From contig NZ_JAILWF010000004.1 in the NCBI RefSeq assembly GCF_025699065.1, positions 1-64,000 of the forward strand: 64,000 nucleotides of DNA. The letters are read 5' to 3'. The notes beneath the pieces are model-generated. The model was not told where the DNA came from and did not search any database. It saw only the letters and a list, made by a program, of their open reading frames with translations. Both the position numbers and the translations under genes were made by a program. Positions 1 to 64,000 of the stretch are shown here, one piece after another. This stretch comes from Nitrosarchaeum sp. Lineage in GTDB: Archaea; Thermoproteota; Nitrososphaeria; Nitrososphaerales; Nitrosopumilaceae. Position 1 is the stretch's first letter; the number at the start of each line of letters is the position of its first letter.

Positions 1-144
1 GGTGCTTTAGCAACTTTTGGTGCTTTAGCAACTTTTGGTGCTTTAGCAACTTTTGGTGCTTTAGCAACTTTTGGTGCTTTAGCAACTTTTGGTGCTTTAG
101 CAACTTTTGGTGCTTTAGCAACTTTTGGTGCTTTAGCAACTTTT
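1..144. repeat. Eight perfect tandem copies of an 18-bp unit
   Basis: The unit ggtgctttagcaactttt is repeated eight times without a single mismatch and may continue left of the window. It is in frame with the minus-strand zinc-ribbon gene and encodes KVAKAP per unit. Zero divergence between units points to recent slippage or ongoing homogenisation. Confidence 0.97.
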
Positions 145-428
145 GCTTTTGGTTTAGCTTTGACTACTATTTCCTCTTCAATTTCTGGTTGAGATTTTGC
201 AATTGTTTTTGCTTCAATAGAATCAGCTTCTACTCTAGCACGAAGTTTTGCTTTGTATTTCAGGTTTCGTGGTTTTGTTCTTAATCTGTATCCACAACAT
301 GGACACCAAAGACCTTCCCATTTGATGAATATTTCACAAATTTGACATCGACGTTGTCCAGAAGCATATCTTCCGGTTCCGACAGGCTTTTGAGCCTTGT
401 ATCTAACGCAAATTCCTTTACAAGTCAT
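1..428 (-). CDS. Zinc-ribbon protein with KVAKAP-repeat tail (3' end outside window)
   Basis: The reading frame starts at ATG 428 and runs off the left edge, so the C-terminus is missing. The N-terminal ~60 residues hold four-cysteine elements (CQIC and CPCC) in a small basic zinc-binding domain. After it comes an acidic linker (PEIEEE) and a tail of perfect six-residue repeats KVAKAP, encoded by the 18-bp repeats at the window edge. The Lys/Ala/Pro tail resembles histone-H1-like nucleic-acid-binding tails. RNA or DNA binding is inferred; I do not recognise a named function. A TATA-like box lies about 30 nt upstream. Confidence 0.8.
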   Translation of the reverse strand, partial: MTCKGICVRYKAQKPVGTGRYASGQRRCQICEIFIKWEGLWCPCCGYRLRTKPRNLKYKAKLRARVEADSIEAKTIAKSQPEIEEEIVVKAKPKAKVAKAPKVAKAPKVAKAPKVAKAPKVAKAPKVAKAPKVAKAPKVAKA

Positions 429-455
429 CTTAGTAATTTATTATAGAATTCATAA

Positions 456-464
456 CTATATAAG
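456..464 (-). promoter_or_regulatory. TATA-like box of the zinc-ribbon gene
   Basis: The minus strand reads CTTATATAG here, about 28 nt before ATG 428. This spacing suits a leaderless archaeal transcript. The rest of 429-664 is AT-rich and shows no gene. Confidence 0.5.
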
Positions 465-664
465 GATGGATAGATAATTTTTTCAAAATATTAATAAGAA
501 ATATGAAATAATTTTAAGTTATAATGCGATCAATGTTATTTGTTTGCAAGAAAAACACAAAATCTTCAATAAATATGTATAGCTAATTTGACATTAATTT
601 TTTAAGAAATTATTCGTATTTATAATTAAAAAATGGAGATAAAGATCGAATTTTCATTAAAAAA

Positions 665-1330
665 TCATCCAGTTATTGAAAGTGGTAAAATTGAATAACG
701 AAATCCTTCTCTTTGAGAGATATATTTTGCAGAGAGCATATCACGTTTTCCTCTTTGATTAAAATTTTTAATTTTTAAACTGGTTTTATGTTCATCAACA
801 AACTCTAATTCAAAAGAAGAACAAAATTTCAGATTCAGCATATTTACTATTTCATTTGCAATGTTCATGTTGCCATTGCCTATTTTGACTATTTTTCGTC
901 TGGCTCGTAGACCTCCTAAAATTTTGATAATATGTAATACTAATTCTTCAACAGATGAATTAAAAGAGCTTTCAATTTCTCTTCCATAATAAAATACAGA
1001 GAGACCAATAATTTGACCAGGATCAATTCCAATGATTAGATCTTGTTCATAACCCATGGATAATTTTTGAATCATTAATCCACGAATTACTGTGGGATGT
1101 TCTTCGAGTATATCCTCATGTAACATAGGTTTTTCACATTCCAATGGAGCTTCTTTTCTAGTAGTCAAAACTAAATCTCCATCATAATTTAGGATGTCTT
1201 CTGGAAGTATAGAATCAAACGATATGTTCAAAGCCTTCAAGGAAATGGAAAATCTATAATATGGTTTACCGTACGTAGTAGCAAGTCCAATACGAGAGTT
1301 CAGTAATGGATCGATGTTAAAGTTAAACAA
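665..1330 (-). CDS. RuvC/RNase H-fold-like hypothetical protein
   Basis: A 221-residue protein whose second half looks like an RNase H superfamily (RuvC/YqgF-type) fold. It has IGIDPGQIIGLSVF at about residues 100-112, an acidic VDE around 178-180, and a late RDMLSAKYI helix with Asp197, giving three acidic positions in the usual order. The N-terminal 90 residues match nothing I recognise. A resolvase or nuclease role is possible but not shown. It lies in line with the ATPase subunit H gene upstream of it on the same strand. Confidence 0.6.
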   Translation of the reverse strand: MFNFNIDPLLNSRIGLATTYGKPYYRFSISLKALNISFDSILPEDILNYDGDLVLTTRKEAPLECEKPMLHEDILEEHPTVIRGLMIQKLSMGYEQDLIIGIDPGQIIGLSVFYYGREIESSFNSSVEELVLHIIKILGGLRARRKIVKIGNGNMNIANEIVNMLNLKFCSSFELEFVDEHKTSLKIKNFNQRGKRDMLSAKYISQREGFRYSILPLSITG

Positions 1331-1346
1331 AATATCTGATTTAGGT

Positions 1347-1682
1347 TTATGCCTTCAAAACAGTTGACACGACATGTTTCACTGCTTCATCAAAATGAGC
1401 ATCAATATTGGATTGAATTTCAGATAGTTTAGATTTGCCTTCTTTAGTAATTTTTTCAGATTCTACAGCAGCTTTTGATTTTGAAGCATTGATGATATTT
1501 TCAGCCTCTTTTGTAGCCATTTCTCGTGTTTTTTCTAAAAGTTTATCAATTTCATTTATTGCTTTCACCGAGAGCTGTTTTTTCATATCAGCCACTTTAC
1601 CGTTAAGTGAGTCTAGATTATCCTCCAAGCCATTTAGTGATTGAATAATTCCAGTTACTTTAGATTCGGCCATACTACTCAT
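1347..1682 (-). CDS. atpH: A-type ATP synthase subunit H (peripheral stalk)
   Basis: A 111-residue, almost wholly helical and highly charged protein with heptad-like spacing. The middle segment (KLLEKTREMATKEAENIINASKSKAA) and the C-terminus (FDEAVKHVVSTVLKA) are typical of archaeal A-ATPase subunit H, the coiled-coil partner of subunit E in the peripheral stalk. In this window it lies about 46 kb from the main ATPase cluster. A second ATG nine bases downstream (codon 4) is an equally plausible start. The function comes from family resemblance and the sequence is low in complexity, so another coiled-coil protein remains possible. Confidence 0.65.
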   Translation of the reverse strand: MSSMAESKVTGIIQSLNGLEDNLDSLNGKVADMKKQLSVKAINEIDKLLEKTREMATKEAENIINASKSKAAVESEKITKEGKSKLSEIQSNIDAHFDEAVKHVVSTVLKA

Positions 1683-1757
1683 AATGTTATTTTTTCAAAT
1701 CCATTACTTAAATCATTCATTTTATGGGTGTTTTTAGGCATAAATAAGAATGAGATA

Positions 1758-2099
1758 TCATCCAGAAGTCAAAAGAAGTATTGCTCTAGCCAGATCGCCT
1801 TTGGCTTCTTCTAGAGCAGTTTTAGCCTTTTCTTCATCCACACCAGCTTGCTGACTTACTAGCTGAATATCTTCTTCAGAAAATATTGGAACTTCTAATT
1901 CTCGTTCTTCATAACTATCGGCAGTAACTGTGAAAATAGAATTATCCTTAGCCTTCATTTCTGTTACAGATGGTTTTGAAACAATGATCTCTTTTTTATC
2001 AGTCTTAATTATTACTTCTTGAACATTTGGGATCTCTTTCATATCAAGACCCATTTTATCCATCATTCTTCGCATTTCACGATTTCCACCGCGCATCAT
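1758..2099 (-). CDS. nac: Nascent polypeptide-associated complex protein (archaeal NAC)
   Basis: A 113-residue homodimer-type archaeal NAC. The first ~70 residues form the NAC beta-barrel domain (VQEVIIKTDKKEIIVSKPSV...). The last ~40 form a UBA domain (FSEEDIQLVSQQAGVDEEKAKTALEEAKGDLARAI). It binds nascent chains at the ribosomal exit. The ATG overlaps the stop of the upstream PUA gene as ATGA, so translation is probably coupled. A second Met codon follows immediately, and the N-terminus is rich in Met, Arg and Gly. Confidence 0.95.
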   Translation of the reverse strand: MMRGGNREMRRMMDKMGLDMKEIPNVQEVIIKTDKKEIIVSKPSVTEMKAKDNSIFTVTADSYEERELEVPIFSEEDIQLVSQQAGVDEEKAKTALEEAKGDLARAILLLTSG

Positions 2100-2569
2100 A
2101 ATGTTGATTCTCCTCTATGACTTTTTAAACTATCTCTAACCCTGACAGCCATTCCTCTATTAAAATCAGAAATCATTTCAGAAGACAATACTGCTTTTCC
2201 TACTGCAATTACTTTATTTTTATAAAGTACTGGAGTATCAGATGCAATTCGTATATTTTTGCCACACCATACAACATGTTTACAGAAAACGGATTTTCCA
2301 TCTTGAACAAATGGTGCTGCTTCCTGATTAACTTCTAAACAATTTTCTTTGAATTTTTTGCTTTTTAACAAAATCTGAGCAAAATAGGGACTAATAGCCA
2401 AGCCCCCATCGATTCTCAATGTACATAGTAATTTGCCTTTTTCAGATACAGTTTTAATTCTACCAGTTTTTCTTGAGAATACAATTTCAATATTTTTAGG
2501 TAGGTACTTTGAAACTCCACTTCCAAATAATGCATCAAGTGTGTACTTTAATTTCAGAGTTTGATCCAC
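2096..2569 (-). CDS. PUA-domain RNA-binding protein
   Basis: A 157-residue protein with an N-terminal alpha/beta part (~1-70) and a C-terminal PUA domain (~75-150; SVFCKHVVWCGKNIRIASDTPVLYKNKVIAVGKAVLSSEMI). PUA domains bind structured RNA in tRNA- and rRNA-modifying enzymes, but no catalytic domain is present here. Pairing with NAC is common in archaea and suggests a role near the ribosome (inference). It overlaps NAC by four bases. Confidence 0.85.
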   Translation of the reverse strand: MDQTLKLKYTLDALFGSGVSKYLPKNIEIVFSRKTGRIKTVSEKGKLLCTLRIDGGLAISPYFAQILLKSKKFKENCLEVNQEAAPFVQDGKSVFCKHVVWCGKNIRIASDTPVLYKNKVIAVGKAVLSSEMISDFNRGMAVRVRDSLKSHRGESTL

Positions 2570-2627
2570 TTATACAATAGATAAATTTCGGAATATTAGT
2601 TCAATGCAAGTATATATTGTTAGAGAT

Positions 2628-2638
2628 AAACTATATAG
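2628..2638 (+). promoter_or_regulatory. TATA-like box of the PhoU-family gene
   Basis: AAACTATATAG ends 22 nt before ATG 2661, which fits a leaderless or nearly leaderless transcript. The PUA gene diverges from the other side of this 91-bp gap. Confidence 0.5.
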
Positions 2639-2660
2639 ATTGTAATCTTTAACATAGTTT

Positions 2661-3707
2661 ATGGATGAAAAGGAAGAAACAAGAAAAATTCAATTTACAG
2701 GTAAATCATCATACATAGTTTCATTACCAAAACAATGGATTATGGATCTTGGTCTTAAACAAGGAGACCAAATTAGAATGGTAAGAAAAGATTCATCAAC
2801 ATTAGAGATTTATCCGCCAAAATTTGAAACTAGATCTCAAAAGAAAGAAGATGCCACAATTGAGATAGAAGATGAAGAGACATTTGCAATTGTAAGAAAA
2901 TTAATTTCATTGTATTTTTTAGGGTATAAAACAATCAACATAAAACCAAAAAGTGGAAGGCTTAATCCCAATCAAAGAAATGCTGTAAAAGAAGCTGTAA
3001 AAAGAATGTTGATGGGTTCTGAAATAATATCAGATTCCAGTAGTGGAATTACAATTCAAGTTCTTGTTAATTTACTAGAACTTAGTGTCGATGGTGCAAT
3101 CAAACGTATGATTCATCTAGCAAAATCAATGTCAAATGATGCAATTTTAGCAATGAGTGAAAATAATTTAGAATTAGCCCGTGAAGTAATCAATACTGAT
3201 GATGAGGTAGACAGATTTGGATTTTATATTATCAGACAGTTAAAAATTGCAATTCAAAATGAACATATGTTAAAAGAAATGGGTTTTAAAAATGCTAGAG
3301 ATTGTCTTGGATATAGATTAGTAGTAAAAAATATTGAAAGAACTGGAGATCATGCGGTGCTTATAGCAAATGACATAATAGAATTTAAAAAACCAGTAAA
3401 GAAAGAGATCGTAGAAAAAATTCATGATATGAACGAATTTGCATTATCGGTTTTAGATGATTCATGTCTAGCATTATTCAAAGAAGATTATGTCCAAGCT
3501 GAAAAAACAATTGAGAAGACAAATGAGATTGTAAAATATGAGAAAAGAGTAAGAGATGCATCAAAATCGCTTAAAGATGATGAAGAGATCTATAGAATTC
3601 GACGAATGACTGAAAACATAAGGCGAATATCAGAGTATGCTAGCGATATAGCAGAAATTGTTCTCAATATGAATATAGAAAAATCATTAAAAAAGACTAC
3701 TACGTAA
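2661..3707 (+). CDS. phoU: PhoU-family phosphate regulator with AbrB/SpoVT domain
   Basis: A 348-residue protein. The N-terminal ~50 residues are a swapped-hairpin AbrB/SpoVT-like domain (RKIQFTGKSSYIVSLPKQWIMDLGLKQGDQI). The rest is two PhoU helical bundles with characteristic acidic metal-binding positions (ERTGDHAVLIAND near 225 and RRISEYASDIAEIV near 325). Such archaeal fusions are thought to sense phosphate or metal status and act on phosphate uptake. No pst or pit transporter is present in the window, so the target is unknown. Confidence 0.9.
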   Translation: MDEKEETRKIQFTGKSSYIVSLPKQWIMDLGLKQGDQIRMVRKDSSTLEIYPPKFETRSQKKEDATIEIEDEETFAIVRKLISLYFLGYKTINIKPKSGRLNPNQRNAVKEAVKRMLMGSEIISDSSSGITIQVLVNLLELSVDGAIKRMIHLAKSMSNDAILAMSENNLELAREVINTDDEVDRFGFYIIRQLKIAIQNEHMLKEMGFKNARDCLGYRLVVKNIERTGDHAVLIANDIIEFKKPVKKEIVEKIHDMNEFALSVLDDSCLALFKEDYVQAEKTIEKTNEIVKYEKRVRDASKSLKDDEEIYRIRRMTENIRRISEYASDIAEIVLNMNIEKSLKKTTT

Positions 3708-3803
3708 TTATGCCTAAAACAGACATAAAAAAACAATAATTTTTGTATTAAAATAATTAGTGAAGCTTTAACTTGAGCAACACATGGCATTATAATAAAT
3801 AAA

Positions 3804-4925
3804 ATGAATTCTGCAATACTAATCACATATGATAAAGAAGATGCAGTTACTGAAGCTATTGGATTATGTGATGCAGCAGGAATACGAGTAATTCATACAA
3901 TAAAACAACATTTTCTGAAAAAACCAAAATATGGAATAGGTGGAGGGGTATTAGAAAAATTAATAGAAATTGCAGATAAGCTCAAACCAGATGTTATTGT
4001 TTTTGATGAAATATTAAAACCAAGTCAAAATTACAATCTAGCTTCAGCATTGCATAGAGAGATTCTAGATAGAGAAGCACTTATTCTAGAAATTTTTGAA
4101 ACTAGAGCGTCAAGTGCCGAATCTAAATTGCAAGTCAAATTAGCTCAACTGCGATATGAATTGGTTAGAGCTAAAGAAAAAGTACGACTTTCTAGTATGG
4201 GGGAACAACCAGGGTTTATGGGAATAGGAAAATTTGAGATTGATGTGTATCATGATGATATTAAACATAGAATGCAATCAATAAAATCAAAACTTGAAAA
4301 AGCTGGAAAACAAAGAGAGCTTCACAGACAAGGAAGAAAAAGACTTGGATTTAAAACCATTTCACTTGCAGGATATACTTCATCTGGAAAAACAACATTG
4401 TTTAATAAAATTACAGGTGAATCTAAAGAACAAAGTAAAAGTCTATTCACTACTCTTTCTACAACTACAAGGAGATTTTCTATAGACCAAGAACCATTTT
4501 TAATTGCAGATACAGTTGGGTTCATCAGTAAATTACCTGCATATATGATTGATGCATTCAAATCTACCTTAGAGGAATTAATTCATACAGATATCATAAT
4601 AGTTGTAATTGACATTAATGATTCTTTGTTAGAATTACGAAAAAAATTTGCAAGCTGTATGAGAACTTTAAGTGAATTAGGTGTTGAAATGGATAGAATA
4701 ATTTTTGCTTTAAATAAATCTGATTTATTAAAAGCTGAAGAAATTGAAGAAAAAATTGAAATTTTGAATTTAAAAGATTATAAAAAACGTATTACTATAT
4801 CAGCTAAAACAGGACATAATCTTACAGAGTTAAAAAATTTAATCAAAGCAATTATTCAAAATCAAAAATCGCCAGAATATAAAAAAGAAACATCAATTGG
4901 ATTTGATAATACATATGGTAATTGA
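3804..4925 (+). CDS. hflX: GTPase HflX
   Basis: A 373-residue ribosome-associated GTPase. The N-terminal HflX domain (~1-130, [10 protein letters not shown] near 44-54) is followed by a coiled coil (~155-180) and a G domain. The G domain has P-loop GYTSSGKTT at 190-198, the DTVGF G3 region at 236-240 and NKSD near 310. Its 3' end overlaps the start of trm56, so the two are co-transcribed and probably translationally coupled. The family splits or rescues stalled ribosomes in bacteria; the archaeal role is less well defined. Confidence 0.93.
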
Positions 4926-5445
4926 AGTTGTAAGAATAGGACAGCGATTGGTAAGAGATGATAGAGTTACCACACATGTAGCTTTAGTTGCTAGAGCTTT
5001 TGGGTGTAGTAAAATATTCATGACTGAAGTTAATCCAGAAATTAAAGATACATTAGAAAAAATAAACAATACGTGGGGTGGAGATTTTGTTGTTGAATTT
5101 ATTGATAATTGGAAATCAATTGTAAAAATGAAGAAAAAAAATAGTAAAATAGTTCATCTCACGATGTATGGAGAAAACATTAATGATGTAGATATGCAAC
5201 TTAGAAAAGAAGAAAATTTACTAATAGTTGTAGGTGCTGAAAAAGTTCCAAGAGAAATCTATGAACTTGCAGATTATAATGTAGGAATTGGAAACCAACC
5301 CCATTCTGAGATTAGTGCATTAGCCATTATTCTTGATCGCATTCAAAAAGGGGAGCAATTTAAGAATAGTTTTCCTGGGGCTAAAAGAAAGATCATACCC
5401 ACAAGAAATGGCAAAAATGTACTTGTAAGAGGAACAAGGGATTAA
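4915..5445 (+). CDS. trm56: tRNA (cytidine(56)-2'-O)-methyltransferase Trm56
   Basis: A SPOUT-family methyltransferase of about 176 residues that 2'-O-methylates C56 in the T-loop of archaeal tRNAs. Diagnostic segments are [20 protein letters not shown] at the N-terminus, [21 protein letters not shown], and [14 protein letters not shown], which belong to the trefoil-knot SAM-binding region. I chose ATG 4915 because family members begin at this conserved strand. An in-frame ATG at 4897 lies deeper inside hflX and adds six residues of no value. Confidence 0.93.
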
Positions 5446-5471
5446 TAATAGAAAATTATCAATCAATAAAG

Positions 5472-5987
5472 TTGGTAGACAAATACGAAGACCCTTTTGT
5501 TAGAATTGCATCCATGATAGGAGGAGATGAATATCTCAAAGTTGCCAGATCACTTTTGAAGGCAGAAGATGCTACGGATGAAGAAATTGCAAGTTCTACA
5601 GGTTTGAGGATAAACATGGTAAGAAAGGTTTTGTATGATCTCTTTGGAAAGTCACTAATCACAGGAATTAGAGTTAAAGACGAACGTAAAGGATGGTTTG
5701 TTTATAGATGGAGAACTCGTAGAGAAGAAGTAGAACATTTCATAGAAAGTCAAAAAAAGAAAATTACAGAAAGATTGCAACAAAGATTTGATTATGAAAA
5801 TTATTCAGATTTTTATCATTGTGGAAATGAAGATTGCCACAGAGTTACTTTTGAGGATGCTTTAGAAGGGATGTTCAAGTGTCCATCATGCGGGAATGTC
5901 TTGAACTTAAAAAAGAACGACAAATCAAAAAAAGCGTATTCTAAAAAAATTGACGAAATTAAAAAAGATATGCAACAGACGTTCTAG
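5472..5987 (+). CDS. tfe: Transcription initiation factor TFE (TFIIE-alpha homolog)
   Basis: A 171-residue basal transcription factor. It has an N-terminal winged helix (~5-90; DEEIASSTGLRINMVRKVLYDLFGKSLI) and a C-terminal zinc ribbon with Cys117, Cys122, Cys137 and Cys140. It stabilises promoter opening with TBP, TFB and RNA polymerase. The start codon is TTG at 5472, supported by the full winged helix. The gene closes the hflX-trm56-tfe run. Confidence 0.95.
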   Translation: MVDKYEDPFVRIASMIGGDEYLKVARSLLKAEDATDEEIASSTGLRINMVRKVLYDLFGKSLITGIRVKDERKGWFVYRWRTRREEVEHFIESQKKKITERLQQRFDYENYSDFYHCGNEDCHRVTFEDALEGMFKCPSCGNVLNLKKNDKSKKAYSKKIDEIKKDMQQTF

Positions 5988-6053
5988 CATTAATGCTAGA
6001 AAATATTAGTTGTTAAAAATTTGGGATCTAAGTTACTAAATTAAATAGGAGAA

Positions 6054-7460
6054 TTGGTGAGATACATCCTGAATCAAATAACTACAACAAATCCAGCAAC
6101 TGGTGAAGAAATTTCTAAATTTAATCCAATGGATAAAGATCAAGTATTTCAGCTAGTTGGAAAGGCAAGAAGAGCTTTTCCTGAGTGGAAAAAAGATTAT
6201 GAAAAACGTCGTAGTTACATCTACAATTTAGTTGAATATTTAAAAAAGAACAAAATGGAATTGGCAAAAGTTGCAACATCTGAAATGGGAAAAACAATCA
6301 AAGAATCAATTGGTGAAGTTGAAAAATGTGCTTGGGCCTTAGAGTATTATGCGGATAACGGGGATAGTTTACTTGCTGATGAAGTACTAAATACGGATGC
6401 AAGAAAAAGCTTTCTTACTTTTGAACCACTTGGAGTGATTGGTTCAATCATGCCATGGAATTTTCCTTATTGGCAAGCTCTAAGATTTGCTGCGCCTTGT
6501 TTAATGGCAGGAAATGTAATCGTAATGAAACCTTCTAGAGTAACCATGCAATCAGGTCTTGAGATTGAAAAAGCATTTACAGAATCGGGAGTACCAGATG
6601 GAATATTTCAAACAATAATAGGAAGTGTAGAATCTGCCAATCACTTAATTGATTCTGATGTCAACGCAGTGACATTTACAGGAAGCACTGATGCTGGTGC
6701 AAAAGTAGGTCAACGAGCTGCTATGAATTTAAAAAAATGCGTTTTAGAACTTGGAGGAAGTGATCCATTTATTATATTAGATGATGCAATTATTGAAAAA
6801 GCTGCTGAAGGTGCTGTTAAAGGTAGATTCATCAATTGTGGACAAAGCTGTGTTGCATCTAAAAGATTTTTTGTTGGAAAAAATATTGCTAAAGATTTTA
6901 TTGAATCATTTATTAAAAAAGCTTCACAACTAAAAGTTGGAGATCCTACTTTAATTGAAACTGACATAGGACCTTTATCAAGTAAAGGGGGATTAGAAAC
7001 AATTTCAGGAATTGTAGAAGATGCAAAAGAGAAGGGAGCTGAGATTCTTTTAGGCGGTTCACAAATTGATGGAAAGGGATACTTCTATCAACCTACAATT
7101 CTTACCAATGTTAAACCAAATATGAGAATTGCTAAGGAGGAAACATTTGGGCCGGTTGCACCCATAACTATAGTTGAAAATGAAAGTGAAGCAGTGAAAT
7201 TGGCAAACAATACAGAATTTGGATTAGGGGCAAGTATTTGGACCAAAGACTTGGCAAAAGCTGAAAAAATGTCAAGAAGAATAGAATCAGGGATAGTTAG
7301 TGTAAATAATGTGGTTATTTCAGATCCAAGAATTCCTTTTGGAGGAATAAAACATAGCGGATTTGGAAGAGAGTTATCAAGATACGGAATTCTCGAATTT
7401 GTAAATATTAAATCTGTTAGATTTTATGATAATTTGAGTCATCATCATTATGTAGAATAA
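6054..7460 (+). CDS. NAD(P)-dependent aldehyde dehydrogenase (succinate-semialdehyde dehydrogenase type)
   Basis: A 468-residue ALDH with MPWNFP near 133-138, FTGST near 208-212, general base Glu232 in LELGG, and catalytic Cys266 in the NCGQSC segment. The start is TTG 6054 (GTG 6057 is possible) behind a TAGGAG Shine-Dalgarno-like sequence. It is closest to the GabD/Sad group. In thaumarchaea this class has been considered a candidate for the reductive succinyl-CoA or malonyl-CoA step of the 3HP/4HB carbon cycle as well as for semialdehyde oxidation. The sequence alone does not decide between them. Confidence 0.88.
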   Translation: MVRYILNQITTTNPATGEEISKFNPMDKDQVFQLVGKARRAFPEWKKDYEKRRSYIYNLVEYLKKNKMELAKVATSEMGKTIKESIGEVEKCAWALEYYADNGDSLLADEVLNTDARKSFLTFEPLGVIGSIMPWNFPYWQALRFAAPCLMAGNVIVMKPSRVTMQSGLEIEKAFTESGVPDGIFQTIIGSVESANHLIDSDVNAVTFTGSTDAGAKVGQRAAMNLKKCVLELGGSDPFIILDDAIIEKAAEGAVKGRFINCGQSCVASKRFFVGKNIAKDFIESFIKKASQLKVGDPTLIETDIGPLSSKGGLETISGIVEDAKEKGAEILLGGSQIDGKGYFYQPTILTNVKPNMRIAKEETFGPVAPITIVENESEAVKLANNTEFGLGASIWTKDLAKAEKMSRRIESGIVSVNNVVISDPRIPFGGIKHSGFGRELSRYGILEFVNIKSVRFYDNLSHHHYVE

Positions 7461-7467
7461 GTTATCA

Positions 7468-7737
7468 TTAATCATCGTCCTCATCGTCATAATCACATTC
7501 TTCTAACTCTATATGAGTAGGGTTACGATTATCATCAAAGTATATTTCTACACATATTTCAGATGCTAAAGTAGAGGCTAAAGTTTCAGCTATATCCTTT
7601 GGAAAATTACTATCAAGACTAGAATTTGATGAATATTTGTACTCAGTAATTTCATCTTCATGATAGAAATCTATCTCAATATTGCCATTTACATATTTTC
7701 TGACTCCAACAACCTGACCAAATATGCTGTAAGCCAA
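7468..7737 (-). CDS. Small acidic protein, function unknown
   Basis: An 89-residue soluble protein with a beta-rich first half (SIFGQVVGVRKYVNGNIEIDFYHED) and a very acidic C-terminus (DYDDEDDD) that could bind a divalent metal or a basic partner. No family is recognised. It starts two bases from the stop of the hemerythrin gene and so is probably in its operon. Confidence 0.7.
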   Translation of the reverse strand: MAYSIFGQVVGVRKYVNGNIEIDFYHEDEITEYKYSSNSSLDSNFPKDIAETLASTLASEICVEIYFDDNRNPTHIELEECDYDDEDDD

Positions 7738-7739
7738 AT

Positions 7740-8297
7740 CTAACTTCCTTGTTTTGAAACATCGCTTGTGAGAGTTTCAGCTAATTGTTCATAGTATTCT
7801 CTAGTTTTTCCAGTTTCTTTTAATTTTGATTCTTCAATTTCATTGAGTTCCATATCGACCTTTTTTGAAACATATTGTAAGCGTGCTTCAGCCATCATGA
7901 ATAATTTATTATTTTCTTTCCATAAATGTTCTGTTATGTGTTCTACATATTGTTGCATATCAGTAATCAATTTTGTAGAATCTCCTGTTAAAATATAATT
8001 TTTGGCAGAGACTTCCATTTCTTTTCCAATTTCTCTAGAACGTTCGTGATCTATTAACATCATTGCTATAGGGCCCATGTGACGTGGCATTCCCGCTTGT
8101 TCTAATGCAGGAAATAAAGAATTCTCTTCCTTACTATGATGACAAACATCTGTAAAATTTTTAGAGAAATCGATAACAGGTAGCAATATAGATTCAGGAA
8201 TTTGTTTACCATCATTTAGAAGTTGAATTGTTGATTCCATTGCTTTGATAACTTTTTCAATTAGCTCATGATCTCGTCTTAGTGATGTAGTTGACAC
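7740..8297 (-). CDS. Hemerythrin HHE-domain protein
   Basis: A 185-residue four-helix protein with the ligand pattern of hemerythrin-like di-iron domains: His10, His53/His54 followed by Glu58 (CHHSKEE), His73, His84 with Glu85 (DHERS), and a later EHITEHLWKEN segment. These proteins bind O2 or NO or respond to iron and oxygen. A TATA-like sequence lies near 8322 and a long palindrome at 8367-8387. Confidence 0.85.
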   Translation of the reverse strand: MSTTSLRRDHELIEKVIKAMESTIQLLNDGKQIPESILLPVIDFSKNFTDVCHHSKEENSLFPALEQAGMPRHMGPIAMMLIDHERSREIGKEMEVSAKNYILTGDSTKLITDMQQYVEHITEHLWKENNKLFMMAEARLQYVSKKVDMELNEIEESKLKETGKTREYYEQLAETLTSDVSKQGS

Positions 8298-8366
8298 AAC
8301 TATTACAAATAAAATCCAATATCTATATCTTATTCAGATTTTAAATAATTAAAAGATAGGAAATTA

Positions 8367-8387
8367 GTTAACGAATAATTCGTTAAC
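8367..8387. repeat. Perfect 10-bp inverted repeat (GTTAACGAAT / ATTCGTTAAC)
   Basis: Two 10-bp arms are separated by a single base. The repeat sits 12 bp past the stop of the SWIB-like gene and about 70 bp before the hemerythrin start. It could be an operator for the hemerythrin promoter or a hairpin at the 3' end of the upstream transcript. There is no T-run immediately after it on the minus strand, which favours the operator reading. Confidence 0.85.
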
Positions 8388-8399
8388 AATTTTGTGTCT

Positions 8400-8642
8400 T
8401 TAACGATTAGAGAGGCTTTTTGCTTTAACAAATGCCCAAATCTTTTTTGTCATTTCACTTGGTGCAATAGGTTTGTTACCAAAAACTTGTTCTACAGTTT
8501 CTTTACGACCTGCAAAACTAATTGCATAACCACCAAATGCTGGTTTTTTGGACTTGCTTGATGATTTTGCTGCAGTTTTTGATTTTTTACTAGTGCTTTT
8601 AGTTGTAGTATTCTTTTTTGTAGCTTTCTTTTTTGCTGCCAA
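8400..8642 (-). CDS. Lysine-rich protein with SWIB-like C-terminal segment
   Basis: An 80-residue protein starting at TTG 8642. Residues 1-33 are a Lys/Ser/Thr/Ala tail like those of histone-like proteins. The C-terminal ~45 residues (GNKPIAPSEMTKKIWAFVKAKSLSNR) resemble the start of a SWIB/MDM2 domain. Such mini proteins recur in thaumarchaea and are inferred to bind DNA or chromatin. The domain match is by eye and only partial. Confidence 0.7.
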   Translation of the reverse strand: MAAKKKATKKNTTTKSTSKKSKTAAKSSSKSKKPAFGGYAISFAGRKETVEQVFGNKPIAPSEMTKKIWAFVKAKSLSNR

Positions 8643-8675
8643 TTTCTTATTATATTTTAAATTAAGTATAAGAAC

Positions 8676-9332
8676 TTACACTTTTGTATAATGCAAAATG
8701 AGGTAATTTTCAAGTTTTTTTATTGTATTTAATCTGAGTCTAGGGGATTTTTTGATTTTATCAAAACCTTTTCCTTGAACAAATGTGATTGCATCAGTTC
8801 CTCCAATAATAAATGGAGAAATAGCAATCAAAATTTCATCAAATAGATCATCATAAATAAATTGCCAGTTAACAGTACCACCGCCTTCTACCAAAATATT
8901 TTTAATTTTTCTTTTACTTAGACGATTCATTAAAGATTTTATGTTCACTGAGTTTTCACCAGTCATTATAATTTCAACTGGAAATTTTTTTAATTTTTTT
9001 AAATTTGATTTACTAATTTTTTTTGAAACAGCAATAATAGTTGGAATTTTATTAGATGTTTGTAAAATTTTTGAATTAATGTTAATTGTTCCTCTTGAAT
9101 CTAAAATTATTCTTATAGGATTTTTTCCCTTTACGTATCTTACTGTAAGCAGTGGATCATCTCTTTGAACTGTATTTTTTCCTACAAGAATTGCATCAAC
9201 TTTTGAACGAAGTTTATGAATTCTTATTTTATCTTTTTTCGAAGATAGTTTTGAATCCCCGAATCGTGTAGCAATTTTTCCATCAATAGAAATGGCTGCA
9301 CTTAAAATTACATGGGGTCTAGATTTTTCCAT
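8676..9332 (-). CDS. arfC: 2,5-diamino-6-ribosylamino-pyrimidinone 5'-phosphate reductase (riboflavin)
   Basis: A 218-residue RibD C-terminal-type (DHFR-fold) reductase that converts the ribosylamino to the ribitylamino pyrimidine. It has the typical start (RPHVILSAAISIDGKIATRFGDSKLSS), the DAILVGKNTVQRDDPLLTVR segment and the ILVEGGGTVNWQF motif. It is the last gene of the riboflavin cluster and overlaps the amidohydrolase by 14 bases. No deaminase domain is fused to it, so the deamination step must be done by another protein. Confidence 0.92.
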   Translation of the reverse strand: MEKSRPHVILSAAISIDGKIATRFGDSKLSSKKDKIRIHKLRSKVDAILVGKNTVQRDDPLLTVRYVKGKNPIRIILDSRGTININSKILQTSNKIPTIIAVSKKISKSNLKKLKKFPVEIIMTGENSVNIKSLMNRLSKRKIKNILVEGGGTVNWQFIYDDLFDEILIAISPFIIGGTDAITFVQGKGFDKIKKSPRLRLNTIKKLENYLILHYTKV

Positions 9333-10509
9333 GAACTATTTTACCTCCAATCATCACAGCACGAATATTAGATTCGGATGCTCTATGAACTATAGATGCG
9401 TGAATATTATGCATTGGCTCTAAGTCTAATGAATGTTTGTTGATAAAAATACCATCCGCAAGTTTACCAATTTCAATTACTCCAATATCTTTATTCAAAA
9501 TTTTTCCACCATTCACAGTAGCCATTTTTAAAATTTCTTTTGGCTCTATTCTTTTTTTATGAATACCCATTGTTACTTTCCACAAATAATCCATCTCTCT
9601 AAACATATCTGGTGAATTAATCATCACATTATCAGTACCTAATCCTATAGTACAACCAACTTTTTTCATTAACTCAATATCAGGAATTCCTTCAGCAAGT
9701 GCAGCGTTTGCTCTTGGGCAAATTACTATTCCAGAAGTTTTTTTTGATGCAGAGCGCAGATCATTTAATGATGCATGTGTCATATGTACCAAAAAATGGG
9801 GTTTCATTGTAAGTGCACGTGTGGTTTCAGATATTCCGGTAATCTTTTTGGATTTAGAAACACTTTGTTTTGTTTCAGATGAATGAATAGCACGAAGTTT
9901 AGGCGTGGAAGAGTAGTAATTTAGTACAGACAAGCTGTTTTCATTTGCTCCACTCACTCCAATTCCATCACATTTTTTTAATAATTCTATAAGCTCATTC
10001 ATTTTAGTTTTGGGCATAGGTTTGTTTTTTTTTATTTCAGATGTTCCTTGATAGAATTCTAATCTACCAAGAATAATTCCACGTATTTGTAATTTAGATA
10101 GAATTTGTTTTAGTAGTAAAACACCTTCAAATCCACCTTCTCGAAAATCTACAAAAGTTGTAATTCCTTTATTTATCATAGACTGACAGGAATATTTCAT
10201 AAAACTTGCTAGATGATTTTTTTCAGTATTTTTTAGAATTAATGGTTTTACACCAGACACAGGATGAATTCTTTTGTCAACAGAACTATTTAGAACAACA
10301 TCTTTTCCTATAGAATCGCCTATATGAGTATGACAGTTTACAAATCCTGGAATTAACAGTAAACCTTCACAATCAAACGATTCATCGTTTGTTTTCTCTT
10401 CAATATTAGATTTTATTTGTTTAAATCTTGAATCTTGTATTTTTATATCGATTTTTGGAACAAAATCTAATTCTTTACCTAATAGAACACTGACATTTTT
10501 GATTAGCAT
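9319..10509 (-). CDS. Amidohydrolase (cytosine/guanine-deaminase-like) inside riboflavin operon
   Basis: A 396-residue TIM-barrel amidohydrolase of the ATZ/TRZ/cytosine-deaminase type. Metal and catalytic residues are in place: His60-Thr-His62 (NCHTH), His209 with Glu212 (AIHSSE), His242/His245 and Asp293 (GLGTDN). It overlaps the GTP cyclohydrolase III gene upstream by 7 bases and the reductase gene downstream by 14 bases, which indicates one operon. The family removes amino groups from pyrimidines, purines and triazines or hydrolyses amides. The substrate here is unknown. By context it is a candidate for the pyrimidine deaminase or the formamide hydrolase of archaeal riboflavin synthesis. 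Confidence 0.85.
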   Translation of the reverse strand: MLIKNVSVLLGKELDFVPKIDIKIQDSRFKQIKSNIEEKTNDESFDCEGLLLIPGFVNCHTHIGDSIGKDVVLNSSVDKRIHPVSGVKPLILKNTEKNHLASFMKYSCQSMINKGITTFVDFREGGFEGVLLLKQILSKLQIRGIILGRLEFYQGTSEIKKNKPMPKTKMNELIELLKKCDGIGVSGANENSLSVLNYYSSTPKLRAIHSSETKQSVSKSKKITGISETTRALTMKPHFLVHMTHASLNDLRSASKKTSGIVICPRANAALAEGIPDIELMKKVGCTIGLGTDNVMINSPDMFREMDYLWKVTMGIHKKRIEPKEILKMATVNGGKILNKDIGVIEIGKLADGIFINKHSLDLEPMHNIHASIVHRASESNIRAVMIGGKIVHGKI

Positions 10510-11255
10510 GATAATTCATACACAGTTGGTTTTTCTTTTCCTGAATCTCTAATTTCTCTTATTGTATCAAGAGATTTTGTTGCAAGTTTTACAGCATCTC
10601 TAGCATTTTTGGCATTACCTATTCCACAATTCAAAGTAATATTATCTTCATTTTTAATTAATGCAATGAAATCTTTAACGGATTGTTTAGCTTCATCGTT
10701 TGCAACAACCATAAAATTATCTCCACCCATAAAAAATGTGAGAGAATTTTTTTGTAGAAAAAATTTTGACATTTTTGCATATAGACTAAAAATTATGGAA
10801 GTAGTTTCATAAGGAGAAATTATTTTTCTTTTTGATGTAAGATTCTCTACATCAAAATGCATTATGGATACTTTGTTATCAGAATGACCATTAATAAATC
10901 CAAAAATTGAAAATTCCTTGTTTAGAAAGATCTCATTTTTTTTACCTTCATATGCTTTCAGATTTGCAGCAAATGGGGAATCAGCATAACCAATAGACAT
11001 GGATAATCGTATATCAAAAGAATTTTCAAGATTTTTCTGAATTTCAATATGATCCTCCAGTGTTAATCCATTAGAAACTGCAAAAAATTCATCCGCTCTA
11101 TTTAAAAAAACAAGACAATTTTTTTCTGAGAACAATTTTTGAATTTCTTGATATAAGGATGCCTGAAGCATTTGAAGTGCATGTTCCCTGTCACTACCAA
11201 GAGTTAGAGTCCATGGACCATATCCACTAATCTTCAATATACTAAGTTGAATCAT
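10503..11255 (-). CDS. arfA: GTP cyclohydrolase III (GTP cyclohydrolase IIa)
   Basis: A 250-residue enzyme that opens GTP to the formylamino-pyrimidine (FAPy) nucleotide, the first archaeal riboflavin/F420 step. It has two cyclase-like halves. Recognisable parts are QLSILKISGYGPWTLTLGSDRE at the N-terminus, SIGYADSPFAANLKAYEGK and MGGDNFMVVAN. The start overlaps the ribH stop by four bases (11252-11255). Confidence 0.93.
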   Translation of the reverse strand: MIQLSILKISGYGPWTLTLGSDREHALQMLQASLYQEIQKLFSEKNCLVFLNRADEFFAVSNGLTLEDHIEIQKNLENSFDIRLSMSIGYADSPFAANLKAYEGKKNEIFLNKEFSIFGFINGHSDNKVSIMHFDVENLTSKRKIISPYETTSIIFSLYAKMSKFFLQKNSLTFFMGGDNFMVVANDEAKQSVKDFIALIKNEDNITLNCGIGNAKNARDAVKLATKSLDTIREIRDSGKEKPTVYELSC

Positions 11256-11668
11256 TTTTGAATCCTTTTTAATTCATTGAAGATTTTTACAACTGATTCC
11301 ACTGCACGTTCTGCTACTGGTCGAATTCTGGCATATGCATGCCTATCCTGCATTCCAGGCCCAGTTATTCCTAAAGACACAGGTTTTTGATATTTAATAG
11401 ACAATGCTGTAAGCGCATTTGCCGTAGAATGTGCAATTACTTCATCATGTTTAGTTTGTCCTTTAATTATTGCACCAAGAGTAACTACTCCATCAACATC
11501 ATTTTTTTGTAACAGTGCGTCAATAACTATAGGCATATCAAATGCACCTGGAACTTTACAAATATAATTTATTTTTAATTTCATTTTTTTTACTTTTTCC
11601 TCTGCAACAGAAAGCATCCTAAACGTCACCTCTTCATTGAATTCCGAAACCACTATTGCAATATTCAA
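11252..11668 (-). CDS. ribH: 6,7-dimethyl-8-ribityllumazine synthase
   Basis: A 138-residue lumazine synthase, normal length for archaea. The substrate-binding strands (VSEFNEEVTFRML, KVPGAFDMPIVI) and the segment GAIIKGQTKHDEVIAHS with the catalytic His are present. It condenses ribityl-aminouracil with dihydroxybutanone phosphate. It sits two bases after ribB. Confidence 0.96.
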   Translation of the reverse strand: MNIAIVVSEFNEEVTFRMLSVAEEKVKKMKLKINYICKVPGAFDMPIVIDALLQKNDVDGVVTLGAIIKGQTKHDEVIAHSTANALTALSIKYQKPVSLGITGPGMQDRHAYARIRPVAERAVESVVKIFNELKRIQK

Positions 11669-11670
11669 AA

Positions 11671-12336
11671 TTAATGCACCTTAGCAAATTCTAATAATTC
11701 TTTTCCATCAATTAATGGAATTGCATTTTGTTTTGCATATTTTTCTGCCTTATCAACAGATAAAGCAGTATAGGTTTGAGCATCCATCATTTCACAAATT
11801 GCAGTAACTGGAGTTAATCCTGCAATTTTACTAAGGTATACAGACATTTCGGTATGACCTTGTCTTTTTGATAATAATCCTTCTGAGGCAATTAATAATG
11901 GAACATGACCAGGTGTTTTAAAAGAAGAAACAAATTTTTTCTTTTTGTTTTCTACCTTGAAAATATTTGCCATTTCTCTTATTGTCAATGATCTGTCTTT
12001 GTCTGTTATACCAGTATAAGTTTGATAATGATTAACTGAAATTGAAAATGTTGGATGATCACCATATGGAGCAAGTCCCATGATCATTTCTTTATTAGAA
12101 ATTGTGGAGTTTGCTAAAATTTCATGCATGTATCGTAATTCTAGAGAATTTGCAAAATTATGCTCAATTGCAATACATAAAAGTCCACCTGCATGTTGTC
12201 GCATCCTTGCAACATGTTCTGGAGTTACAAATTCTGCAGCAACTACCATATCTATTTCATTTTCTCTTCCTGCAGAATCAAATAATAATACAAACTCACC
12301 ACGTTTTAATGATTCAATCCCAGATTCAAGAGACAT
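11671..12336 (-). CDS. ribB: 3,4-dihydroxy-2-butanone 4-phosphate synthase
   Basis: A ~221-residue single-domain RibB that makes the four-carbon unit of riboflavin from ribulose 5-phosphate. Visible motifs are DSAGRENEIDMV (acidic metal-binding loop), ARMRQHAGGLLC, FKTPGHVPLL and RQGHTEMSVYL. I chose ATG 12336 because it lies about 25 nt after a TATA box. A TTG six bases upstream is also in frame. No GTP cyclohydrolase II domain is fused, in line with the archaeal route. Confidence 0.95.
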   Translation of the reverse strand: MSLESGIESLKRGEFVLLFDSAGRENEIDMVVAAEFVTPEHVARMRQHAGGLLCIAIEHNFANSLELRYMHEILANSTISNKEMIMGLAPYGDHPTFSISVNHYQTYTGITDKDRSLTIREMANIFKVENKKKKFVSSFKTPGHVPLLIASEGLLSKRQGHTEMSVYLSKIAGLTPVTAICEMMDAQTYTALSVDKAEKYAKQNAIPLIDGKELLEFAKVH

Positions 12337-12360
12337 ATGCAAAAATCAACAATAAACTGA

Positions 12361-12367
12361 TTATAAA
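12361..12367 (-). promoter_or_regulatory. TATA-like box of ribB
   Basis: The minus strand reads TTTATAA about 25 nt before ATG 12336. A leaderless promoter inside the riboflavin cluster is likely, so ribB and downstream genes may be driven separately from ribE. Confidence 0.5.
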
Positions 12368-12381
12368 GTTTACTAAAAAAT

Positions 12382-12404
12382 TGGTAATTACCATAAAAAT
12401 GGTA
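12382..12404. promoter_or_regulatory. Candidate riboflavin-operon operator (three TGGTA half-sites)
   Basis: TGGTAATTACCA (12382-12393) is a perfect 12-bp palindrome. Its right half TACCAT also pairs with ATGGTA (12399-12404) across 4 bp. The block lies directly upstream of the ribB TATA box, where an activator or a TFB-blocking repressor would bind. The regulator is unknown. Confidence 0.45.
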
Positions 12405-12415
12405 TTATAACAATT

Positions 12416-13003
12416 TTATTTTAAAATGTATTTACCCAGTATATCTGTCTCAATGTTAATCTTATCACCAACATTTTTAATTTTAAAATTAGTCTTTTCC
12501 ATTGTATGAGGAATTAGACATACTGAAGCAAGATTATTTTTAATATCTACTACGGTTAGACTAATTCCATCTATTGCAATTGAACCTTTTTTCACAACAT
12601 ATTTTGTCAAGTTTTTTGGAATTTCAAACCAAACTTGAACTTCTTTAGGTTTAGTTTCTATTTTTTGAATGGTACCAACACCATCTACATGACCTAAAAC
12701 AAAATGTCCTTCTAATCGCTCACCAGCTTTTAGACTTCTTTCAATATTAACAATATCACCAGGTTTTAGATTCCCTAGATCAGTTTTACGAGTAGTTTCC
12801 TCGATCATTTCAAAAATGCATTTAGTGTTAGAAAGTTTGGTAGCTGTAAGACAAACACCATTCAAAGATACGCTTTGTCCTATTTTCAAACCTTTTGCAT
12901 GTTTTCCTAAATTTACCGTCATTTGAATAGAACTTCTAGTTTTTGTGTTTTTGGAAATTTTCTCAATTTTTCCTATTCCCTCAACTATTCCAGTAAACAT
13001 CAT
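12416..13003 (-). CDS. ribE: Riboflavin synthase (alpha-type)
   Basis: A 195-residue protein made of two tandem lumazine-binding barrels. Each begins with a FTGIVEGIG- or FVLGHVDGVG-type segment and contains a SVSLNGVCLT or SIAIDGISLT motif. It dismutates two lumazines into riboflavin. This is the bacterial/eukaryotic-type trimeric enzyme rather than the RibC-like archaeal synthase. It is the first gene of the cluster. Its Met-Met start leaves a choice of two adjacent ATGs. Confidence 0.94.
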   Translation of the reverse strand: MMFTGIVEGIGKIEKISKNTKTRSSIQMTVNLGKHAKGLKIGQSVSLNGVCLTATKLSNTKCIFEMIEETTRKTDLGNLKPGDIVNIERSLKAGERLEGHFVLGHVDGVGTIQKIETKPKEVQVWFEIPKNLTKYVVKKGSIAIDGISLTVVDIKNNLASVCLIPHTMEKTNFKIKNVGDKINIETDILGKYILK

Positions 13004-13054
13004 CTATGTTGTAAAATTGCTTTGTATAAATTGATTTTCTTGTTAATACAGATG

Positions 13055-13771
13055 TTATTTTTTATTGGATAATTCATCAAATTCGTTTTGACAGAATTGA
13101 TGAAAAACAGTACACTTGTTTTTTTTGGCATCAGCAATGATTTTTGTCATATCTTTTACTAAAACACCCTGTGCAGCTAAAAAAGCCTCATCGGTCATAC
13201 CTAATTTTTCAAACGCTTTAGATTTAGCAATTGATGCTTCGTTTAAGCTAGGATCTTCAATTTGTGCTTTATCATAAAATTCGATAGATTCTTTATAATT
13301 TTTTAAATGGTTTAAGGAGATAGCCTTATTCATCAATGCAGTAATATCGTTACTATCAATTTTTAGTGTTTTATCATAAAATTCTATAGCTTCGGTATGT
13401 CGATCTAATTCATTTAATGACAGACCTAAACTATTGAATGCCCAAGTATCTGTAGAATCGTGTTCAAGAATAATGTTACAGCAACTTATGACATCATTAT
13501 ATCGTTTTAACTTTTCAAGGGAGTAAATTTTATTTTTTAAAGCATAGTTATCATAATTTTTTATTTTCAATACTTCATCACAATAGATGATTGCATCCTC
13601 ATATCTTGCTAAATGTATTAAAGCCAATGCAGAATTTTGGAGTGCCACCATATCAGTTGGACTATTAGAAAGTAACTTTTGACAATAATTATACATTTCA
13701 TCATATTGTCCAGATTCAAACATTCTTTTGATTACAACTGTAGGGTCTAGTAGATTAATCAATTGTACCAT
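13055..13771 (-). CDS. TPR-repeat protein
   Basis: A 238-residue protein with about five tetratricopeptide repeats between residues ~20 and 200 (for example ALIHLARYEDAIIYCDEVLK, GLSLNELDRHTEAIEFYDKT and AISLNHLKNYKESIEFYDKA). These form a protein-protein interaction solenoid. The C-terminal ~40 residues are non-repetitive with two Cys. The partner is unknown. Confidence 0.85.
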   Translation of the reverse strand: MVQLINLLDPTVVIKRMFESGQYDEMYNYCQKLLSNSPTDMVALQNSALALIHLARYEDAIIYCDEVLKIKNYDNYALKNKIYSLEKLKRYNDVISCCNIILEHDSTDTWAFNSLGLSLNELDRHTEAIEFYDKTLKIDSNDITALMNKAISLNHLKNYKESIEFYDKAQIEDPSLNEASIAKSKAFEKLGMTDEAFLAAQGVLVKDMTKIIADAKKNKCTVFHQFCQNEFDELSNKK

Positions 13772-13834
13772 TACAATATTAGAATAACAAGTCTTTATTC
13801 TATTCGAAAAGATAAAAAATGTTATTTAATAAAA

Positions 13835-13978
13835 TTATTTCAATACTTTTCTAAGAGTTTCATTAAGGACCTTAGAATAACTGTATGAAGATTGCTCTTG
13901 CTGAATCATTTTGGCTTGACGAAGTCTTATTTTTTTATCCAGATCATCATCAATCATTATTGTTACACGTTTACTCAT
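13835..13978 (-). CDS. Small ribbon-helix-helix-like protein (47 aa)
   Basis: ATG 13978 to TAA 13835. The product starts MSKRVTIMIDDDLDKKIRLRQ and continues with SYSYSKVLNETLRKVLK, matching a ribbon-helix-helix fold: a beta strand, then two helices. It is likely a dimeric DNA-binding regulator. It lies between the response-regulator gene and the TPR gene, all on the same strand. Confidence 0.7.
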   Translation of the reverse strand: MSKRVTIMIDDDLDKKIRLRQAKMIQQEQSSYSYSKVLNETLRKVLK

Positions 13979-14045
13979 TGTACTTAGTAATTTATGATGA
14001 TTTCAATATAAGATTATATGAAATGTCCCAATTGTGGGAATAGAT

Positions 14046-14405
14046 TTAACCATTAATTACAGAGATAATTTGTTCCATGTTAAACGGTTTACGAATTAAA
14101 GGAATAGATAATTTTTCTAATTTTTCTTCAGTTGAATAACTACTATCTCCACTCACAGCGATGATTTTTGCATTAGAACTTATTTCTTGAATTTTTTTGA
14201 TTGCATAAAAACCACTTCCATTTGGCATCATTATATCAATTAAGACAACATCGGGGGCTTTTTCTTTGTAAAGTTTGATTGCAGTTATACCATCATAACC
14301 ACTACCCACAACTTTAATGCCCTTTTCCTCCAAAAATTCACCAAATAATCTAACTGTATCTTCATCATCATCAATCACAATAACGGAACGTTTCACAATA
14401 GTCAT
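14046..14405 (-). CDS. Single-domain response regulator (CheY-like receiver)
   Basis: A 119-residue receiver domain. It has the acidic pocket DDDED near 12-16, phosphoacceptor Asp in LIDIMMPNG (~56), a Ser in AVSGDS (~84) and Lys in RKPF (~106). No output domain is present, so it acts through protein contacts or as a phosphate relay. No histidine kinase is in the window. It diverges from the 200-aa regulator at 14453 across 47 bp. Confidence 0.92.
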   Translation of the reverse strand: MTIVKRSVIVIDDDEDTVRLFGEFLEEKGIKVVGSGYDGITAIKLYKEKAPDVVLIDIMMPNGSGFYAIKKIQEISSNAKIIAVSGDSSYSTEEKLEKLSIPLIRKPFNMEQIISVING

Positions 14406-14452
14406 GATTAATCACACATGCTTTAATATTTTGTATTATTTTTTAATAGTAT

Positions 14453-15055
14453 ATGGGAGGAATTGACAGATTAATTGCTAAAGTATTATCTCAAAAAATT
14501 AAACAAAAACTGGATGAAGATGAATTAAAAATTTTAGAAAGAAAGTTGTTTTTAGAACATGGAATGTCAATAAAGCTATCCATAGAACATTTTGATAAAT
14601 TGAATTTAGTATTAAAGAGCATTTTAAATCTAAATAGAAAAAAATTTGAAAATGAGTGTCTAAACGAAGTAATCAAAGTTCAAAGAAAAAATGCTAAATA
14701 CTCTGTTAGAATAATTGATCAAAATCTATTAGATTCGCTATTAGTGTTATGTGGAGATAATGAAACTAGACAAATGCTTAATTGTCTTTTTGAAAACGAG
14801 TTAACCATCCCGCAAATTTTAAGTGAAGCTCAAATTCCAAAAACATCTGGATATAGAAAAATTGAAAATTTAATCATAAATGGATTAATTGTAGAATCTG
14901 GCAAAGTACTTAGTGAGAGTAAAAGAATTTCAAAATATAGATGTGTTTTTGACGAAATAAAGATTGAAATGAAAAAGAATGATATTGTGTTTCAAGGAGT
15001 AATAAATGAACAAATTTATGATAAAAGTACTTGTATCGACTTAATTAAAGTGTAA
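14453..15055 (+). CDS. Helix-turn-helix regulator, thaumarchaeal type
   Basis: A 200-residue protein. The N-terminal ~85 residues are helical and charged. The C-terminal half looks like a winged helix (RQMLNCLFENELTIPQILSEAQIPKTSGYRKIENLIINGLIVESG). It probably binds DNA. Its divergent position next to the receiver protein suggests they share a promoter region or a pathway (inference). Confidence 0.65.
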   Translation: MGGIDRLIAKVLSQKIKQKLDEDELKILERKLFLEHGMSIKLSIEHFDKLNLVLKSILNLNRKKFENECLNEVIKVQRKNAKYSVRIIDQNLLDSLLVLCGDNETRQMLNCLFENELTIPQILSEAQIPKTSGYRKIENLIINGLIVESGKVLSESKRISKYRCVFDEIKIEMKKNDIVFQGVINEQIYDKSTCIDLIKV

Positions 15056-15082
15056 GATTAGAAAATAATTCATAAGGAAATT

Positions 15083-15949
15083 CTAAATTGATGTAGATTT
15101 TACAATTTCAAGTACGGTTTTAGCTTGTTTAAAGTGAACTTCATCAATCATTTTTCCATCTATAGTTGTTGCTCCTTTTCCTTTTTTTGTGGATTCTAAA
15201 TAAAATTTGGAAACTTTTTCTGCCCATTGAATTTCTTTTTTACTTGGATAGAAAACTTTGTGAGTTGTCAATATTTGGTCAGGGTGTATGATACTTTTTC
15301 CTGCATAACCAAGATCTTTTCCAACTTTACAATCTTTTTCTAATCCTTTAATGTCTTTAAGGTCTTGCCAAATAGCATCAATTGCAGAAACTCCTGCTGC
15401 TTTTGCATCTACTGGAATTTTTGCCCTAGAATATCTTCCGCCTTCTGAATTTTTTGAGTATTCAATTCCTAAATCATTTAAGAGATCAAAAACTCCAAAA
15501 ACTACTGCTTGTATTCTTTTACTATAAGATGCAATATTGTATGTGTTAACCACTCCTTCAGCTGATTCAATAGAAGGAATTATTTGAATTGGTTTTAGTT
15601 TACGATTCTTTTCCAATAATGAAAGATTCTTTTCAATTTTTTTTATCTCAGCAACATTGTTTACTTTAGGAATCACTATTCCATCAATTCCTTTTTGAAT
15701 AATTACCTTGAGATCATCTGGAATTTTTCCAGATTTTGGAGAATTTGTGCGCACAAAAATTGATGATTTGTAAGATTGACGTGATTTTAGTGCATCTTGA
15801 ATTAATTTTCTAGCATTATTTTTTTCCTCATCTGGTACGGAATCTTCTAAATCAAAACAGACTATATCAGCTTGAATGTTTTTTGCCTTTTCTAAAAACC
15901 TAGAATTATTTCCGGGAACAAAAATAAGACTGCGAAAAAGCTGTGTCAT
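15083..15949 (-). CDS. HpcH/HpaI aldolase / CitE-like CoA-ester lyase
   Basis: A 288-residue TIM-barrel lyase of the CitE/malyl-CoA lyase family. The start RSLIFVPGNNSRFLEKA, the metal-site region DIVCFDLEDSVPDEEK, the ESAEGV segment and the VFGVFDLLNDLG stretch are all typical. Family members cleave or form malyl-CoA, citramalyl-CoA or citryl-CoA. The substrate cannot be set from sequence. It sits seven bases after the MDR oxidoreductase and is probably co-transcribed with it. Confidence 0.85.
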   Translation of the reverse strand: MTQLFRSLIFVPGNNSRFLEKAKNIQADIVCFDLEDSVPDEEKNNARKLIQDALKSRQSYKSSIFVRTNSPKSGKIPDDLKVIIQKGIDGIVIPKVNNVAEIKKIEKNLSLLEKNRKLKPIQIIPSIESAEGVVNTYNIASYSKRIQAVVFGVFDLLNDLGIEYSKNSEGGRYSRAKIPVDAKAAGVSAIDAIWQDLKDIKGLEKDCKVGKDLGYAGKSIIHPDQILTTHKVFYPSKKEIQWAEKVSKFYLESTKKGKGATTIDGKMIDEVHFKQAKTVLEIVKSTSI

Positions 15950-15956
15950 TAAATTA

Positions 15957-17033
15957 TTATGCGTTTTCTGGCTTCATCATAATTTTGCCAAAGAACTTTC
16001 CAGAGAGCATTTTTGTATGTGCTTCTGCAGCTTGTTCAAATGTATAAGTAGAATCAATTTCTGCTTTAATTTTACCCTTACCCATCCAATACAAACCAAG
16101 ATCCATTTCAGCTTTAGTTCCTTGAGTTGAACCTAACACATTGATTCCTTTAAAGAAGATGTGTCTAAGATCAATTTTTGCATCATATCCAGTAGTAGCT
16201 CCACATGAAACAAGTGTTCCTCCATAGTTAAGCAGGGTCAATTGTTTGTTAAAGTGAGTTTCTCCAATATGGTCAAATGTTAAATCAATTCCTGGCCTAA
16301 CACCAGTTTTTGCAGCAATATCTTTTGTAATTTTAAAGACTTCTTTGTGCCAGTCTTCTTTTCTATGATCTACTGCATAATCAGCACCTAATGCTTTGCA
16401 TTTATCGAGTTTATCTGCACTAGCAGTTGCAATAACAGTACAATTGTAGAGTTTTGCAATTTGAATTCCAAAGCTGCCAACACCAGAACCTCCACCCATA
16501 ATTAGAACAGTTTGTCCAGGTGTAATTTTGGCTCTTCCAACTAACATATGCCAAGAAGTAAGAATTGTCATTGAAGCTGCTGCTGCATCTTCATAAGAAA
16601 CTCCTTCTGGAATTTTTGATACATTAACTTCTGGTAGATGTACTAGTTCACTATATGCACCCCAGAGTGGGCCTGTTTGGAATCCCCAAACTTGTCTATT
16701 GGTACAATCAAATTCTCTACCTGATGTACATAATGCACATGTTCTACATGAAAGATTGGAATGTGAGACAACTCTATCCCCTACTTTGATAGTTTTTACA
16801 TCTTCTCCTACTGCAACAACATCTCCTGCAGCATCAGAACCAGATACGTGTGGTAATGGGATAGCAATTGGTACACCTCTCATTCCCCAGATATCATTAT
16901 AGTTAAGAGCTGCTGCTTTTAGTTTGAACACAACTTCATTTGCTTTTGGTTTTGGATCAGGAATATCTTTTACTTTTAAAATTTTTGCATAATTATCATC
17001 AGGAGCATATTCTTCATAAACTACAGCTTTCAA
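15957..17033 (-). CDS. Zinc-type MDR alcohol dehydrogenase / enoyl-CoA-reductase-like protein
   Basis: A 358-residue medium-chain dehydrogenase/reductase. The structural-zinc lobe is complete (CRTCALCTSGREFDC near 96-110) and the nucleotide-binding motif is GGGSGVGSFG near 180. It resembles crotonyl-CoA reductase/acryloyl-CoA reductase and quinone-reductase members as much as true alcohol dehydrogenases. An acryloyl-CoA reductase role in the 3HP/4HB cycle is possible, since the crenarchaeal enzyme is in this superfamily. This remains inference. Confidence 0.82.
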   Translation of the reverse strand: MKAVVYEEYAPDDNYAKILKVKDIPDPKPKANEVVFKLKAAALNYNDIWGMRGVPIAIPLPHVSGSDAAGDVVAVGEDVKTIKVGDRVVSHSNLSCRTCALCTSGREFDCTNRQVWGFQTGPLWGAYSELVHLPEVNVSKIPEGVSYEDAAAASMTILTSWHMLVGRAKITPGQTVLIMGGGSGVGSFGIQIAKLYNCTVIATASADKLDKCKALGADYAVDHRKEDWHKEVFKITKDIAAKTGVRPGIDLTFDHIGETHFNKQLTLLNYGGTLVSCGATTGYDAKIDLRHIFFKGINVLGSTQGTKAEMDLGLYWMGKGKIKAEIDSTYTFEQAAEAHTKMLSGKFFGKIMMKPENA

Positions 17034-17073
17034 TATGGATCCTGATATTATCCCCTAATTATATTTTCTCTGA

Positions 17074-17349
17074 TTAGATACGATTTATCTTAAAATCACG
17101 TTTTGGTTGTTGAATTGATAATAAAATTTGTTTAAGTTGATTGTCATTAATTTGAGAATTCATCTTTCCTTGTGATGCCATTCCAATTAGATATTGCTCT
17201 ACTAAATCAGATAATTCAGGTTTAACCATCTTGATGTTATTTAATCTCATTCTTGCATCTGGAGAGAGTATTTGTTTGAGGATTTGCTCTTTTTGAGCAG
17301 TCATATCGTGATTTTGTTTATCTTGATCAGGTGATTCAGAAAAACTCAT
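17074..17349 (-). CDS. PDCD5-family DNA-binding protein
   Basis: A 91-residue archaeal PDCD5/TFAR19 homolog. It has a charged, disordered N-terminus, then a helical bundle (KEQILKQILSPDARMRLNNIKMVKPELSDLVEQYLIGMASQGKM) with the hallmark LSPDARxRLxNI motif. The exact archaeal role is not settled. It sits seven bases after S19e, the usual archaeal pairing. Confidence 0.94.
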   Translation of the reverse strand: MSFSESPDQDKQNHDMTAQKEQILKQILSPDARMRLNNIKMVKPELSDLVEQYLIGMASQGKMNSQINDNQLKQILLSIQQPKRDFKINRI

Positions 17350-17356
17350 TTTAAAT

Positions 17357-17809
17357 CTAAGAGTATATTTTTAGTTGAGGATTTACAACGATCAGTTCGT
17401 TTAGAATTTCTGTTGATAATCTATCTAATTTTTGCATTCCTTTTTTTGAAATGACACGGCCTTTTTTCTCAACTTTCTCAACATATCCAAGCTTTTCTAA
17501 TCCTTGAATTGCATTACGAATTATTGCGCCTCCAGCATCTTTATGATGAGCAGCACCATATCCTGATGGTCTACCTCCACCATAAATTTTTCTTAATTCG
17601 TTAATTCCAAGCGGACCATGAAGGTAAATTTTTCTCATTAGTGATGCACATCTTGTATGCCACCAATCTCTGTCTTGAGGTGGTTTATCTGCATGAGCTC
17701 CAGTTTTTACAAATGGAATCCAAGAAGGAGCAGGAATATCTTCATTTTTTAAAATAGCTGCCAATCTACTAATCAATACATCAGATGGTACATCGTATAC
17801 CTTTGCCAT
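17357..17809 (-). CDS. rps19e: Ribosomal protein S19e
   Basis: A 150-residue 30S protein of the archaeal/eukaryal S19e family. The WIPFVKTGAHADKPPQDRDWWHTRCASLMRKIYLHGPLGINELRKIYGG region is diagnostic. It forms a translation cluster with PDCD5, RNase P component 4 and Nep1. Confidence 0.97.
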   Translation of the reverse strand: MAKVYDVPSDVLISRLAAILKNEDIPAPSWIPFVKTGAHADKPPQDRDWWHTRCASLMRKIYLHGPLGINELRKIYGGGRPSGYGAAHHKDAGGAIIRNAIQGLEKLGYVEKVEKKGRVISKKGMQKLDRLSTEILNELIVVNPQLKIYS

Positions 17810-17840
17810 AAGGTCAAAAACTCAGGAATCGTCTTATAAA

Positions 17841-18143
17841 TCATTGAGCTATTATTTTGCGATAAGTATGCCCACAAAGGTTACACGAAATTCTGATCGA
17901 CTTTATTGATGTTCTGCCTAATCGAATTTTAGAATTTATCCCTGGGGCGATAAATGATTTACATTTTTTACAAAATACAATTTTTAATTCGTAAGGCATA
18001 CGAATTTTGTGTCTTGTGCTAATTCTTTGGGCCAGTAATGCCTGTCTCTGAGATAGTACTGGATTCATTTTTGCATTAGAAATTGCACTATTAATTAAAA
18101 TCTGCATTCTCTCTAATGCAATTTGTCTAAGTGCAGGTTTCAC
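17841..18143 (-). CDS. rnp4: Ribonuclease P protein component 4 (Rpp21)
   Basis: A 100-residue zinc-ribbon subunit of archaeal RNase P, which matures tRNA 5' ends. Two N-terminal helices (ALERMQILINSAISNAK) are followed by CKKCKSFIAPG and CNLCGHTYRK, which supply the four zinc-binding Cys. A tRNA gene lies about 50 bp upstream. Confidence 0.92.
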   Translation of the reverse strand: MKPALRQIALERMQILINSAISNAKMNPVLSQRQALLAQRISTRHKIRMPYELKIVFCKKCKSFIAPGINSKIRLGRTSIKSIRISCNLCGHTYRKIIAQ

Positions 18144-18193
18144 AATTATTAATCACTATCCACCTAAAAATTAGTTCTCTTTTAATAGAAAAG

Positions 18194-18267
18194 TGCAGTC
18201 AGCGGGATTCGAACCCGCGTCACAGGGTTGGAAACCCCGAATACTAACCAGGCTATACTATGACTGC
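18194..18267 (-). tRNA. tRNA-Gly (anticodon UCC)
   Basis: The minus strand folds into a cloverleaf. The acceptor GCAGTCA pairs with TGACTGC and is followed by discriminator A. The anticodon stem CGGGG/CCCTG encloses loop TTTCCAA with anticodon TCC. The T-arm is GCGGG TTCGAAT CCCGC. The gene is 74 nt, has no intron and does not encode CCA. Confidence 0.95.
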
Positions 18268-18289
18268 ACAAGAAAACAAACTTAATTTC

Positions 18290-18958
18290 CTACATAAAAA
18301 CGGTTTTTTCATACTCGTAGAGCATACGTGCAATCACTACATGAGCCTCATAAGACAAGTTACCAACTGAAAATAAGCGATTTATTTTATTGTTTATTGA
18401 TTCAGAAAAGTGGCCTTTTTGAAATCCACCTATAACTATACAAGAATTATCTGAAATTTGAGAGCTAATTTTTTCAAATGAGCTTAGTTCTCCTTTAGTT
18501 GAAAATCCAATAATCTTGGATGGTTTGATCTCATTGATTAACTCAGTAAACGATTTTTTTTTAATTTCCAATAACACATCTTTGCCAGATTGTATAGTTT
18601 TTTCTAAATATAATTTTTCAATAAGACCTTCAAATCTATGATATGATTTTGGAATGTGAACATTTTCTCCAATGTAAATTACGTTATCGTCAATTGTGTG
18701 AATATAGATTTTAATTTTATTTTGTGAGTACAATGGAATTGTTGTAGCTTCCAATATAGAAAAATGAACTAGATCAGGTCTTCCTCTTTTAATTTCATCA
18801 TTGATTCCTTTCATTGCAGCAAAATGCCATGAATTATCAAGCAATATTTCAGACGGATGTTTTCCAAATTTTTGTGCATGTGAGATTACTGAAGGATGAT
18901 CTTGTAATTCTAGAGGAACTGTTTCTAATGCAGATTCTGCTAAAATCAGAGAGAACAT
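18290..18958 (-). CDS. nep1: 16S rRNA pseudouridine N1-methyltransferase Nep1 (Emg1)
   Basis: A 222-residue SPOUT methyltransferase acting in small-subunit biogenesis. Family signatures are ALETVPLELQDHPSV near the N-terminus, GRPDLVHFSILEAT, IHTIDDNVIYIGENVHIPKSYHRFEGLIEKL, and a C-terminal knot region (IVIGGFQKGHFS...SVGNLSYEAHVVIARMLYEYE). It abuts the glycosidase-like gene upstream by one base. Confidence 0.95.
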   Translation of the reverse strand: MFSLILAESALETVPLELQDHPSVISHAQKFGKHPSEILLDNSWHFAAMKGINDEIKRGRPDLVHFSILEATTIPLYSQNKIKIYIHTIDDNVIYIGENVHIPKSYHRFEGLIEKLYLEKTIQSGKDVLLEIKKKSFTELINEIKPSKIIGFSTKGELSSFEKISSQISDNSCIVIGGFQKGHFSESINNKINRLFSVGNLSYEAHVVIARMLYEYEKTVFM

Positions 18959-18959
18959 C

Positions 18960-20081
18960 TTAATTGATCAGTTCTATCTGATTTTTAAATTCATTCCAAC
19001 TAGATTTTGGTGTTCCATCAACATCCAATAATCCAGAATTACAAATGTAATGACTCAATCTTTCCATTATGTATTCACTGCTTCCTAAACCAGACCCACC
19101 ACCTACAGTTAGAGTTTGATTAGCGATTTCTGGTTTGTCAATCACACATGTGCCATCAGGTCTATCATATTGCCTGTACCAAGTGAAAAATTCTATTTTA
19201 GATTCATTTTCAGTGTAAAATTCAAAGGATTTTTCTAGAAATATTTGCTGTGATGTTTCATTACCTCCTACAAAATCAGAAGTACTCCAACTAACCTCAA
19301 AAAGTCCAATTTTTTTATCAGGTATTATTTCAAATGTCTTTTGCAAGTCTGCTTTAGCTTCTTCTGGTGTTTTGACAATATCATTTAAGGTATCAACTGG
19401 GAAATATGAAAAAGCCACAAAATCACCTATTGCTAGATCAGATACAATATGCTCTAAATTTTTATTTAATACGTTATGTAACGCAAATCCATTTCCAATT
19501 TGCACATCGGGGTGTTTTTCTTTTAATTTTGTGTATACTCCATTGAAGAGTTCTTTGTATACAGGAATATTTTGTTCGTGATAACGAAATTGAGATTCTG
19601 TTTCTCCTGCAATTACAACTGTATCTATAATATCATAACGAGACAATATTGCATCAAGAACGTTTACTAGTCGATCTTCTCCAATCGCATTAAGTGATGG
19701 TTTTCCTATCCAATTTGGAAATGGTCCTAGTGTTTCACCATTAATAACAGAAAAAAATAATGTTACTTTGAGATTATTATTTTTATTAAAACTCATCAGA
19801 GCATCTGATTGTTTCCAGTCGTATTCTCCTCTTACAGGCTCAACAATATTCCAAAACATGTACACGTTACTTCTTCCAATACCAGTAGATGATGCTTCAG
19901 CATAAATTTGATTCAAGTCTTGTAGTGTTATTGCTGAATGTGGTGCGTTAATTACAAGGCCAATTTTTTCATTATGTTTCTGAATTGGAGTTGGTTCTAA
20001 ATTTGGTGTTAGTAATATCACTGCAACTATAGCAATTACTACGGCTATACCTCCAGATATTCCTAGAATTTTTTTATCCAC
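18960..20081 (-). CDS. Membrane-anchored glycosidase-like TIM-barrel protein
   Basis: A 373-residue protein with one N-terminal membrane anchor (ILGISGGIAVVIAIVAVILLTP, ~5-26) and a large outer domain. The domain looks like a glycoside hydrolase barrel: NVYMFWNIVEPVRGEYDW, VVIAGETESQF (possible acid/base Glu, ~165) and KKIGLFEVSWSTS (possible nucleophile Glu, ~265) are spaced as in clan-A enzymes. The substrate is unknown; envelope glycan trimming is one guess. It is an odd operon mate for nep1. Confidence 0.6.
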   Translation of the reverse strand: MDKKILGISGGIAVVIAIVAVILLTPNLEPTPIQKHNEKIGLVINAPHSAITLQDLNQIYAEASSTGIGRSNVYMFWNIVEPVRGEYDWKQSDALMSFNKNNNLKVTLFFSVINGETLGPFPNWIGKPSLNAIGEDRLVNVLDAILSRYDIIDTVVIAGETESQFRYHEQNIPVYKELFNGVYTKLKEKHPDVQIGNGFALHNVLNKNLEHIVSDLAIGDFVAFSYFPVDTLNDIVKTPEEAKADLQKTFEIIPDKKIGLFEVSWSTSDFVGGNETSQQIFLEKSFEFYTENESKIEFFTWYRQYDRPDGTCVIDKPEIANQTLTVGGGSGLGSSEYIMERLSHYICNSGLLDVDGTPKSSWNEFKNQIELIN

Positions 20082-20192
20082 ATTATGAACGTCATTAGAA
20101 GAGAGTAAAAAAGTTTACAAAAAGATCATTATCGATCATGAGAACTTTTATTATGTCTTAATTTTATTTCTTAATTAATTAGATTAAGATAA

Positions 20193-20270
20193 CGACGAGT
20201 GGCTCTGTGGCGCAGATTGATCCACAACCGGCTTGCGAAGCCTTAACACGTGGACCTTTACCACTCGTCG
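20193..20270. ncRNA. Compact structured element, RNA class unknown
   Basis: A perfect 10-bp outer stem (CGACGAGTGG / CCACTCGTCG) encloses two inner hairpins: TGTGG...CCACA and GGCTT-gcg-AAGCC. Extra GTGG/CCAC pairs allow alternative folds. Its 78-nt length is tRNA-like, but neither strand has a TTCRA T-loop or a standard D-arm, so it is not a normal tRNA. It lies between the end of nrdJ and the glycosidase-like gene. It could be a small RNA on the plus strand or a leader element of the minus-strand gene. The rest of 20082-20316 shows nothing else. Confidence 0.5.
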
Positions 20271-20316
20271 GTCATCGTAATATTCCGATAACCATTATTT
20301 CCTTTGCTTCTATTGT

Positions 20317-22965
20317 CTACCCTGATGTACAACCGCTGTATCCGCATTCAATGCAAATACTACATCCTTCTACAAATACAAGGTTGTTTTTGCATGTTGG
20401 ACATAAACGATCTTCTGATACTTCTTGTCTAGTAGGTTCAGATGTTATTTCTTCATCATGTACTTTGAGTTCAAGTGAATCATGTACATGTGATTTGATG
20501 TATGGATTTGATATCATGGTTGTTACATATTTAGTAACATGTTCACTTGGTGTAACATCAAATACTTTTTCTGCGTTTTCACTTGTCATGTGAAGTACTT
20601 GTTTGTGTCTTGAACCATCACGGTACACTGTAATTCCCTTTAGACCCAATTCATGAGCCAATAGATATGCAGACTTTACATCTTCTGCTGTAACATCATA
20701 TGGCATGTTAATTGTCTTGGCAATTGCATTTCCAATCCAATCTTGCCATACTCCTTGGGCCATTAGATGATCTGCCCAGTGAATATCCATTGCAGTTACA
20801 TAGACGTCTTGCATCCATTGTGGAATTTCAGGAATTCCTTTTAGTGAGCCATAGTTGTCTGCAATCTTTGCAAGGAGTTCATCGCTGTATAGACCATGTT
20901 CTTTGAGTACTTGTTCAACAATTTTGTTGGTGTAAAAGAATCGACCTACTGTTACTCTCTTCTCAAAGACTAGAGCAAATGCTGGCTCCATTCCGTTTGA
21001 ACAATCTGCAATCATAGATAGTGTTCCTGTTGGAGCTACTGTAGTAGTCAAAACATTTCTTATTCCATGTTTCTTGATCTTATCAATTAGTGCATCCCAT
21101 TCATAACAGTGAGACTCTTTTGGTTTCTCATAATATCCTGCAATTGGAATCTTTCCTTCAGGATATTCTGTTTTTGAGCATAGTGGGAATTCACCTCTAG
21201 ATTTTGCTAGTGCTACACTTTCTTCCATTGAATAATAAGTCAATGCTTCAGATAGTTTTGATTGTAGATCGTATCCTTCTTTGGAGTTGTATGGAATCTT
21301 TAATTTGTATAATAGATCTGCTACTCCCATTACACCTAATCCAATTCTTCTAGAATCTTTTGATGCAATATCAATTTCTTTTACAGGATAGTGATTTACA
21401 TCAATGATGTTATCTAAGAATCTGGTAGTCTTTCTGATTGTTTCTTCATATCTTTGCCAATCAAATTCGTATTCTCCATCAGCTTTTCTCTTTACGAGAT
21501 TTACCAAGTTGATAGAACCAAGATTACATGATTCGTACGGATAAAGACTTTGTTCACCACATGGATTTGTAGCTCTTAGTGGAGCTTGTCTTGCTTTGGC
21601 AAATACATTGTATTTGTTAATTTGATCAAAGAAGATCAATCCAGGCTCTGCACTCTTCCATGCAGAAAGAGCTATCAAGTCAATTAATTGATGTGCATTG
21701 ATTTCTTTTACTGGTTTTCTGTCACGTGGACTACGTAACATGTATTTTCCATCAGTTGTATTTACAAGTGCATTCCAAAAGTCTTCCCAAATACCTACAC
21801 TGACATTAAAGTTCTCCAAAACACCAGGTTCTGTTTTATTTGTGATAAATTTTTCAACATCTGGATGCCAAGCTTCAATGATTCCCATGTTAGCTCCTCT
21901 TCTTTTACCTCCTTGTTTTACAACTTCAGTCACGGTATTGATGATATTCATAAAAGAGACAGGACCTGATGCTACACCTGATGTTGATGCAACAATATCG
22001 CCTTCTTCACGAAGATCAGAATAGTTGATTCCAACTCCGCCTCCAGATTTGAATATTAGTGCTGCATCAGAAGTTGATTTCATGATTTTCTCCATGTCAT
22101 CTGGCATTCCAAGAACAAAACATGCTGAAAGCTGACCAAGTCTACCACCAGCATTCATCATTGTTGGTGAATTTGGCAGAAAGTCTTGTGCTGTCATCAA
22201 TTCAAAATATTCTGTGATTTTGTCTGCGTAACTATCTAATTCTTTTGCTGCAAGTAGAGTTAGAAGATCTTTAAAGCTTACTTTCATCTGACCTTTACTT
22301 GCAAGAGTCACATAATGATTGATCAGGGATCTAAAGTGCCACTTGTTGAGAAAATATTCTCCAATTTTGAATTTGTAATCAAAATTATCTAATTTCTCAA
22401 GATATGTGCGTGCTTCTTCAATATCTTGGGTAATATTTCCAGTTTTTTCAAACACTTTTGAATCATATAGGACATCACCTATTCCAACAAGAATTGCAAC
22501 TCTTTCAAACATTTGAGTTGGTGATTCAATGATTTCATTTTTGTTGTTTCTGAAAAGATATCTAGATGCCAATACTCTCAAGCAATTTAGATCAAAATTC
22601 TTGGAAACAGGATCTAAAGATTTTAGGTTTAAGACTTTCATTTTTTCGTCCCTTAATTTTCTTCGTTCATGTCTGTAAACGATGTATGCTTTTGCAATGT
22701 CGCTATTTCCACAATCGATAAGAGTTGACTCTACAATGTCTTGAATATCCTCAACGCTAGGAGCTCTAGAATTTGTGAACCCCTGTTCGACTAATTTTTG
22801 TACAACTTTATTTGCAAGTTGATCGGCTAGCGCACGGTCGGCTTTAGAGGTGGCTGCCAACGCTTTGTATATAGCGTTTGAAATTTTATTTTGATTGAAG
22901 GCCGTTATAGCGCCACTGCGCTTACGGATCTCATTGATAGTACTTTCTATTTGTGATTTATCCAA
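20317..22965 (-). CDS. nrdJ: Adenosylcobalamin-dependent (class II) ribonucleotide reductase
   Basis: An 882-residue class II RNR making dNTPs with vitamin B12. It has an N-terminal ATP-cone (~5-100; KRSGAITAFNQNKISNAIYKAL), LSACFVLGMPDD with an active-site Cys, NPCGEQ with the radical Cys, the VAPTGTLSMIADCSNGMEPAFAL loop, and a C-terminal cysteine-rich tail (CPTCKNN...CSICIECGYSGC). The start is TTG 22965 with a strong Shine-Dalgarno. A regulator-like NrdD paralog lies directly upstream. Confidence 0.97.
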   Translation of the reverse strand: MDKSQIESTINEIRKRSGAITAFNQNKISNAIYKALAATSKADRALADQLANKVVQKLVEQGFTNSRAPSVEDIQDIVESTLIDCGNSDIAKAYIVYRHERRKLRDEKMKVLNLKSLDPVSKNFDLNCLRVLASRYLFRNNKNEIIESPTQMFERVAILVGIGDVLYDSKVFEKTGNITQDIEEARTYLEKLDNFDYKFKIGEYFLNKWHFRSLINHYVTLASKGQMKVSFKDLLTLLAAKELDSYADKITEYFELMTAQDFLPNSPTMMNAGGRLGQLSACFVLGMPDDMEKIMKSTSDAALIFKSGGGVGINYSDLREEGDIVASTSGVASGPVSFMNIINTVTEVVKQGGKRRGANMGIIEAWHPDVEKFITNKTEPGVLENFNVSVGIWEDFWNALVNTTDGKYMLRSPRDRKPVKEINAHQLIDLIALSAWKSAEPGLIFFDQINKYNVFAKARQAPLRATNPCGEQSLYPYESCNLGSINLVNLVKRKADGEYEFDWQRYEETIRKTTRFLDNIIDVNHYPVKEIDIASKDSRRIGLGVMGVADLLYKLKIPYNSKEGYDLQSKLSEALTYYSMEESVALAKSRGEFPLCSKTEYPEGKIPIAGYYEKPKESHCYEWDALIDKIKKHGIRNVLTTTVAPTGTLSMIADCSNGMEPAFALVFEKRVTVGRFFYTNKIVEQVLKEHGLYSDELLAKIADNYGSLKGIPEIPQWMQDVYVTAMDIHWADHLMAQGVWQDWIGNAIAKTINMPYDVTAEDVKSAYLLAHELGLKGITVYRDGSRHKQVLHMTSENAEKVFDVTPSEHVTKYVTTMISNPYIKSHVHDSLELKVHDEEITSEPTRQEVSEDRLCPTCKNNLVFVEGCSICIECGYSGCTSG

Positions 22966-22972
22966 TTATAAT

Positions 22973-22978
22973 CTCCCC
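22973..22978 (-). promoter_or_regulatory. Shine-Dalgarno deciding the TTG start of nrdJ
   Basis: The minus strand reads GGGGAG seven bases before TTG 22965. The gene therefore has a leader. A TATA-like TTTATAC at about 23003-23009 fits a short leader of roughly a dozen bases. Confidence 0.65.
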
Positions 22979-23068
22979 GCAAGAGGTAAGAAATATGATG
23001 GTATAAATGATTTGGCAGTTTTTTCTAAAAATTCGGTGGAAAAATATTGACAACGGTCCAATCGATAT

Positions 23069-23083
23069 CATAATGGTATTATG
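23069..23083. promoter_or_regulatory. Inverted repeat upstream of nrdJ (candidate operator)
   Basis: CATAATGGTATTATG has perfect 6-bp arms around a 3-bp centre, about 105 bp before the nrdJ start. A second short hairpin, CGCTT-atgta-AAGCG, lies at 23111-23125. These are the only clear symmetries in the 206-bp gap between the NrdD-like gene and nrdJ. Confidence 0.4.
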
Positions 23084-23171
23084 AATTTAGTAACAAGTCA
23101 CAACGATGATCGCTTATGTAAAGCGTCACATTTTTTTAAGATGATCGGAACTAGTTTTAGACTTACGAATT

Positions 23172-25265
23172 TCAGATGACATATGAAGACTTGCACTTTG
23201 GACATTTGTCAACAAAGGGTTCATCTTTGAATCCACATTCACCACAGAGTGATACTTTTTTCACAGGCTTAAAGGAAGATGTAAGCTCTGCTGCTTTCTC
23301 AATTGATTTTTTAATATCAGCTTGAGTAGCATTCTGATCAATGTCTAGTTTAACTAGTAAACCACCATTAAGCAATTTAGATAGTCTAGTACATTCTGTG
23401 ATAATTTCACTCTTGGTTGTATAATCAGATATCTCAGATGCTTTTAACACTATTCCTTGTGAATAAGAGTCACTATCCATAGAGTTTAGTGCAGAATTTT
23501 TACCATATTTTTCACCATCTAGGTTTGCAAATCGGCTAGATCCTTCTGTTTCAATCATGGATATCGCTACAGTATCACCGAGTTCCTTACCTTTCTTAGT
23601 AGCAACATCAACTGCAGTTTCTATTACTTTATTGAGTACGTCTCTTCCTTCTTTATTATCTTGGAAACCAAGTATATTGAAGACCGATTCTTTCAAACCT
23701 ACTAGATTAACAATTAAAGATACAGAACTTCTTTGCATGTATTGAGTATTTTTTGCAAGTATTGGATTTAATCCTCTTCGTGTAAGATCAGAGATGTCTT
23801 TCTTTCTTAATGCCATAGAAGATAATGCAGGTTTCATTAGCAATGCGAGTCTTGCTCTAAAGTATGTTTCATCTTTGTTGGATTCAAATGCAAGTCTTGG
23901 AAGATTGATCGATACAGATTGTAGTGTAATTGCAAGTGGACCAGAATTTTTAGTTGTGCCATTTGTAATACCATAACTTGATACTTCACCTTTTGCAAAC
24001 ATGACTTTGCCGCCAATCGCAATAATTTCAGATAATGCATCAGAGACATCAGAGATTTTTCCTTTATCGAAATCAACAATTAAACCAATTTTTGGAATTG
24101 GAGTTATCTTTGTGTAATTCTTGTAAGCATTAATGATTGCATTAACAATTTTTAGATCAGAACCTAATTGAAGTCTAATTGAAACATCAGTGCTTTTTCT
24201 ATTATACTTTGATGTAGTAGAAGCAGTAGAAAATGCATCTGTCAGTTTTTGTTCTAACTCTGGAATGTTCTTTGCATGTTTTGTAAATAATGGAATTAAT
24301 CCATCAAGAACAATTTCTTGTGAAGCTTCTTTGGAAAGTAATGAAATGATAATAGATAAAGAAGATGTGACATCATCTAGTGTTTTTGATGATGTAATTC
24401 TTGACACATCAAGATATTTTCCGCCAAGAATAACTCCGTCTTCAATCAATTCTTTTACATTAACAAATATTGTATCAGGTATCATTGACCATATTCCAGG
24501 ATTTGAAATATGCATATCACCAGAAAGATGGGAATCTGCAACATCTTTTGGTAATACATTTGTGAGTAAGTGTTCTGCAAATACTTTTTGACCCGTATTG
24601 AAAAGTAAGCCCTCTGCGCCATTATCTACATTGTCTAGATTTGTAAGCATCTCTTGAACGTCGTATACAGGCAGGCCTAGGCGTGCCAGTTTGTTGCGGT
24701 ATTCTTCATGACCATGCTCTAAAAGGACCGAATTTACCATTTCTCGAATAAGAGATCCTGTAAGATAGGTTGTCTGATATTTGTAAATTCTATTTTCAAC
24801 TTCTTCAGTAATTTTTTGGGCTAACTCTAGTGGTAAGCTGCCTTCGCGTACAAGTGATTGAATAATTTTATGAGAATTAAATTCTTCAATTGATTCATGA
24901 GATGTTCTGACATACATCTTACCACTTTCAATAATTGAACGTTCTTCAATTTGTCTTGCTAAGCTTAAGACCAATTTTCCAAGATTTGTAATGGTATAAC
25001 GTCTTTCAGATTTATTTAGTGCTACAAGTGATTGTCTCAATAATTTTCTTAAATGGTATGCAAATTTTCCACTCTCTTTTTTAGATTTGAATCCAGCCAG
25101 TGACTTTAATTCAGAATAAGTCAGAGGGCCCTTTGAATTTAAGATTCTTAAAATATCGATTCTGTTAGGACTTGCCATTACAGAAAAGATCATCCTTACA
25201 CGTTTTGACGTGGATTGAAGAATTCCGCTTCGCTTTGGCTCTTCTAGCTCTTCATCCAATTCCAT
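23172..25265 (-). CDS. Winged-helix / ATP-cone / NrdD-like protein without catalytic residues (putative dNTP-sensing regulator)
   Basis: A 697-residue protein. Residues ~20-105 are an ArsR-type winged helix (IFSVMASPNRIDILRILNSKGPLTYSELKSLAG). Residues ~118-205 are an ATP-cone. Residues ~215-600 follow the class III RNR (NrdD) core: VSINLPRLAFES, LVGLKESVFNILGF and ETEGSSRFANLDGEKYG. The end is a zinc ribbon (Cys674, Cys677, Cys688, Cys691) that stops six residues after the last Cys, so the glycyl-radical GY motif is missing. The only other Cys is one near residue 630, so the thiyl-radical and reductant cysteines of NrdD are gone. It cannot be a standard reductase. A nucleotide-sensing repressor or activator of nrdJ is the best inference. 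Confidence 0.85.
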   Translation of the reverse strand: MELDEELEEPKRSGILQSTSKRVRMIFSVMASPNRIDILRILNSKGPLTYSELKSLAGFKSKKESGKFAYHLRKLLRQSLVALNKSERRYTITNLGKLVLSLARQIEERSIIESGKMYVRTSHESIEEFNSHKIIQSLVREGSLPLELAQKITEEVENRIYKYQTTYLTGSLIREMVNSVLLEHGHEEYRNKLARLGLPVYDVQEMLTNLDNVDNGAEGLLFNTGQKVFAEHLLTNVLPKDVADSHLSGDMHISNPGIWSMIPDTIFVNVKELIEDGVILGGKYLDVSRITSSKTLDDVTSSLSIIISLLSKEASQEIVLDGLIPLFTKHAKNIPELEQKLTDAFSTASTTSKYNRKSTDVSIRLQLGSDLKIVNAIINAYKNYTKITPIPKIGLIVDFDKGKISDVSDALSEIIAIGGKVMFAKGEVSSYGITNGTTKNSGPLAITLQSVSINLPRLAFESNKDETYFRARLALLMKPALSSMALRKKDISDLTRRGLNPILAKNTQYMQRSSVSLIVNLVGLKESVFNILGFQDNKEGRDVLNKVIETAVDVATKKGKELGDTVAISMIETEGSSRFANLDGEKYGKNSALNSMDSDSYSQGIVLKASEISDYTTKSEIITECTRLSKLLNGGLLVKLDIDQNATQADIKKSIEKAAELTSSFKPVKKVSLCGECGFKDEPFVDKCPKCKSSYVI

Positions 25266-25417
25266 ACTAAATCAATAAAAAAGGAAGGAGTAATTAAGAC
25301 TTATGACTAGATCATTTTTGTAGATTTTAGATCCATTTTCTAATTGAAATAAAATTTGAGGGGTTGTAACATTAGATGTAGACAACAAAAATAAAAAATT
25401 ATGAAAAGATTTTTAGA

Positions 25418-25579
25418 TCAGTTTTCTTGAACATCAAGAGAAAATTCAGATGTTGACAATTTTTGTCCACATGAAGGACACTTTCCACTATATGGTGTCA
25501 TTACATCTTTGAGTGCTTTTAGCATTTTTATATTAGCGATCTTTTCTCCGCATTTACCACATGTAATTTCTACAGACAT
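25418..25579 (-). CDS. Small zinc-ribbon protein (53 aa)
   Basis: ATG 25579 to TGA 25418. Two CxxC knuckles (CGKCG near residue 8 and CPSCG near residue 34) flank a helical stretch and make a rubredoxin- or ribbon-like zinc fold. It is too short for an enzyme. It is probably an adaptor or nucleic-acid-binding protein of unknown role. Confidence 0.75.
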   Translation of the reverse strand: MSVEITCGKCGEKIANIKMLKALKDVMTPYSGKCPSCGQKLSTSEFSLDVQEN

Positions 25580-25649
25580 GAAAGAAAGCAGTGGTAGAAA
25601 AGTATTAAGAAATGATTTTGATTTTTTTTAATAATTCAAACAAATATTT

Positions 25650-26018
25650 TTACTGTTTTTTAATAATAATTCCACAACCATCTTCAAAACCGGCGATTCT
25701 GGCTCTAGTTCCTACAGGTAGATCTTCAGGTGTTGCAATTCCAGCCATAAATCCTGAAATTCTCAAATGTGTATTGTCTAATTGAAGCACCACGAATGCA
25801 TAAGGTGTAAATTTTTCAAAACCCGCAGGAGCTACAGTTATTATCGTATAAGTGGCAATTGAGCCTACTCCGTCTAAAACAAGATCCTCAAAGCCTTTAC
25901 TGCCACATTTTAGGCAGTAATATGCAGTAGACAAGTGAATGTATCCGCACTTTGTACATTTGTGAGTTAAGAGTTTACCTTGTTTTGCATATTCAATAAG
26001 TTGTTCTTCAATAGTCAT
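25650..26018 (-). CDS. DUF35 OB-fold/zinc-ribbon partner of thiolase
   Basis: A ~122-residue protein with an N-terminal rubredoxin-like zinc ribbon (CTKCGYIHLSTAYYCLKCGS) and a C-terminal OB fold (GVGSIATYTIITVAPAGFEKFTPYAFVVLQLD). In archaea, DUF35 proteins bridge thiolase and HMG-CoA synthase and channel acetoacetyl-CoA. I chose ATG 26018, just after the thiolase stop. The longer frame upstream only reads thiolase DNA. Confidence 0.92.
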   Translation of the reverse strand: MTIEEQLIEYAKQGKLLTHKCTKCGYIHLSTAYYCLKCGSKGFEDLVLDGVGSIATYTIITVAPAGFEKFTPYAFVVLQLDNTHLRISGFMAGIATPEDLPVGTRARIAGFEDGCGIIIKKQ

Positions 26019-26019
26019 T

Positions 26020-27183
26020 TTACACACTTTGGAATATATGAACAGCGCAACTTGCACCAGTTGCACCAAAATTATGAGTTAAACCAATTTTTGCATCTTT
26101 AACAGTTCGTGCTCCTGCTTTACCAGTTAATTGATCATAAACTTCTACTACTTGTCCTACACCTGTAGCTCCAATTGGATGTCCTTTTGATTTAAGACCT
26201 CCTGATGGATTAATTGAAATGTCTGAATTTAAACTAGTTCTACCTTCTCTTACAGCTTGTACCCCTTTACCTTTTTCAAAGAATCCTAAATCTTCAGTGT
26301 CAACAATTTCTGCAATAGTAAAGCAATCATGTACTTCAGCAAAATCAATATCTTTTGGAGTAACACCAGCCATTTTGTATGCATCTGCTGCTGCAATCTT
26401 TGTACTAGGAATAGTAGTCATGTGTTCACGTCCTTGCAATGCAGCAGGTGAACCACCTCTACCAGATCCAATAACTTCAATGTAATCACCGCCATGAGAT
26501 TTTGCAAACTTTTCAGAACAAAGAATAACAGAACTTGCGCCATCAGAAAATGGACAGCAATCATAAAGTTTTAGCGGACTTGCAACTACCGGAGATTTTA
26601 GTACATCATCAATTGTAATTTTCTTTTGCATGTGAGCTTTAGGATTTAGAAATCCATTGTCGTGATTCTTTACTGCAACTCTTGCAAAATCTTCTTCAGT
26701 TGCACCAAACTCAGTCAAGTAAGCTCTTGCCATTGATGCAAATAATCCTGGAAAAGATGCACCTGCTTGGCCTTCATAAAAAAAATCAGAACAATATGCA
26801 AAGTAAGTTGTTGTCCATTCAGTTCCTGTATGAGTTACTTTTTCAACGCCAGTTACTACAAGACAATCATAAAATCCAGCCGCAACATTGGCATATGCTT
26901 CTCTAAAGGATACTGAGCCACTTCCACATGCTGATTCTATTGTTAATGATGGTTTATCTGGAATTCCCAATCTACTCATTAAAACAGGTCCAAGATGTAC
27001 CTGCTTATCTGCAACTCCAAAGACGTTTGAAATGTAAGATGCTTTGATCTCTTTTGGATCGATTCCTGCATTTTCTATAGCTAAAACGGATGCCTGAGTA
27101 GTGATATCAGCTATACTTTCTGATAATTTACCATATTTGGTGCTACCTGCGCCAAGAACACAGACCTTTTCCACAAATGTCAC
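26020..27183 (-). CDS. Archaeal thiolase (acetyl-CoA C-acetyltransferase)
   Basis: A 387-residue SCP2-type thiolase. The nucleophile Cys is in ESACGSGSVSF (~86), a His is in EVHDCFTIAE, and the GHPIGATG motif follows NPSGGLKSK. It either condenses two acetyl-CoA for isoprenoid lipids or cleaves acetoacetyl-CoA at the end of the 3HP/4HB cycle. The tightly linked DUF35 gene favours the condensation complex, but both uses are possible. No HMG-CoA synthase gene is in the window. Confidence 0.9.
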   Translation of the reverse strand: MTFVEKVCVLGAGSTKYGKLSESIADITTQASVLAIENAGIDPKEIKASYISNVFGVADKQVHLGPVLMSRLGIPDKPSLTIESACGSGSVSFREAYANVAAGFYDCLVVTGVEKVTHTGTEWTTTYFAYCSDFFYEGQAGASFPGLFASMARAYLTEFGATEEDFARVAVKNHDNGFLNPKAHMQKKITIDDVLKSPVVASPLKLYDCCPFSDGASSVILCSEKFAKSHGGDYIEVIGSGRGGSPAALQGREHMTTIPSTKIAAADAYKMAGVTPKDIDFAEVHDCFTIAEIVDTEDLGFFEKGKGVQAVREGRTSLNSDISINPSGGLKSKGHPIGATGVGQVVEVYDQLTGKAGARTVKDAKIGLTHNFGATGASCAVHIFQSV

Positions 27184-27230
27184 TGACCCAAGTCCCTATA
27201 AAAATTGTTTTAGTAAATTCATTATAGAAT

Positions 27231-27698
27231 ATGCCGTCAAAGAAATCATTGCTCAAAACTATTCAGGTTAAAAGGACCATCACTAGACACGTAGCAAAAA
27301 CTACAAAGTCAAAGACAGCAATTTTCAAAAAAGAGATCATTCAATATTTGGACATTAATGGATACTTGTCTTGGTCATCAAAAGATAGAAAATATATGAT
27401 TCTTGGGACAAATTCTCCAAAAAACGGGCTAGTTGAATGTCCAGAATGTAGATTAGGCCAGATAATACTAATCAGATCTAAAACAACAAGAAAACGATTC
27501 ATGGGCTGTTCAAACTTTCATGGAGGTTGTAAAGCATCATCACCGCTATTGCAGAAAGCAAGACTTAGAGCAATGAAGATTCCATGTGATGTATGCAAGT
27601 GGCCAATGATAATTTTCCGTTACTCAAGAAAACAAAAATGGACTAGACAGTGTTCAAACTTTAATTGTGAAAGTAGAAAAATTAAATCTTCAAAGTAG
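27231..27698 (+). CDS. Topoisomerase-I-type C4 zinc-finger protein
   Basis: A 155-residue basic protein. The N-terminal ~65 residues are Lys/Thr-rich. Two zinc modules follow: CPECRLGQIILIRSKTTRKRFMGCSNFHGGC and CDVCKWPMIIFRYSRKQKWTRQCSNFNC, like the single-strand-DNA-binding fingers at the end of bacterial topoisomerase I. No catalytic domain is present. Its end overlaps the convergent nitrilase gene by 17 bp. Confidence 0.75.
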   Translation: MPSKKSLLKTIQVKRTITRHVAKTTKSKTAIFKKEIIQYLDINGYLSWSSKDRKYMILGTNSPKNGLVECPECRLGQIILIRSKTTRKRFMGCSNFHGGCKASSPLLQKARLRAMKIPCDVCKWPMIIFRYSRKQKWTRQCSNFNCESRKIKSSK

Positions 27699-28488
27699 GA
27701 TAGATATCAGTACGTCTGTTTTTTAATAACGGTAGAATCTTTCTAATTTGTTTTACATTTTTTAATTCAATGTCGACATATCCAATTCCTTGTTTCTTTT
27801 TCATATCAAGCAAAATTTTTCCGTATGGATCAATTACAAGACTTCGTCCACAGTAAATATTTCCAACTTGATCAGGGGCAATGACATAACAACCATTTTC
27901 AATTGCACGTGTCTTGTTGATTGTAATCCAATGTTCTTCTTTCATGTTACCTTTCACCCAAGCTGATGGTGCAACTAGAATTTCAGAGCCTGCAACAGCA
28001 AGTGATCTTGACATCTCTGGAAATCTCAAGTCATAGCAAATCATCATTCCTATTTTCCCAATAGTAGTTGATACAGGCTTTGCAATCTTTGAGCCTTTAA
28101 CCATTTTATCAGACTCTCTAAATCCTAGAGCATCATAGAGATGAATTTTTCTGTATCTTGATATCACTTTACCATTTTTATCAATAATAAATGAAGTGTC
28201 ATATACGCGATCTTTTTTTGTACTTTTTTCATAAAATGATCCTACAATATCTATGTGATTTTCTTTGGCACACTTTGCAATACTAGTTACAAAATTTCCA
28301 GTGATAGTTTCAGCTAAAGTTGCTAGCTGTTTTGATGATTGTGATGAATTTGTATAAAACATCATAAATTCTGGAAATGCAACAAGTGTAGCTTTTTTTT
28401 CTGCTGCTTTTGTAATATAATCAATAATTTTTTTTAGATTAGTTTCTTTTTTAGTAGATGCCTTAAACTGTACAATCGCAACTTTCAT
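27682..28488 (-). CDS. Carbon-nitrogen hydrolase (nitrilase/omega-amidase family)
   Basis: A ~268-residue protein with the Glu-Lys-Cys triad: FPEFMMFY, RYRKIHLYD and MICYDLRFPE. It is similar to Nit2/omega-amidase and other small-amide hydrolases; the true substrate is unknown. I chose ATG 28488 because the fold begins at MKVAIVQF. The in-frame extension to 28548 runs through the promoter and an inverted repeat. Confidence 0.9.
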   Translation of the reverse strand: MKVAIVQFKASTKKETNLKKIIDYITKAAEKKATLVAFPEFMMFYTNSSQSSKQLATLAETITGNFVTSIAKCAKENHIDIVGSFYEKSTKKDRVYDTSFIIDKNGKVISRYRKIHLYDALGFRESDKMVKGSKIAKPVSTTIGKIGMMICYDLRFPEMSRSLAVAGSEILVAPSAWVKGNMKEEHWITINKTRAIENGCYVIAPDQVGNIYCGRSLVIDPYGKILLDMKKKQGIGYVDIELKNVKQIRKILPLLKNRRTDIYPTLKI

Positions 28489-28524
28489 GAAATTTGTATT
28501 ATTAAAGAGGATAAAAAGATAAAG

Positions 28525-28547
28525 TGGTACAAACATGAAATGTACCA
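28525..28547. promoter_or_regulatory. Inverted repeat TGGTACA-N9-TGTACCA before the nitrilase gene
   Basis: Perfect 7-bp arms, with partly matching flanks, lie directly upstream of a TATA-like TTTTTATCC (~28509-28517) that is about 24 nt from ATG 28488. The position suits a regulator site. Confidence 0.45.
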
Positions 28548-28615
28548 TTTTGTTATTATGTAAATTAGTGATAAAGAAATTAACCGACCATAATGTGTAT
28601 ATGTGTAGCCCTCTA

Positions 28616-28637
28616 ACTGGAAGGGAATTATTCCAGT
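28616..28637. terminator. Stem-loop ACTGGAA-N8-TTCCAGT after the tautomerase gene
   Basis: A perfect 7-bp stem lies 16 bp past the tautomerase stop. A T-rich tract (ATTTTTTTAAAA) separates them. On the plus strand the T-run follows the stem, so it would look like a terminator there, but no plus gene reads in closely. The role is uncertain. Confidence 0.35.
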
Positions 28638-28652
28638 ATTTTTTTAAAATAA

Positions 28653-28829
28653 TTAAAGTTGGTTTCCTGCTAGAAACCAGTTTTCTTTTGGATTATCCTC
28701 AAAAACTACAATGACATGAGATTCTTTTGTTTTTAGAATTTCTACAGCAGATTTTGTGATTGCTTTTGCATATTCATCTTTTTGTTGTTGAGTTCTTCCA
28801 GGATACATTGAGACTGTAATCAATGGCAT
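28653..28829 (-). CDS. 4-oxalocrotonate tautomerase-family protein (58 aa)
   Basis: ATG 28829 to TAA 28653. After Met removal the product starts with the catalytic Pro (PLITVSMYPGRTQQQKDEYAKAI) and has the family's FEDNPKENWFLAGNQL end. It is normal length for a 4-OT subunit, which forms hexamers. The substrate is unknown. It may be co-transcribed with the nitrilase gene. Confidence 0.88.
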   Translation of the reverse strand: MPLITVSMYPGRTQQQKDEYAKAITKSAVEILKTKESHVIVVFEDNPKENWFLAGNQL

Positions 28830-28868
28830 GATTAGTTTGAAAAAGTTACAATGATTTATTCTTTAGAC

Positions 28869-29639
28869 TTAGCCTTTGTACCCATATCTTGTTCCGTATG
28901 TGTACTCAGAGCCATGTGTTTTCTTGTATAGATATCCAGTAGCAAGTCCTACTACAAATCCACCAATATGAGCAAGATATGCAACACCACCTCCTGCAAC
29001 ACCAAATCCACCAATAAAAAATGGAAGTAAGTTTTGGAAAACAAGCCAAAATGGTAAGAACCATCTAGCTTGGATATGCAACATTCTGATAAAGAATCCC
29101 ATTATCATTACAGTCTGAATCTTTGCTCTTGGAAACATTACAAGATATGCACCAAGTATTCCAGATATTGCACCAGATGCACCTACTGCAGGAATTACAC
29201 TTGTAGGATCACCAAGTATGTGAATTAATCCTGCGCTTATTCCCCACATCAGATAAATTCCCAGATATTTTAATCGACCAAACTTTAGTTCAATGTTATC
29301 GCCAAATATCCACAAAAACAACATGTTACCTCCAAGATGCATTGCACCACCATGTAAGAAAGTAGAACTAAGAAGAGAGATGTATGGTTCAGTAGGACAT
29401 TTAATTTGCATTGATCCTTGTCCAAAATCTATGTTAGAAACAGTTGCGCCTGTAACACAGTTTGGCACTGCACCCCAATTATAAAATAATGAAAATGCAT
29501 TTTGATTCGTAAATTCAATAAATTGTCCAGTATATGCAATTTCTATAAGGAATACTAGAACATTAGCTGCAATTAATGCATAAGTTACTTTTGGTTTGAA
29601 TCCTGGAGGATGTGGATTTTCATCGCGTAATGGAAACAT
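28869..29639 (-). CDS. Rhomboid-family intramembrane serine protease
   Basis: A 256-residue protein with six or more membrane segments. The catalytic Ser is in GASGAISGILG (~153) and the His in AHIGGFVVG (~228), with HGGAMHLGGNMLFLW as the typical HxxxN region. It cleaves membrane proteins within the bilayer; targets are unknown. The hydrophilic 35-residue insert with two Cys between the first membrane segments is likely outside the cell. Confidence 0.92.
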   Translation of the reverse strand: MFPLRDENPHPPGFKPKVTYALIAANVLVFLIEIAYTGQFIEFTNQNAFSLFYNWGAVPNCVTGATVSNIDFGQGSMQIKCPTEPYISLLSSTFLHGGAMHLGGNMLFLWIFGDNIELKFGRLKYLGIYLMWGISAGLIHILGDPTSVIPAVGASGAISGILGAYLVMFPRAKIQTVMIMGFFIRMLHIQARWFLPFWLVFQNLLPFFIGGFGVAGGGVAYLAHIGGFVVGLATGYLYKKTHGSEYTYGTRYGYKG

Positions 29640-29703
29640 TAGATATTAAGATTGAATAAAAATTGTATAATAAGATTATTCAAGACTTGCTATAAAGGAA
29701 AAA

Positions 29704-30999
29704 TCACACTAGAATAATTTTTCGTTTGACAAGATTTTCAATAATATTTAGGTAATCATCGTCAGAAATCTTGTCTTCGGACCACCATAATGATGCAGTT
29801 TTAACCCATGATGGTATTTTCCAATTTGATTGAACCGTTATTTCTTTTGAGGGTACAGAGATAATTCCTTTTTCAAACAAAAATGCTATGCCCTCTAGAA
29901 ATTCCGAATCAGAAATTTGATCAGTTGACCACCAATTTGCATTTGTTTTTATCCATTGAGGAATTTTTGAAGTGATAGGTGGTAATCCTTTTTCAAAACC
30001 AGTAATTTTGAGAATACCCTGTGATGTAGGACCTACAGTAAATGCAACATGCCAAAATCCCATATCATCTATACTTTGGATAAAGTGAACAGGTTTATCA
30101 TTTAATGTGACATTGAATTTCTCTTTTCCAGAAATTTGTGGGAATTCAAAATTTGCATATGTTTCAAGTGGATAGCTGTTGTATCCACGCATAGTAAGAG
30201 TGGTTCCTTCTTCGTTAAATTTAGCTGCAGAATACCATGCACCAGAATCATATCTAAAATCAAAGTCGCCCCCATTTTTCTTAGTAGAAACAGGAATTAC
30301 AGTGCTATCTACAGGAGCAAAACAACTGTAATAAAAAATATCTTCAGTAATCGAAGGATCTGGATACATCGAAAATTCTTTAATTTCGCCTGGCTCTATT
30401 TTTTCAATATGTTCAATATTAGAAACAACATCTAGCATTTTTTCATGACCATTAGCTATTGCAAGAACTTTTGGGTTGAATATAGTTTGATTTCCATTAT
30501 TAATAATTCTCCCAGTAACATGACCATCGTCATGTTTGATTAAGGTTTTATCATAAAGAATTGTAATTGATAGTGGATCTTTTTCTGTTTTTGCAAATTT
30601 TAGTTTAGGTTCAAGTAAGATAGGAGTATCAGATGTAATTTCAGGTAATTTTATTTTAAATGGAATATCAGTTCTTGGGGGAATTGTAACGTGAGTTATT
30701 GTCTTTGTAAATGTATTTTCTCCATCAATCACAGTAATAGAAATAGTTGGAATTAGTGCAAAATCATTTTGATTCTTTACATTACCTCCAACAGTATACA
30801 CTCCTTCATAATCATAATATCCAACATATTCTTGTGAAGGAATAAAAACTTCAGCAAATGCAAATTGAAAAATCAATAAAGTAAATACAAAACCAGTTAT
30901 AGAAAATATTATTTTTAGTTTAGATAGATTAGAAAGCGTTGAATATATCTTCGAATCCAGATGTTGGTTTTTCAAGTAATCCTGGTCTATAGTCTTCAA
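29704..30999 (-). CDS. Secreted/membrane protein with two C-terminal WW-type modules
   Basis: A 431-residue protein with a hydrophobic segment at ~28-48 ending in FAFA|EV, a beta-rich outer region, and two C-terminal modules of about 45 residues (IPQWIKTNANWWSTDQISD... and IPSWVKTASLWWSEDKISDDD...). These modules recur in the other surface proteins here. ATG 30999 lies 71 bp inside the upstream regulator gene. No other usual start codon lies before the signal segment. Confidence 0.7.
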   Translation of the reverse strand: MKTIDQDYLKNQHLDSKIYSTLSNLSKLKIIFSITGFVFTLLIFQFAFAEVFIPSQEYVGYYDYEGVYTVGGNVKNQNDFALIPTISITVIDGENTFTKTITHVTIPPRTDIPFKIKLPEITSDTPILLEPKLKFAKTEKDPLSITILYDKTLIKHDDGHVTGRIINNGNQTIFNPKVLAIANGHEKMLDVVSNIEHIEKIEPGEIKEFSMYPDPSITEDIFYYSCFAPVDSTVIPVSTKKNGGDFDFRYDSGAWYSAAKFNEEGTTLTMRGYNSYPLETYANFEFPQISGKEKFNVTLNDKPVHFIQSIDDMGFWHVAFTVGPTSQGILKITGFEKGLPPITSKIPQWIKTNANWWSTDQISDSEFLEGIAFLFEKGIISVPSKEITVQSNWKIPSWVKTASLWWSEDKISDDDYLNIIENLVKRKIILV

Positions 31000-31429
31000 T
31001 TAATCGATCTATTATCATTCTAGATTTAATATAATATCTCTTTCTTGTATTTTCAAGTTTAATTTCAATTAGTTCATCTTGTACTAACTGTGATAAATAT
31101 AAGGACACAGTTGATGGGGATTTTCCTACTTCGTTTACTAATTCATTAAACTCAAGACCATCTTGTTTCACTAGAGCTAGCAATAGATCTCTTTGAGTCT
31201 GTCTACGTAGTGCTTTGATAATTTTTGATTCGTCTTCAGTAATTCTCGGTGGGTAAAATCTAGTTTGTCTTGGACCACGTACTACTTTGATTATTCCGTG
31301 TTTTTCTAATTTACCAATGTAGTGACTAAGAACTCCATTTTTTAATCCTGAAGAACGCATTAACTCCCTAAATTGGATTCCAGGACTTTGATCTATGATT
31401 TTTTGTAATTGTAGATTTCTATCAGTCAT
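30929..31429 (-). CDS. Tandem winged-helix transcriptional regulator
   Basis: A 166-residue protein with two winged helices: residues ~3-65 (GIQFRELMRSSGLKNGVLSHYIGKLEKHGII) and ~72-140 (GLEFNELVNEVGKSPSTVSLYLSQLVQDELI). It is like archaeal MarR/ArsR-type regulators. It overlaps the 4-TM protein gene by eight bases and the secreted protein gene by 71 bases, so the three probably form one operon. Confidence 0.88.
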   Translation of the reverse strand: MTDRNLQLQKIIDQSPGIQFRELMRSSGLKNGVLSHYIGKLEKHGIIKVVRGPRQTRFYPPRITEDESKIIKALRRQTQRDLLLALVKQDGLEFNELVNEVGKSPSTVSLYLSQLVQDELIEIKLENTRKRYYIKSRMIIDRLIEDYRPGLLEKPTSGFEDIFNAF

Positions 31430-31814
31430 TTCTAAACACTCCCAAGGCTAACAATCCTAATGTACTGAACGTCAATAAATGTCCTATCTCTAGTAGAGAG
31501 ATATCACCTAAATCATAAAGCCCAGGCCATGTAGCATCAATTACCAATACTGCTTCAGCCGCAATAAAAGTTGCAAAAGCAAATGTACTAAGTAGCAGTC
31601 TTTTTGTCTTTAATCTAGAATATGCTAGTACTGCAAGGATTGTAATGAATATGGCAAGTGTGATTCCAGCAATATGTAAAAAGATGTGCATTAGATGAAA
31701 GCCATGTAAAATGTGAGGAATTATTACAGGAATTGCCAGTATTGCAACTACACCTATAACTACAATAGAAAATAGTGTAGATTTCCGTTCAATTAGACTT
31801 TGAGGCCTAAACAA
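31422..31814 (-). CDS. Four-helix membrane protein with His-rich loop
   Basis: A 130-residue protein with four membrane segments (~14-34, ~44-66, ~73-91, ~105-125). A His-rich stretch HGFHLMHIFLH sits between the first two and could bind a metal or heme. It is coupled to the tandem winged-helix regulator, which suggests a membrane sensor with a cytoplasmic regulator (inference). No named family is recognised. Confidence 0.65.
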   Translation of the reverse strand: MFRPQSLIERKSTLFSIVVIGVVAILAIPVIIPHILHGFHLMHIFLHIAGITLAIFITILAVLAYSRLKTKRLLLSTFAFATFIAAEAVLVIDATWPGLYDLGDISLLEIGHLLTFSTLGLLALGVFRND

Positions 31815-31877
31815 ATCACAAAAAATACAGTTTTTATGAATTTAAACAGACTGGTTCATGTTTCGAAGTATGAGCGA

Positions 31878-33482
31878 TCAGACACGAAGAATTCTATTTT
31901 TTATTAAAAATTGCAATCCCTGAACAAAAGTTTCATCATCAATTTGTCCATCTGCCCACCATCCTGCATTGTTTTTAACCCAAGATGGAATTTCATTTTC
32001 AACAGTACCTGATCCTTGAGCTGTTGGTGGAACTTTGACTATTTTTTCTTTGATAAGATATTGAATTGCGTGTACAAATGAATTATCGTCAATTTGTTCG
32101 TTTGACCACCATCCTGCATTGTTTTTAACCCAATCAGGAATTGAGATATAATTATTTTCACTAAGTGAATTATTAATTACGATTGGAATTGACGTACTTG
32201 CAAGATTATTATCTGCAAGATTTTGGAAGTTTAATTTAACAATCCCATTTATGTCATCAGGTATTGTAAATTCTGCGATGTTATGCTTTTCTTTTGAATC
32301 AGTACTAATTCCACTTTGTTTAAAAATTATTCTATCATTTTGAGTAACGGAAAAATCATAATTAACTGCTATAGGTCTATTTTTAAGAAAAACATCAATT
32401 ACATCAAAATAAATTATAGCTTTGGAATTTGATTGTAAGTTTTGAGGTTCCCAAGTTACAAAAATTCTAAATTGTCCATTAGAAGTAACCGAGCTTAGCT
32501 TAATATCATCAGAATTTGGTTTTATAAGAAAATTCATTCCATTTTGTGGTGACTGATTATTGTAAATGTTTTGTAATTCTTTTTGGCTAATAATAAAATG
32601 AACTACCCGTTTTTCAGAAAAAAAATCATCAATTGTTACAATGTCATCAGAGAGTTTGATGCCATTGACATACATAGAAAATCCAGATACCAACAAATCA
32701 CCAAACGTTTTTGGGATAACTAATTCCTCGTGTACAACAGATGTTTGATTGATATTATCTAGACTCCATTCAAAAGGCATTGAGAAAGTGATCTCTTTAG
32801 ATTCAATATCATATTCAAAATTCTTTATTTCATCATAGTATGTAATAACATTAATTTCCTGCAAACCAAAAATAGGGTGATTGATTTCATGTTTAGAAGT
32901 TTGTGCAATGGAAATTCCAGCGTTAAATGTAAGAGGTATATCTAATTTATTTGAATATCCATCTGCTGTAAGAATAGTTACGTCTAATTTGTAAAGCCCA
33001 CCATCACTTAATCGTGGACCTTTAATGTTGATCTTCCTATTATCCAATCCAAGTAATGAAGCAAAGAAATTACTTCCGTTTTCTTCTTGGATTTGAATTG
33101 ATTCTGTGTTTTCAGATATAAAATTTAAGACTAGAAATCCATTATCACTTTGAAATTCTTTTTCAAAAAGAAATTGTTCACCATGACTAGATTTAATTAA
33201 AAAAGTAACGTCTCTAAGAGTAATTTTTGAGTTAAAATCGATTAATGAAATTGATATTTGTTGATCATCATTTTCATCAGGATTGTTTGTAGATGAAGAA
33301 ACTTCTAAACTCACTTGTTTTCCATTTAGATCTACGGGTGGAAATATTTCACTTCCAACGCCGTGACCATAAATATCTACAATAGTAAATGTAATCAGAA
33401 TAGAAATGATGAATAAAGATATCATATGTAAAAAAAATTGTTTACAATCCTTTTTTTGTTGCCTGAGACATATTTTGAACAT
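31878..33482 (-). CDS. Secreted GHG-type protein with WW-type modules (paralog A)
   Basis: A 534-residue protein. The likely start is the Met at residue 20, giving a signal peptide (ISLFIISILITFTIVDIYG) followed by HGVGSEIFPPVDLNGK. The middle carries a KGPRLSDGGLYKLDVTI motif, an ITYYDEIKNFEYD motif and a VVHEELVIPKTF motif shared with paralogs B and C. Two C-terminal modules, IPDWVKNNAGWWSNEQID... and [18 protein letters not shown]..., end the protein. The function is unknown. It is probably exported to the pseudo-periplasm or S-layer. Confidence 0.75.
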   Translation of the reverse strand: MFKICLRQQKKDCKQFFLHMISLFIISILITFTIVDIYGHGVGSEIFPPVDLNGKQVSLEVSSSTNNPDENDDQQISISLIDFNSKITLRDVTFLIKSSHGEQFLFEKEFQSDNGFLVLNFISENTESIQIQEENGSNFFASLLGLDNRKINIKGPRLSDGGLYKLDVTILTADGYSNKLDIPLTFNAGISIAQTSKHEINHPIFGLQEINVITYYDEIKNFEYDIESKEITFSMPFEWSLDNINQTSVVHEELVIPKTFGDLLVSGFSMYVNGIKLSDDIVTIDDFFSEKRVVHFIISQKELQNIYNNQSPQNGMNFLIKPNSDDIKLSSVTSNGQFRIFVTWEPQNLQSNSKAIIYFDVIDVFLKNRPIAVNYDFSVTQNDRIIFKQSGISTDSKEKHNIAEFTIPDDINGIVKLNFQNLADNNLASTSIPIVINNSLSENNYISIPDWVKNNAGWWSNEQIDDNSFVHAIQYLIKEKIVKVPPTAQGSGTVENEIPSWVKNNAGWWADGQIDDETFVQGLQFLIKNRILRV

Positions 33483-33514
33483 GATGTTTGTTTCGCAGGG
33501 TTAAGAAATAATGA

Positions 33515-33721
33515 TCAAGTCCATTTGGTTGGATCTTTTTTCCAAATTTGTTTGCCATCAATTGTTACTAAATCTTTTTCTTCAAAGACTGTATGCCATT
33601 TTCCATTGTGAGGAAAAATTTTATTCATTTCTTTTACTTTATCATTAGTTGGTGCTTTATTCATTAAAGCTCCCCATCTCATATTAGGTATTTTTGGAAG
33701 AATATCGTTAATATCTTTCAT
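33515..33721 (-). CDS. Small hypothetical protein (68 aa)
   Basis: A 68-residue soluble protein, Lys/Trp-rich (MRWGALMNKAP..., GKWHTVFEEKDLVTIDGKQIWKKDPTKW). No signal peptide and no family recognised. It lies between two paralogous surface-protein genes on the same strand. Confidence 0.6.
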   Translation of the reverse strand: MKDINDILPKIPNMRWGALMNKAPTNDKVKEMNKIFPHNGKWHTVFEEKDLVTIDGKQIWKKDPTKWT

Positions 33722-33735
33722 ATATTATCACTTAA

Positions 33736-35406
33736 TTATTTCTGGATTTTCATTATACCTTCTTTGATCAGATATTGTATACCCTGAACAAAAGAATTAT
33801 CGTCAATAGATCCATCTGCCCACCAGCCTGCATTGTTTTTAATCCAAGATGGAATTACATTTGCACCAATACCTGTACCTTGAGTGGTTGATGGAATTTT
33901 CATAATGTTTTCTTTAATCAAATATTGAATTCCCTGAACAAAAGAATTATCGTCAATAGATCCATCTGCCCACCAGCCTGCATTGTTTTTAATCCAAGAT
34001 GGAATCGACACTGAAGATCCAGGAGTTTTTGGCAAACTTGGACCAATTTCAATTATTCCAGAACCTATACCAGCATATTTTGCATCATACATTATTCCAG
34101 TTCCATAAACTAGGATATCAATTCTATATTGTCCTTGAGATGGGACAAATATTTTTTGAGTATCTAATCCTTCAAATGCAACTATACCAGGATTTTGTGG
34201 ATCAGTGCCTGAATTTCGTTTTATTTCTTTATTATTTTCATCAATAAGCGAATATGCATATCTTACATCTTTTAGTAGATTTCTATTTTCATCAAAAAAT
34301 GTTAGTTCAAATGGAATTTCTTCGCCTGCGCCATAGCTACCATCCCAAGCAATACTTACTGTTGTAGGAACTTGTTTGTTGGTTTTAGTATCTACTAAAT
34401 AAAATTGTGTGGAACTTTTTGAGACACCGCTTTGTGGAACTAGTTTTAATTTCATAATTCCACTGTCATAGTTTTTTGGACCCAAAGAATCATTGATTTT
34501 TTGTAGTTCATTTTTAGTTATAAGAAAATGTATAATGTTTGTATCATCATATGAGTACGGATCATTTAACAATGCACGTTGATCTATTTCTACACCGTTA
34601 ACGTATCCTTTGAATTGTTTGCCTTCTGCATACGGTGTAAAGCTCTTTGGAATTCTTACTTCCTCATGTACCACTTGAACTAAATCTACATAGCCAGGAT
34701 CCCAATCAAATGGCATATCAAAATAGATAGAATTATCAGAGTTATCGAATTTAAAATTCTCTACTTCATCATAGTAAGTTTTTACCACTACAGGAATTTC
34801 TTGTGCATTTGCAGTTTTAATGAAAAAATCTTGATCTTGTGCAACACTAACAAAAGTATCATAGCTGAGTCTATTAGCTAATAGTGCTTTTGGACTAGTA
34901 GCTCCTTCAATATCGACTCTAATATTGTATAATCCACCTTTATCAAATATTGGGCCTTTGATTTGTGTTCTTCCATCTCCCTCTGCATACAAAGCTTCAG
35001 GTGCACTAGCATGCTCAGAACCATAATATTTTGTACACTTCCATAGTTCCATTTCTTTGCATCCTAGTTCAGGTTTAATTTCAACATCTAATGTTCCATC
35101 TAAATCATAAAACAGATTTCTTGCCAAGAGATCTCCACTTCTCCAAACTTCTACCCTATAGGTAACTTTATCCAGATTCTTATCAGTAATAGTATCAAAA
35201 AATCTGACTTGCATATTTGCAGATGTGACTTCACCAACTGTAATATCTGCAGGATTTAGTTGTGTCATTACAGTTACATTCATTCCACCAAAACTAATCG
35301 GAGGTGCCATATCTCCGCCAAGTCCATGTCCAAATGCATTTGGAGTCAAAGTTGAAATTGTAAAAGCAGTAATTATTAAAATAAAGAATGTAAATTTATT
35401 ATTCAA
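33736..35406 (-). CDS. Secreted GHG-type protein with WW-type modules (paralog B)
   Basis: A 556-residue protein. The signal peptide ends near NAFG, and the next residue is His27 ([15 protein letters not shown]). The shared core has [29 protein letters not shown] and [12 protein letters not shown]. The last ~95 residues are two nearly identical modules ([22 protein letters not shown]...), with 74 bp of identical DNA between copies. An extra disulfide-capable pair of Cys ([10 protein letters not shown]) is specific to this paralog. The function is unknown. Confidence 0.78.
33782..33855. repeat. 74-bp perfect direct repeat, copy 1 (inside paralog B)
   Basis: Identical base for base to 33932-34005, 150 bp away and in the same reading frame. 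It encodes the core of the W-rich module. Flanking module DNA differs, so the identity points to recent gene conversion or duplication. Confidence 0.95.
33932..34005. repeat. 74-bp perfect direct repeat, copy 2 (inside paralog B)
   Basis: Second copy of the repeat at 33782-33855. Recombination between the two would delete or add exactly one 50-residue module in frame. Confidence 0.95.
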
Positions 35407-35517
35407 TAATTTATTTTGCTATAATTCCATATTTAAAGATGGCACAGAATTTCTATGAATGATTCTTTAAAATCTCAAATAGGTTAAGTTTTATTTGTGT
35501 AAATTAAAGGTGAAATC

Positions 35518-36327
35518 ATGAAATTTGTACTTGTAATGTTACTTATTCCATTGTTGATTATTCCAGCATTTGCTCAAACAAATTCACAAACTCTACAAAC
35601 AGAAAAAGGAACACTAGATGTCAAATTAGCATATGATGATATAATTTCAGGAGAACAAACTAATTTACATATTGACTTTATCAATCCTCAAACTAAAAAA
35701 ATTCAAGAACATATTGATTATTCAATAACAGTTTCAAAAGATGGTACAAATGTTTTTGGACCAATTCCACTTACGCATACTTCGTTAGGTTCAGTGAAGA
35801 TTCCAGTTGAGTTTATCAATGATGGGGTTTATTCAGTAGAACTTGGAGTTGAAGGAATATTATTTCAGCCAATTCCTTTAGAAAAAGTTTCATTTGATGT
35901 TTCAGTTGGAGAAGCTTTTGCACAACCTTCTCCAATAAATGACAAAAATGGAGGGGCTTGCCTAATTGCCACTGCAACATTTGGTTCAGAATTATCTCCT
36001 CAAGTCCAACAACTTAGAGAATTAAGAGACAATACTATTCTTTCCACTAATTCTGGAACAGCATTTATGACAACTTTTAATCAGTTTTATTATTCATTTT
36101 CACCAATAATTGCAGATTATGAAAGAGAACAACCAATTTTCAAAGAAGCTGTAAAAATTTTATTGACACCAATGCTCACATCACTTTCCATACTTAATCA
36201 TATCAATATTGATTCAGAACAAGAAATGGTAGGATACGGTGTAGGAATAATTTTGATGAATATTGGAATGTATATCGGAATTCCGGTATTTGGAATCATA
36301 AAAATATACCAATATAATAGAAAGTAG
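35518..36327 (+). CDS. CFI-box-CTERM surface protein
   Basis: A 269-residue protein with a signal peptide (FVLVMLLIPLLIIPAFA|Q), a beta-rich outer domain (~25-140) and a C-terminal domain starting GGACLIATATFGSELSPQVQQLRELRDN. The last part is the CFI-box-CTERM type, with a hydrophobic segment at ~238-260 followed by a basic end. Such tails are inferred sorting or anchoring signals. It diverges from paralog B. Confidence 0.85.
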   Translation: MKFVLVMLLIPLLIIPAFAQTNSQTLQTEKGTLDVKLAYDDIISGEQTNLHIDFINPQTKKIQEHIDYSITVSKDGTNVFGPIPLTHTSLGSVKIPVEFINDGVYSVELGVEGILFQPIPLEKVSFDVSVGEAFAQPSPINDKNGGACLIATATFGSELSPQVQQLRELRDNTILSTNSGTAFMTTFNQFYYSFSPIIADYEREQPIFKEAVKILLTPMLTSLSILNHINIDSEQEMVGYGVGIILMNIGMYIGIPVFGIIKIYQYNRK

Positions 36328-36385
36328 ATTTCACATCTAGAATTGCTAGTCAGGTTTTTATTTATCCAGTAGGGTACTTGATTTA

Positions 36386-37264
36386 ATGAAGACAATAGCT
36401 ATTAGCTCTATCTTCGTATTTTTTGCCATTGTAGCAGGATTAGTTGCATTAACACCAGCTGCATTTGCAGATCATAGCGAAGTTACAATTGTCCCAGCAG
36501 CAGGTTCTGGTGCTCCAGGATGTGAAGAGACAGCAGACGGATGTTACATTCCAAGTACTGCAACAGTAGATGTCGGTGGAAAAGTAATATTTTCTAACAC
36601 AGATACTGCAGCACATACATTCACAGCAGGAACTGCAGCAGAAGGTCCATCAGGAGAATTTGATACTAGCTTAGTAATTGCTGGAAGTTCATATGAATGG
36701 ACACCAACAACCGTAGGTGAATTCCCATACTATTGCATGGTACATCCATGGATGGAAGGATTAATTGTAGTACAAGAAGCAGGAGCAGAAGAACATGATG
36801 ATATGGAAGAGCATGATGATATGGAAGGAGAGCATGATGATATGGAAAATGCATCAGCAACAGGAATGTTGTCTGACGGCACCGAAGTTTCAGTTTCAAC
36901 CTCTGTACCAACTGCAGGTGAAAGATTGCACATTGCAATTCAATTTGCTAATGCAGAACATGTCAACCATGACATCAGAGTAACACAAAATGGCGAAGAA
37001 GTACTAAATGATTTAGCTGCCCATCATCATGATGGAAAAGGCGAACACGAAACAGCACCACTAAAATCAGCAGATCCAGTAGAGATCACCATCACATTCC
37101 AAGGTTATGGAATAGATGATCCAAAAACAGGACCTATTGGTGAAGTAGTAGTATTTGCAAACGTTGTTCCAGAATTTGGAACAATTGCAATGATGATACT
37201 TGCTGTTGCAATCATAAGTATTGTAGCCGTTACTGCAAAATCTAAAGTAATTCCAAGATTTTAG
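36386..37264 (+). CDS. Cupredoxin (plastocyanin-like) with PEFG-CTERM anchor
   Basis: A 292-residue secreted blue-copper protein. After a signal peptide ending AFA (~28), the cupredoxin domain has copper ligands His in AAHTF and Cys, His and Met in YYCMVHPWM. A linker with three HDDME motifs could bind further metal. A second beta domain follows. The C-terminus is the thaumarchaeal PEFG-CTERM type (VPEFGTIAMMILAVAIISIVAV...KVIPRF), expected to be cut by an archaeosortase. A likely electron carrier in ammonia oxidation (inference). Confidence 0.92.
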   Translation: MKTIAISSIFVFFAIVAGLVALTPAAFADHSEVTIVPAAGSGAPGCEETADGCYIPSTATVDVGGKVIFSNTDTAAHTFTAGTAAEGPSGEFDTSLVIAGSSYEWTPTTVGEFPYYCMVHPWMEGLIVVQEAGAEEHDDMEEHDDMEGEHDDMENASATGMLSDGTEVSVSTSVPTAGERLHIAIQFANAEHVNHDIRVTQNGEEVLNDLAAHHHDGKGEHETAPLKSADPVEITITFQGYGIDDPKTGPIGEVVVFANVVPEFGTIAMMILAVAIISIVAVTAKSKVIPRF

Positions 37265-37276
37265 GGATTAACTTTT

Positions 37277-37918
37277 TTATTTTCTTTTTATTAAAGCAAC
37301 TATCGCTAAGATAATAGCTGCTGATGCAATAGACAATCCAAATATTGCAAAGTCATATGCTGCTCCTCCATCGTTTTTTGAGCCATTATTCATAGCAGAT
37401 ACGTCTCTTTGTAATGATGAGATGGCATTTTTGAGTGAAGTTACATCTTGATTTGATGAACCGCTAGTTGGTGGAAAATCCAATATTGCAGTACTCTCTA
37501 CATCTTCAACTGGAATTTGTACATTAATTGGTACTCCATTGATTTCGCCTTTAAAATCCATGATGTAGCTTCCAGTTTTTGTAGGAATTACTGGCGAAAA
37601 ATAATATCCTACTTTTGGATCTGAGTTAATATCAACTTTTTTAGATGCACCTCCAAACATGGCAGTAACTTCTAGATTTTTGAACGCATTTGTAACTCCT
37701 TTGTATTGACCTGAGACTTCACCAGGTTCAGTAATTTTAAAAACAAAATCATTTCTTATACCTACAATTGGAGGTTCCAATCCCCATCCAGCTTCAATTT
37801 TGTATGGTTCTACTTCAACTGTAGTATGAGCAAAAGCTTGGGATGTAAATCCAAATGAAAATAATAATCCAATAATACTTACTATAATTACTTTCATGAC
37901 GTTATTTGATGAATACAT
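37277..37918 (-). CDS. Membrane-anchored protein with predicted N-terminal His (YcnI-like?)
   Basis: A 213-residue protein. The signal peptide ends SQAFA, so the mature chain would begin HTTVEVEPYKIEAGW. A ~110-residue beta domain follows, then a short coiled coil and a C-terminal membrane segment with RK end. The start and domain size recall copper-binding YcnI/CopC-type domains. The gene diverges from the CopC-CopD fusion by 81 bp, which supports a copper role (inference). Confidence 0.65.
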   Translation of the reverse strand: MYSSNNVMKVIIVSIIGLLFSFGFTSQAFAHTTVEVEPYKIEAGWGLEPPIVGIRNDFVFKITEPGEVSGQYKGVTNAFKNLEVTAMFGGASKKVDINSDPKVGYYFSPVIPTKTGSYIMDFKGEINGVPINVQIPVEDVESTAILDFPPTSGSSNQDVTSLKNAISSLQRDVSAMNNGSKNDGGAAYDFAIFGLSIASAAIILAIVALIKRK

Positions 37919-37999
37919 GTTATTATCTTTATGTGAATTGGTACAAATTTCGAATAAAATAAAAATTGTTTAAATTGATAAACGTAGCCTGAAAATTAA

Positions 38000-40786
38000 A
38001 TGAAAAAAATTCTAATTTTATCATTATTTGTTTTATCAATATCGATTCCATATGCTGCAGCTCATCCATTTACTCTTGAAACTATTCCAAGTTCATCAGC
38101 AAATGCACCAATAAGAGTTACAGAGGTAATTGTTTATTTTTCAGAACCAATTGATAATAATTTTAGCTCACTAAAGGTATTTGATAGTAATGGAGAACAA
38201 ATCGACAATAAAGACACCAAGTATTATGAAGGAGATTATTCTCTAATTGTAACTACACCCCCATTAGAAGAAGGAGTTTACACGGTATCTAGCAAAGTTT
38301 TATCAAAAGTTGATGGCCATTTGGTTCCTAATGCGTTTATTTTTGGAGTAGGAGAGGCTAAAATCGACGTAGGATCATTAACTAAACAAGATATTTCAGA
38401 CATAGTATTTTTGCCAGAAGCTGGAGCAAGATTTCCAGGACTTGTGGGTCAAACTATTGTTTTAGGATCTATAATTGCATCTATAATCATTTGGGGAACA
38501 CAAAACAAACAACTCATCAGAAAAGAATTTGACAAACTTGAAAACTTTCATCATGGAAAATTCATGACACTTACAGGTGTTGGACTAGTACTAGTATTTG
38601 CATCAAATATTTTGGTATTAGCTGTACAAACTATAAGATTAGAAACTTCAGTAATTGAAGTAATTAAAACTGATTTTGGAAATATTTGGACAATTAGAAT
38701 GATAATTACAGTTATTCTGTTAGGTTTATGGTTTGGAATGGATAGAAAAAAGATACTATCTATAAAAAACAAAATTCCAATGTTAATAATCACACTTGGA
38801 TTAATTGGAACATCAAGTTTAATTGGACATGGTGCAGCTAGTGGTGAAACTCCTGCATTAATTCTAGATTATATTCATAATTTTGTAGCAGCAGTTTGGA
38901 TCGGTGGAATAATTTATTTTGTATTTGCTTTACTACCTACATTTTCACAGTTAGAAGAAACAAAGAGAGAGAAGATGTCACTTGTTTTAATTCCAAGATT
39001 TTCAATGATGTTTATAGTTGCAGTTGGAATTGTTATTATCTCTGGACCTACACTAATGTGGTTTTTGGAAAGTGATGTAAGCTTGATTACAGAGTCAATT
39101 TATGGAAAATTAATTTTTGTAAAAATTGCAATCGCTGCAGCTATGATTGGTTTTGGCGGATATTTTCAGTTTAAAATTCAAAAAAATGCTGAGAGGGATT
39201 TACAAAAAGGAACTATTGCCATATACAAAAGACTAAGAAAATCATTGAAATTTGATGTCATATTAGGAATAACACTCTTGGGAGTGGTTGCATTACTAAT
39301 TAATGGAACATTGCCAGCTGGAGAAATTAATCAGGTAGATGCTCAAAAAGTGTCACATGGGTTTAGCAGCTTGGAATTTTCAGAAAACACAAAATTTGAT
39401 GTTAAGATATCATCATTTTCAAGTGGAACAAACACGATTTTAGTTAAGGTTAGCGATTTTGAAAATAAACCGTTGTACGATTTAGATCAAATTAAAGTAA
39501 AGATCTCATATCCTGAAAGAAGTATTTCACCAATAGAAATTCCAATGAAAATTATTAATCAAGAAGAAGATAAACCGCTTGAATTTCAAGGTGATATCAC
39601 TTTTGGGTTTTCAGGCAAATGGACATTAGAAGTAGAAGCTCAAAGAAAACAGAATGCAAATGAATCAGTAATTATAGATTTAGTAGTTAAACCAAGATTG
39701 GCAGATCTATCAACCAAAATTATTGGATACCCGTTACCTGAACCTTCAAAACCACTTTATCCATTGTATGATGGAAATGATTCAATTTGGATAAGCGATC
39801 CATCTTCTCCTAGATTATGGGAATTCTCAATAGAATCACAGAATTTTACTTCATATTCATTTGATGGATTAACAACAATGTGGCTTACTAAAGATAGTGA
39901 GGGAAAAATTTGGTTTACAGATACGCCAAGGAATCAAATAGGATATTTTGATCCAAGTAATAAACAAATCACCACAAAAACATTACCAAAAATAGATCCT
40001 GTTATTGATAGTAACACTGCAACTTTCATACAAGCAGATTTTGATGGAAATATTTGGATATCAATTACTAACAAAGATATTATTTTAAAATATTATCCAA
40101 AAACAGATACATTTGAAGAAATCAAAATGCCTGTAAGAGAATCATTACCATTTGCATTAACAATTGACAGTGAAGGGAAAATTTGGTTTACAGAATCATA
40201 CTCAGGTAAAATTGGATTTATTGATCCAAAAGATAATAAAATTTCAGAATTTATGCCTGAAAAGCCTCTTGCAGGACCTGAAGCCATAATTTTTGATGAA
40301 GAAGGGAATTTATGGATTGCAGAACATACGGGTATAGCAATTACTAAATTCAATCCAATTCTAGAAACATTTGAGAGAGTCTCAGTAATAGACAAAGAGG
40401 CATTACCATATGGAATGTCATTTGATAGATATGGAAATATTTGGATCCCACAACATACGGTAGATAAGATTGCAGTATATGATCCATATAACAAAGAGTT
40501 GATTGAAGTTACAATTCCTACTGTCACATCATTTGTACAATTTTCAACATCAGATAGTAAAGGCAATGTTTGGTTTGTTGAACAACAAGGAAATCAGCTA
40601 TCAATGGTAAAGACCACAGAAATTCCAGTAACAATATCTGAATTAGATGGTGAAAGTAATTTTTCATTAAAATATTCTGAGATAGTGTCACCATTAATTG
40701 CAATGGGAATTATTGCAACATCGTTGTTCTTTGTTAAAAATCTAAGAGATAAAAGAAGATTAAATGAATTAATTATGTCTGGATAG
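38000..40786 (+). CDS. CopC-CopD-beta-propeller fusion protein
   Basis: A 928-residue three-part protein. After a signal peptide (cleavage YAAA|HPFTLE) comes a CopC domain (~22-120) whose first residue would be the copper-binding His. Next is a CopD membrane domain (~150-440, about eight helices, with HGAASGETPALILDYIHNFVAAVWIGG). After a beta linker, residues ~590-880 form a Vgb/SMP-30-like propeller with repeated GKIWFT/GNIWI blades. A final membrane helix lies near 895-915. Copper import or sensing is inferred; the propeller's ligand is unknown. Confidence 0.85.
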   Translation: MKKILILSLFVLSISIPYAAAHPFTLETIPSSSANAPIRVTEVIVYFSEPIDNNFSSLKVFDSNGEQIDNKDTKYYEGDYSLIVTTPPLEEGVYTVSSKVLSKVDGHLVPNAFIFGVGEAKIDVGSLTKQDISDIVFLPEAGARFPGLVGQTIVLGSIIASIIIWGTQNKQLIRKEFDKLENFHHGKFMTLTGVGLVLVFASNILVLAVQTIRLETSVIEVIKTDFGNIWTIRMIITVILLGLWFGMDRKKILSIKNKIPMLIITLGLIGTSSLIGHGAASGETPALILDYIHNFVAAVWIGGIIYFVFALLPTFSQLEETKREKMSLVLIPRFSMMFIVAVGIVIISGPTLMWFLESDVSLITESIYGKLIFVKIAIAAAMIGFGGYFQFKIQKNAERDLQKGTIAIYKRLRKSLKFDVILGITLLGVVALLINGTLPAGEINQVDAQKVSHGFSSLEFSENTKFDVKISSFSSGTNTILVKVSDFENKPLYDLDQIKVKISYPERSISPIEIPMKIINQEEDKPLEFQGDITFGFSGKWTLEVEAQRKQNANESVIIDLVVKPRLADLSTKIIGYPLPEPSKPLYPLYDGNDSIWISDPSSPRLWEFSIESQNFTSYSFDGLTTMWLTKDSEGKIWFTDTPRNQIGYFDPSNKQITTKTLPKIDPVIDSNTATFIQADFDGNIWISITNKDIILKYYPKTDTFEEIKMPVRESLPFALTIDSEGKIWFTESYSGKIGFIDPKDNKISEFMPEKPLAGPEAIIFDEEGNLWIAEHTGIAITKFNPILETFERVSVIDKEALPYGMSFDRYGNIWIPQHTVDKIAVYDPYNKELIEVTIPTVTSFVQFSTSDSKGNVWFVEQQGNQLSMVKTTEIPVTISELDGESNFSLKYSEIVSPLIAMGIIATSLFFVKNLRDKRRLNELIMSG

Positions 40787-41590
40787 CAATCCAGCAGATT
40801 TTATTCCCAGAGTACATGCCAATATTCCAATTGCAAATAAAACAATTGTTCCAGATGGAGTAATATCAAATACATATGATACCAGTATGCCAGAAACTAC
40901 AGAAAAGATAGAAAAACACATTGAAAGTAGTGCAGTTTGTTTGAATCCTCTTCCATACATTATTGCTGTTACATTTGGAATTACAAATAGTGCAGAAATA
41001 AGTAAGACACCAACGAGCTGTATTGAAGTTACAACTGTAATTCCTGCCATAAAGACAACAAGATAATTTATTTTTTCAACTGGAATTCCGCTTACTTTAG
41101 CCTGCTCTTCGTTAAATGTAGAATAAAGAAGTTGGCGATAGAGTAAAAGAATCACAATCAGAATAATTCCTGTTAAAAATAAAATCAAAATTGTATCATT
41201 GACACTTACAAGCAAAATGCTTCCAAAAAGAAAGCTGAAAATATCAATAGTAAAACCCCCAGATAATCCAATAATTACGAGCCCAACTGCTATTCCTGAT
41301 GACAAAAGAACAGCTATTGAAGCATCTCCAGATATGTTGAATCTATCTTTAATTCGTGTTATTATTAGGGCACTAACTATTGAGACGCCATATGCAGTCC
41401 AAAGTGGATATATTCCTGCCATCAAACCCAATGCAATTCCACCAAACGATGAATGAGCAATCGCGTCTCCAAATAAGGAATAACGACGTAAGACTAGAAA
41501 GAGCCCTACAACAGAACATAAAATTGCAATTGCAATACCGGAAATTATTGCTCTGTGCATAAAACTAAATGTAAAAATTTCAAAAGTCAT
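40769..41590 (-). CDS. znuB: Metal ABC transporter permease (ZnuB type)
   Basis: A 273-residue permease of the ABC-3 family with about eight membrane helices (FMHRAIISGIAIAILCSVVGLFLVLRRYSLFGDAIAHSSFGGIALG at the start). It is the last gene of znuA-znuC-znuB, two bases after znuC, and its 3' end overlaps the convergent CopC-CopD gene by 18 bp. Zn(II) is the likely substrate; Mn(II) is the alternative. Confidence 0.92.
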   Translation of the reverse strand: MTFEIFTFSFMHRAIISGIAIAILCSVVGLFLVLRRYSLFGDAIAHSSFGGIALGLMAGIYPLWTAYGVSIVSALIITRIKDRFNISGDASIAVLLSSGIAVGLVIIGLSGGFTIDIFSFLFGSILLVSVNDTILILFLTGIILIVILLLYRQLLYSTFNEEQAKVSGIPVEKINYLVVFMAGITVVTSIQLVGVLLISALFVIPNVTAIMYGRGFKQTALLSMCFSIFSVVSGILVSYVFDITPSGTIVLFAIGILACTLGIKSAGLLSRHN

Positions 41591-41592
41591 AT

Positions 41593-42315
41593 CTAATGAT
41601 GATGCATATGTTCCTGCATAGAAGCTTCAGAATACTGTTTTACAAGATCATCATTATTAAAAAATTCATCAGATTCTCCATGAAAGAAAAGAGTTCTATT
41701 AAGACATGCTACATGATTTGCTAATTGATTTACTGCATCCAAATCATGTGAAGACCAAATTATTGTAATGTTTTGTTTGGAATTTAGTTCTTTTAAAATA
41801 CTATAAAAAAGATCTATGCTTTGTTGATCAATTCCTGTAACAGGTTCATCTAAAATCAAAATTTTTGGATTATTAACCAAAGCTTTTGCAATAAAGACAC
41901 GCTGTTGTTGTCCACCTGATAGCTCACCTATTCTTCTTTCACTTAGCTCATGGATCCAAAGCTGTTGCAATATTTCATCAATTTTATTTTCATCTGACTC
42001 TTTATGCAGTCCCATTTTAACAACATCATTTACAGTTGCAGGAAAATTTTTCTCAAAAATAGGTTTTTGTGGCACATAGCCAATTTCTTTGAGATAGTTT
42101 TTTGATTTTCTAATGTCAGTACCAAAAAACTTGATTGTTCCTTTGTATTTTGTATTAAGACTAAGCATTGAAGCAAAAAGAGTAGACTTTCCTGCACCAT
42201 TAGGACCAATTATGCCTAAAAAATCACCTTGGTTAACTGTAAAACTAACATCGTCTATAGCCTTAACGTCAGGATATTCTATCGTAAGATGTTCAATCTC
42301 AACTATTTTCAACAC
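41593..42315 (-). CDS. znuC: Metal ABC transporter ATP-binding protein (ZnuC type)
   Basis: A 240-residue ABC ATPase with Walker A GPNGAGKST (~36-44), signature LSGGQQQR (~136), Walker B KILILDEP and the H-loop SSHD. The C-terminus ends HMHHH, a possible metal site. The start is GTG 42315 behind a strong GGAGG. It overlaps the znuA stop. Confidence 0.95.
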   Translation of the reverse strand: MLKIVEIEHLTIEYPDVKAIDDVSFTVNQGDFLGIIGPNGAGKSTLFASMLSLNTKYKGTIKFFGTDIRKSKNYLKEIGYVPQKPIFEKNFPATVNDVVKMGLHKESDENKIDEILQQLWIHELSERRIGELSGGQQQRVFIAKALVNNPKILILDEPVTGIDQQSIDLFYSILKELNSKQNITIIWSSHDLDAVNQLANHVACLNRTLFFHGESDEFFNNDDLVKQYSEASMQEHMHHH

Positions 42316-43229
42316 AATGCCTCCTTGAGATTATTGAGATTCTCAGTCATTCTAGAAATATAAGTTCCATCATCACCAATTTCTAGTGGAGATAAAACAA
42401 GTATTCTTCCTCCGATTTCGTTTGCAATAACTTGAGAAGTTTTTGGATCAGCAGTTTCTTCAGTGAATATCACATCAAGATTGAGATCTTTGGCTTTATT
42501 GATCACATTTTCTAAAGTCTTGGCAGTAGGCTCAGCATGTGGTGTATTTGAGGGAAGTATTGTATACTGAGTAAGACCATATTCTTTTGAAAAATATGAA
42601 AATGCATCATGAAATGCTATAAAATCCTGATTACAATTTGATAATTCATTTCGAATTTTTAAATCAAGTAAATCTAATTCAGTGATATAGTTTGCAGCAT
42701 TGTCTTTGTAATATTTTTCATTTTCAGGATCAGATTTAGAAAATGCGTCAGCAATATTTTGTACTTGGATTTTTGCATAAACAGGATTCAACCAGATATG
42801 AGGATCATCTAATGTAACAACATTTTCATTTATTGAGGACTCTTCAATATTTTTTTCAATAATTCCATTACTTGTATCAACTATAATTCCTTGATAATTA
42901 ATTTCAGTCAATTTATCAGTCCAGCTTTCAAATCCAATCCCATTAATGATAATAAGATCAGATTTTTGCATTTGTTGTACATCCTTTATTGTTGGTTCCC
43001 AGTCATGTGGTTCGATCCCAACTGGAACCAATAATTTGACATCAACTTTGTCCTGGCCGACTTTTTGAGAAAATTCATGTAATGGATAAAATGATGACAT
43101 TACCTGTAATTTTGATTCATTTGTTTTTTTAGATTGGTTGGGATCACTTGAAAAAACACCAAATGAGATCAAAGGAATTGTAATGATAATTGCAATAATT
43201 GCAAATTTTACTTGGTTATTCACAATCAA
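42309..43229 (-). CDS. znuA: Zinc-binding substrate-binding protein (ZnuA type)
   Basis: A 306-residue cluster A-I binding protein with a signal/anchor helix at ~8-26. Metal ligands are visible: His in GIEPHDWEP, His in DPHIWLNP, His in FIAFHDAF and the Asp/Glu in TEETADPKTSQ. It lacks the long His-rich loop of bacterial ZnuA. It captures Zn(II) or Mn(II) outside the membrane. Confidence 0.93.
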   Translation of the reverse strand: MIVNNQVKFAIIAIIITIPLISFGVFSSDPNQSKKTNESKLQVMSSFYPLHEFSQKVGQDKVDVKLLVPVGIEPHDWEPTIKDVQQMQKSDLIIINGIGFESWTDKLTEINYQGIIVDTSNGIIEKNIEESSINENVVTLDDPHIWLNPVYAKIQVQNIADAFSKSDPENEKYYKDNAANYITELDLLDLKIRNELSNCNQDFIAFHDAFSYFSKEYGLTQYTILPSNTPHAEPTAKTLENVINKAKDLNLDVIFTEETADPKTSQVIANEIGGRILVLSPLEIGDDGTYISRMTENLNNLKEALC

Positions 43230-43240
43230 ATCTACTATAT

Positions 43241-43304
43241 GTTATTAATAACTCTATAAAATATTAATAACTTTAATTGCTAAACTTATAAGATAATTAA
43301 TAAC
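43241..43304. promoter_or_regulatory. Three ATTAATAAC direct repeats between znuA and the NikR-like gene
   Basis: ATTAATAAC occurs at 43244-43252, 43263-43271 and 43296-43304. The first copy is part of a perfect 12-bp palindrome, GTTATTAATAAC (43241-43252). The repeats fill the divergent 84-bp promoter gap and are candidate sites for the NikR-like protein. Confidence 0.55.
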
Positions 43305-43313
43305 AATTAACAT

Positions 43314-43697
43314 ATGCCAATAGTTTCAATCTCACTAAACCCTGAGATTTTATCAGAACTAGATAAATTACAAAAGAGCATGGGATTTTCAGGAAGGTCT
43401 GAAGCAATTAGAGCTGGAATCAGGACATTTGTTTCAGAAGAAAAACAAAAATCTGAATTAGAAGGAAATATTCATGCAATTCTTTTAGTTGTGCATAATG
43501 ATGAGTTTGATCATGTGGTATCTGGAATAAAACATAATTTTGAAGATCTAATCACTACACATCTTCACAGTAAAATTGAGGGAGAAAAATGTATGGAGTT
43601 GTTTGTAATTGATGGCGATGCAAAAAGAGTTTCAACTATTACAAAAGATTTTCAAGTAAACAAAAATATGGATACTGTAAAATTAGTAACATTATAA
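43314..43697 (+). CDS. NikR-like metal-responsive CopG/RHH regulator
   Basis: A 127-residue protein with an N-terminal ribbon-helix-helix (VSISLNPEILSELDKLQKSMGFSGRSEAIRAGIRTF) and a C-terminal ACT-like NikR domain. The metal motif THLHSKIEGEKCMELF keeps the His-x-His...Cys pattern. NikR senses nickel in bacteria. Here it diverges from a zinc-type ABC transporter, so zinc or a mixed metal response is more likely (inference). Confidence 0.88.
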   Translation: MPIVSISLNPEILSELDKLQKSMGFSGRSEAIRAGIRTFVSEEKQKSELEGNIHAILLVVHNDEFDHVVSGIKHNFEDLITTHLHSKIEGEKCMELFVIDGDAKRVSTITKDFQVNKNMDTVKLVTL

Positions 43698-43699
43698 AA

Positions 43700-45085
43700 T
43701 TAATTAGAAATCAAGTTTTTAGGAAAATAGTTTCTAGATATTAAAACAACCGTCAACAACATAGAAAATAAGATAATAGTTGCAATTGTTCCAAATTCAG
43801 GAGCAACAACAATTCCAAAAGATGTTTCTTGACCAGTGTTCCTAATATTTTCAAATTTAATTATAGTAGGACCTGTTTGATCTTCTGAAAATGTATACTT
43901 TTCAAATTCGCCTCCAACCTGTGCAACTCCAGAGGATTTATAGATCTCCTGACCATTCTGTAAAATTACAAAAGTATAAGCAGAGTTACGTATTGGTTCT
44001 CCAGTTTTACCATCTCTAATTGTAAAGATAAAATTTGTATTTTGTCCGGGCATTATTTCTATTGGATCCCATGAAAGATTTACTTGAAAGTCTTCACTTT
44101 TTGTAAACGCAGTTAATGGAAATCCAGGATTTTCCGATTTAGTAAGTGTAAAAACAATTGAATTAGGTAAAGGATCTCCAGATTTTTCTAATTGGTTCTT
44201 TAGAAATCTAAGATGATCCTGCAACAATACAAAATGAACTATTCTCTCATCTTCTACTGAATAATCGTCAACTGTAACAGATGCTTTAAACAACTCTATG
44301 CCATTAGCTGTACCAGTATAACTTGGAGAGAAAAATTCTGAGAAATTCTTAGGAAAATGTACTTCCTCATGAACCACTGGAACATGAGACATTTTTTTTT
44401 CACTCCAATCAAAAGGCATCTCAAACGTTATTTTCTGAGCAATAGGATCATATTGAAAATTGGAGATATTATCAAAATATGATTTTATTTTAAACTCGAT
44501 ATCCTGATTTTCAGCATCTTTTTGTAGAAAATTAGTTGTATCCACTATAGTCAAATCTGCATTGTAAACACCAGAATTTTCAATAATATTTGTAGGCTCA
44601 TCTATTGTTCTTACTTCTATTTCAAAATTGTATAATCCACCTGAATCAAATAGTGGACCAGAGATCACTATTGGATTTTCTTTTGTTCCATGCCATGCAC
44701 CTAATAGAGAATCTTGTTCTCCATGAATCATAACTTCATCATCTTGTGTAGGATTAATTTTGATTGTAAGAACTCCATCAGGTGTAAAAAAATAATTTCT
44801 AAATATCATTTTGTTTTCATGAAATAAGCCAATTAGAAGAGTAACATTTTTTGCCTGTTCCTTTGCTTCGGTTTCAGTTACAGTGATAGTAATTTGTTTT
44901 TCACCAGTTGGTTCAAAGAACATTGGAGTTTCAACTGAGATTGAAATTTTCTTACCCTCTACATCAATAGATGAAATGGTATCTATTCCAAATCCATGTC
45001 CATAAACACTAGAGATAGGAATTAGTAAAGAGATTGTTAATGCAAAAATTCCAAATTTCGATAATGACAGAATTATTTTGTTCAT
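43700..45085 (-). CDS. Secreted GHG-type protein with PEFG-CTERM anchor (paralog C)
   Basis: A 461-residue paralog of the proteins at 31878 and 33736. The signal peptide ends SSVYG, then His30 (HGFGIDTISSIDVEGKK). Core motifs SGPLFDSGGLYNFEIEV, SYFDNISNFQYD and VVHEEVHFPKNF match the paralogs. Instead of W-rich modules it ends with a PEFG-CTERM signal (VAPEFGTIATIILFSMLLTVVLISRNYF). The same outer domain is thus kept on the cell in two different ways. Confidence 0.8.
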   Translation of the reverse strand: MNKIILSLSKFGIFALTISLLIPISSVYGHGFGIDTISSIDVEGKKISISVETPMFFEPTGEKQITITVTETEAKEQAKNVTLLIGLFHENKMIFRNYFFTPDGVLTIKINPTQDDEVMIHGEQDSLLGAWHGTKENPIVISGPLFDSGGLYNFEIEVRTIDEPTNIIENSGVYNADLTIVDTTNFLQKDAENQDIEFKIKSYFDNISNFQYDPIAQKITFEMPFDWSEKKMSHVPVVHEEVHFPKNFSEFFSPSYTGTANGIELFKASVTVDDYSVEDERIVHFVLLQDHLRFLKNQLEKSGDPLPNSIVFTLTKSENPGFPLTAFTKSEDFQVNLSWDPIEIMPGQNTNFIFTIRDGKTGEPIRNSAYTFVILQNGQEIYKSSGVAQVGGEFEKYTFSEDQTGPTIIKFENIRNTGQETSFGIVVAPEFGTIATIILFSMLLTVVLISRNYFPKNLISN

Positions 45086-45091
45086 GTTGGG

Positions 45092-45802
45092 TTATTTTAC
45101 TGTGAGTAATTCTTTAACTCTCTGAATTAAATCATCCATATTATTTGCTTCTAATATTGGTTGTAATTCATGTGGATCTTTAGCACCAATAGCTGATAAC
45201 GAGTAAACATAATCAATTGTAGGCATTTCTGTTGTAAGATAATATTTTTCTAAAACATGATCAAGTGAATGAGGTTCGACAATTTGTGGTAATGCTTGGT
45301 GAATAATTTTATTTTTCCACATTGCTACTAGTTTTTCCCATATGTCTAAAGATATGTTATCATCAATTTCAGGAATTAATTCAACTTCAGCACGAATGTA
45401 CATTTTTTGTTCTGTTCCCAATTTTTCATGTATTTCTGAAATATTTCTATGACCTTCTACAGAATATGGATCATAGTTTGGAGGCTGTGGAAAAGAGGGT
45501 GGAATTATTTTATTAATTTTAAATTTATTGCGCCCAATGGTCTCGATGTGTAATTGCATCCCATCTAATTCAACATCTTCACATTTAGTTATCTTTGCAA
45601 TAGTACCAACTGATTTTGGTGCAGTCCAACCACTAATTGAGTTATTTGTATCAATAAGACATACACCAAATTGACCATCGCCTATCATACAATCATCAAC
45701 TAACTGCTTGTATCTAGGCTCAAAAATTCTTAGAGGTAATTCCTGTCTAGGAAACAATACTAAATCTAAAGGAAAGATAGGTAGAATTTTTGTTTCTGTC
45801 AA
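45092..45802 (-). CDS. LON substrate-binding-domain protein
   Basis: A 236-residue stand-alone LON N-terminal domain. It has the typical start LPIFPLDLVLFPRQELPLRIFEPRYKQLVDDCMIGDGQFGVCLID and a helical C-terminal half. No ATPase or protease domain is present. The function of such stand-alone LON proteins is not established; protein binding is presumed. Confidence 0.9.
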   Translation of the reverse strand: MTETKILPIFPLDLVLFPRQELPLRIFEPRYKQLVDDCMIGDGQFGVCLIDTNNSISGWTAPKSVGTIAKITKCEDVELDGMQLHIETIGRNKFKINKIIPPSFPQPPNYDPYSVEGHRNISEIHEKLGTEQKMYIRAEVELIPEIDDNISLDIWEKLVAMWKNKIIHQALPQIVEPHSLDHVLEKYYLTTEMPTIDYVYSLSAIGAKDPHELQPILEANNMDDLIQRVKELLTVK

Positions 45803-45876
45803 ACTGTTGTTATTTAGTATGACTCTAGATATATGGAATGCGCAATCAATTTTAATTATAAAATAGATTTTAAAAT

Positions 45877-46806
45877 TTAGAAGCCGTTTTCGTTGAGAAT
45901 TAATCCAAGTAATGCAGCTCTTGTATGTTTTCCATATTCAGCCTGTTCAAAATATTTTGCGTTTTTTGTATTATCAACATCAGTTGATATTTCATCTAGT
46001 CTAGGTAACGGATGTAAAATAATAGAATCATCTTTCATTTTTTGCAATAAATCCAATCCTACAACATAGCTTCCCTTTACTTTGAGATATTCTTCCTCAT
46101 CTGGAAATCTCTCTTTTTGAATTCGTGTTACATATAGAACATCAAGATCATCTATGTAATCTTCAATTTTAGTAGATTCAGTAAAAGACAATTTCTTTTT
46201 TATTTCATAGATTGAATCTGATCTAATTCGTAATGATTCAGGGGAAATTAAATGGACATCAACATCATAATTTCCAAGTCCATGTAAGAGAGAATAAACT
46301 GTTCTTCCATATTTTAGATCACCGATAATTCCTATTTTTAGACCGTCAATTTTTTTCTTCTCTTTTCTTATCGTAAACAGATCTTGTATTGCTTGTGTAG
46401 GATGTTCTTCAGTTCCACTACCTGCATTGATAACAGGTTTTGAAGAAACTTCAGCTGCAAACCTACTAGAGCCGTCAAGAGGATGTCTAAGTACAAGTAC
46501 ATCAGAATAATTTGACATTATTTTCACAGTATCTGCAAGGCTCTCACCTTTTTTGGTAGATGATGATGAGATATCAGAAATTCCCAAAGAATTACCGCCA
46601 ACTGAGGCCATAGCAGCATCAAAACTAAGACGAGTTCTAGTACTGGGCTCATAAAAGAGGTAGCCTAAGCCATTTCCTTTACAAATTTCCCTTCTTTCTA
46701 TCGGGCTAAGTTTTATAATTTTATCAGTGGATGCAAAGATTTGTTCGAGTTGAACCTTGTTAAAGTCCTTGATTGAAATTATGTCTTTTTGGTAGAACTC
46801 GTTCAT
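45877..46806 (-). CDS. pyrB: Aspartate carbamoyltransferase catalytic subunit
   Basis: A 309-residue ATCase that makes carbamoyl-aspartate for pyrimidines. It has the carbamoyl-phosphate motif STRTRLSFD (~55), HPLDGSSRF, GSGTEEHPTQAIQDLFT and HPLPRLDEI. The gene diverges from pyrI rather than preceding it in an operon, with facing promoters in the short gap. Confidence 0.97.
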   Translation of the reverse strand: MNEFYQKDIISIKDFNKVQLEQIFASTDKIIKLSPIERREICKGNGLGYLFYEPSTRTRLSFDAAMASVGGNSLGISDISSSSTKKGESLADTVKIMSNYSDVLVLRHPLDGSSRFAAEVSSKPVINAGSGTEEHPTQAIQDLFTIRKEKKKIDGLKIGIIGDLKYGRTVYSLLHGLGNYDVDVHLISPESLRIRSDSIYEIKKKLSFTESTKIEDYIDDLDVLYVTRIQKERFPDEEEYLKVKGSYVVGLDLLQKMKDDSIILHPLPRLDEISTDVDNTKNAKYFEQAEYGKHTRAALLGLILNENGF

Positions 46807-46847
46807 TCTTTCAATGATATATACAGGTGACTATACAAAGTATTCTG
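46807..46847. promoter_or_regulatory. Overlapping divergent pyrB/pyrI promoters
   Basis: For pyrI, GATATATACAGG ends about 24 nt before ATG 46848. For pyrB, the minus strand has TGTATAG about 26-32 nt before ATG 46806. Both starts look leaderless and the two TATA boxes lie within about 20 bp of each other, so binding at one may limit the other. Confidence 0.5.
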
Positions 46848-47309
46848 ATGCAAGAGTCCGAACTTATGGTTCGACGAATCAAGGAGGGTACAGTGTTGGA
46901 CCATATTGATGAGGGTAAAGGCCTTCAGGTACTTAGTGCTTTAAGAATAGATGGCAAAGATGGAAGTCTCATTACTATTGCTCTAAACGTACCCAGTGGA
47001 AAATTTAAGAAAAAAGACATAATCAAAGTCGAGAATAAATTTCTAAAAGATGATGATACAAACAAGTTGGCAGTGATTGCACCTAAAGCAACAATAAACA
47101 TAATCAAAGACTACAAACTAATTGAAAAGAGAAGAGTGGCACTTCCAAATGAAATTAATAGAATTTTTCGTTGTTCAAATCCAGATTGCATCAGTAATAG
47201 TACTGAGCATATTGAATCAGTGATGGATGTAATTGACAAAGAAGGAAGAGTACTCAAATGCAGATACTGTTCAAGAGTATTAGATGTTAACAAACTGAAA
47301 TATAATTAA
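46848..47309 (+). CDS. pyrI: Aspartate carbamoyltransferase regulatory subunit
   Basis: A ~153-residue ATCase regulatory chain. It has an allosteric domain (MVRRIKEGTVLDHIDEGKGLQVL) and a zinc domain with Cys in FRCSNPDC and CRYC (four zinc Cys). It binds nucleotides and links catalytic trimers. I chose ATG 46848 because of the TATA spacing; an in-frame GTG at 46827 would put the start inside the promoter. Confidence 0.94.
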   Translation: MQESELMVRRIKEGTVLDHIDEGKGLQVLSALRIDGKDGSLITIALNVPSGKFKKKDIIKVENKFLKDDDTNKLAVIAPKATINIIKDYKLIEKRRVALPNEINRIFRCSNPDCISNSTEHIESVMDVIDKEGRVLKCRYCSRVLDVNKLKYN

Positions 47310-47342
47310 ATTAAAAATTTGAAAAAGATGGTACTACTGGGT

Positions 47343-47651
47343 TTATTGTCCCAGGATGATGAACATCATGACTATACCGTAGATTGCGATTGATTCAACC
47401 ATACCTACGAAAATGAATACTTTTGACTGCAATGCTGGGTTTTCACTAATTACTGCAAGACCTGCTGCGCCAACTTGACCCAAACCGATACCTGCTCCAG
47501 CTGCTGCTAAGCCAAAGGCTAAACCTGCACCTAGAAGTTTCATCGAGTCTGCACTACCTGCTGCGGATTCTTCCTGTGCATAAGCAATTCCAGTCAATCC
47601 AGTTGCAGATATTGCAATTGTTGCCAAAAGTAGCAATACGATAGATTTCAT
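47343..47651 (-). CDS. atpK: A-type ATP synthase subunit K (c-ring proteolipid)
   Basis: A 102-residue proteolipid. An N-terminal signal-like segment (IVLLLLATIAISATGLTGIAYAQ) precedes two membrane helices rich in Gly/Ala (LLGAGLAFGLAAAGAGIGLGQVGAAGLAV) and the second helix with ion-binding Glu in FVGMVESIAIYGIV. It forms the rotor ring. It has its own promoter although it ends the ATPase run. Confidence 0.95.
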   Translation of the reverse strand: MKSIVLLLLATIAISATGLTGIAYAQEESAAGSADSMKLLGAGLAFGLAAAGAGIGLGQVGAAGLAVISENPALQSKVFIFVGMVESIAIYGIVMMFIILGQ

Positions 47652-47675
47652 TTATGTACCGACTCTTCTAGTTCC

Positions 47676-47685
47676 ATATTTAAAT
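47676..47685 (-). promoter_or_regulatory. TATA-like box for atpK alone
   Basis: The minus strand reads ATTTAAATAT, about 25 nt before ATG 47651. A separate leaderless promoter would let the c-ring subunit be made in excess over the other subunits. Confidence 0.55.
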
Positions 47686-47702
47686 CATGATGATGTTTAA
47701 AA

Positions 47703-47834
47703 CTAAATTTGATCGAGTGTTTTCTTTTTGAATGATGCTAAATCATTTTTGATTGATTTAACAAAATTATCATGATCTTGTTCTAAAACCTTTTTTGAAT
47801 TTTCAACTAATTTTTTAATTTCTTCTTTTGCCAT
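47703..47834 (-). CDS. 43-aa charged helical protein coupled to atpD
   Basis: ATG 47834 to TAG 47703. The product begins MAKEEIKKLVENSKKVLEQD and continues as a single amphipathic, Lys-rich helix ending FKKKTLDQI. The stop of atpD and this start overlap as TAATG, so translation is coupled. No known ATPase subunit is this short. It may be an accessory stalk or assembly factor (inference). Confidence 0.65.
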   Translation of the reverse strand: MAKEEIKKLVENSKKVLEQDHDNFVKSIKNDLASFKKKTLDQI

Positions 47835-48466
47835 TATTTCCTACTCACCATCTTTGCTTTCACTTTTTTTAACTTTGCGAATTCTTCTCTTTCTCTCTCT
47901 TCAAGAGTAGCAAGAATAAATCGTATTTTTTGTTGATATTGAGGGATAATGACATTTTCCAAAGCATTTAGTAGTTTTTGAGTTTTTTCAAGGGCCTTTG
48001 CAAGACTAAAAATAGAATTTTCATATTCTGCTGCTTTGCAAATTTTTGGAAGTAACTCTTTGATTTGTTTTGCTGCTCGATCTATAGATGAGTTGGTATC
48101 AGCAAATCCATAAGGCATTAATTTTGTATCCTTCTCAGTTACTGTAAGGGCAGGAATTTTTACATCTACAACTCTACGTACATGAACATCAACTTGCATT
48201 ACAGGTGGTGTAGATTCAGCAACAGAGTCTACCGTATTTGTTCCTAATGCAAGATACGCTTCATTAACTGATTTGTAAATATCTTGTAATGGATCCCAAA
48301 TCCCACCTCTTGCTTTTGAGGCTTCTTCAATCATTTCTTCAATATTTTTTAAAAGAACTTTACGTTTATCATCTAAGATCTTCTGAACCATTGTGGCAAC
48401 TTGACTAGATTTTTTATATTTTAGAAGTTCGATTTTTGTTGCAGCTACATTTTGTCCAAATGACAT
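47834..48466 (-). CDS. atpD: A-type ATP synthase subunit D (central stalk)
   Basis: A 210-residue rotor shaft subunit. It has long N- and C-terminal coiled-coil helices (ATKIELLKYKKSSQVATMVQKILDDKRKVLLKNIEEM; VIIPQYQQKIRFILATLEEREREEFAKLKKVKAKM) typical of subunit D. It follows atpB by four bases. Confidence 0.95.
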   Translation of the reverse strand: MSFGQNVAATKIELLKYKKSSQVATMVQKILDDKRKVLLKNIEEMIEEASKARGGIWDPLQDIYKSVNEAYLALGTNTVDSVAESTPPVMQVDVHVRRVVDVKIPALTVTEKDTKLMPYGFADTNSSIDRAAKQIKELLPKICKAAEYENSIFSLAKALEKTQKLLNALENVIIPQYQQKIRFILATLEEREREEFAKLKKVKAKMVSRK

Positions 48467-48470
48467 GCTG

Positions 48471-49856
48471 TTAGTTTTCCTGATAGTATTGATCTATGTA
48501 TTTGTCTTTGATTTTAGTAATTTCGTTCTTTGGAAGTTTTGAAACGATTTTCCATAGTAAAGTTAGAGTTTCTTCTATTGTTCTATTTTCATCAGTTGCT
48601 TGTGAAAGAAATTCTTTTTCAAAGACATCGCCTACATCCATGTATTTCAAATCGATTTCTGTTAATCCTGCTTTACCTACAATTCCAGCTAGTGCTCTTA
48701 CTTCTTGTGCTCTAGAATATGCATCATAAACTTGATTGGAAACTTCTCCATGATCTGCCCTTGTACTTCCTTCACCGATTCCATCTTTCATCAATCTACT
48801 AAGACTCATCAAAATGTTGATTGGAGGATAAACACCTTGTCTGAACAAATCTCTTCCAAGTACAACTTGGCCCTCTGTGATATATCCAGTAAGATCAGGG
48901 ATTGGATGTGTAATGTCATCTGAAGGCATTGATAAAATTGGAACTTGGGTTACACTGCCTTTTCTACCATTTAATTTTCCTGCTCTTTCATAAATTGTTG
49001 AAAGATCAGTATAGAGATAACCTGGATAACCTTTTCTGCCTGGAACTTCCTCTCTTGCTGCACTAATTTCTCTTAATGCTTCTGCATAATTTGTCATATC
49101 AGTTAGGATTACAAGAACATGCATTCCAAGATCAAATGCTAGATATTCTGCTACAGTTAATGCTACTCTTGGAGTGATAATTCTTTCAATAGCCGGATCA
49201 TCTGCTGTGTTTAAAAATAGAACACTTCTTTTTAGGGCACCAGACTCTTCAAGACTTCTTCTAAAATATTCTGCCTCACTGTATTGCACACCAATTGCTG
49301 CAAATACTACTGCAAAGTCATCTTTTGTACCAACAACACTTGCTTGTCTTGCAATTTGTGCTGCAAGAATGTTATGGGACATACCAGAGCCAGAAAATAT
49401 TGGTAATTTTTGTCCTCTTACAAGAGTAATCATTCCATCAATTACAGAAACACCAGTTTGAATGAAGTCTTTTGGATATTCACGTTGTTCTGGATTCATT
49501 GGTTCTCCGTTGATATCAATAAATTTATCAGCAATTGGATCTGGGAGTCCATCTTTTGGTCTACCTAGTCCATCAAATACTCTGCCAAGTACCTCTTTTG
49601 ATACTGGCATTTCCATTAGTTTACCAACAAATTTTGCACTGGTACCAGAAATAGATAATCCAGTAGTTCCCTCAAATACCTGAACTATTGCTTTACCATT
49701 TCCAACTTCAAGAACTTTACCTAATCTTCTTTCACCTTCTTTAGTTTCAATTTCTACAAGTTCATCAAATGCTGCATTTTCAACATCATCAACAACTACC
49801 AATGGACCTTTGATTTCAGCAATCTTGCTGTATTGAACTCCACCTTTAGCTGTCAA
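48471..49856 (-). CDS. atpB: A-type ATP synthase subunit B (regulatory nucleotide-binding)
   Basis: A 461-residue non-catalytic hexamer subunit. Where subunit A has a P-loop it has [19 protein letters not shown], as expected for [44 protein letters not shown] is the conserved nucleotide-site region. The start overlaps the subunit A stop by four bases. Confidence 0.97.
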
Positions 49857-51631
49857 TTCGAAACTTTCACTCCTGTAATAGATTTGAATTGTTCTTTCAT
49901 ATCAATATCTAATTGATCAAGTTTAGGAATTTCATCGTCTTTGATATCCATTCTTGCTTTAAGCAATGTAGGAATTATTGTCATTGCACGAATGTCAGCT
50001 AATGATGCACCTTCTTTAAGTGCTTGTTGACCTCGTTTGTAAAATTCTACTGATAATTTTAATAATTTGTATTGCTTTTGAGGACTGCAATAGGTATCAA
50101 CATCATCAAATGAGTTTTGTTGTAATAGACCAATCTTTAACATTCTTGCAACTTCAAGAATTAGTTTTTCTTCATCAGGTAATGCTTCAGGACCTAAGAG
50201 TCTAACAATTTCTTTTAGTGTATCCTCTCTTTGCAATACACCATAAGCTTCACTTCTTAGTGATAACCAATCACTATTGATATTCTCACCCCACCACTTT
50301 GCAATATCTCCAAGATAACCAGAATAGCTGTTCATCCAGTTAATTGATGGATAGTGTCTAGAGTAAGCAAGTTTTGCATCTAAAGCCCAAAATGTTTTGA
50401 TAAATCTCATGGTATGTGTTGTCACAGGTTCAGTGAAATCTCCACCTGATGGTGAAACTGCTCCAACTAATGTAACAGATCCGTCACGATTAGGACTGCC
50501 GACTGCTTTAACACGTCCTGCTCTTTCATAAAATTCTGCTAATCTTGATGCAAGATATGATGGATATCCTTCTTCTGCAGGCATCTCTTCTAATCTTCCA
50601 CTCATCTCTCTTAGTGATTCTGCCCATCTACTAGTAGAATCAGCTACAAGTACGACGTCATAACCCATATCTCTATAATATTCTGCAATTGTTACACCAG
50701 TGTAGATACTTGCTTCTCTTGCAGCTACTGGCATGTTACTTGTGTTTGCAACCAAAACTGTTCTGTCCATAAGTGGTTTGCCACTACGTGGATCTTTAAG
50801 ATGTGGAAATTCAACTAGTACTTCAGTCATTTCGTTTCCTCTTTCACCACATCCGATGTAAACTACAACTTGTGAATCAGCCCATTTTGCAATCTGATGT
50901 AATGTAACAGTTTTTCCTGTTCCAAATGCTCCTGGGATAGAACCAGTTCCTCCTTTAGCAATTGGGAAGAATGTATCAATTACACGTTGTCCGGTAAGAA
51001 GTGGAACTGTTGGATCATATCGGGTATGATATGGACGTGGTTTTCTAACAGGCCATCTGTGATACATTTTAAGTTGAATTTTTTGTCCATCTTTTTCAGT
51101 TGTAGCTAATACAGTTTCTAAATTATAATCTCCTTCACTTACCATGTTTGAGATCTTTCCGCCAGGATGATCTGGTGGAACCATAATAGAATGAAGAATA
51201 AGATCAGTTTCTTGAACAGTTCCAAGAACATTTCCTGCAGCAACTTCATCACCGTTACTAACAGATGGAACAAAGTGGAATTTCTTTACCATATCAACTG
51301 GTGTGGTAGTAATACCTCTACCAATGAATGAACCAGAAGCTTTTGATAATTCTTTTAATGGTCTTTGAATTCCATCGTAGATTTGTCCAATAATACCTGG
51401 ACCTAATAAAACGCTAAGTGGGTTTCCTGTACCAACTACAGGTTCGCCTGGTTTTAATCCACTTGTTGACTCGTAAACTTGAATAAATGCAACATCGCCA
51501 GTTAGACGAATAACTTCACCAACTAATTTTGAGTTACCAACAACTACAGTTTCATACATTTTGGCATCAGACATTCCATCGGCCTTTACTGCAGGACCAC
51601 TGACCCAAACAATTCTACCTTGAGCTGCCAT
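49853..51631 (-). CDS. atpA: A-type ATP synthase subunit A (catalytic)
   Basis: A 592-residue catalytic subunit with P-loop [10 protein letters not shown] (~235), the bulge domain typical of A/V-type enzymes (~110-190), and [42 protein letters not shown]. No intein is present. It starts two bases after subunit E ends. Confidence 0.98.
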
Positions 51632-51632
51632 A

Positions 51633-52232
51633 CTAATTACCTACTCCGAATTTTGTGGCAATTTCTTTCCTTATTAAAGGCTTCATACGCTGTATTCTTG
51701 CATCAATAGTATTATCAAATTTCATTCCGCCATCTTTTGATTTTACTGTAATACCTCCCATACAGGTAATTGGTTCTGGAGATAATTCTGCGCCAGAATA
51801 TTTGGATAATAAAGATTGGACTATGTTTTTGTCTTTAGAATTTGTTGAAATTACAACTTTGGTTGTACCTAAAATTGCAGTTGCTTCATCCAATAAAGTT
51901 GTCATTAATTTAGAATAATCATCATTACGATTTGTATTTGAAATTTGTTCAATTGCTTTTGTAAATACATCATCTACTGCTTTTTCCAATGCCAAAAGTC
52001 TGTTATTTCTGGCTTCAAGATCGGAGCTTCCAATAAGCTGTTTTTCTATTTTATCTGCCTCTTTTTTGCCATCTGAGACGATTTTATCATATTCTCGCTC
52101 CAGTTTAGGAATAGAATCATCAAGGGTTTGATTAGATTCAGTTAGGGCAGATCGAATATTTGACAAAACATCTTTCTCGGTTTTTGTAAGTATTTTGTCG
52201 ATTGTTTGTTCTAATGCAGAATTAGATCCCAA
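51633..52232 (-). CDS. atpE: A-type ATP synthase subunit E (peripheral stalk)
   Basis: A 199-residue subunit with a long N-terminal helix (~5-85; [40 protein letters not shown]) that pairs with subunit H, and a globular C-terminus with [38 protein letters not shown]. It leads the E-A-B-D run. Confidence 0.93.
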
Positions 52233-52324
52233 TGTGACGCGTTAATTCATAATAGATTTTAATGTTTGGGAAAAAGGGCAATTTTGGAAAGATATTAAAC
52301 TAAATAAAATTACACAGGAATGTC

Positions 52325-54424
52325 TTGGGAACCGCCGATCTAAAACTGGGAACTATAGTTTTGCCAAGAAGTGAATCTCCACAGGCAATATCTAGATTAA
52401 CAGAGTTTGAATGGTTTCATAAAATTGATTCGTCAAGTGATCAAGTAACACCTGAAATAGACGATTTGCTATTAGAGGCCCAAAAAACATTCCAATCAAT
52501 TGATGATGTGGTCAAGGGTATGGGAATTCCATTAACAGTGGGAATTATGGAGATACTCTTCAAAGGTACGGTAATCAAGAAAAAAAATTATGAAATTGAT
52601 GAAATTGAACATATGATAAATGATTTGAGAAAAACAACCCCATCAGTTATTGATGAACCTGCTAAGTTATTAGAAGATGCACAAAACACTAGACTTGCCA
52701 TTGAGGAATACAAATCACTCAAGGATACTTTGGAAGTAATTAGAAAAATGAATCTAGATCTTACTGGATTTGGATTAATGAGATATTTCTTTACAAATCT
52801 TTTTGTTATCAATTCTTCAGACTATGAAGAAATTAGTCGATCACTTGAAGGCATTACAATATACAAATATGATTTAGAAAGTAAAGATAAAACTGCACTT
52901 TTAGTAATTTCTGATATTGAAGATTCTGAAAAAGTTTTCAAGATCCTAAGAAGCTTTAATTCCAATTCATTTAAAATTCCAGAGGGATTTCCACAAGTTC
53001 CTAGTGAAGCCTATGCGTTGGCTGAATCCAAAATTAAAGAATTAACCACAAAACAAACTTCAATATCTAAAGAACTTTTAAAATACAAAAAGAAAATTCG
53101 TCAAGATATTCTTGCTATTCATGAAAAAGCATTAGTTGCAAAAGATGTGCTTGAAATGTTAAGAAAACCTGGAGGTACTAAAAATTTTGCAGTAATACAA
53201 GGGTATATTCCAAAAAGAATGGAAACCAAGTTTAAAGATTCTACAAAACAATGGATGTCAATAATTGAGGATGTTACTGATCCAAAGCATGTAGAGGAAT
53301 TACCTACGTTATTTGAAAATAAGAAATTTGTAAGAACTTTTGAAGTGATTACAAAAAGTCAGGGCATTCCAAAGAAGGGAGAACCGGATCCAACTCCTAT
53401 GATTGCACTAATGTGGCCAATTTTTTATGGATTGATGTTTGCAGATATGGGTCACGGATTATTATTAATGGGATTAGGCTTATTATTCAAAGTAAAAGGA
53501 CAGGGTGATTTAGCAAGATGGGGAATGCTCATTGCAATTTCAGGTGCATCAGCTGCAATTGCAGGTGTAGGTACTGGAGAGATGTTTGGATATCATATTT
53601 CTCATATGGGTCCATTTGAAGGGCTTTTAGCAGAAGGAGGAGCACTATATTCAGTTAGTTGGATTGTTGGAATTCTTAGTGTTGCTGAACTTACTTTTGA
53701 TCAAGTAATCAACATTCTCAAAGTTTCATTATTCATTGGAATTGTTCATTTAGTGTGGGCCATGGTTTTGCGAATCAGAAGATTAGCTGCAGAAGGACAT
53801 AAACTTGTAATGTTTACTGAAGCAATTCCAAACATTACACTCTATGGAGGTATTGTTGTTATAATGATGTGTGCTATTGGTTCACAATATGATGTAATGA
53901 ACATGTATTCAAAAGTACATACTGAAGCGGTTCCTTGGGTTACAATATTTCTTGGAGATTGGGCACAGGTTTGGATCGTTACAAGAATTGCAGTTATCAT
54001 TGTTATCGCATCAATGGTATTGATGATGGTTGGAGGTATTTTACATGCAAAGAAACATCCAGAAAGCGGAGGAGATCCTGCAAGTGTTCTCATGGAAGTA
54101 TTACTTGGTAAAACCGTAGAAAGTTTAGCTCATACAATTAGTTATGCTCGACTTGGAATTATGTTACTTGTACATGCTGCATTGTTAATGACAGTAAATA
54201 ATGCATTTGTATCTTTGGGTGGTGCAGAATCTGGTGGAGCTATGGCAATGATTATTGGTGGAAACTTGGGAATTATGATGATTGAAGGGTTGATCGTGTA
54301 TATTCAGTCACTCAGATTGCATCTGTATGAATTCTTTACAAAATGGTATGTAGGCGGTTCTCAACCATTCAGACAAATTAGACCAGAATTAATTTACAAC
54401 CAATTTATTTGGAAGAAAAAATAA
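52325..54424 (+). CDS. atpI: A-type ATP synthase subunit I (a subunit, proton channel)
   Basis: A 699-residue subunit. The cytoplasmic N-terminal half (~1-350) is helical. The C-terminal half has about seven to eight membrane helices, including the ion-path helix VESLAHTISYARLGIMLLVHAALL with its Arg. The start is TTG 52325 behind AGGA; no better ATG is in frame. It diverges from atpE across 92 bp. Confidence 0.95.
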   Translation: MGTADLKLGTIVLPRSESPQAISRLTEFEWFHKIDSSSDQVTPEIDDLLLEAQKTFQSIDDVVKGMGIPLTVGIMEILFKGTVIKKKNYEIDEIEHMINDLRKTTPSVIDEPAKLLEDAQNTRLAIEEYKSLKDTLEVIRKMNLDLTGFGLMRYFFTNLFVINSSDYEEISRSLEGITIYKYDLESKDKTALLVISDIEDSEKVFKILRSFNSNSFKIPEGFPQVPSEAYALAESKIKELTTKQTSISKELLKYKKKIRQDILAIHEKALVAKDVLEMLRKPGGTKNFAVIQGYIPKRMETKFKDSTKQWMSIIEDVTDPKHVEELPTLFENKKFVRTFEVITKSQGIPKKGEPDPTPMIALMWPIFYGLMFADMGHGLLLMGLGLLFKVKGQGDLARWGMLIAISGASAAIAGVGTGEMFGYHISHMGPFEGLLAEGGALYSVSWIVGILSVAELTFDQVINILKVSLFIGIVHLVWAMVLRIRRLAAEGHKLVMFTEAIPNITLYGGIVVIMMCAIGSQYDVMNMYSKVHTEAVPWVTIFLGDWAQVWIVTRIAVIIVIASMVLMMVGGILHAKKHPESGGDPASVLMEVLLGKTVESLAHTISYARLGIMLLVHAALLMTVNNAFVSLGGAESGGAMAMIIGGNLGIMMIEGLIVYIQSLRLHLYEFFTKWYVGGSQPFRQIRPELIYNQFIWKKK

Positions 54425-54460
54425 ATTTTTGATTTAAAATAATCTTAGAGTTTAAAATTA

Positions 54461-55237
54461 TTATTTTTCAATGGGTAATTCTGGTTTATTACCCCATTCT
54501 CCCCAAGAACCAAGATATACACGTACTTTATCAAATCCTAGTTTTTTTAAAGCAAGAAAAGAATTTGCTGCCCTATATGCGCCTTGACAATAAGTAATAA
54601 TTTCTGAATCCTTTGGGAAATCATAAAGTTTTGACAGTTCTGAATTAGTCTTAAAGGTACCATCTTTTTCGATATTTTCATTCCAATCGATATTGATTGA
54701 GTTTGGGATGTGTCCAGATTGAGCAGCTCTAATTACACTTCCAGTATATTCTCCTGTAGAGCGAGCATCAATAATTTTTACATTATTTAGATTATCTCTG
54801 ATATATTCAAATCCAGAAATTATATCGGGGTTAATCTTTCCTGTAAATTTGGATGGCTTGAATCCATTTGGTTTTGCTTCAAGTGGTAGATTTTCTTTTT
54901 TCCATTTTGTTATTCCGCCATCTAACATGGAGACGTTTTGATGCGAAAAATAAAGTAACATCCAAACACCTCTAGCTGCAAGCATTCCAGAAACAGTATC
55001 ATAAAAGATCACTTTTTTTTCAGAAGTAACTCCAAGAAAGGAAAGAAGGCTTTGAGTTTGACTGTCAAAATTTTCAATTCCTTCTTTTGTCGTATCTATC
55101 CAATGAAATGCAAACAGATCTAAATTTACAGCATTTGGAATATGACCCTCAGAATATTCCTTAAATGAACGAGTATCCACTATTATGACATTAGGATCAT
55201 TTAGAATTGAGTTAAGGTCAGATGTGGAAATTAACAT
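54461..55237 (-). CDS. Sulfurtransferase with two rhodanese domains
   Basis: A 258-residue thiosulfate/3-mercaptopyruvate sulfurtransferase. The N-terminal rhodanese (~1-120; VIIVDTRSFKEYSEGHIPNAVNLD) is inactive, as usual. The C-terminal one (~140-255) has the active Cys in ITYCQGAYRA. It moves sulfane sulfur; the loop QGAYR differs from both classical rhodanese and MST loops, so the donor is uncertain. Confidence 0.93.
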   Translation of the reverse strand: MLISTSDLNSILNDPNVIIVDTRSFKEYSEGHIPNAVNLDLFAFHWIDTTKEGIENFDSQTQSLLSFLGVTSEKKVIFYDTVSGMLAARGVWMLLYFSHQNVSMLDGGITKWKKENLPLEAKPNGFKPSKFTGKINPDIISGFEYIRDNLNNVKIIDARSTGEYTGSVIRAAQSGHIPNSINIDWNENIEKDGTFKTNSELSKLYDFPKDSEIITYCQGAYRAANSFLALKKLGFDKVRVYLGSWGEWGNKPELPIEK

Positions 55238-55309
55238 GATTTGGATAAAATGATCAAATCTAAATTGATTTGTATTGAATAATAAAAATAAAAGAAAAAG
55301 GAAGTTTCC

Positions 55310-56872
55310 TTATTCGTTTACGTATGCTCTTTCTCCATGCTGTGCCAAATCAAGACCGATCTCCTCTTCTTTTGGAGTGACCCTGATTCCACCTGGCCAA
55401 ACGGCATCCATTATTTTGAGAATTACAATCGTAACACCAAATGCATAACCTACTGAGATTGCTGCACCGATGATGCTAATTGCTTGCTGTTCCATTCCTT
55501 CTGCAGTACCAGTCCAAGCACCAATACCGTCACCGGTATCCCAGATGTGTGGACTAGCTAATGTACCAGTCAAAATTGCACCGGTAAGACCACCCATTCC
55601 GTGTACTCCCCATACATCTAATGCGTCGTCCCATTTACGTGCGTTTTTGAATGTTACAGCTGCATAACAAACTGTACCAGCAGCAATACCGATTATAATT
55701 GAAGCCATTGGACCTACCCAACCTGAAGCTGGAGTGATAGCTACTAAACCTGCTACTGCACCTGATGCAGCTCCTACAATACTTGGTTTTCCTGTATGTG
55801 CCCATGACATCAAGACCCAAGTAAGAGCAGCCATACCTGTTGCAGTATTTGTAACTGTCCATGCGCTTACGGTAATGCCGTCTACCATTACTTCACTTCC
55901 TGCGTTAAAACCAAACCATCCAAACCAGAGTATTCCTGCTCCGAGGACTACCATTGGAATGTTGTGTGGTTCCATTGGCACTTTACCATATCCAAGTCTT
56001 CTGCCAAGGATTAAGGCGCCTGCCAATGCAGAGAATCCAGAAGTAATGTGTACTACAGTACCACCAGCAAAGTCTAATGCAAACGATGGAGATAAGTCAG
56101 GATTAAGATCTAATGCGCCTCCTCCGATATAACCACCTCCCCAAACCCAGTGTGCAACTGGATCATAAACGAAGGTAGCCCATAGGAGTATGAAGATTAT
56201 CAATGCGCTGAACTTAATTCTATCAATTAATCCACCAATAATTAGAATTGGTGTGATAATTGCGAATGTTGCTTGGAACATTGCGAATAATTGATGAGGT
56301 ACAGTACCTGGCCAACCTTGACTACATTGATCGGCTTCCACCATCGCATTCATCTGGTAAGCTGCTGACCATGTGTCTGCACATGGACCTGCTTCACCTA
56401 ATGGTGCATAGTGAGAGACTTCATTGAAGCCAACATATTGAAGTGAGCCCATGAACATGTTTGCATCACTATCAATTGGACCAAATGCTAGAGAATATCC
56501 CCATAGAACCCATTGTACTGAGATAAGTCCCATAACAATTATGGTCATACCAAGTACGTTGACGACGTTCTTTGATCTGGCTAATCCGCCATAAAAGAAG
56601 CCGACTCCGGGCGACATGAAGAGTACCAATGAAGTAGCTGTTAGTATCCATGCTGTATCACCTGTATCAATTCTACAGGGCATCATGTTACCTTCGCCAT
56701 CATCATACCAACATTCGTTAGGATTACCAGTGTAGATTCCACTAGTTCCTGCAACGTATCCGTCCATACCATCATTAACATTTTGTGCGAATGCTTGTGA
56801 CATTGCACCTGCTGCTGTAATGGCTACTGCGGCCACAAGTAATAGAGCATACTTGTGGTTCCTAGAATTCAT
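55310..56872 (-). CDS. amt: Ammonium transporter Amt
   Basis: A 520-residue Amt/Rh transporter with a signal peptide (ALLLVAAVAITAAGAMSQAFA) and eleven membrane helices. Family features include FFYGGLARSKNVVNVLGMTI, DFAGGTVVHITSGFSALAGAL and WGVHGMGGLTGAILTG with its pore His. It brings in ammonium for oxidation and assimilation. A putative regulator gene diverges from it, and no GlnK gene is adjacent in this window. Confidence 0.97.
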   Translation of the reverse strand: MNSRNHKYALLLVAAVAITAAGAMSQAFAQNVNDGMDGYVAGTSGIYTGNPNECWYDDGEGNMMPCRIDTGDTAWILTATSLVLFMSPGVGFFYGGLARSKNVVNVLGMTIIVMGLISVQWVLWGYSLAFGPIDSDANMFMGSLQYVGFNEVSHYAPLGEAGPCADTWSAAYQMNAMVEADQCSQGWPGTVPHQLFAMFQATFAIITPILIIGGLIDRIKFSALIIFILLWATFVYDPVAHWVWGGGYIGGGALDLNPDLSPSFALDFAGGTVVHITSGFSALAGALILGRRLGYGKVPMEPHNIPMVVLGAGILWFGWFGFNAGSEVMVDGITVSAWTVTNTATGMAALTWVLMSWAHTGKPSIVGAASGAVAGLVAITPASGWVGPMASIIIGIAAGTVCYAAVTFKNARKWDDALDVWGVHGMGGLTGAILTGTLASPHIWDTGDGIGAWTGTAEGMEQQAISIIGAAISVGYAFGVTIVILKIMDAVWPGGIRVTPKEEEIGLDLAQHGERAYVNE

Positions 56873-56911
56873 TAAATTAATCGAAATTGAAAATTATTTA
56901 AGCATTGAAGA

Positions 56912-56935
56912 TGTAAAAACTTGTAAAAATGTAAA
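56912..56935. promoter_or_regulatory. Three TGTAAA repeats upstream of amt
   Basis: TGTAAA occurs at 56912, 56922 and 56930 (the first two extend to TGTAAAAA, exactly one helical turn apart). They lie just upstream of a TATA-like box at 56892-56901 that is 20-30 nt from the amt start. Candidate regulator site. Confidence 0.45.
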
Positions 56936-57000
56936 TTATTATATTTTAGTATATTCTGATATTATCATAGAAAATGAATATTATGTCATTTGGTGATTAA

Positions 57001-57666
57001 ATGAAGAAAACAGGTACAAAACTATCAATTTTTGATACTTTCAAGACAAAAGATGAGGAATTAACAGGGGAAGCAAATAGACAAAGATCAATTATTGCAA
57101 TATTGGCAAGTAATGCCAATCCAGCGGAGAGAACAAGAACAGGGATTTCTCAGAGAATTGCAAAGATTCATGGGATTGCATGGAAAAATATCTATTCTGG
57201 AATTTTTCGAGATCTAGATGAAATTTTGATCCCAATGGGAATTGCTGAAGAAGATGGGAGATTACCTATGAAACGAGGCCCAAAGGCTCTTCAAGAAAAA
57301 GGTATTCCATATTATCATTTAACAAAAAAAGGGATACTTGTAGCATTATCGTTAAGCAATGTTGGAAATAAAGACAGATTGTTAGAAAAATTTTTTTCAC
57401 AGTCAGATTCAAAGGAGAAAAATTATGAAGGAATTATTAAAAATCTATCAAAGACCAGCCCAAATTTTACTTATTCTATTTTTCAAAAATATGTAAAGGC
57501 ATTTTGTGATAATAAAATTAAAGACTTGCTTCCCTTTGAACTCTCAAAACTAAAGGAGATTTCTGACGAGTCTTTATTGATTCAAAAGGAGATTTTAGAG
57601 ACGTTTTTGAATCTACCAAAGCAGGATAAAGAAGAAACTATTAGTTTTCTTAATAAAATTACTTAA
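57001..57666 (+). CDS. Putative winged-helix regulator divergent from amt
   Basis: A 221-residue soluble protein. The N-terminal ~120 residues look like a winged helix with an extended loop (RTGISQRIAKIHGIAWKNIYSGIFRDLDEILIPMGIAEEDG ... YYHLTKKGILVAL). The C-terminal ~100 residues are helical. No family is recognised. By position it is a candidate regulator of amt. Confidence 0.65.
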   Translation: MKKTGTKLSIFDTFKTKDEELTGEANRQRSIIAILASNANPAERTRTGISQRIAKIHGIAWKNIYSGIFRDLDEILIPMGIAEEDGRLPMKRGPKALQEKGIPYYHLTKKGILVALSLSNVGNKDRLLEKFFSQSDSKEKNYEGIIKNLSKTSPNFTYSIFQKYVKAFCDNKIKDLLPFELSKLKEISDESLLIQKEILETFLNLPKQDKEETISFLNKIT

Positions 57667-57730
57667 AATATCAGGCTTTTAGGAACGGATCGCCAAACAT
57701 TAAAATCCGCATCTATTGAAATTTACCTAA

Positions 57731-58768
57731 ATGGGTGGAGCAAAAAATGTCTATGCATCTGTAAAATCATATAGTAAACGAGGTAAATTATTAAAAAAAT
57801 CTGATTTTCAAACGTTAGCAGAATCAAGGGATCTTGATGAATTAATGACTAGAATCAAAAATACAATTTATGGAGATTCTATTTCAGAGGTACAAAAACC
57901 ATATACATCACAAGGTATTGAATCTGCACTAAGAAGTCATTTAGCAGATACACATTATTCAATTGCAAAAACATCAGGAAATTCAGGTGTTTTAGATGCA
58001 TATTATATGAAATTCATTGTTTCAAATTTAAAATCAATTTTAAAAGGAAAAGCTTTAGGGAAACCTCAAGAAGAAATTGAAACTCACGTAAATCTTCATG
58101 CTGAAGAATTAATCAAACAAAGAGATGTTGTCATTAAAGCATTAGTTTCAAAAGATTTGGAAGAGGCAGTTGCAAGCTTGAATTCAGTACAATTTGGGGA
58201 AGAAATTGCAAAGGCTGCAGCTTTATACAGTGAAAGAAAAAATGTCCAGATTTTTGATACGTATTTTGATAAAATTTTAATTCAGCATTTAGCTGGTGCT
58301 ATGAAAAATTATGCAGACAAAGATGCTACAAAATTGGTTGGAATGGATGTAGATTTTTACAATATTCTAAGTGTAATTAGAGGAAAATTCTGGGGATTAA
58401 AAGAAGAACAAATTCAAGATCTTATTGTTGCTCAAACTCCTACTGCAAAAGAACTACTTGGAAGAATGATTGCAGCTGCAACAATTAAAGATGCATTTAA
58501 TGAATTATCCAACACAAAATACAAAACTCTGATCCCTCAAACTGAAAAAGAACTTGATGCTATTGCTGAATTTGAAAGGGCGTTTGAAATGGCAATTTAC
58601 CAAACAGCCATAAGATCTTTCACAAAAATGTTTAGTTTTGCAACAATCGTGGGAATTACTAAACTAACGGCATTTGAAGTTAGAAATTTAGCAGCTATTG
58701 CATTTGCAGTTGAACAAAAAATACCAACTGAAATTACCATGTCAAAGTTAATTTTGGAAGTAGAATAG
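57731..58768 (+). CDS. atpC: A-type ATP synthase subunit C
   Basis: A 345-residue AC39/V-ATPase d-type subunit that caps the rotor and joins stalk D to the c-ring. It is all-helical, with YASVKSYSKRGKLLKKSDFQTLAESRDLDELM and NILSVIRGKFWGLKEEQIQDLI. It sits 3.3 kb from atpI on the same strand, separate from the E-A-B-D run. Confidence 0.93.
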   Translation: MGGAKNVYASVKSYSKRGKLLKKSDFQTLAESRDLDELMTRIKNTIYGDSISEVQKPYTSQGIESALRSHLADTHYSIAKTSGNSGVLDAYYMKFIVSNLKSILKGKALGKPQEEIETHVNLHAEELIKQRDVVIKALVSKDLEEAVASLNSVQFGEEIAKAAALYSERKNVQIFDTYFDKILIQHLAGAMKNYADKDATKLVGMDVDFYNILSVIRGKFWGLKEEQIQDLIVAQTPTAKELLGRMIAAATIKDAFNELSNTKYKTLIPQTEKELDAIAEFERAFEMAIYQTAIRSFTKMFSFATIVGITKLTAFEVRNLAAIAFAVEQKIPTEITMSKLILEVE

Positions 58769-58778
58769 AATTTTTAAA

Positions 58779-59015
58779 ATGATCAGATTTCCAAAGAAAA
58801 AAACTGAAATTACTACAGAGATTGTGACTAATACTATTTGGGTCAGCACATTTTTAGCCATGATTTTATCATTGCCTCCTTTAGGACTATTTCTTGGCAT
58901 TTATTTTCTAACAGGAAATATCATAGTAGGTGCAATTCTAGGCTTTGGAACCCATTTTATCATATTAGCATTCTCTACTAAAATTTCAAAGTTATTGACC
59001 AAAGTGATGAGCTAA
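58779..59015 (+). CDS. Small two-helix membrane protein (78 aa)
   Basis: A 78-residue protein with a basic N-terminus (IRFPKKKTEITTEI), two or three hydrophobic helices (~20-45 and ~46-68) and a lysine-containing end. It starts 10 bases after atpC and is likely co-transcribed. It is not an ATPase subunit I recognise. Confidence 0.65.
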   Translation: MIRFPKKKTEITTEIVTNTIWVSTFLAMILSLPPLGLFLGIYFLTGNIIVGAILGFGTHFIILAFSTKISKLLTKVMS

Positions 59016-59047
59016 TCTATAAAGATGAATTTGTTAAGTGATTTATC

Positions 59048-59692
59048 ATGATGGGAGATAGAGACTATAGAAGTATTATAAAAAATGCTGTCGATTCTAT
59101 TGGAAGAGAATTAGAGACTGAAATAGACGCTAAAGACATTAAAACCATTCATCTAAAAGAAGTGGTCCAATGTTTAAGACGCTCATATTATGATAGAATT
59201 GAACCTAAAGAGGTAGAAAGACGGGGTTTTAATGATCTCCTTTCTGGTCTACTTCGAAAATTACAATATGGCAGTGATCCAAAAGAATTCTCTATTGAAG
59301 ATATTAAGCTAAGAGGTCATGCAGATATGATTGCAGATAATTCAATTATTTTATTTCGACCGACAAATGTTAGTTTAGAATCACCTCTGGCAAATGACTT
59401 ACTTTATCTCAATGCTTGCATGTGGATTTATGATAAAACAGATGGAGTGATTATTTACATTACTGGAGATAGAGAAGAGATTATGTTTTCGTTAACTCGT
59501 GATAAAAAAATGTTTGAAGAAATTATTAGAAGAGTAAGAGTTCTAAATGATCTTCTTAAAGAACAAAAGACTCCAATTTTAGAACCATCTTCAGACTGTA
59601 TGGAATGCCAATACTATCAAAGATGTTTTATCACAAAGAAAAACACCAAACAGATATCATTAGCAGAAATGCTAGGTTTGGGTAAAGATTAG
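59048..59692 (+). CDS. Cas4-like iron-sulfur protein with degenerate nuclease site
   Basis: A 214-residue PD-(D/E)XK-fold protein of the Cas4/RecB type. One Cys near the N-terminus (VVQCLRRSYYDR) and a C-terminal CMECQYYQRC give the four-Cys Fe-S pattern. The GHADMI Asp is kept, but the following strand, which should carry ExK, reads IILFRPTN, and the usual Gln-Tyr motif is LNACMWIY. A catalytic role is therefore doubtful. No CRISPR array or other cas gene is in the window. Confidence 0.7.
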   Translation: MMGDRDYRSIIKNAVDSIGRELETEIDAKDIKTIHLKEVVQCLRRSYYDRIEPKEVERRGFNDLLSGLLRKLQYGSDPKEFSIEDIKLRGHADMIADNSIILFRPTNVSLESPLANDLLYLNACMWIYDKTDGVIIYITGDREEIMFSLTRDKKMFEEIIRRVRVLNDLLKEQKTPILEPSSDCMECQYYQRCFITKKNTKQISLAEMLGLGKD

Positions 59693-59734
59693 TTAGATAA
59701 ATGAAAAATATTGTAAAGGAATAATTTCCTTTGA

Positions 59735-59845
59735 TTAGTCCAGTGGTTCAGGATGTCCTTTACCACGAAGTGCAAAACACACTACTGCGAGTGCAATTGC
59801 TACTCCTACTGCTGAGCCAAATGCGGCCATTCCTGCTTCTGCCAT
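59735..59845 (-). CDS. 36-aa single-helix membrane protein
   Basis: ATG 59845 to TAA 59735. The product is one Gly/Ala/Val-rich membrane helix (MAAFGSAVGVAIALAVVCFALR) with a short polar tail GKGHPEPLD. A good TATA box lies 25 nt before the ATG. It may be a small subunit of a membrane complex (inference). Confidence 0.65.
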   Translation of the reverse strand: MAEAGMAAFGSAVGVAIALAVVCFALRGKGHPEPLD

Positions 59846-59869
59846 TTAATGAAAAACTACTTCAGGGGC

Positions 59870-59877
59870 TTTTATAA
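59870..59877 (-). promoter_or_regulatory. TATA-like box of the 36-aa membrane protein
   Basis: The minus strand reads TTATAAAA, ending 24 nt before ATG 59845, as for a leaderless transcript. Confidence 0.55.
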
Positions 59878-59957
59878 TTTTGCCAATATTTTTTATCTAA
59901 AAACAAATTATCATAATTTTTAGTTTTTATGATACTATATAGTGATTTTGGTTTTAT

Positions 59958-60536
59958 TTATTTTTCAAATTCAAAATGAAGTGTATTTTCTTGTCCGCTA
60001 GTCATTGAACTAAGATTATAGAAGACAGTTCCAGTAACTCGCCATTTTGCAGTATCACTTTCTAGATCAGACCATAACTTGGGAGTGTTACCTGTATTTT
60101 TCAATTGTATTTTATCTTTTAAAATTATCGAGTTTTCAGCTAGAAGTACATAGTAATCAGATCCAAATTCCACCATTCCTTCTGGTCTACTTCCAATTTG
60201 ACCCCCTGAGATTTGTTCTACGTTAGAATATCCAGTTTCAAATAACTGATAATCCATAACTTGTACAATTACAGAATTGGAATTTGGGTTGTTAATCTTA
60301 AATGATATTTCAATTGTAGCCCCCCTAGGAGTAACTTCTTTTATTGAGATATCATTTAGTTCAACATTTAGTGATTGTATTTGAGATGAGATTGGTTCTT
60401 GTGATACATCAGATTTTATTTCTTGATTGGTATTTTCTGGTGAATTTATAACAGATGATGAACCTGATAGAAGAATCATGCCCAAAGCTGCTGCTAAAGC
60501 AATAACGGCTACAAAAACAAAGATTTTAGAATTCAG
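59958..60536 (-). CDS. Membrane-anchored LEA14/WHy-like protein (non-canonical start)
   Basis: The outer domain (~60-192) is a LEA14/WHy-type beta fold (LNDISIKEVTPRGATIEISFKINNPNSNSVIVQVMDYQLFETG). The first usual start, TTG 60485, would cut through a clear membrane anchor. The frame upstream reads NSKIFVFVAVIALAAALGMILL back to a stop at 60546-60548, with no ATG, GTG or TTG. CTG 60536 is the most plausible start. Function unknown; such domains bind lipids or proteins at the envelope. Confidence 0.6.
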   Translation of the reverse strand: MNSKIFVFVAVIALAAALGMILLSGSSSVINSPENTNQEIKSDVSQEPISSQIQSLNVELNDISIKEVTPRGATIEISFKINNPNSNSVIVQVMDYQLFETGYSNVEQISGGQIGSRPEGMVEFGSDYYVLLAENSIILKDKIQLKNTGNTPKLWSDLESDTAKWRVTGTVFYNLSSMTSGQENTLHFEFEK

Positions 60537-60607
60537 TAAATTTACTTAATTTTTACATATCTTAAATGTTGAGATAGTTATTATAATATTAAAGAGTAAA
60601 ATGAATC

Positions 60608-60964
60608 ATGCAATATTTCCAAGCAGTCCAACAGGGAAAACAAAGAGCAAGTAAATCTCAAATGAAAATGTTTGATGTTGCAGGATTTGGAATGTTAACG
60701 CTGACTACAAAAAAAATTAATGGTGAGTTTTTTCCTGTCGGAGAGGAAGATTTTGTAGCAGTAATTAATTCACCTGAGGGATATGTTACAATAATTGCAG
60801 ATAAGGATGGATTTACTAAGGCTCAATCAAAAGCAGTAGATAAAAATGAAGCACTGATAATTTACAATAAATTAAGAGAGTCTGGAATTCCAGAATATCC
60901 TGAAAATAAGATTCAGATTTGGTCAGAAAGTCGTCCAACCATACAAAACGAGATTTTAGAATAA
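60608..60964 (+). CDS. Hypothetical protein (118 aa)
   Basis: A 118-residue soluble alpha/beta protein with no signal peptide (MQYFQAVQQGKQRASKSQMKMFDVAGFG...). Segments FVAVINSPEGYVTIIADKDGF and DKNEALIIYNKLRESGIPEYP look like a small globular domain. No family recognised. It ends against the convergent pyrH gene. Confidence 0.7.
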   Translation: MQYFQAVQQGKQRASKSQMKMFDVAGFGMLTLTTKKINGEFFPVGEEDFVAVINSPEGYVTIIADKDGFTKAQSKAVDKNEALIIYNKLRESGIPEYPENKIQIWSESRPTIQNEILE

Positions 60965-61648
60965 CTATTTTGATTGGAGGATTATTTCTGTTCCTACCTC
61001 TCCACCTTTGATTGCTTTTTCAAGTGTTTTGAGATCGGCTTTAATAATTCGTGTTTTAATTTTAGAGCGTTCGATTATTTTTAGAGCTACTATATCCATC
61101 AAATCATAGCCTCCTGCAACTGAATCTTCATGAACTAACATATTTTTTAAATTCTTAAGTTCGATTCGTTTGAATTTTTTTGCATTTTTGAATTTGTTAG
61201 GGTCCATATCATAAACACCGTCAACATCAGTAGCATTAAGAAATTGTTCTGCGTTGATTTTTTCTGCAATAAGAGCTGCGGTACCATTGGTACTTTGTCC
61301 AGGATGTAAACCGCCTGTAACTACAATTAATCCATCATCAACTGCATGTCTAACTTCTTGTAATGTTGTTGGTGGGTGCGAATATGCTTTATTTTTTAAG
61401 GCATAAATCAATAGTTTTGCATTTAATCTAGAAATTTCAATTCCAAGTTCATCTAAAGTAGATTCATCAGCTCCAGAAGATCTTGCATGAGTAATGTAAT
61501 GTCTTGCAATATTTCCTCCACCTGCAACAATTATCGGTTGACATATCTTACTAATTTTGACTAGAAATGAAGCATAATCCTTGAGTACTTTTGCATTATC
61601 CATACCAAAAATTCGTCCTGAAAGTTTTATGACAATTCTTTTTTTCAT
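60965..61648 (-). CDS. pyrH: UMP kinase (archaeal PyrH)
   Basis: A 227-residue amino-acid-kinase-fold UMP kinase. It has KLSGRIFG at the N-terminus, [32 protein letters not shown] and [14 protein letters not shown]. It makes UDP. Its start overlaps the HD-protein stop by one base, and it ends the tmk-HD-pyrH operon. Confidence 0.95.
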
Positions 61649-62883
61649 TACTTTAAACCACCGAGGATTGATTTTGCGGCAATTTCAACTTTTTTTCTAT
61701 TCTTTTGATGGGTGTATATTCTAAGAATATTCATGAAACCAGATATTGCCGAAACTACAGGAATTTCAGATATAGGCATCTCTTGGGCAGTAGATTTTCC
61801 ATTCTCATTTGAAATCAAAATAATATGTTTTGATTCATTTTTGGACGGAGCTAATGGAATTGATGGAGTAACTGAGCTATCAACAAAAATTTCACTCTCA
61901 TCAACTTTGGATTTTTTGGAAATTGATGTTCTTAATTCATCGGTTCTAGATTTTCCTAAATTAGTTCTGCTAGTTAGAATTCGTTCAAATACACATTTTA
62001 ACAATTTACGATTTTGATAATTTTCAGCAAATTGTCTAGCACGTTTTAGCTTAGATGATTTTGATGAGATTAGTGTAGACAAAACATATTCATCTGTAAG
62101 TTTGACAAATTCTTTAATGTCAAATGATGTAAAACCAAATTCATCATCAGATAATCGTAATGCCTCCAAAAGCATTACTTCAGCAGATCTTACTGTTTTA
62201 TGAAAATATACAGCTTTGAACATTTGATAACGAGAGTGCATCATAGATTCAAAAGAGTAGAGTGCTGATCTTTCTAGAGCAAGTTTTTTCTTGTGTACAT
62301 CAAGAGATTGTGTTATTCTTTTATGATCAATTTGTGCATGTTCTGCTCCTGTAAAATATCCATCTCTTAGTAAGTAATCCATCATATCAGCACTTAAGGC
62401 TCCAGAAATTATTTCATTCATGTATTGTAATTTTGAATCTCCAAATGCAATTTTTGTAACAAGTTTTTTGTCATATCCATTTTTTGATAGTATGTCACCA
62501 ATTTCAGATTTTAAAATAATTTCTTTACCAAAGTCTTCATGTGAAAATTTTTTTTGTTGAATAATCTCCTCAAAAAGATGAGAGAAAGGGCCATGACCAA
62601 TGTCATGTAAAAGTCCTGCAAGTCTCAATAAATCAATATCATCAGATTTTAAAATTCCTTTTTCGTTTAATGCCTTACCAGCTTGACTTGCAATATGCAT
62701 TACACCTAAAGAATGTTCAAATCTAGTATGTTGTGCTGCAGGATATGTCAAATGAGCCCCAGAAAGTTGACGTATTCGTCTTAATCTTTGAAAGATTGGA
62801 TTATCAATTATTTTTAATTCATGATCATATACACGAATAAAATCATGTATTGGATCAACTATGTCTGAATAATTTTTTTTCAT
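61648..62883 (-). CDS. HD-domain phosphohydrolase (dNTPase/SAMHD1-like)
   Basis: A 411-residue protein. The HD metal ligands are present: [14 protein letters not shown] (His), [15 protein letters not shown] (His-Asp) and [16 protein letters not shown] (Asp). Similar proteins hydrolyse dNTPs. The C-terminal third (~290-411) is less conserved. It overlaps tmk by four bases and pyrH by one, so all three are co-expressed. Confidence 0.9.
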
Positions 62884-63461
62884 AAGCCTATTTTCTGAGA
62901 AATTGCTTTTAAAATATTTTCATGAACTTCTTGTTTTGATTTAGATGCATCAATAATTTTCCAATGTTCCTTCTTTGCAATAGTTTGATAAATTTTTGAT
63001 ATCTTTCTTAGAAATTCTTCATTTTTTTCAAATTTGTCTCTGTTAGTTTTTTTTCTACGAAATGATTCTCTTTGAGTTACATCAAGTAAAATTACAAGAT
63101 CAGCCTTCGGTAGACCATTATCTAGATTTTTTAACCATTTGCTTTTCATTCCATTTGCTAAACCATAGATTAGATTTGAGTGATAATATCGATTCATTAT
63201 TACAATAGAATTTTTTGATTGTGCTGCTAAAATTTCATTTAATTTTTCCCATCTGTTTGCAGCTAAAAGACAATGAATTACCTGTGGTGGAAATTTTCTT
63301 TTACCGTTAAGATATTTTGCAATTTCTTTTCCTACTGGAGTCTTATAATCAGGAAAACTAAATGTAGCTGTTTTGATTTTTCTTTGCTTTAATGCTTTTG
63401 CCAATAATGCAGTTTGAGTTTTCTTTCCTGCCTGATCTCCACCTTCAATAACAATTATCAT
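62880..63461 (-). CDS. tmk: Thymidylate kinase
   Basis: A 193-residue dTMP kinase. The P-loop is EGGDQAGKKTQT, with Gln and Lys where many have Gly and Ser. The FSFPDYKTPVGKEI, NRYYHSNLIYG and LPKADLVILLDV segments match the family. It phosphorylates dTMP to dTDP and leads the nucleotide operon. Confidence 0.94.
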   Translation of the reverse strand: MIIVIEGGDQAGKKTQTALLAKALKQRKIKTATFSFPDYKTPVGKEIAKYLNGKRKFPPQVIHCLLAANRWEKLNEILAAQSKNSIVIMNRYYHSNLIYGLANGMKSKWLKNLDNGLPKADLVILLDVTQRESFRRKKTNRDKFEKNEEFLRKISKIYQTIAKKEHWKIIDASKSKQEVHENILKAISQKIGL

Positions 63462-63505
63462 AAGTTACAAAATCAGAGAAATTAATTGATTAAAAATCTA
63501 TCAAG

Positions 63506-63514
63506 GTTTATAAC
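63506..63514 (+). promoter_or_regulatory. TATA-like box of hsp20
   Basis: GTTTATAAC ends about 25 nt before ATG 63539, in the 77-bp gap that diverges from tmk. Confidence 0.5.
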
Positions 63515-63538
63515 TAAAAATTAAGCACATATCTCAAA

Positions 63539-63931
63539 ATGGGACTAGTTGAATCAATGGCAAAAGAAATGATCAAAGAAATAGGGAATAAATCTAGAGA
63601 ATTTTACGAATTTGTTCTACCTCCTGTAGATATGTATCTGGATAATGACAAATTGACATTAATAGTTGACATGCCAGGATTTACAAAAAAAGACATAAAA
63701 TTATCATTAGATGGAAACATTCTCTCCATAAACGCATCAAAAGAAATTTCTGAAGAAAAAAATCACAATGTTATCTGCAATCAGAGACCAAATATCATAG
63801 ATAAAAAAATCAGATTGCCGATTGAACTTAGAGAAGGAGAAAATGGGGTAAGTTCTGCAAAATATGATAATGGTGTATTAACAATAATAATTTTAGTTAA
63901 AAAACACGGTAAAGATATTCCTATAGAATAA
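63539..63931 (+). CDS. hsp20: Small heat-shock protein (Hsp20/alpha-crystallin)
   Basis: A 130-residue chaperone with a short N-terminal arm (~1-35) and an alpha-crystallin domain (PPVDMYLDNDKLTLIVDMPGFTKKDIKLSLDGNILSINASKE ... AKYDNGVLTIIILVK). The C-terminal end has the KDIPIE version of the IxI motif. It holds unfolding proteins. Confidence 0.93.
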   Translation: MGLVESMAKEMIKEIGNKSREFYEFVLPPVDMYLDNDKLTLIVDMPGFTKKDIKLSLDGNILSINASKEISEEKNHNVICNQRPNIIDKKIRLPIELREGENGVSSAKYDNGVLTIIILVKKHGKDIPIE

Positions 63932-64000
63932 TTATCGTTTTCTAAATATTGTAAAAATACTCATTATTATCAAAGAACCAATTATTCCAGTAATTCCTAG
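63932..64000 (-). CDS. C-terminus of a membrane-anchored protein (5' end outside window)
   Basis: An open frame enters from the right edge and ends at TAA 63932-63934. It reads LGITGIIGSLIIMSIFTIFRKR, a hydrophobic helix followed by a basic end, as in tail-anchored or CTERM-sorted surface proteins. It is convergent with hsp20 with no gap between stops. Only 22 residues are visible, so nothing more can be said. Confidence 0.55.
   Translation of the reverse strand, partial: LGITGIIGSLIIMSIFTIFRKR

Follow-up and report, generated by a model that had tools for sequence, protein, structure and literature searches.

The window is the 64,000-nucleotide stretch of Nitrosarchaeum sp. DNA analyzed here. 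Its minus strand carries a gene for a 697-residue protein that combines an ArsR-type winged helix, an ATP-cone and a catalytically dead class III ribonucleotide reductase (RNR) core, referred to below as dead NrdD. The gene is followed, 206 bp downstream and on the same strand, by nrdJ (Table 1), an arrangement that agrees with the placement directly upstream of a working nrdJ in a preliminary description made from the sequence alone. NrdJ is the sole RNR found in the 99.7%-complete genome, and its own ATP-cone has an intact KRSG motif. The nrdJ gene appears to have its own TATA-like box inside the 206-bp gap. The small zinc-ribbon ORF on the other side of the dead NrdD gene begins MSVEITCGKCGEKI and is present throughout the Nitrosopumilaceae loci compared; a link to the dead gene is unproven.

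Table 1. Coordinates of the dead NrdD gene, its domains and neighbors in the window, and of a gene present in some related loci
Feature	Position	Strand	Basis or remark
Dead NrdD with winged helix, 697 aa, ATG start	23172..25265	-	ORF, Pfam and 159 homologs
ArsR-type winged helix, residues 24-107	24945..25196	-	Pfam, HlyU/ArsR profile match, fold match
ATP-cone, residues 115-205	24651..24923	-	Pfam, fold match to NrdA cone and NrdR
Catalytically dead class III RNR barrel core (residues 212-669)	23259..24632	-	AlphaFold2 model compared with 1h7b; residue losses
C-terminal zinc ribbon (C674, C677, C688, C691); subsequent glycyl-radical loop missing	23193..23246	-	Sequence
Intergenic region, candidate operator region; TATA-like box at about 23000-23012	22966..23171	-	Promoter role inferred
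TATGATATCGATT, degenerate counterpart of the dyad TATGAANTTCATA	23060..23072	-	Weak, not conserved in this genome
nrdJ, AdoCbl-dependent class II RNR, 882 aa, own ATP-cone	20317..22965	-	Only RNR found in genome
Small zinc-ribbon ORF, 53 aa	25418..25579	-	Just upstream; conserved in Nitrosopumilaceae
Glutaredoxin/NrdH-like gene	L043:3733-4059; L045:3727-4050; also L100, L101, L103, L117

Domain architecture and predicted fold

Pfam assigns a winged helix to residues 26-100 (DUF7347, 2.7e-10; HTH_20, 6.2e-8; both over the cut-off) and an ATP-cone to residues 117-189 (3.2e-8), and matches the protein to NRDD at 2.7e-25. The NrdD equivalog model TIGR02487 gives 80 bits, far under its cut-off of 326.35. 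A full-length AlphaFold2 model (57 sequences, pLDDT 82.6, pTM 0.69) superimposes on T4 NrdD (1h7b) with Z 30.7 and 2.8 Å over 443 residues and similarly on other NrdDs, and the comparison with 1h7b shows a ten-stranded NrdD-type RNR barrel in the model. The winged helix and cone (residues 1-215) were modeled separately. The winged helix of this model resembles those of the ArsR/MarR/HxlR proteins with Z scores up to 12.7, and the cone aligns with the P. aeruginosa NrdA cone (Z 12.3, 1.4 Å, 82 residues) and with S. coelicolor NrdR (7p37; Z 11.9, 2.0 Å, 82 residues).

The winged helix is linked by profile to HlyU and other ArsR proteins, and profile and fold together identify it as an ArsR-type domain that matches both the ArsR/SmtB/HlyU group and DUF7347. 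Members of this group are small stand-alone dimers, many of them metal or redox sensors, whereas the domain in dead NrdD is a fusion head. Pfam and the predicted structure agree on the winged helix, cone and class III core that had been read from the sequence, encoded on the minus strand. Dead NrdD has the barrel fold, the cone and the C-terminal zinc ribbon in common with the NrdDs of T4, T. maritima, P. copri and S. thermophilus, but it carries the additional winged helix and lacks the glycyl radical, the reductant Cys, the NxN flap, the TPAE loop and, in the window protein, the thiyl Cys.

Loss of catalytic residues and selection on the domains

The first Cys of the window protein is C625, and the chain stops six residues past the zinc-ribbon C691, as expected from the earlier reading that no Cys precedes about residue 630. 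The position of the reductant Cys, which NrdD has on the first strand of the barrel, is occupied by T265, the finger-loop CC (MCCR/MGCR in NrdD) is replaced by G432/I433, and the NxN flap and the TPAE loop are lost. A glycyl-radical motif was sought in all frames after the end of the gene and in the rest of the window, and none was found. The predicted absence of thiyl Cys, reductant Cys and glycyl radical is thereby borne out. Neither a PF01228 glycyl-radical domain nor a real NrdD was found in the 99.7%-complete genome.

These losses are shared by a large set of relatives. The comparison set consists of 159 distinct winged-helix proteins and 21 real NrdDs without a winged helix, most of them from the same loci; the order and family names of the relatives' genomes were inferred from their kin. 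The glycyl-radical motif (RVxGY) occurs in 0/159 winged-helix members and in 21/21 real NrdDs, and the same counts hold for the reductant Cys and for the Glu and Asn residues of the NxN substrate flap. The TPAE (phosphate) loop is mostly lost across the winged-helix members, and the thiyl Cys is kept in 21 of the 159. Other parts of the core remain: the N, P and R of NLPR, G523, E526, D583, Y601 and the zinc-ribbon Cys residues are retained in 93-99% of the members and the L of NLPR in 87%. The recurrence of one architecture with the same losses in 159 distinct homologs is more than chance. Dead and real NrdD proteins are split by a single branch (SH-aLRT 99) of an unrooted tree. The preliminary description would have been contradicted by homologs with intact sites or by a separate gene supplying the glycyl-radical domain; there are none of the former among the 159 winged-helix members, and none of the latter was found in the genome.

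One of the 21 real NrdD genes, beside the dead gene in locus L049 (7889-9931 and after), is frameshifted, and its tail MTRVTGFF lies in another frame. The frameshift is either a sequencing error or real, and this NrdD is counted among those with the glycyl-radical motif, which lies behind the frameshift.

Compared with five relatives, the window gene as a whole has a dN/dS of 0.045-0.10; these ratios are approximate because several of the dS estimates approach or exceed 1. These values indicate that the gene is not a decaying pseudogene. The domain ratios for the same five relatives, likewise approximate, are 0.000-0.018 for the winged helix, 0.012-0.019 for the cone and 0.065-0.14 for the core. 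Identity to a member from another family of the order (L034) follows the same gradient, with 98% in the winged helix, 74% in the cone and 37% in the core. As judged from these sequence comparisons, the putative DNA-binding head is the part most guarded by selection in Nitrososphaerales. For the Bathyarchaeota the cone (71%) is slightly ahead of the winged helix (66%), and the core (45%) is again last.

The nucleotide in S. coelicolor NrdR is contacted by K50, R51, E56 and K62, and mutation of V48 also impairs binding (PMC9110341). The window cone keeps V119, E127 and K133, and the equivalents of K50 and R51 are T121 and S122. Thr-Ser replaces the Lys-Arg pair in more than 90% of the members, which weighs against a regulatory role modeled on NrdR, and the NrdR model does not recognize dead NrdD. 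Type B NrdDs with intact catalytic residues share the VRTS cone, so the Thr-Ser variant is no proof of lost nucleotide binding.

Distribution and linkage to RNR genes

Relatives were found at 537 loci when about 85,000 species genomes were scanned, and the best 80 of the 537 are nearly all named Bathyarchaeota. Matches occur in 212 of 300 sampled genomes of the phylum, although some of the weaker ones are short or align to ordinary RNRs. The weak matches in families f5, f29 and f14 were rejected as full members on these grounds, and those in f31 are divergent members of about 590 residues. Viral contigs were also scanned; they contained no relative, and viral carriage was rejected. Six loci (L050, L052, L064, L065, L066, L068) have shorter dead members, 545-706 residues as called, that lack the zinc ribbon and adjoin NAC/HflX/MBF1 genes, with a divergent pyrB in four.

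In Nitrososphaerales, 39 of 40 loci have nrdJ as the next gene after the dead gene, both in the same orientation. The exception is a short contig with a divergent copy (L039). This contig, from the Nitrosopumilaceae genome G075, encodes a dead protein of about 43-45% identity without a zinc ribbon, and nrdJ is on another contig. The arrangement is the same in the Bathyarchaeota-like loci that have an RNR gene, 19 of them with a real nrdD and one (L078) with nrdJ. In the fetched loci, any RNR gene at a distance of up to about 6 kb is on the same strand and immediately downstream; none was found upstream of the dead gene or on the opposite strand. Most fetched Bathyarchaeota loci have no adjacent RNR gene and many face pyrB, which weighs against a role in RNR regulation. 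On the tree, the dead gene switches between linked and unlinked at least nine times, with gains indistinguishable from losses. The protein is not a thaumarchaeal specialty: it is widespread in Bathyarchaeota, where the downstream RNR, if present, is usually a real nrdD and many genomes have none adjacent.

Several loci share a framework in which the dead gene is followed by an RNR gene and then by a convergent pyrB. The slot between them is occupied by NrdDs of three or more lineages, by nrdJ in Nitrososphaerales, and elsewhere it is empty. The dead proteins of L043 and L079 are 95.5% identical, whereas the adjoining NrdDs are 25.7% identical, sit on distant branches and belong to different NrdD lineages. 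The flanking genes of the two loci match as well, with 86% identity for the upstream gene and 87.5% for pyrB, both measured through shared references. The enzyme has been swapped in place and the dead gene retained. A linkage that outlasts exchange of the enzyme is not explained by an inherited tandem duplication, though duplication could account for linkage alone.

A small glutaredoxin/NrdH-like gene (Table 1) lies between the dead gene and nrdD of one lineage only and is absent beside the other nrdD types.

The NrdR model TIGR00244 passed its cut-off in only one sampled family (f4, 22 genomes), and no NrdR was found with it in the window's genome. Genomes of f4, which is Bathyarchaeota-like (for example G297 and G001; loci L075 and L076), encode a bacterial-type NrdR directly before nrdD, with the gene for dead NrdD in a different part of the genome. 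Mutual exclusion of the two proteins was considered and rejected, since f4 has both.

Proposed function and candidate operator

The reading we favor, with a probability of about 0.62, is that dead NrdD is a pseudoenzyme that controls RNR supply at the level of transcription, similar to NrdR in its working but different in its build. This reading is strengthened by a winged helix that is extremely conserved and by the loci with exchanged enzymes. Chances are about even for the broader proposal of an undescribed, large archaeal transcription-factor family made from a whole dead RNR, a separately invented counterpart of NrdR that stays in place while the RNR gene, class II or one of several class III types, is exchanged.

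The cone of NrdR steers DNA binding through the oligomer state (PMC9110341, PMC12176259). A comparable sequence of events can be proposed for dead NrdD. An ancestral archaeal NrdD copy would have acquired an N-terminal ArsR-type winged helix and lost its glycyl-radical tail, reductant Cys, substrate flap and phosphate loop. The RNR barrel would most likely serve as a homodimer platform that spaces two winged helices, and the cone between helix and barrel would most likely read ATP/dATP or another nucleotide. The winged helices would occupy an operator close to the RNR promoter, and the state of the cone would alter the orientation or the oligomer of these DNA-binding heads. Transcription of the next RNR gene downstream, which is nrdJ in the window and nrdD in Bathyarchaeota, would in this way be tuned to the dNTP level at its promoter. 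By analogy with NrdR, the effect would be repression. The preliminary description had a whole dead RNR act as the sensor. Its idea of a regulator derived from a dead RNR gains from the conserved winged helix and the enzyme-swap loci, but sensing by the whole RNR is weakened. With neither the substrate flap nor the TPAE loop left, it is more likely that the cone is the sensor and the core a dimer platform; a cone without the Lys-Arg pair also cuts against a whole-RNR sensor.

NrdR and dead NrdD share an ATP-cone of the same fold. Genes for NrdR often neighbor those for RNR. NrdR matches RNR expression to nucleotides, which is also what is proposed for dead NrdD. They differ in the DNA-binding part, which is an N-terminal Zn-ribbon in NrdR and would be the winged helix in dead NrdD, and in size: NrdR has about 150 residues, and dead NrdD, with 697, includes a whole dead RNR barrel. 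PurR of Bacillus carries a winged helix on an inactive phosphoribosyltransferase domain and reads a metabolite of the pathway it controls. Likened by description, it too is a DNA-binding head on a dead enzyme-like domain, although the enzyme, the fold and the pathway are others. Dead NrdD is best filed as an RNR-derived addition to this known class of enzyme-derived transcription factors. If the proposal is true, we know of no earlier case in which an entire RNR has been turned into a transcription factor. A search of the open-access literature, whose coverage leaves out most subscription papers and preprints, found no description of a winged-helix dead NrdD, and neither a winged helix nor an inactive member comes up in a paper about insertions and extensions across the RNR family.

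It is unlikely that dead NrdD is a transcription regulator with a more general role in nucleotide metabolism or in the state of DNA replication, acting on the pyrimidine pathway or replication genes with RNR as one target or none. The many genomes without an RNR gene beside the dead gene fit such a role, as do the proximity of pyrB in 63 of 119 non-Nitrososphaerales members and the retention of the dead gene in genomes that have a true NrdR. However, pyrB is convergent in 59 of the 63 and so has no promoter region in common with the dead gene, and RNR genes recur downstream in differing arrangements.

It is quite improbable that dead NrdD is instead a pseudoenzyme subunit that binds a working RNR and modulates how it acts or assembles, with the winged helix as an assembly module or a secondary trait. 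Active enzymes are commonly regulated by dead paralogs, the core fold is retained, and a heterodimer with the neighboring real NrdD is conceivable in Bathyarchaeota. In Nitrosopumilaceae, however, no real NrdD was found and the neighbor is the class II NrdJ, a distant homolog; elsewhere the neighbor has been exchanged for very different enzymes. A partner-binding core also predicts the reverse of the Nitrososphaerales pattern, in which the winged helix is most constrained and the core least.

It is highly improbable that dead NrdD regulates nothing but its own gene, or that it is a functionless remnant simply linked to RNR: descent from a tandem nrdD duplication could have left the linkage as an inheritance, but the dN/dS is low, the gene is retained in most sampled genomes, and the linkage survives exchange of the enzyme itself. 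An active but unusual RNR that draws on a different radical source, or on a glycyl-radical domain supplied in trans, is scarcely credible. The thiyl-position Cys of 21 members is set against the lack of the reductant Cys and flap residues in all 159, a phosphate loop that is mostly gone, a first Cys at C625 in the window protein, and no Gly_radical domain or real NrdD found in its genome.

NrdR is rare in archaea (PMC9110341), which leaves largely open how archaea set their dNTP supply. Dead NrdD is a concrete candidate for a regulator of RNR supply, present in the majority of the genomes sampled from a large archaeal group that includes ammonia oxidizers, and the question becomes testable with one protein and one promoter. 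The exchange of the slot occupant would be an unusually clear genomic sign of a regulator outliving the adjoining enzyme.

The nrdJ leaders of Nitrosopumilaceae contain a candidate binding site. Of 33 leaders, 17 have an exact copy of the 13-bp dyad TATGAANTTCATA and 20 have it with at most one mismatch, compared with 0 exact occurrences in 1650 shuffled leaders. The copies (leaders L006-L031) lie at a near-constant place and vary in the center base, and searches of individual genomes gave between zero and three occurrences each. At this place the window's species carries just the degenerate TATGATATCGATT, and the dyad is missing from several genera despite a nearly identical winged helix. It was rejected as a universal operator for these two reasons and is a candidate operator only; it may instead be the site of another protein. 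A second, loose dyad, GTCAA-N-TTGA, was spotted by eye.
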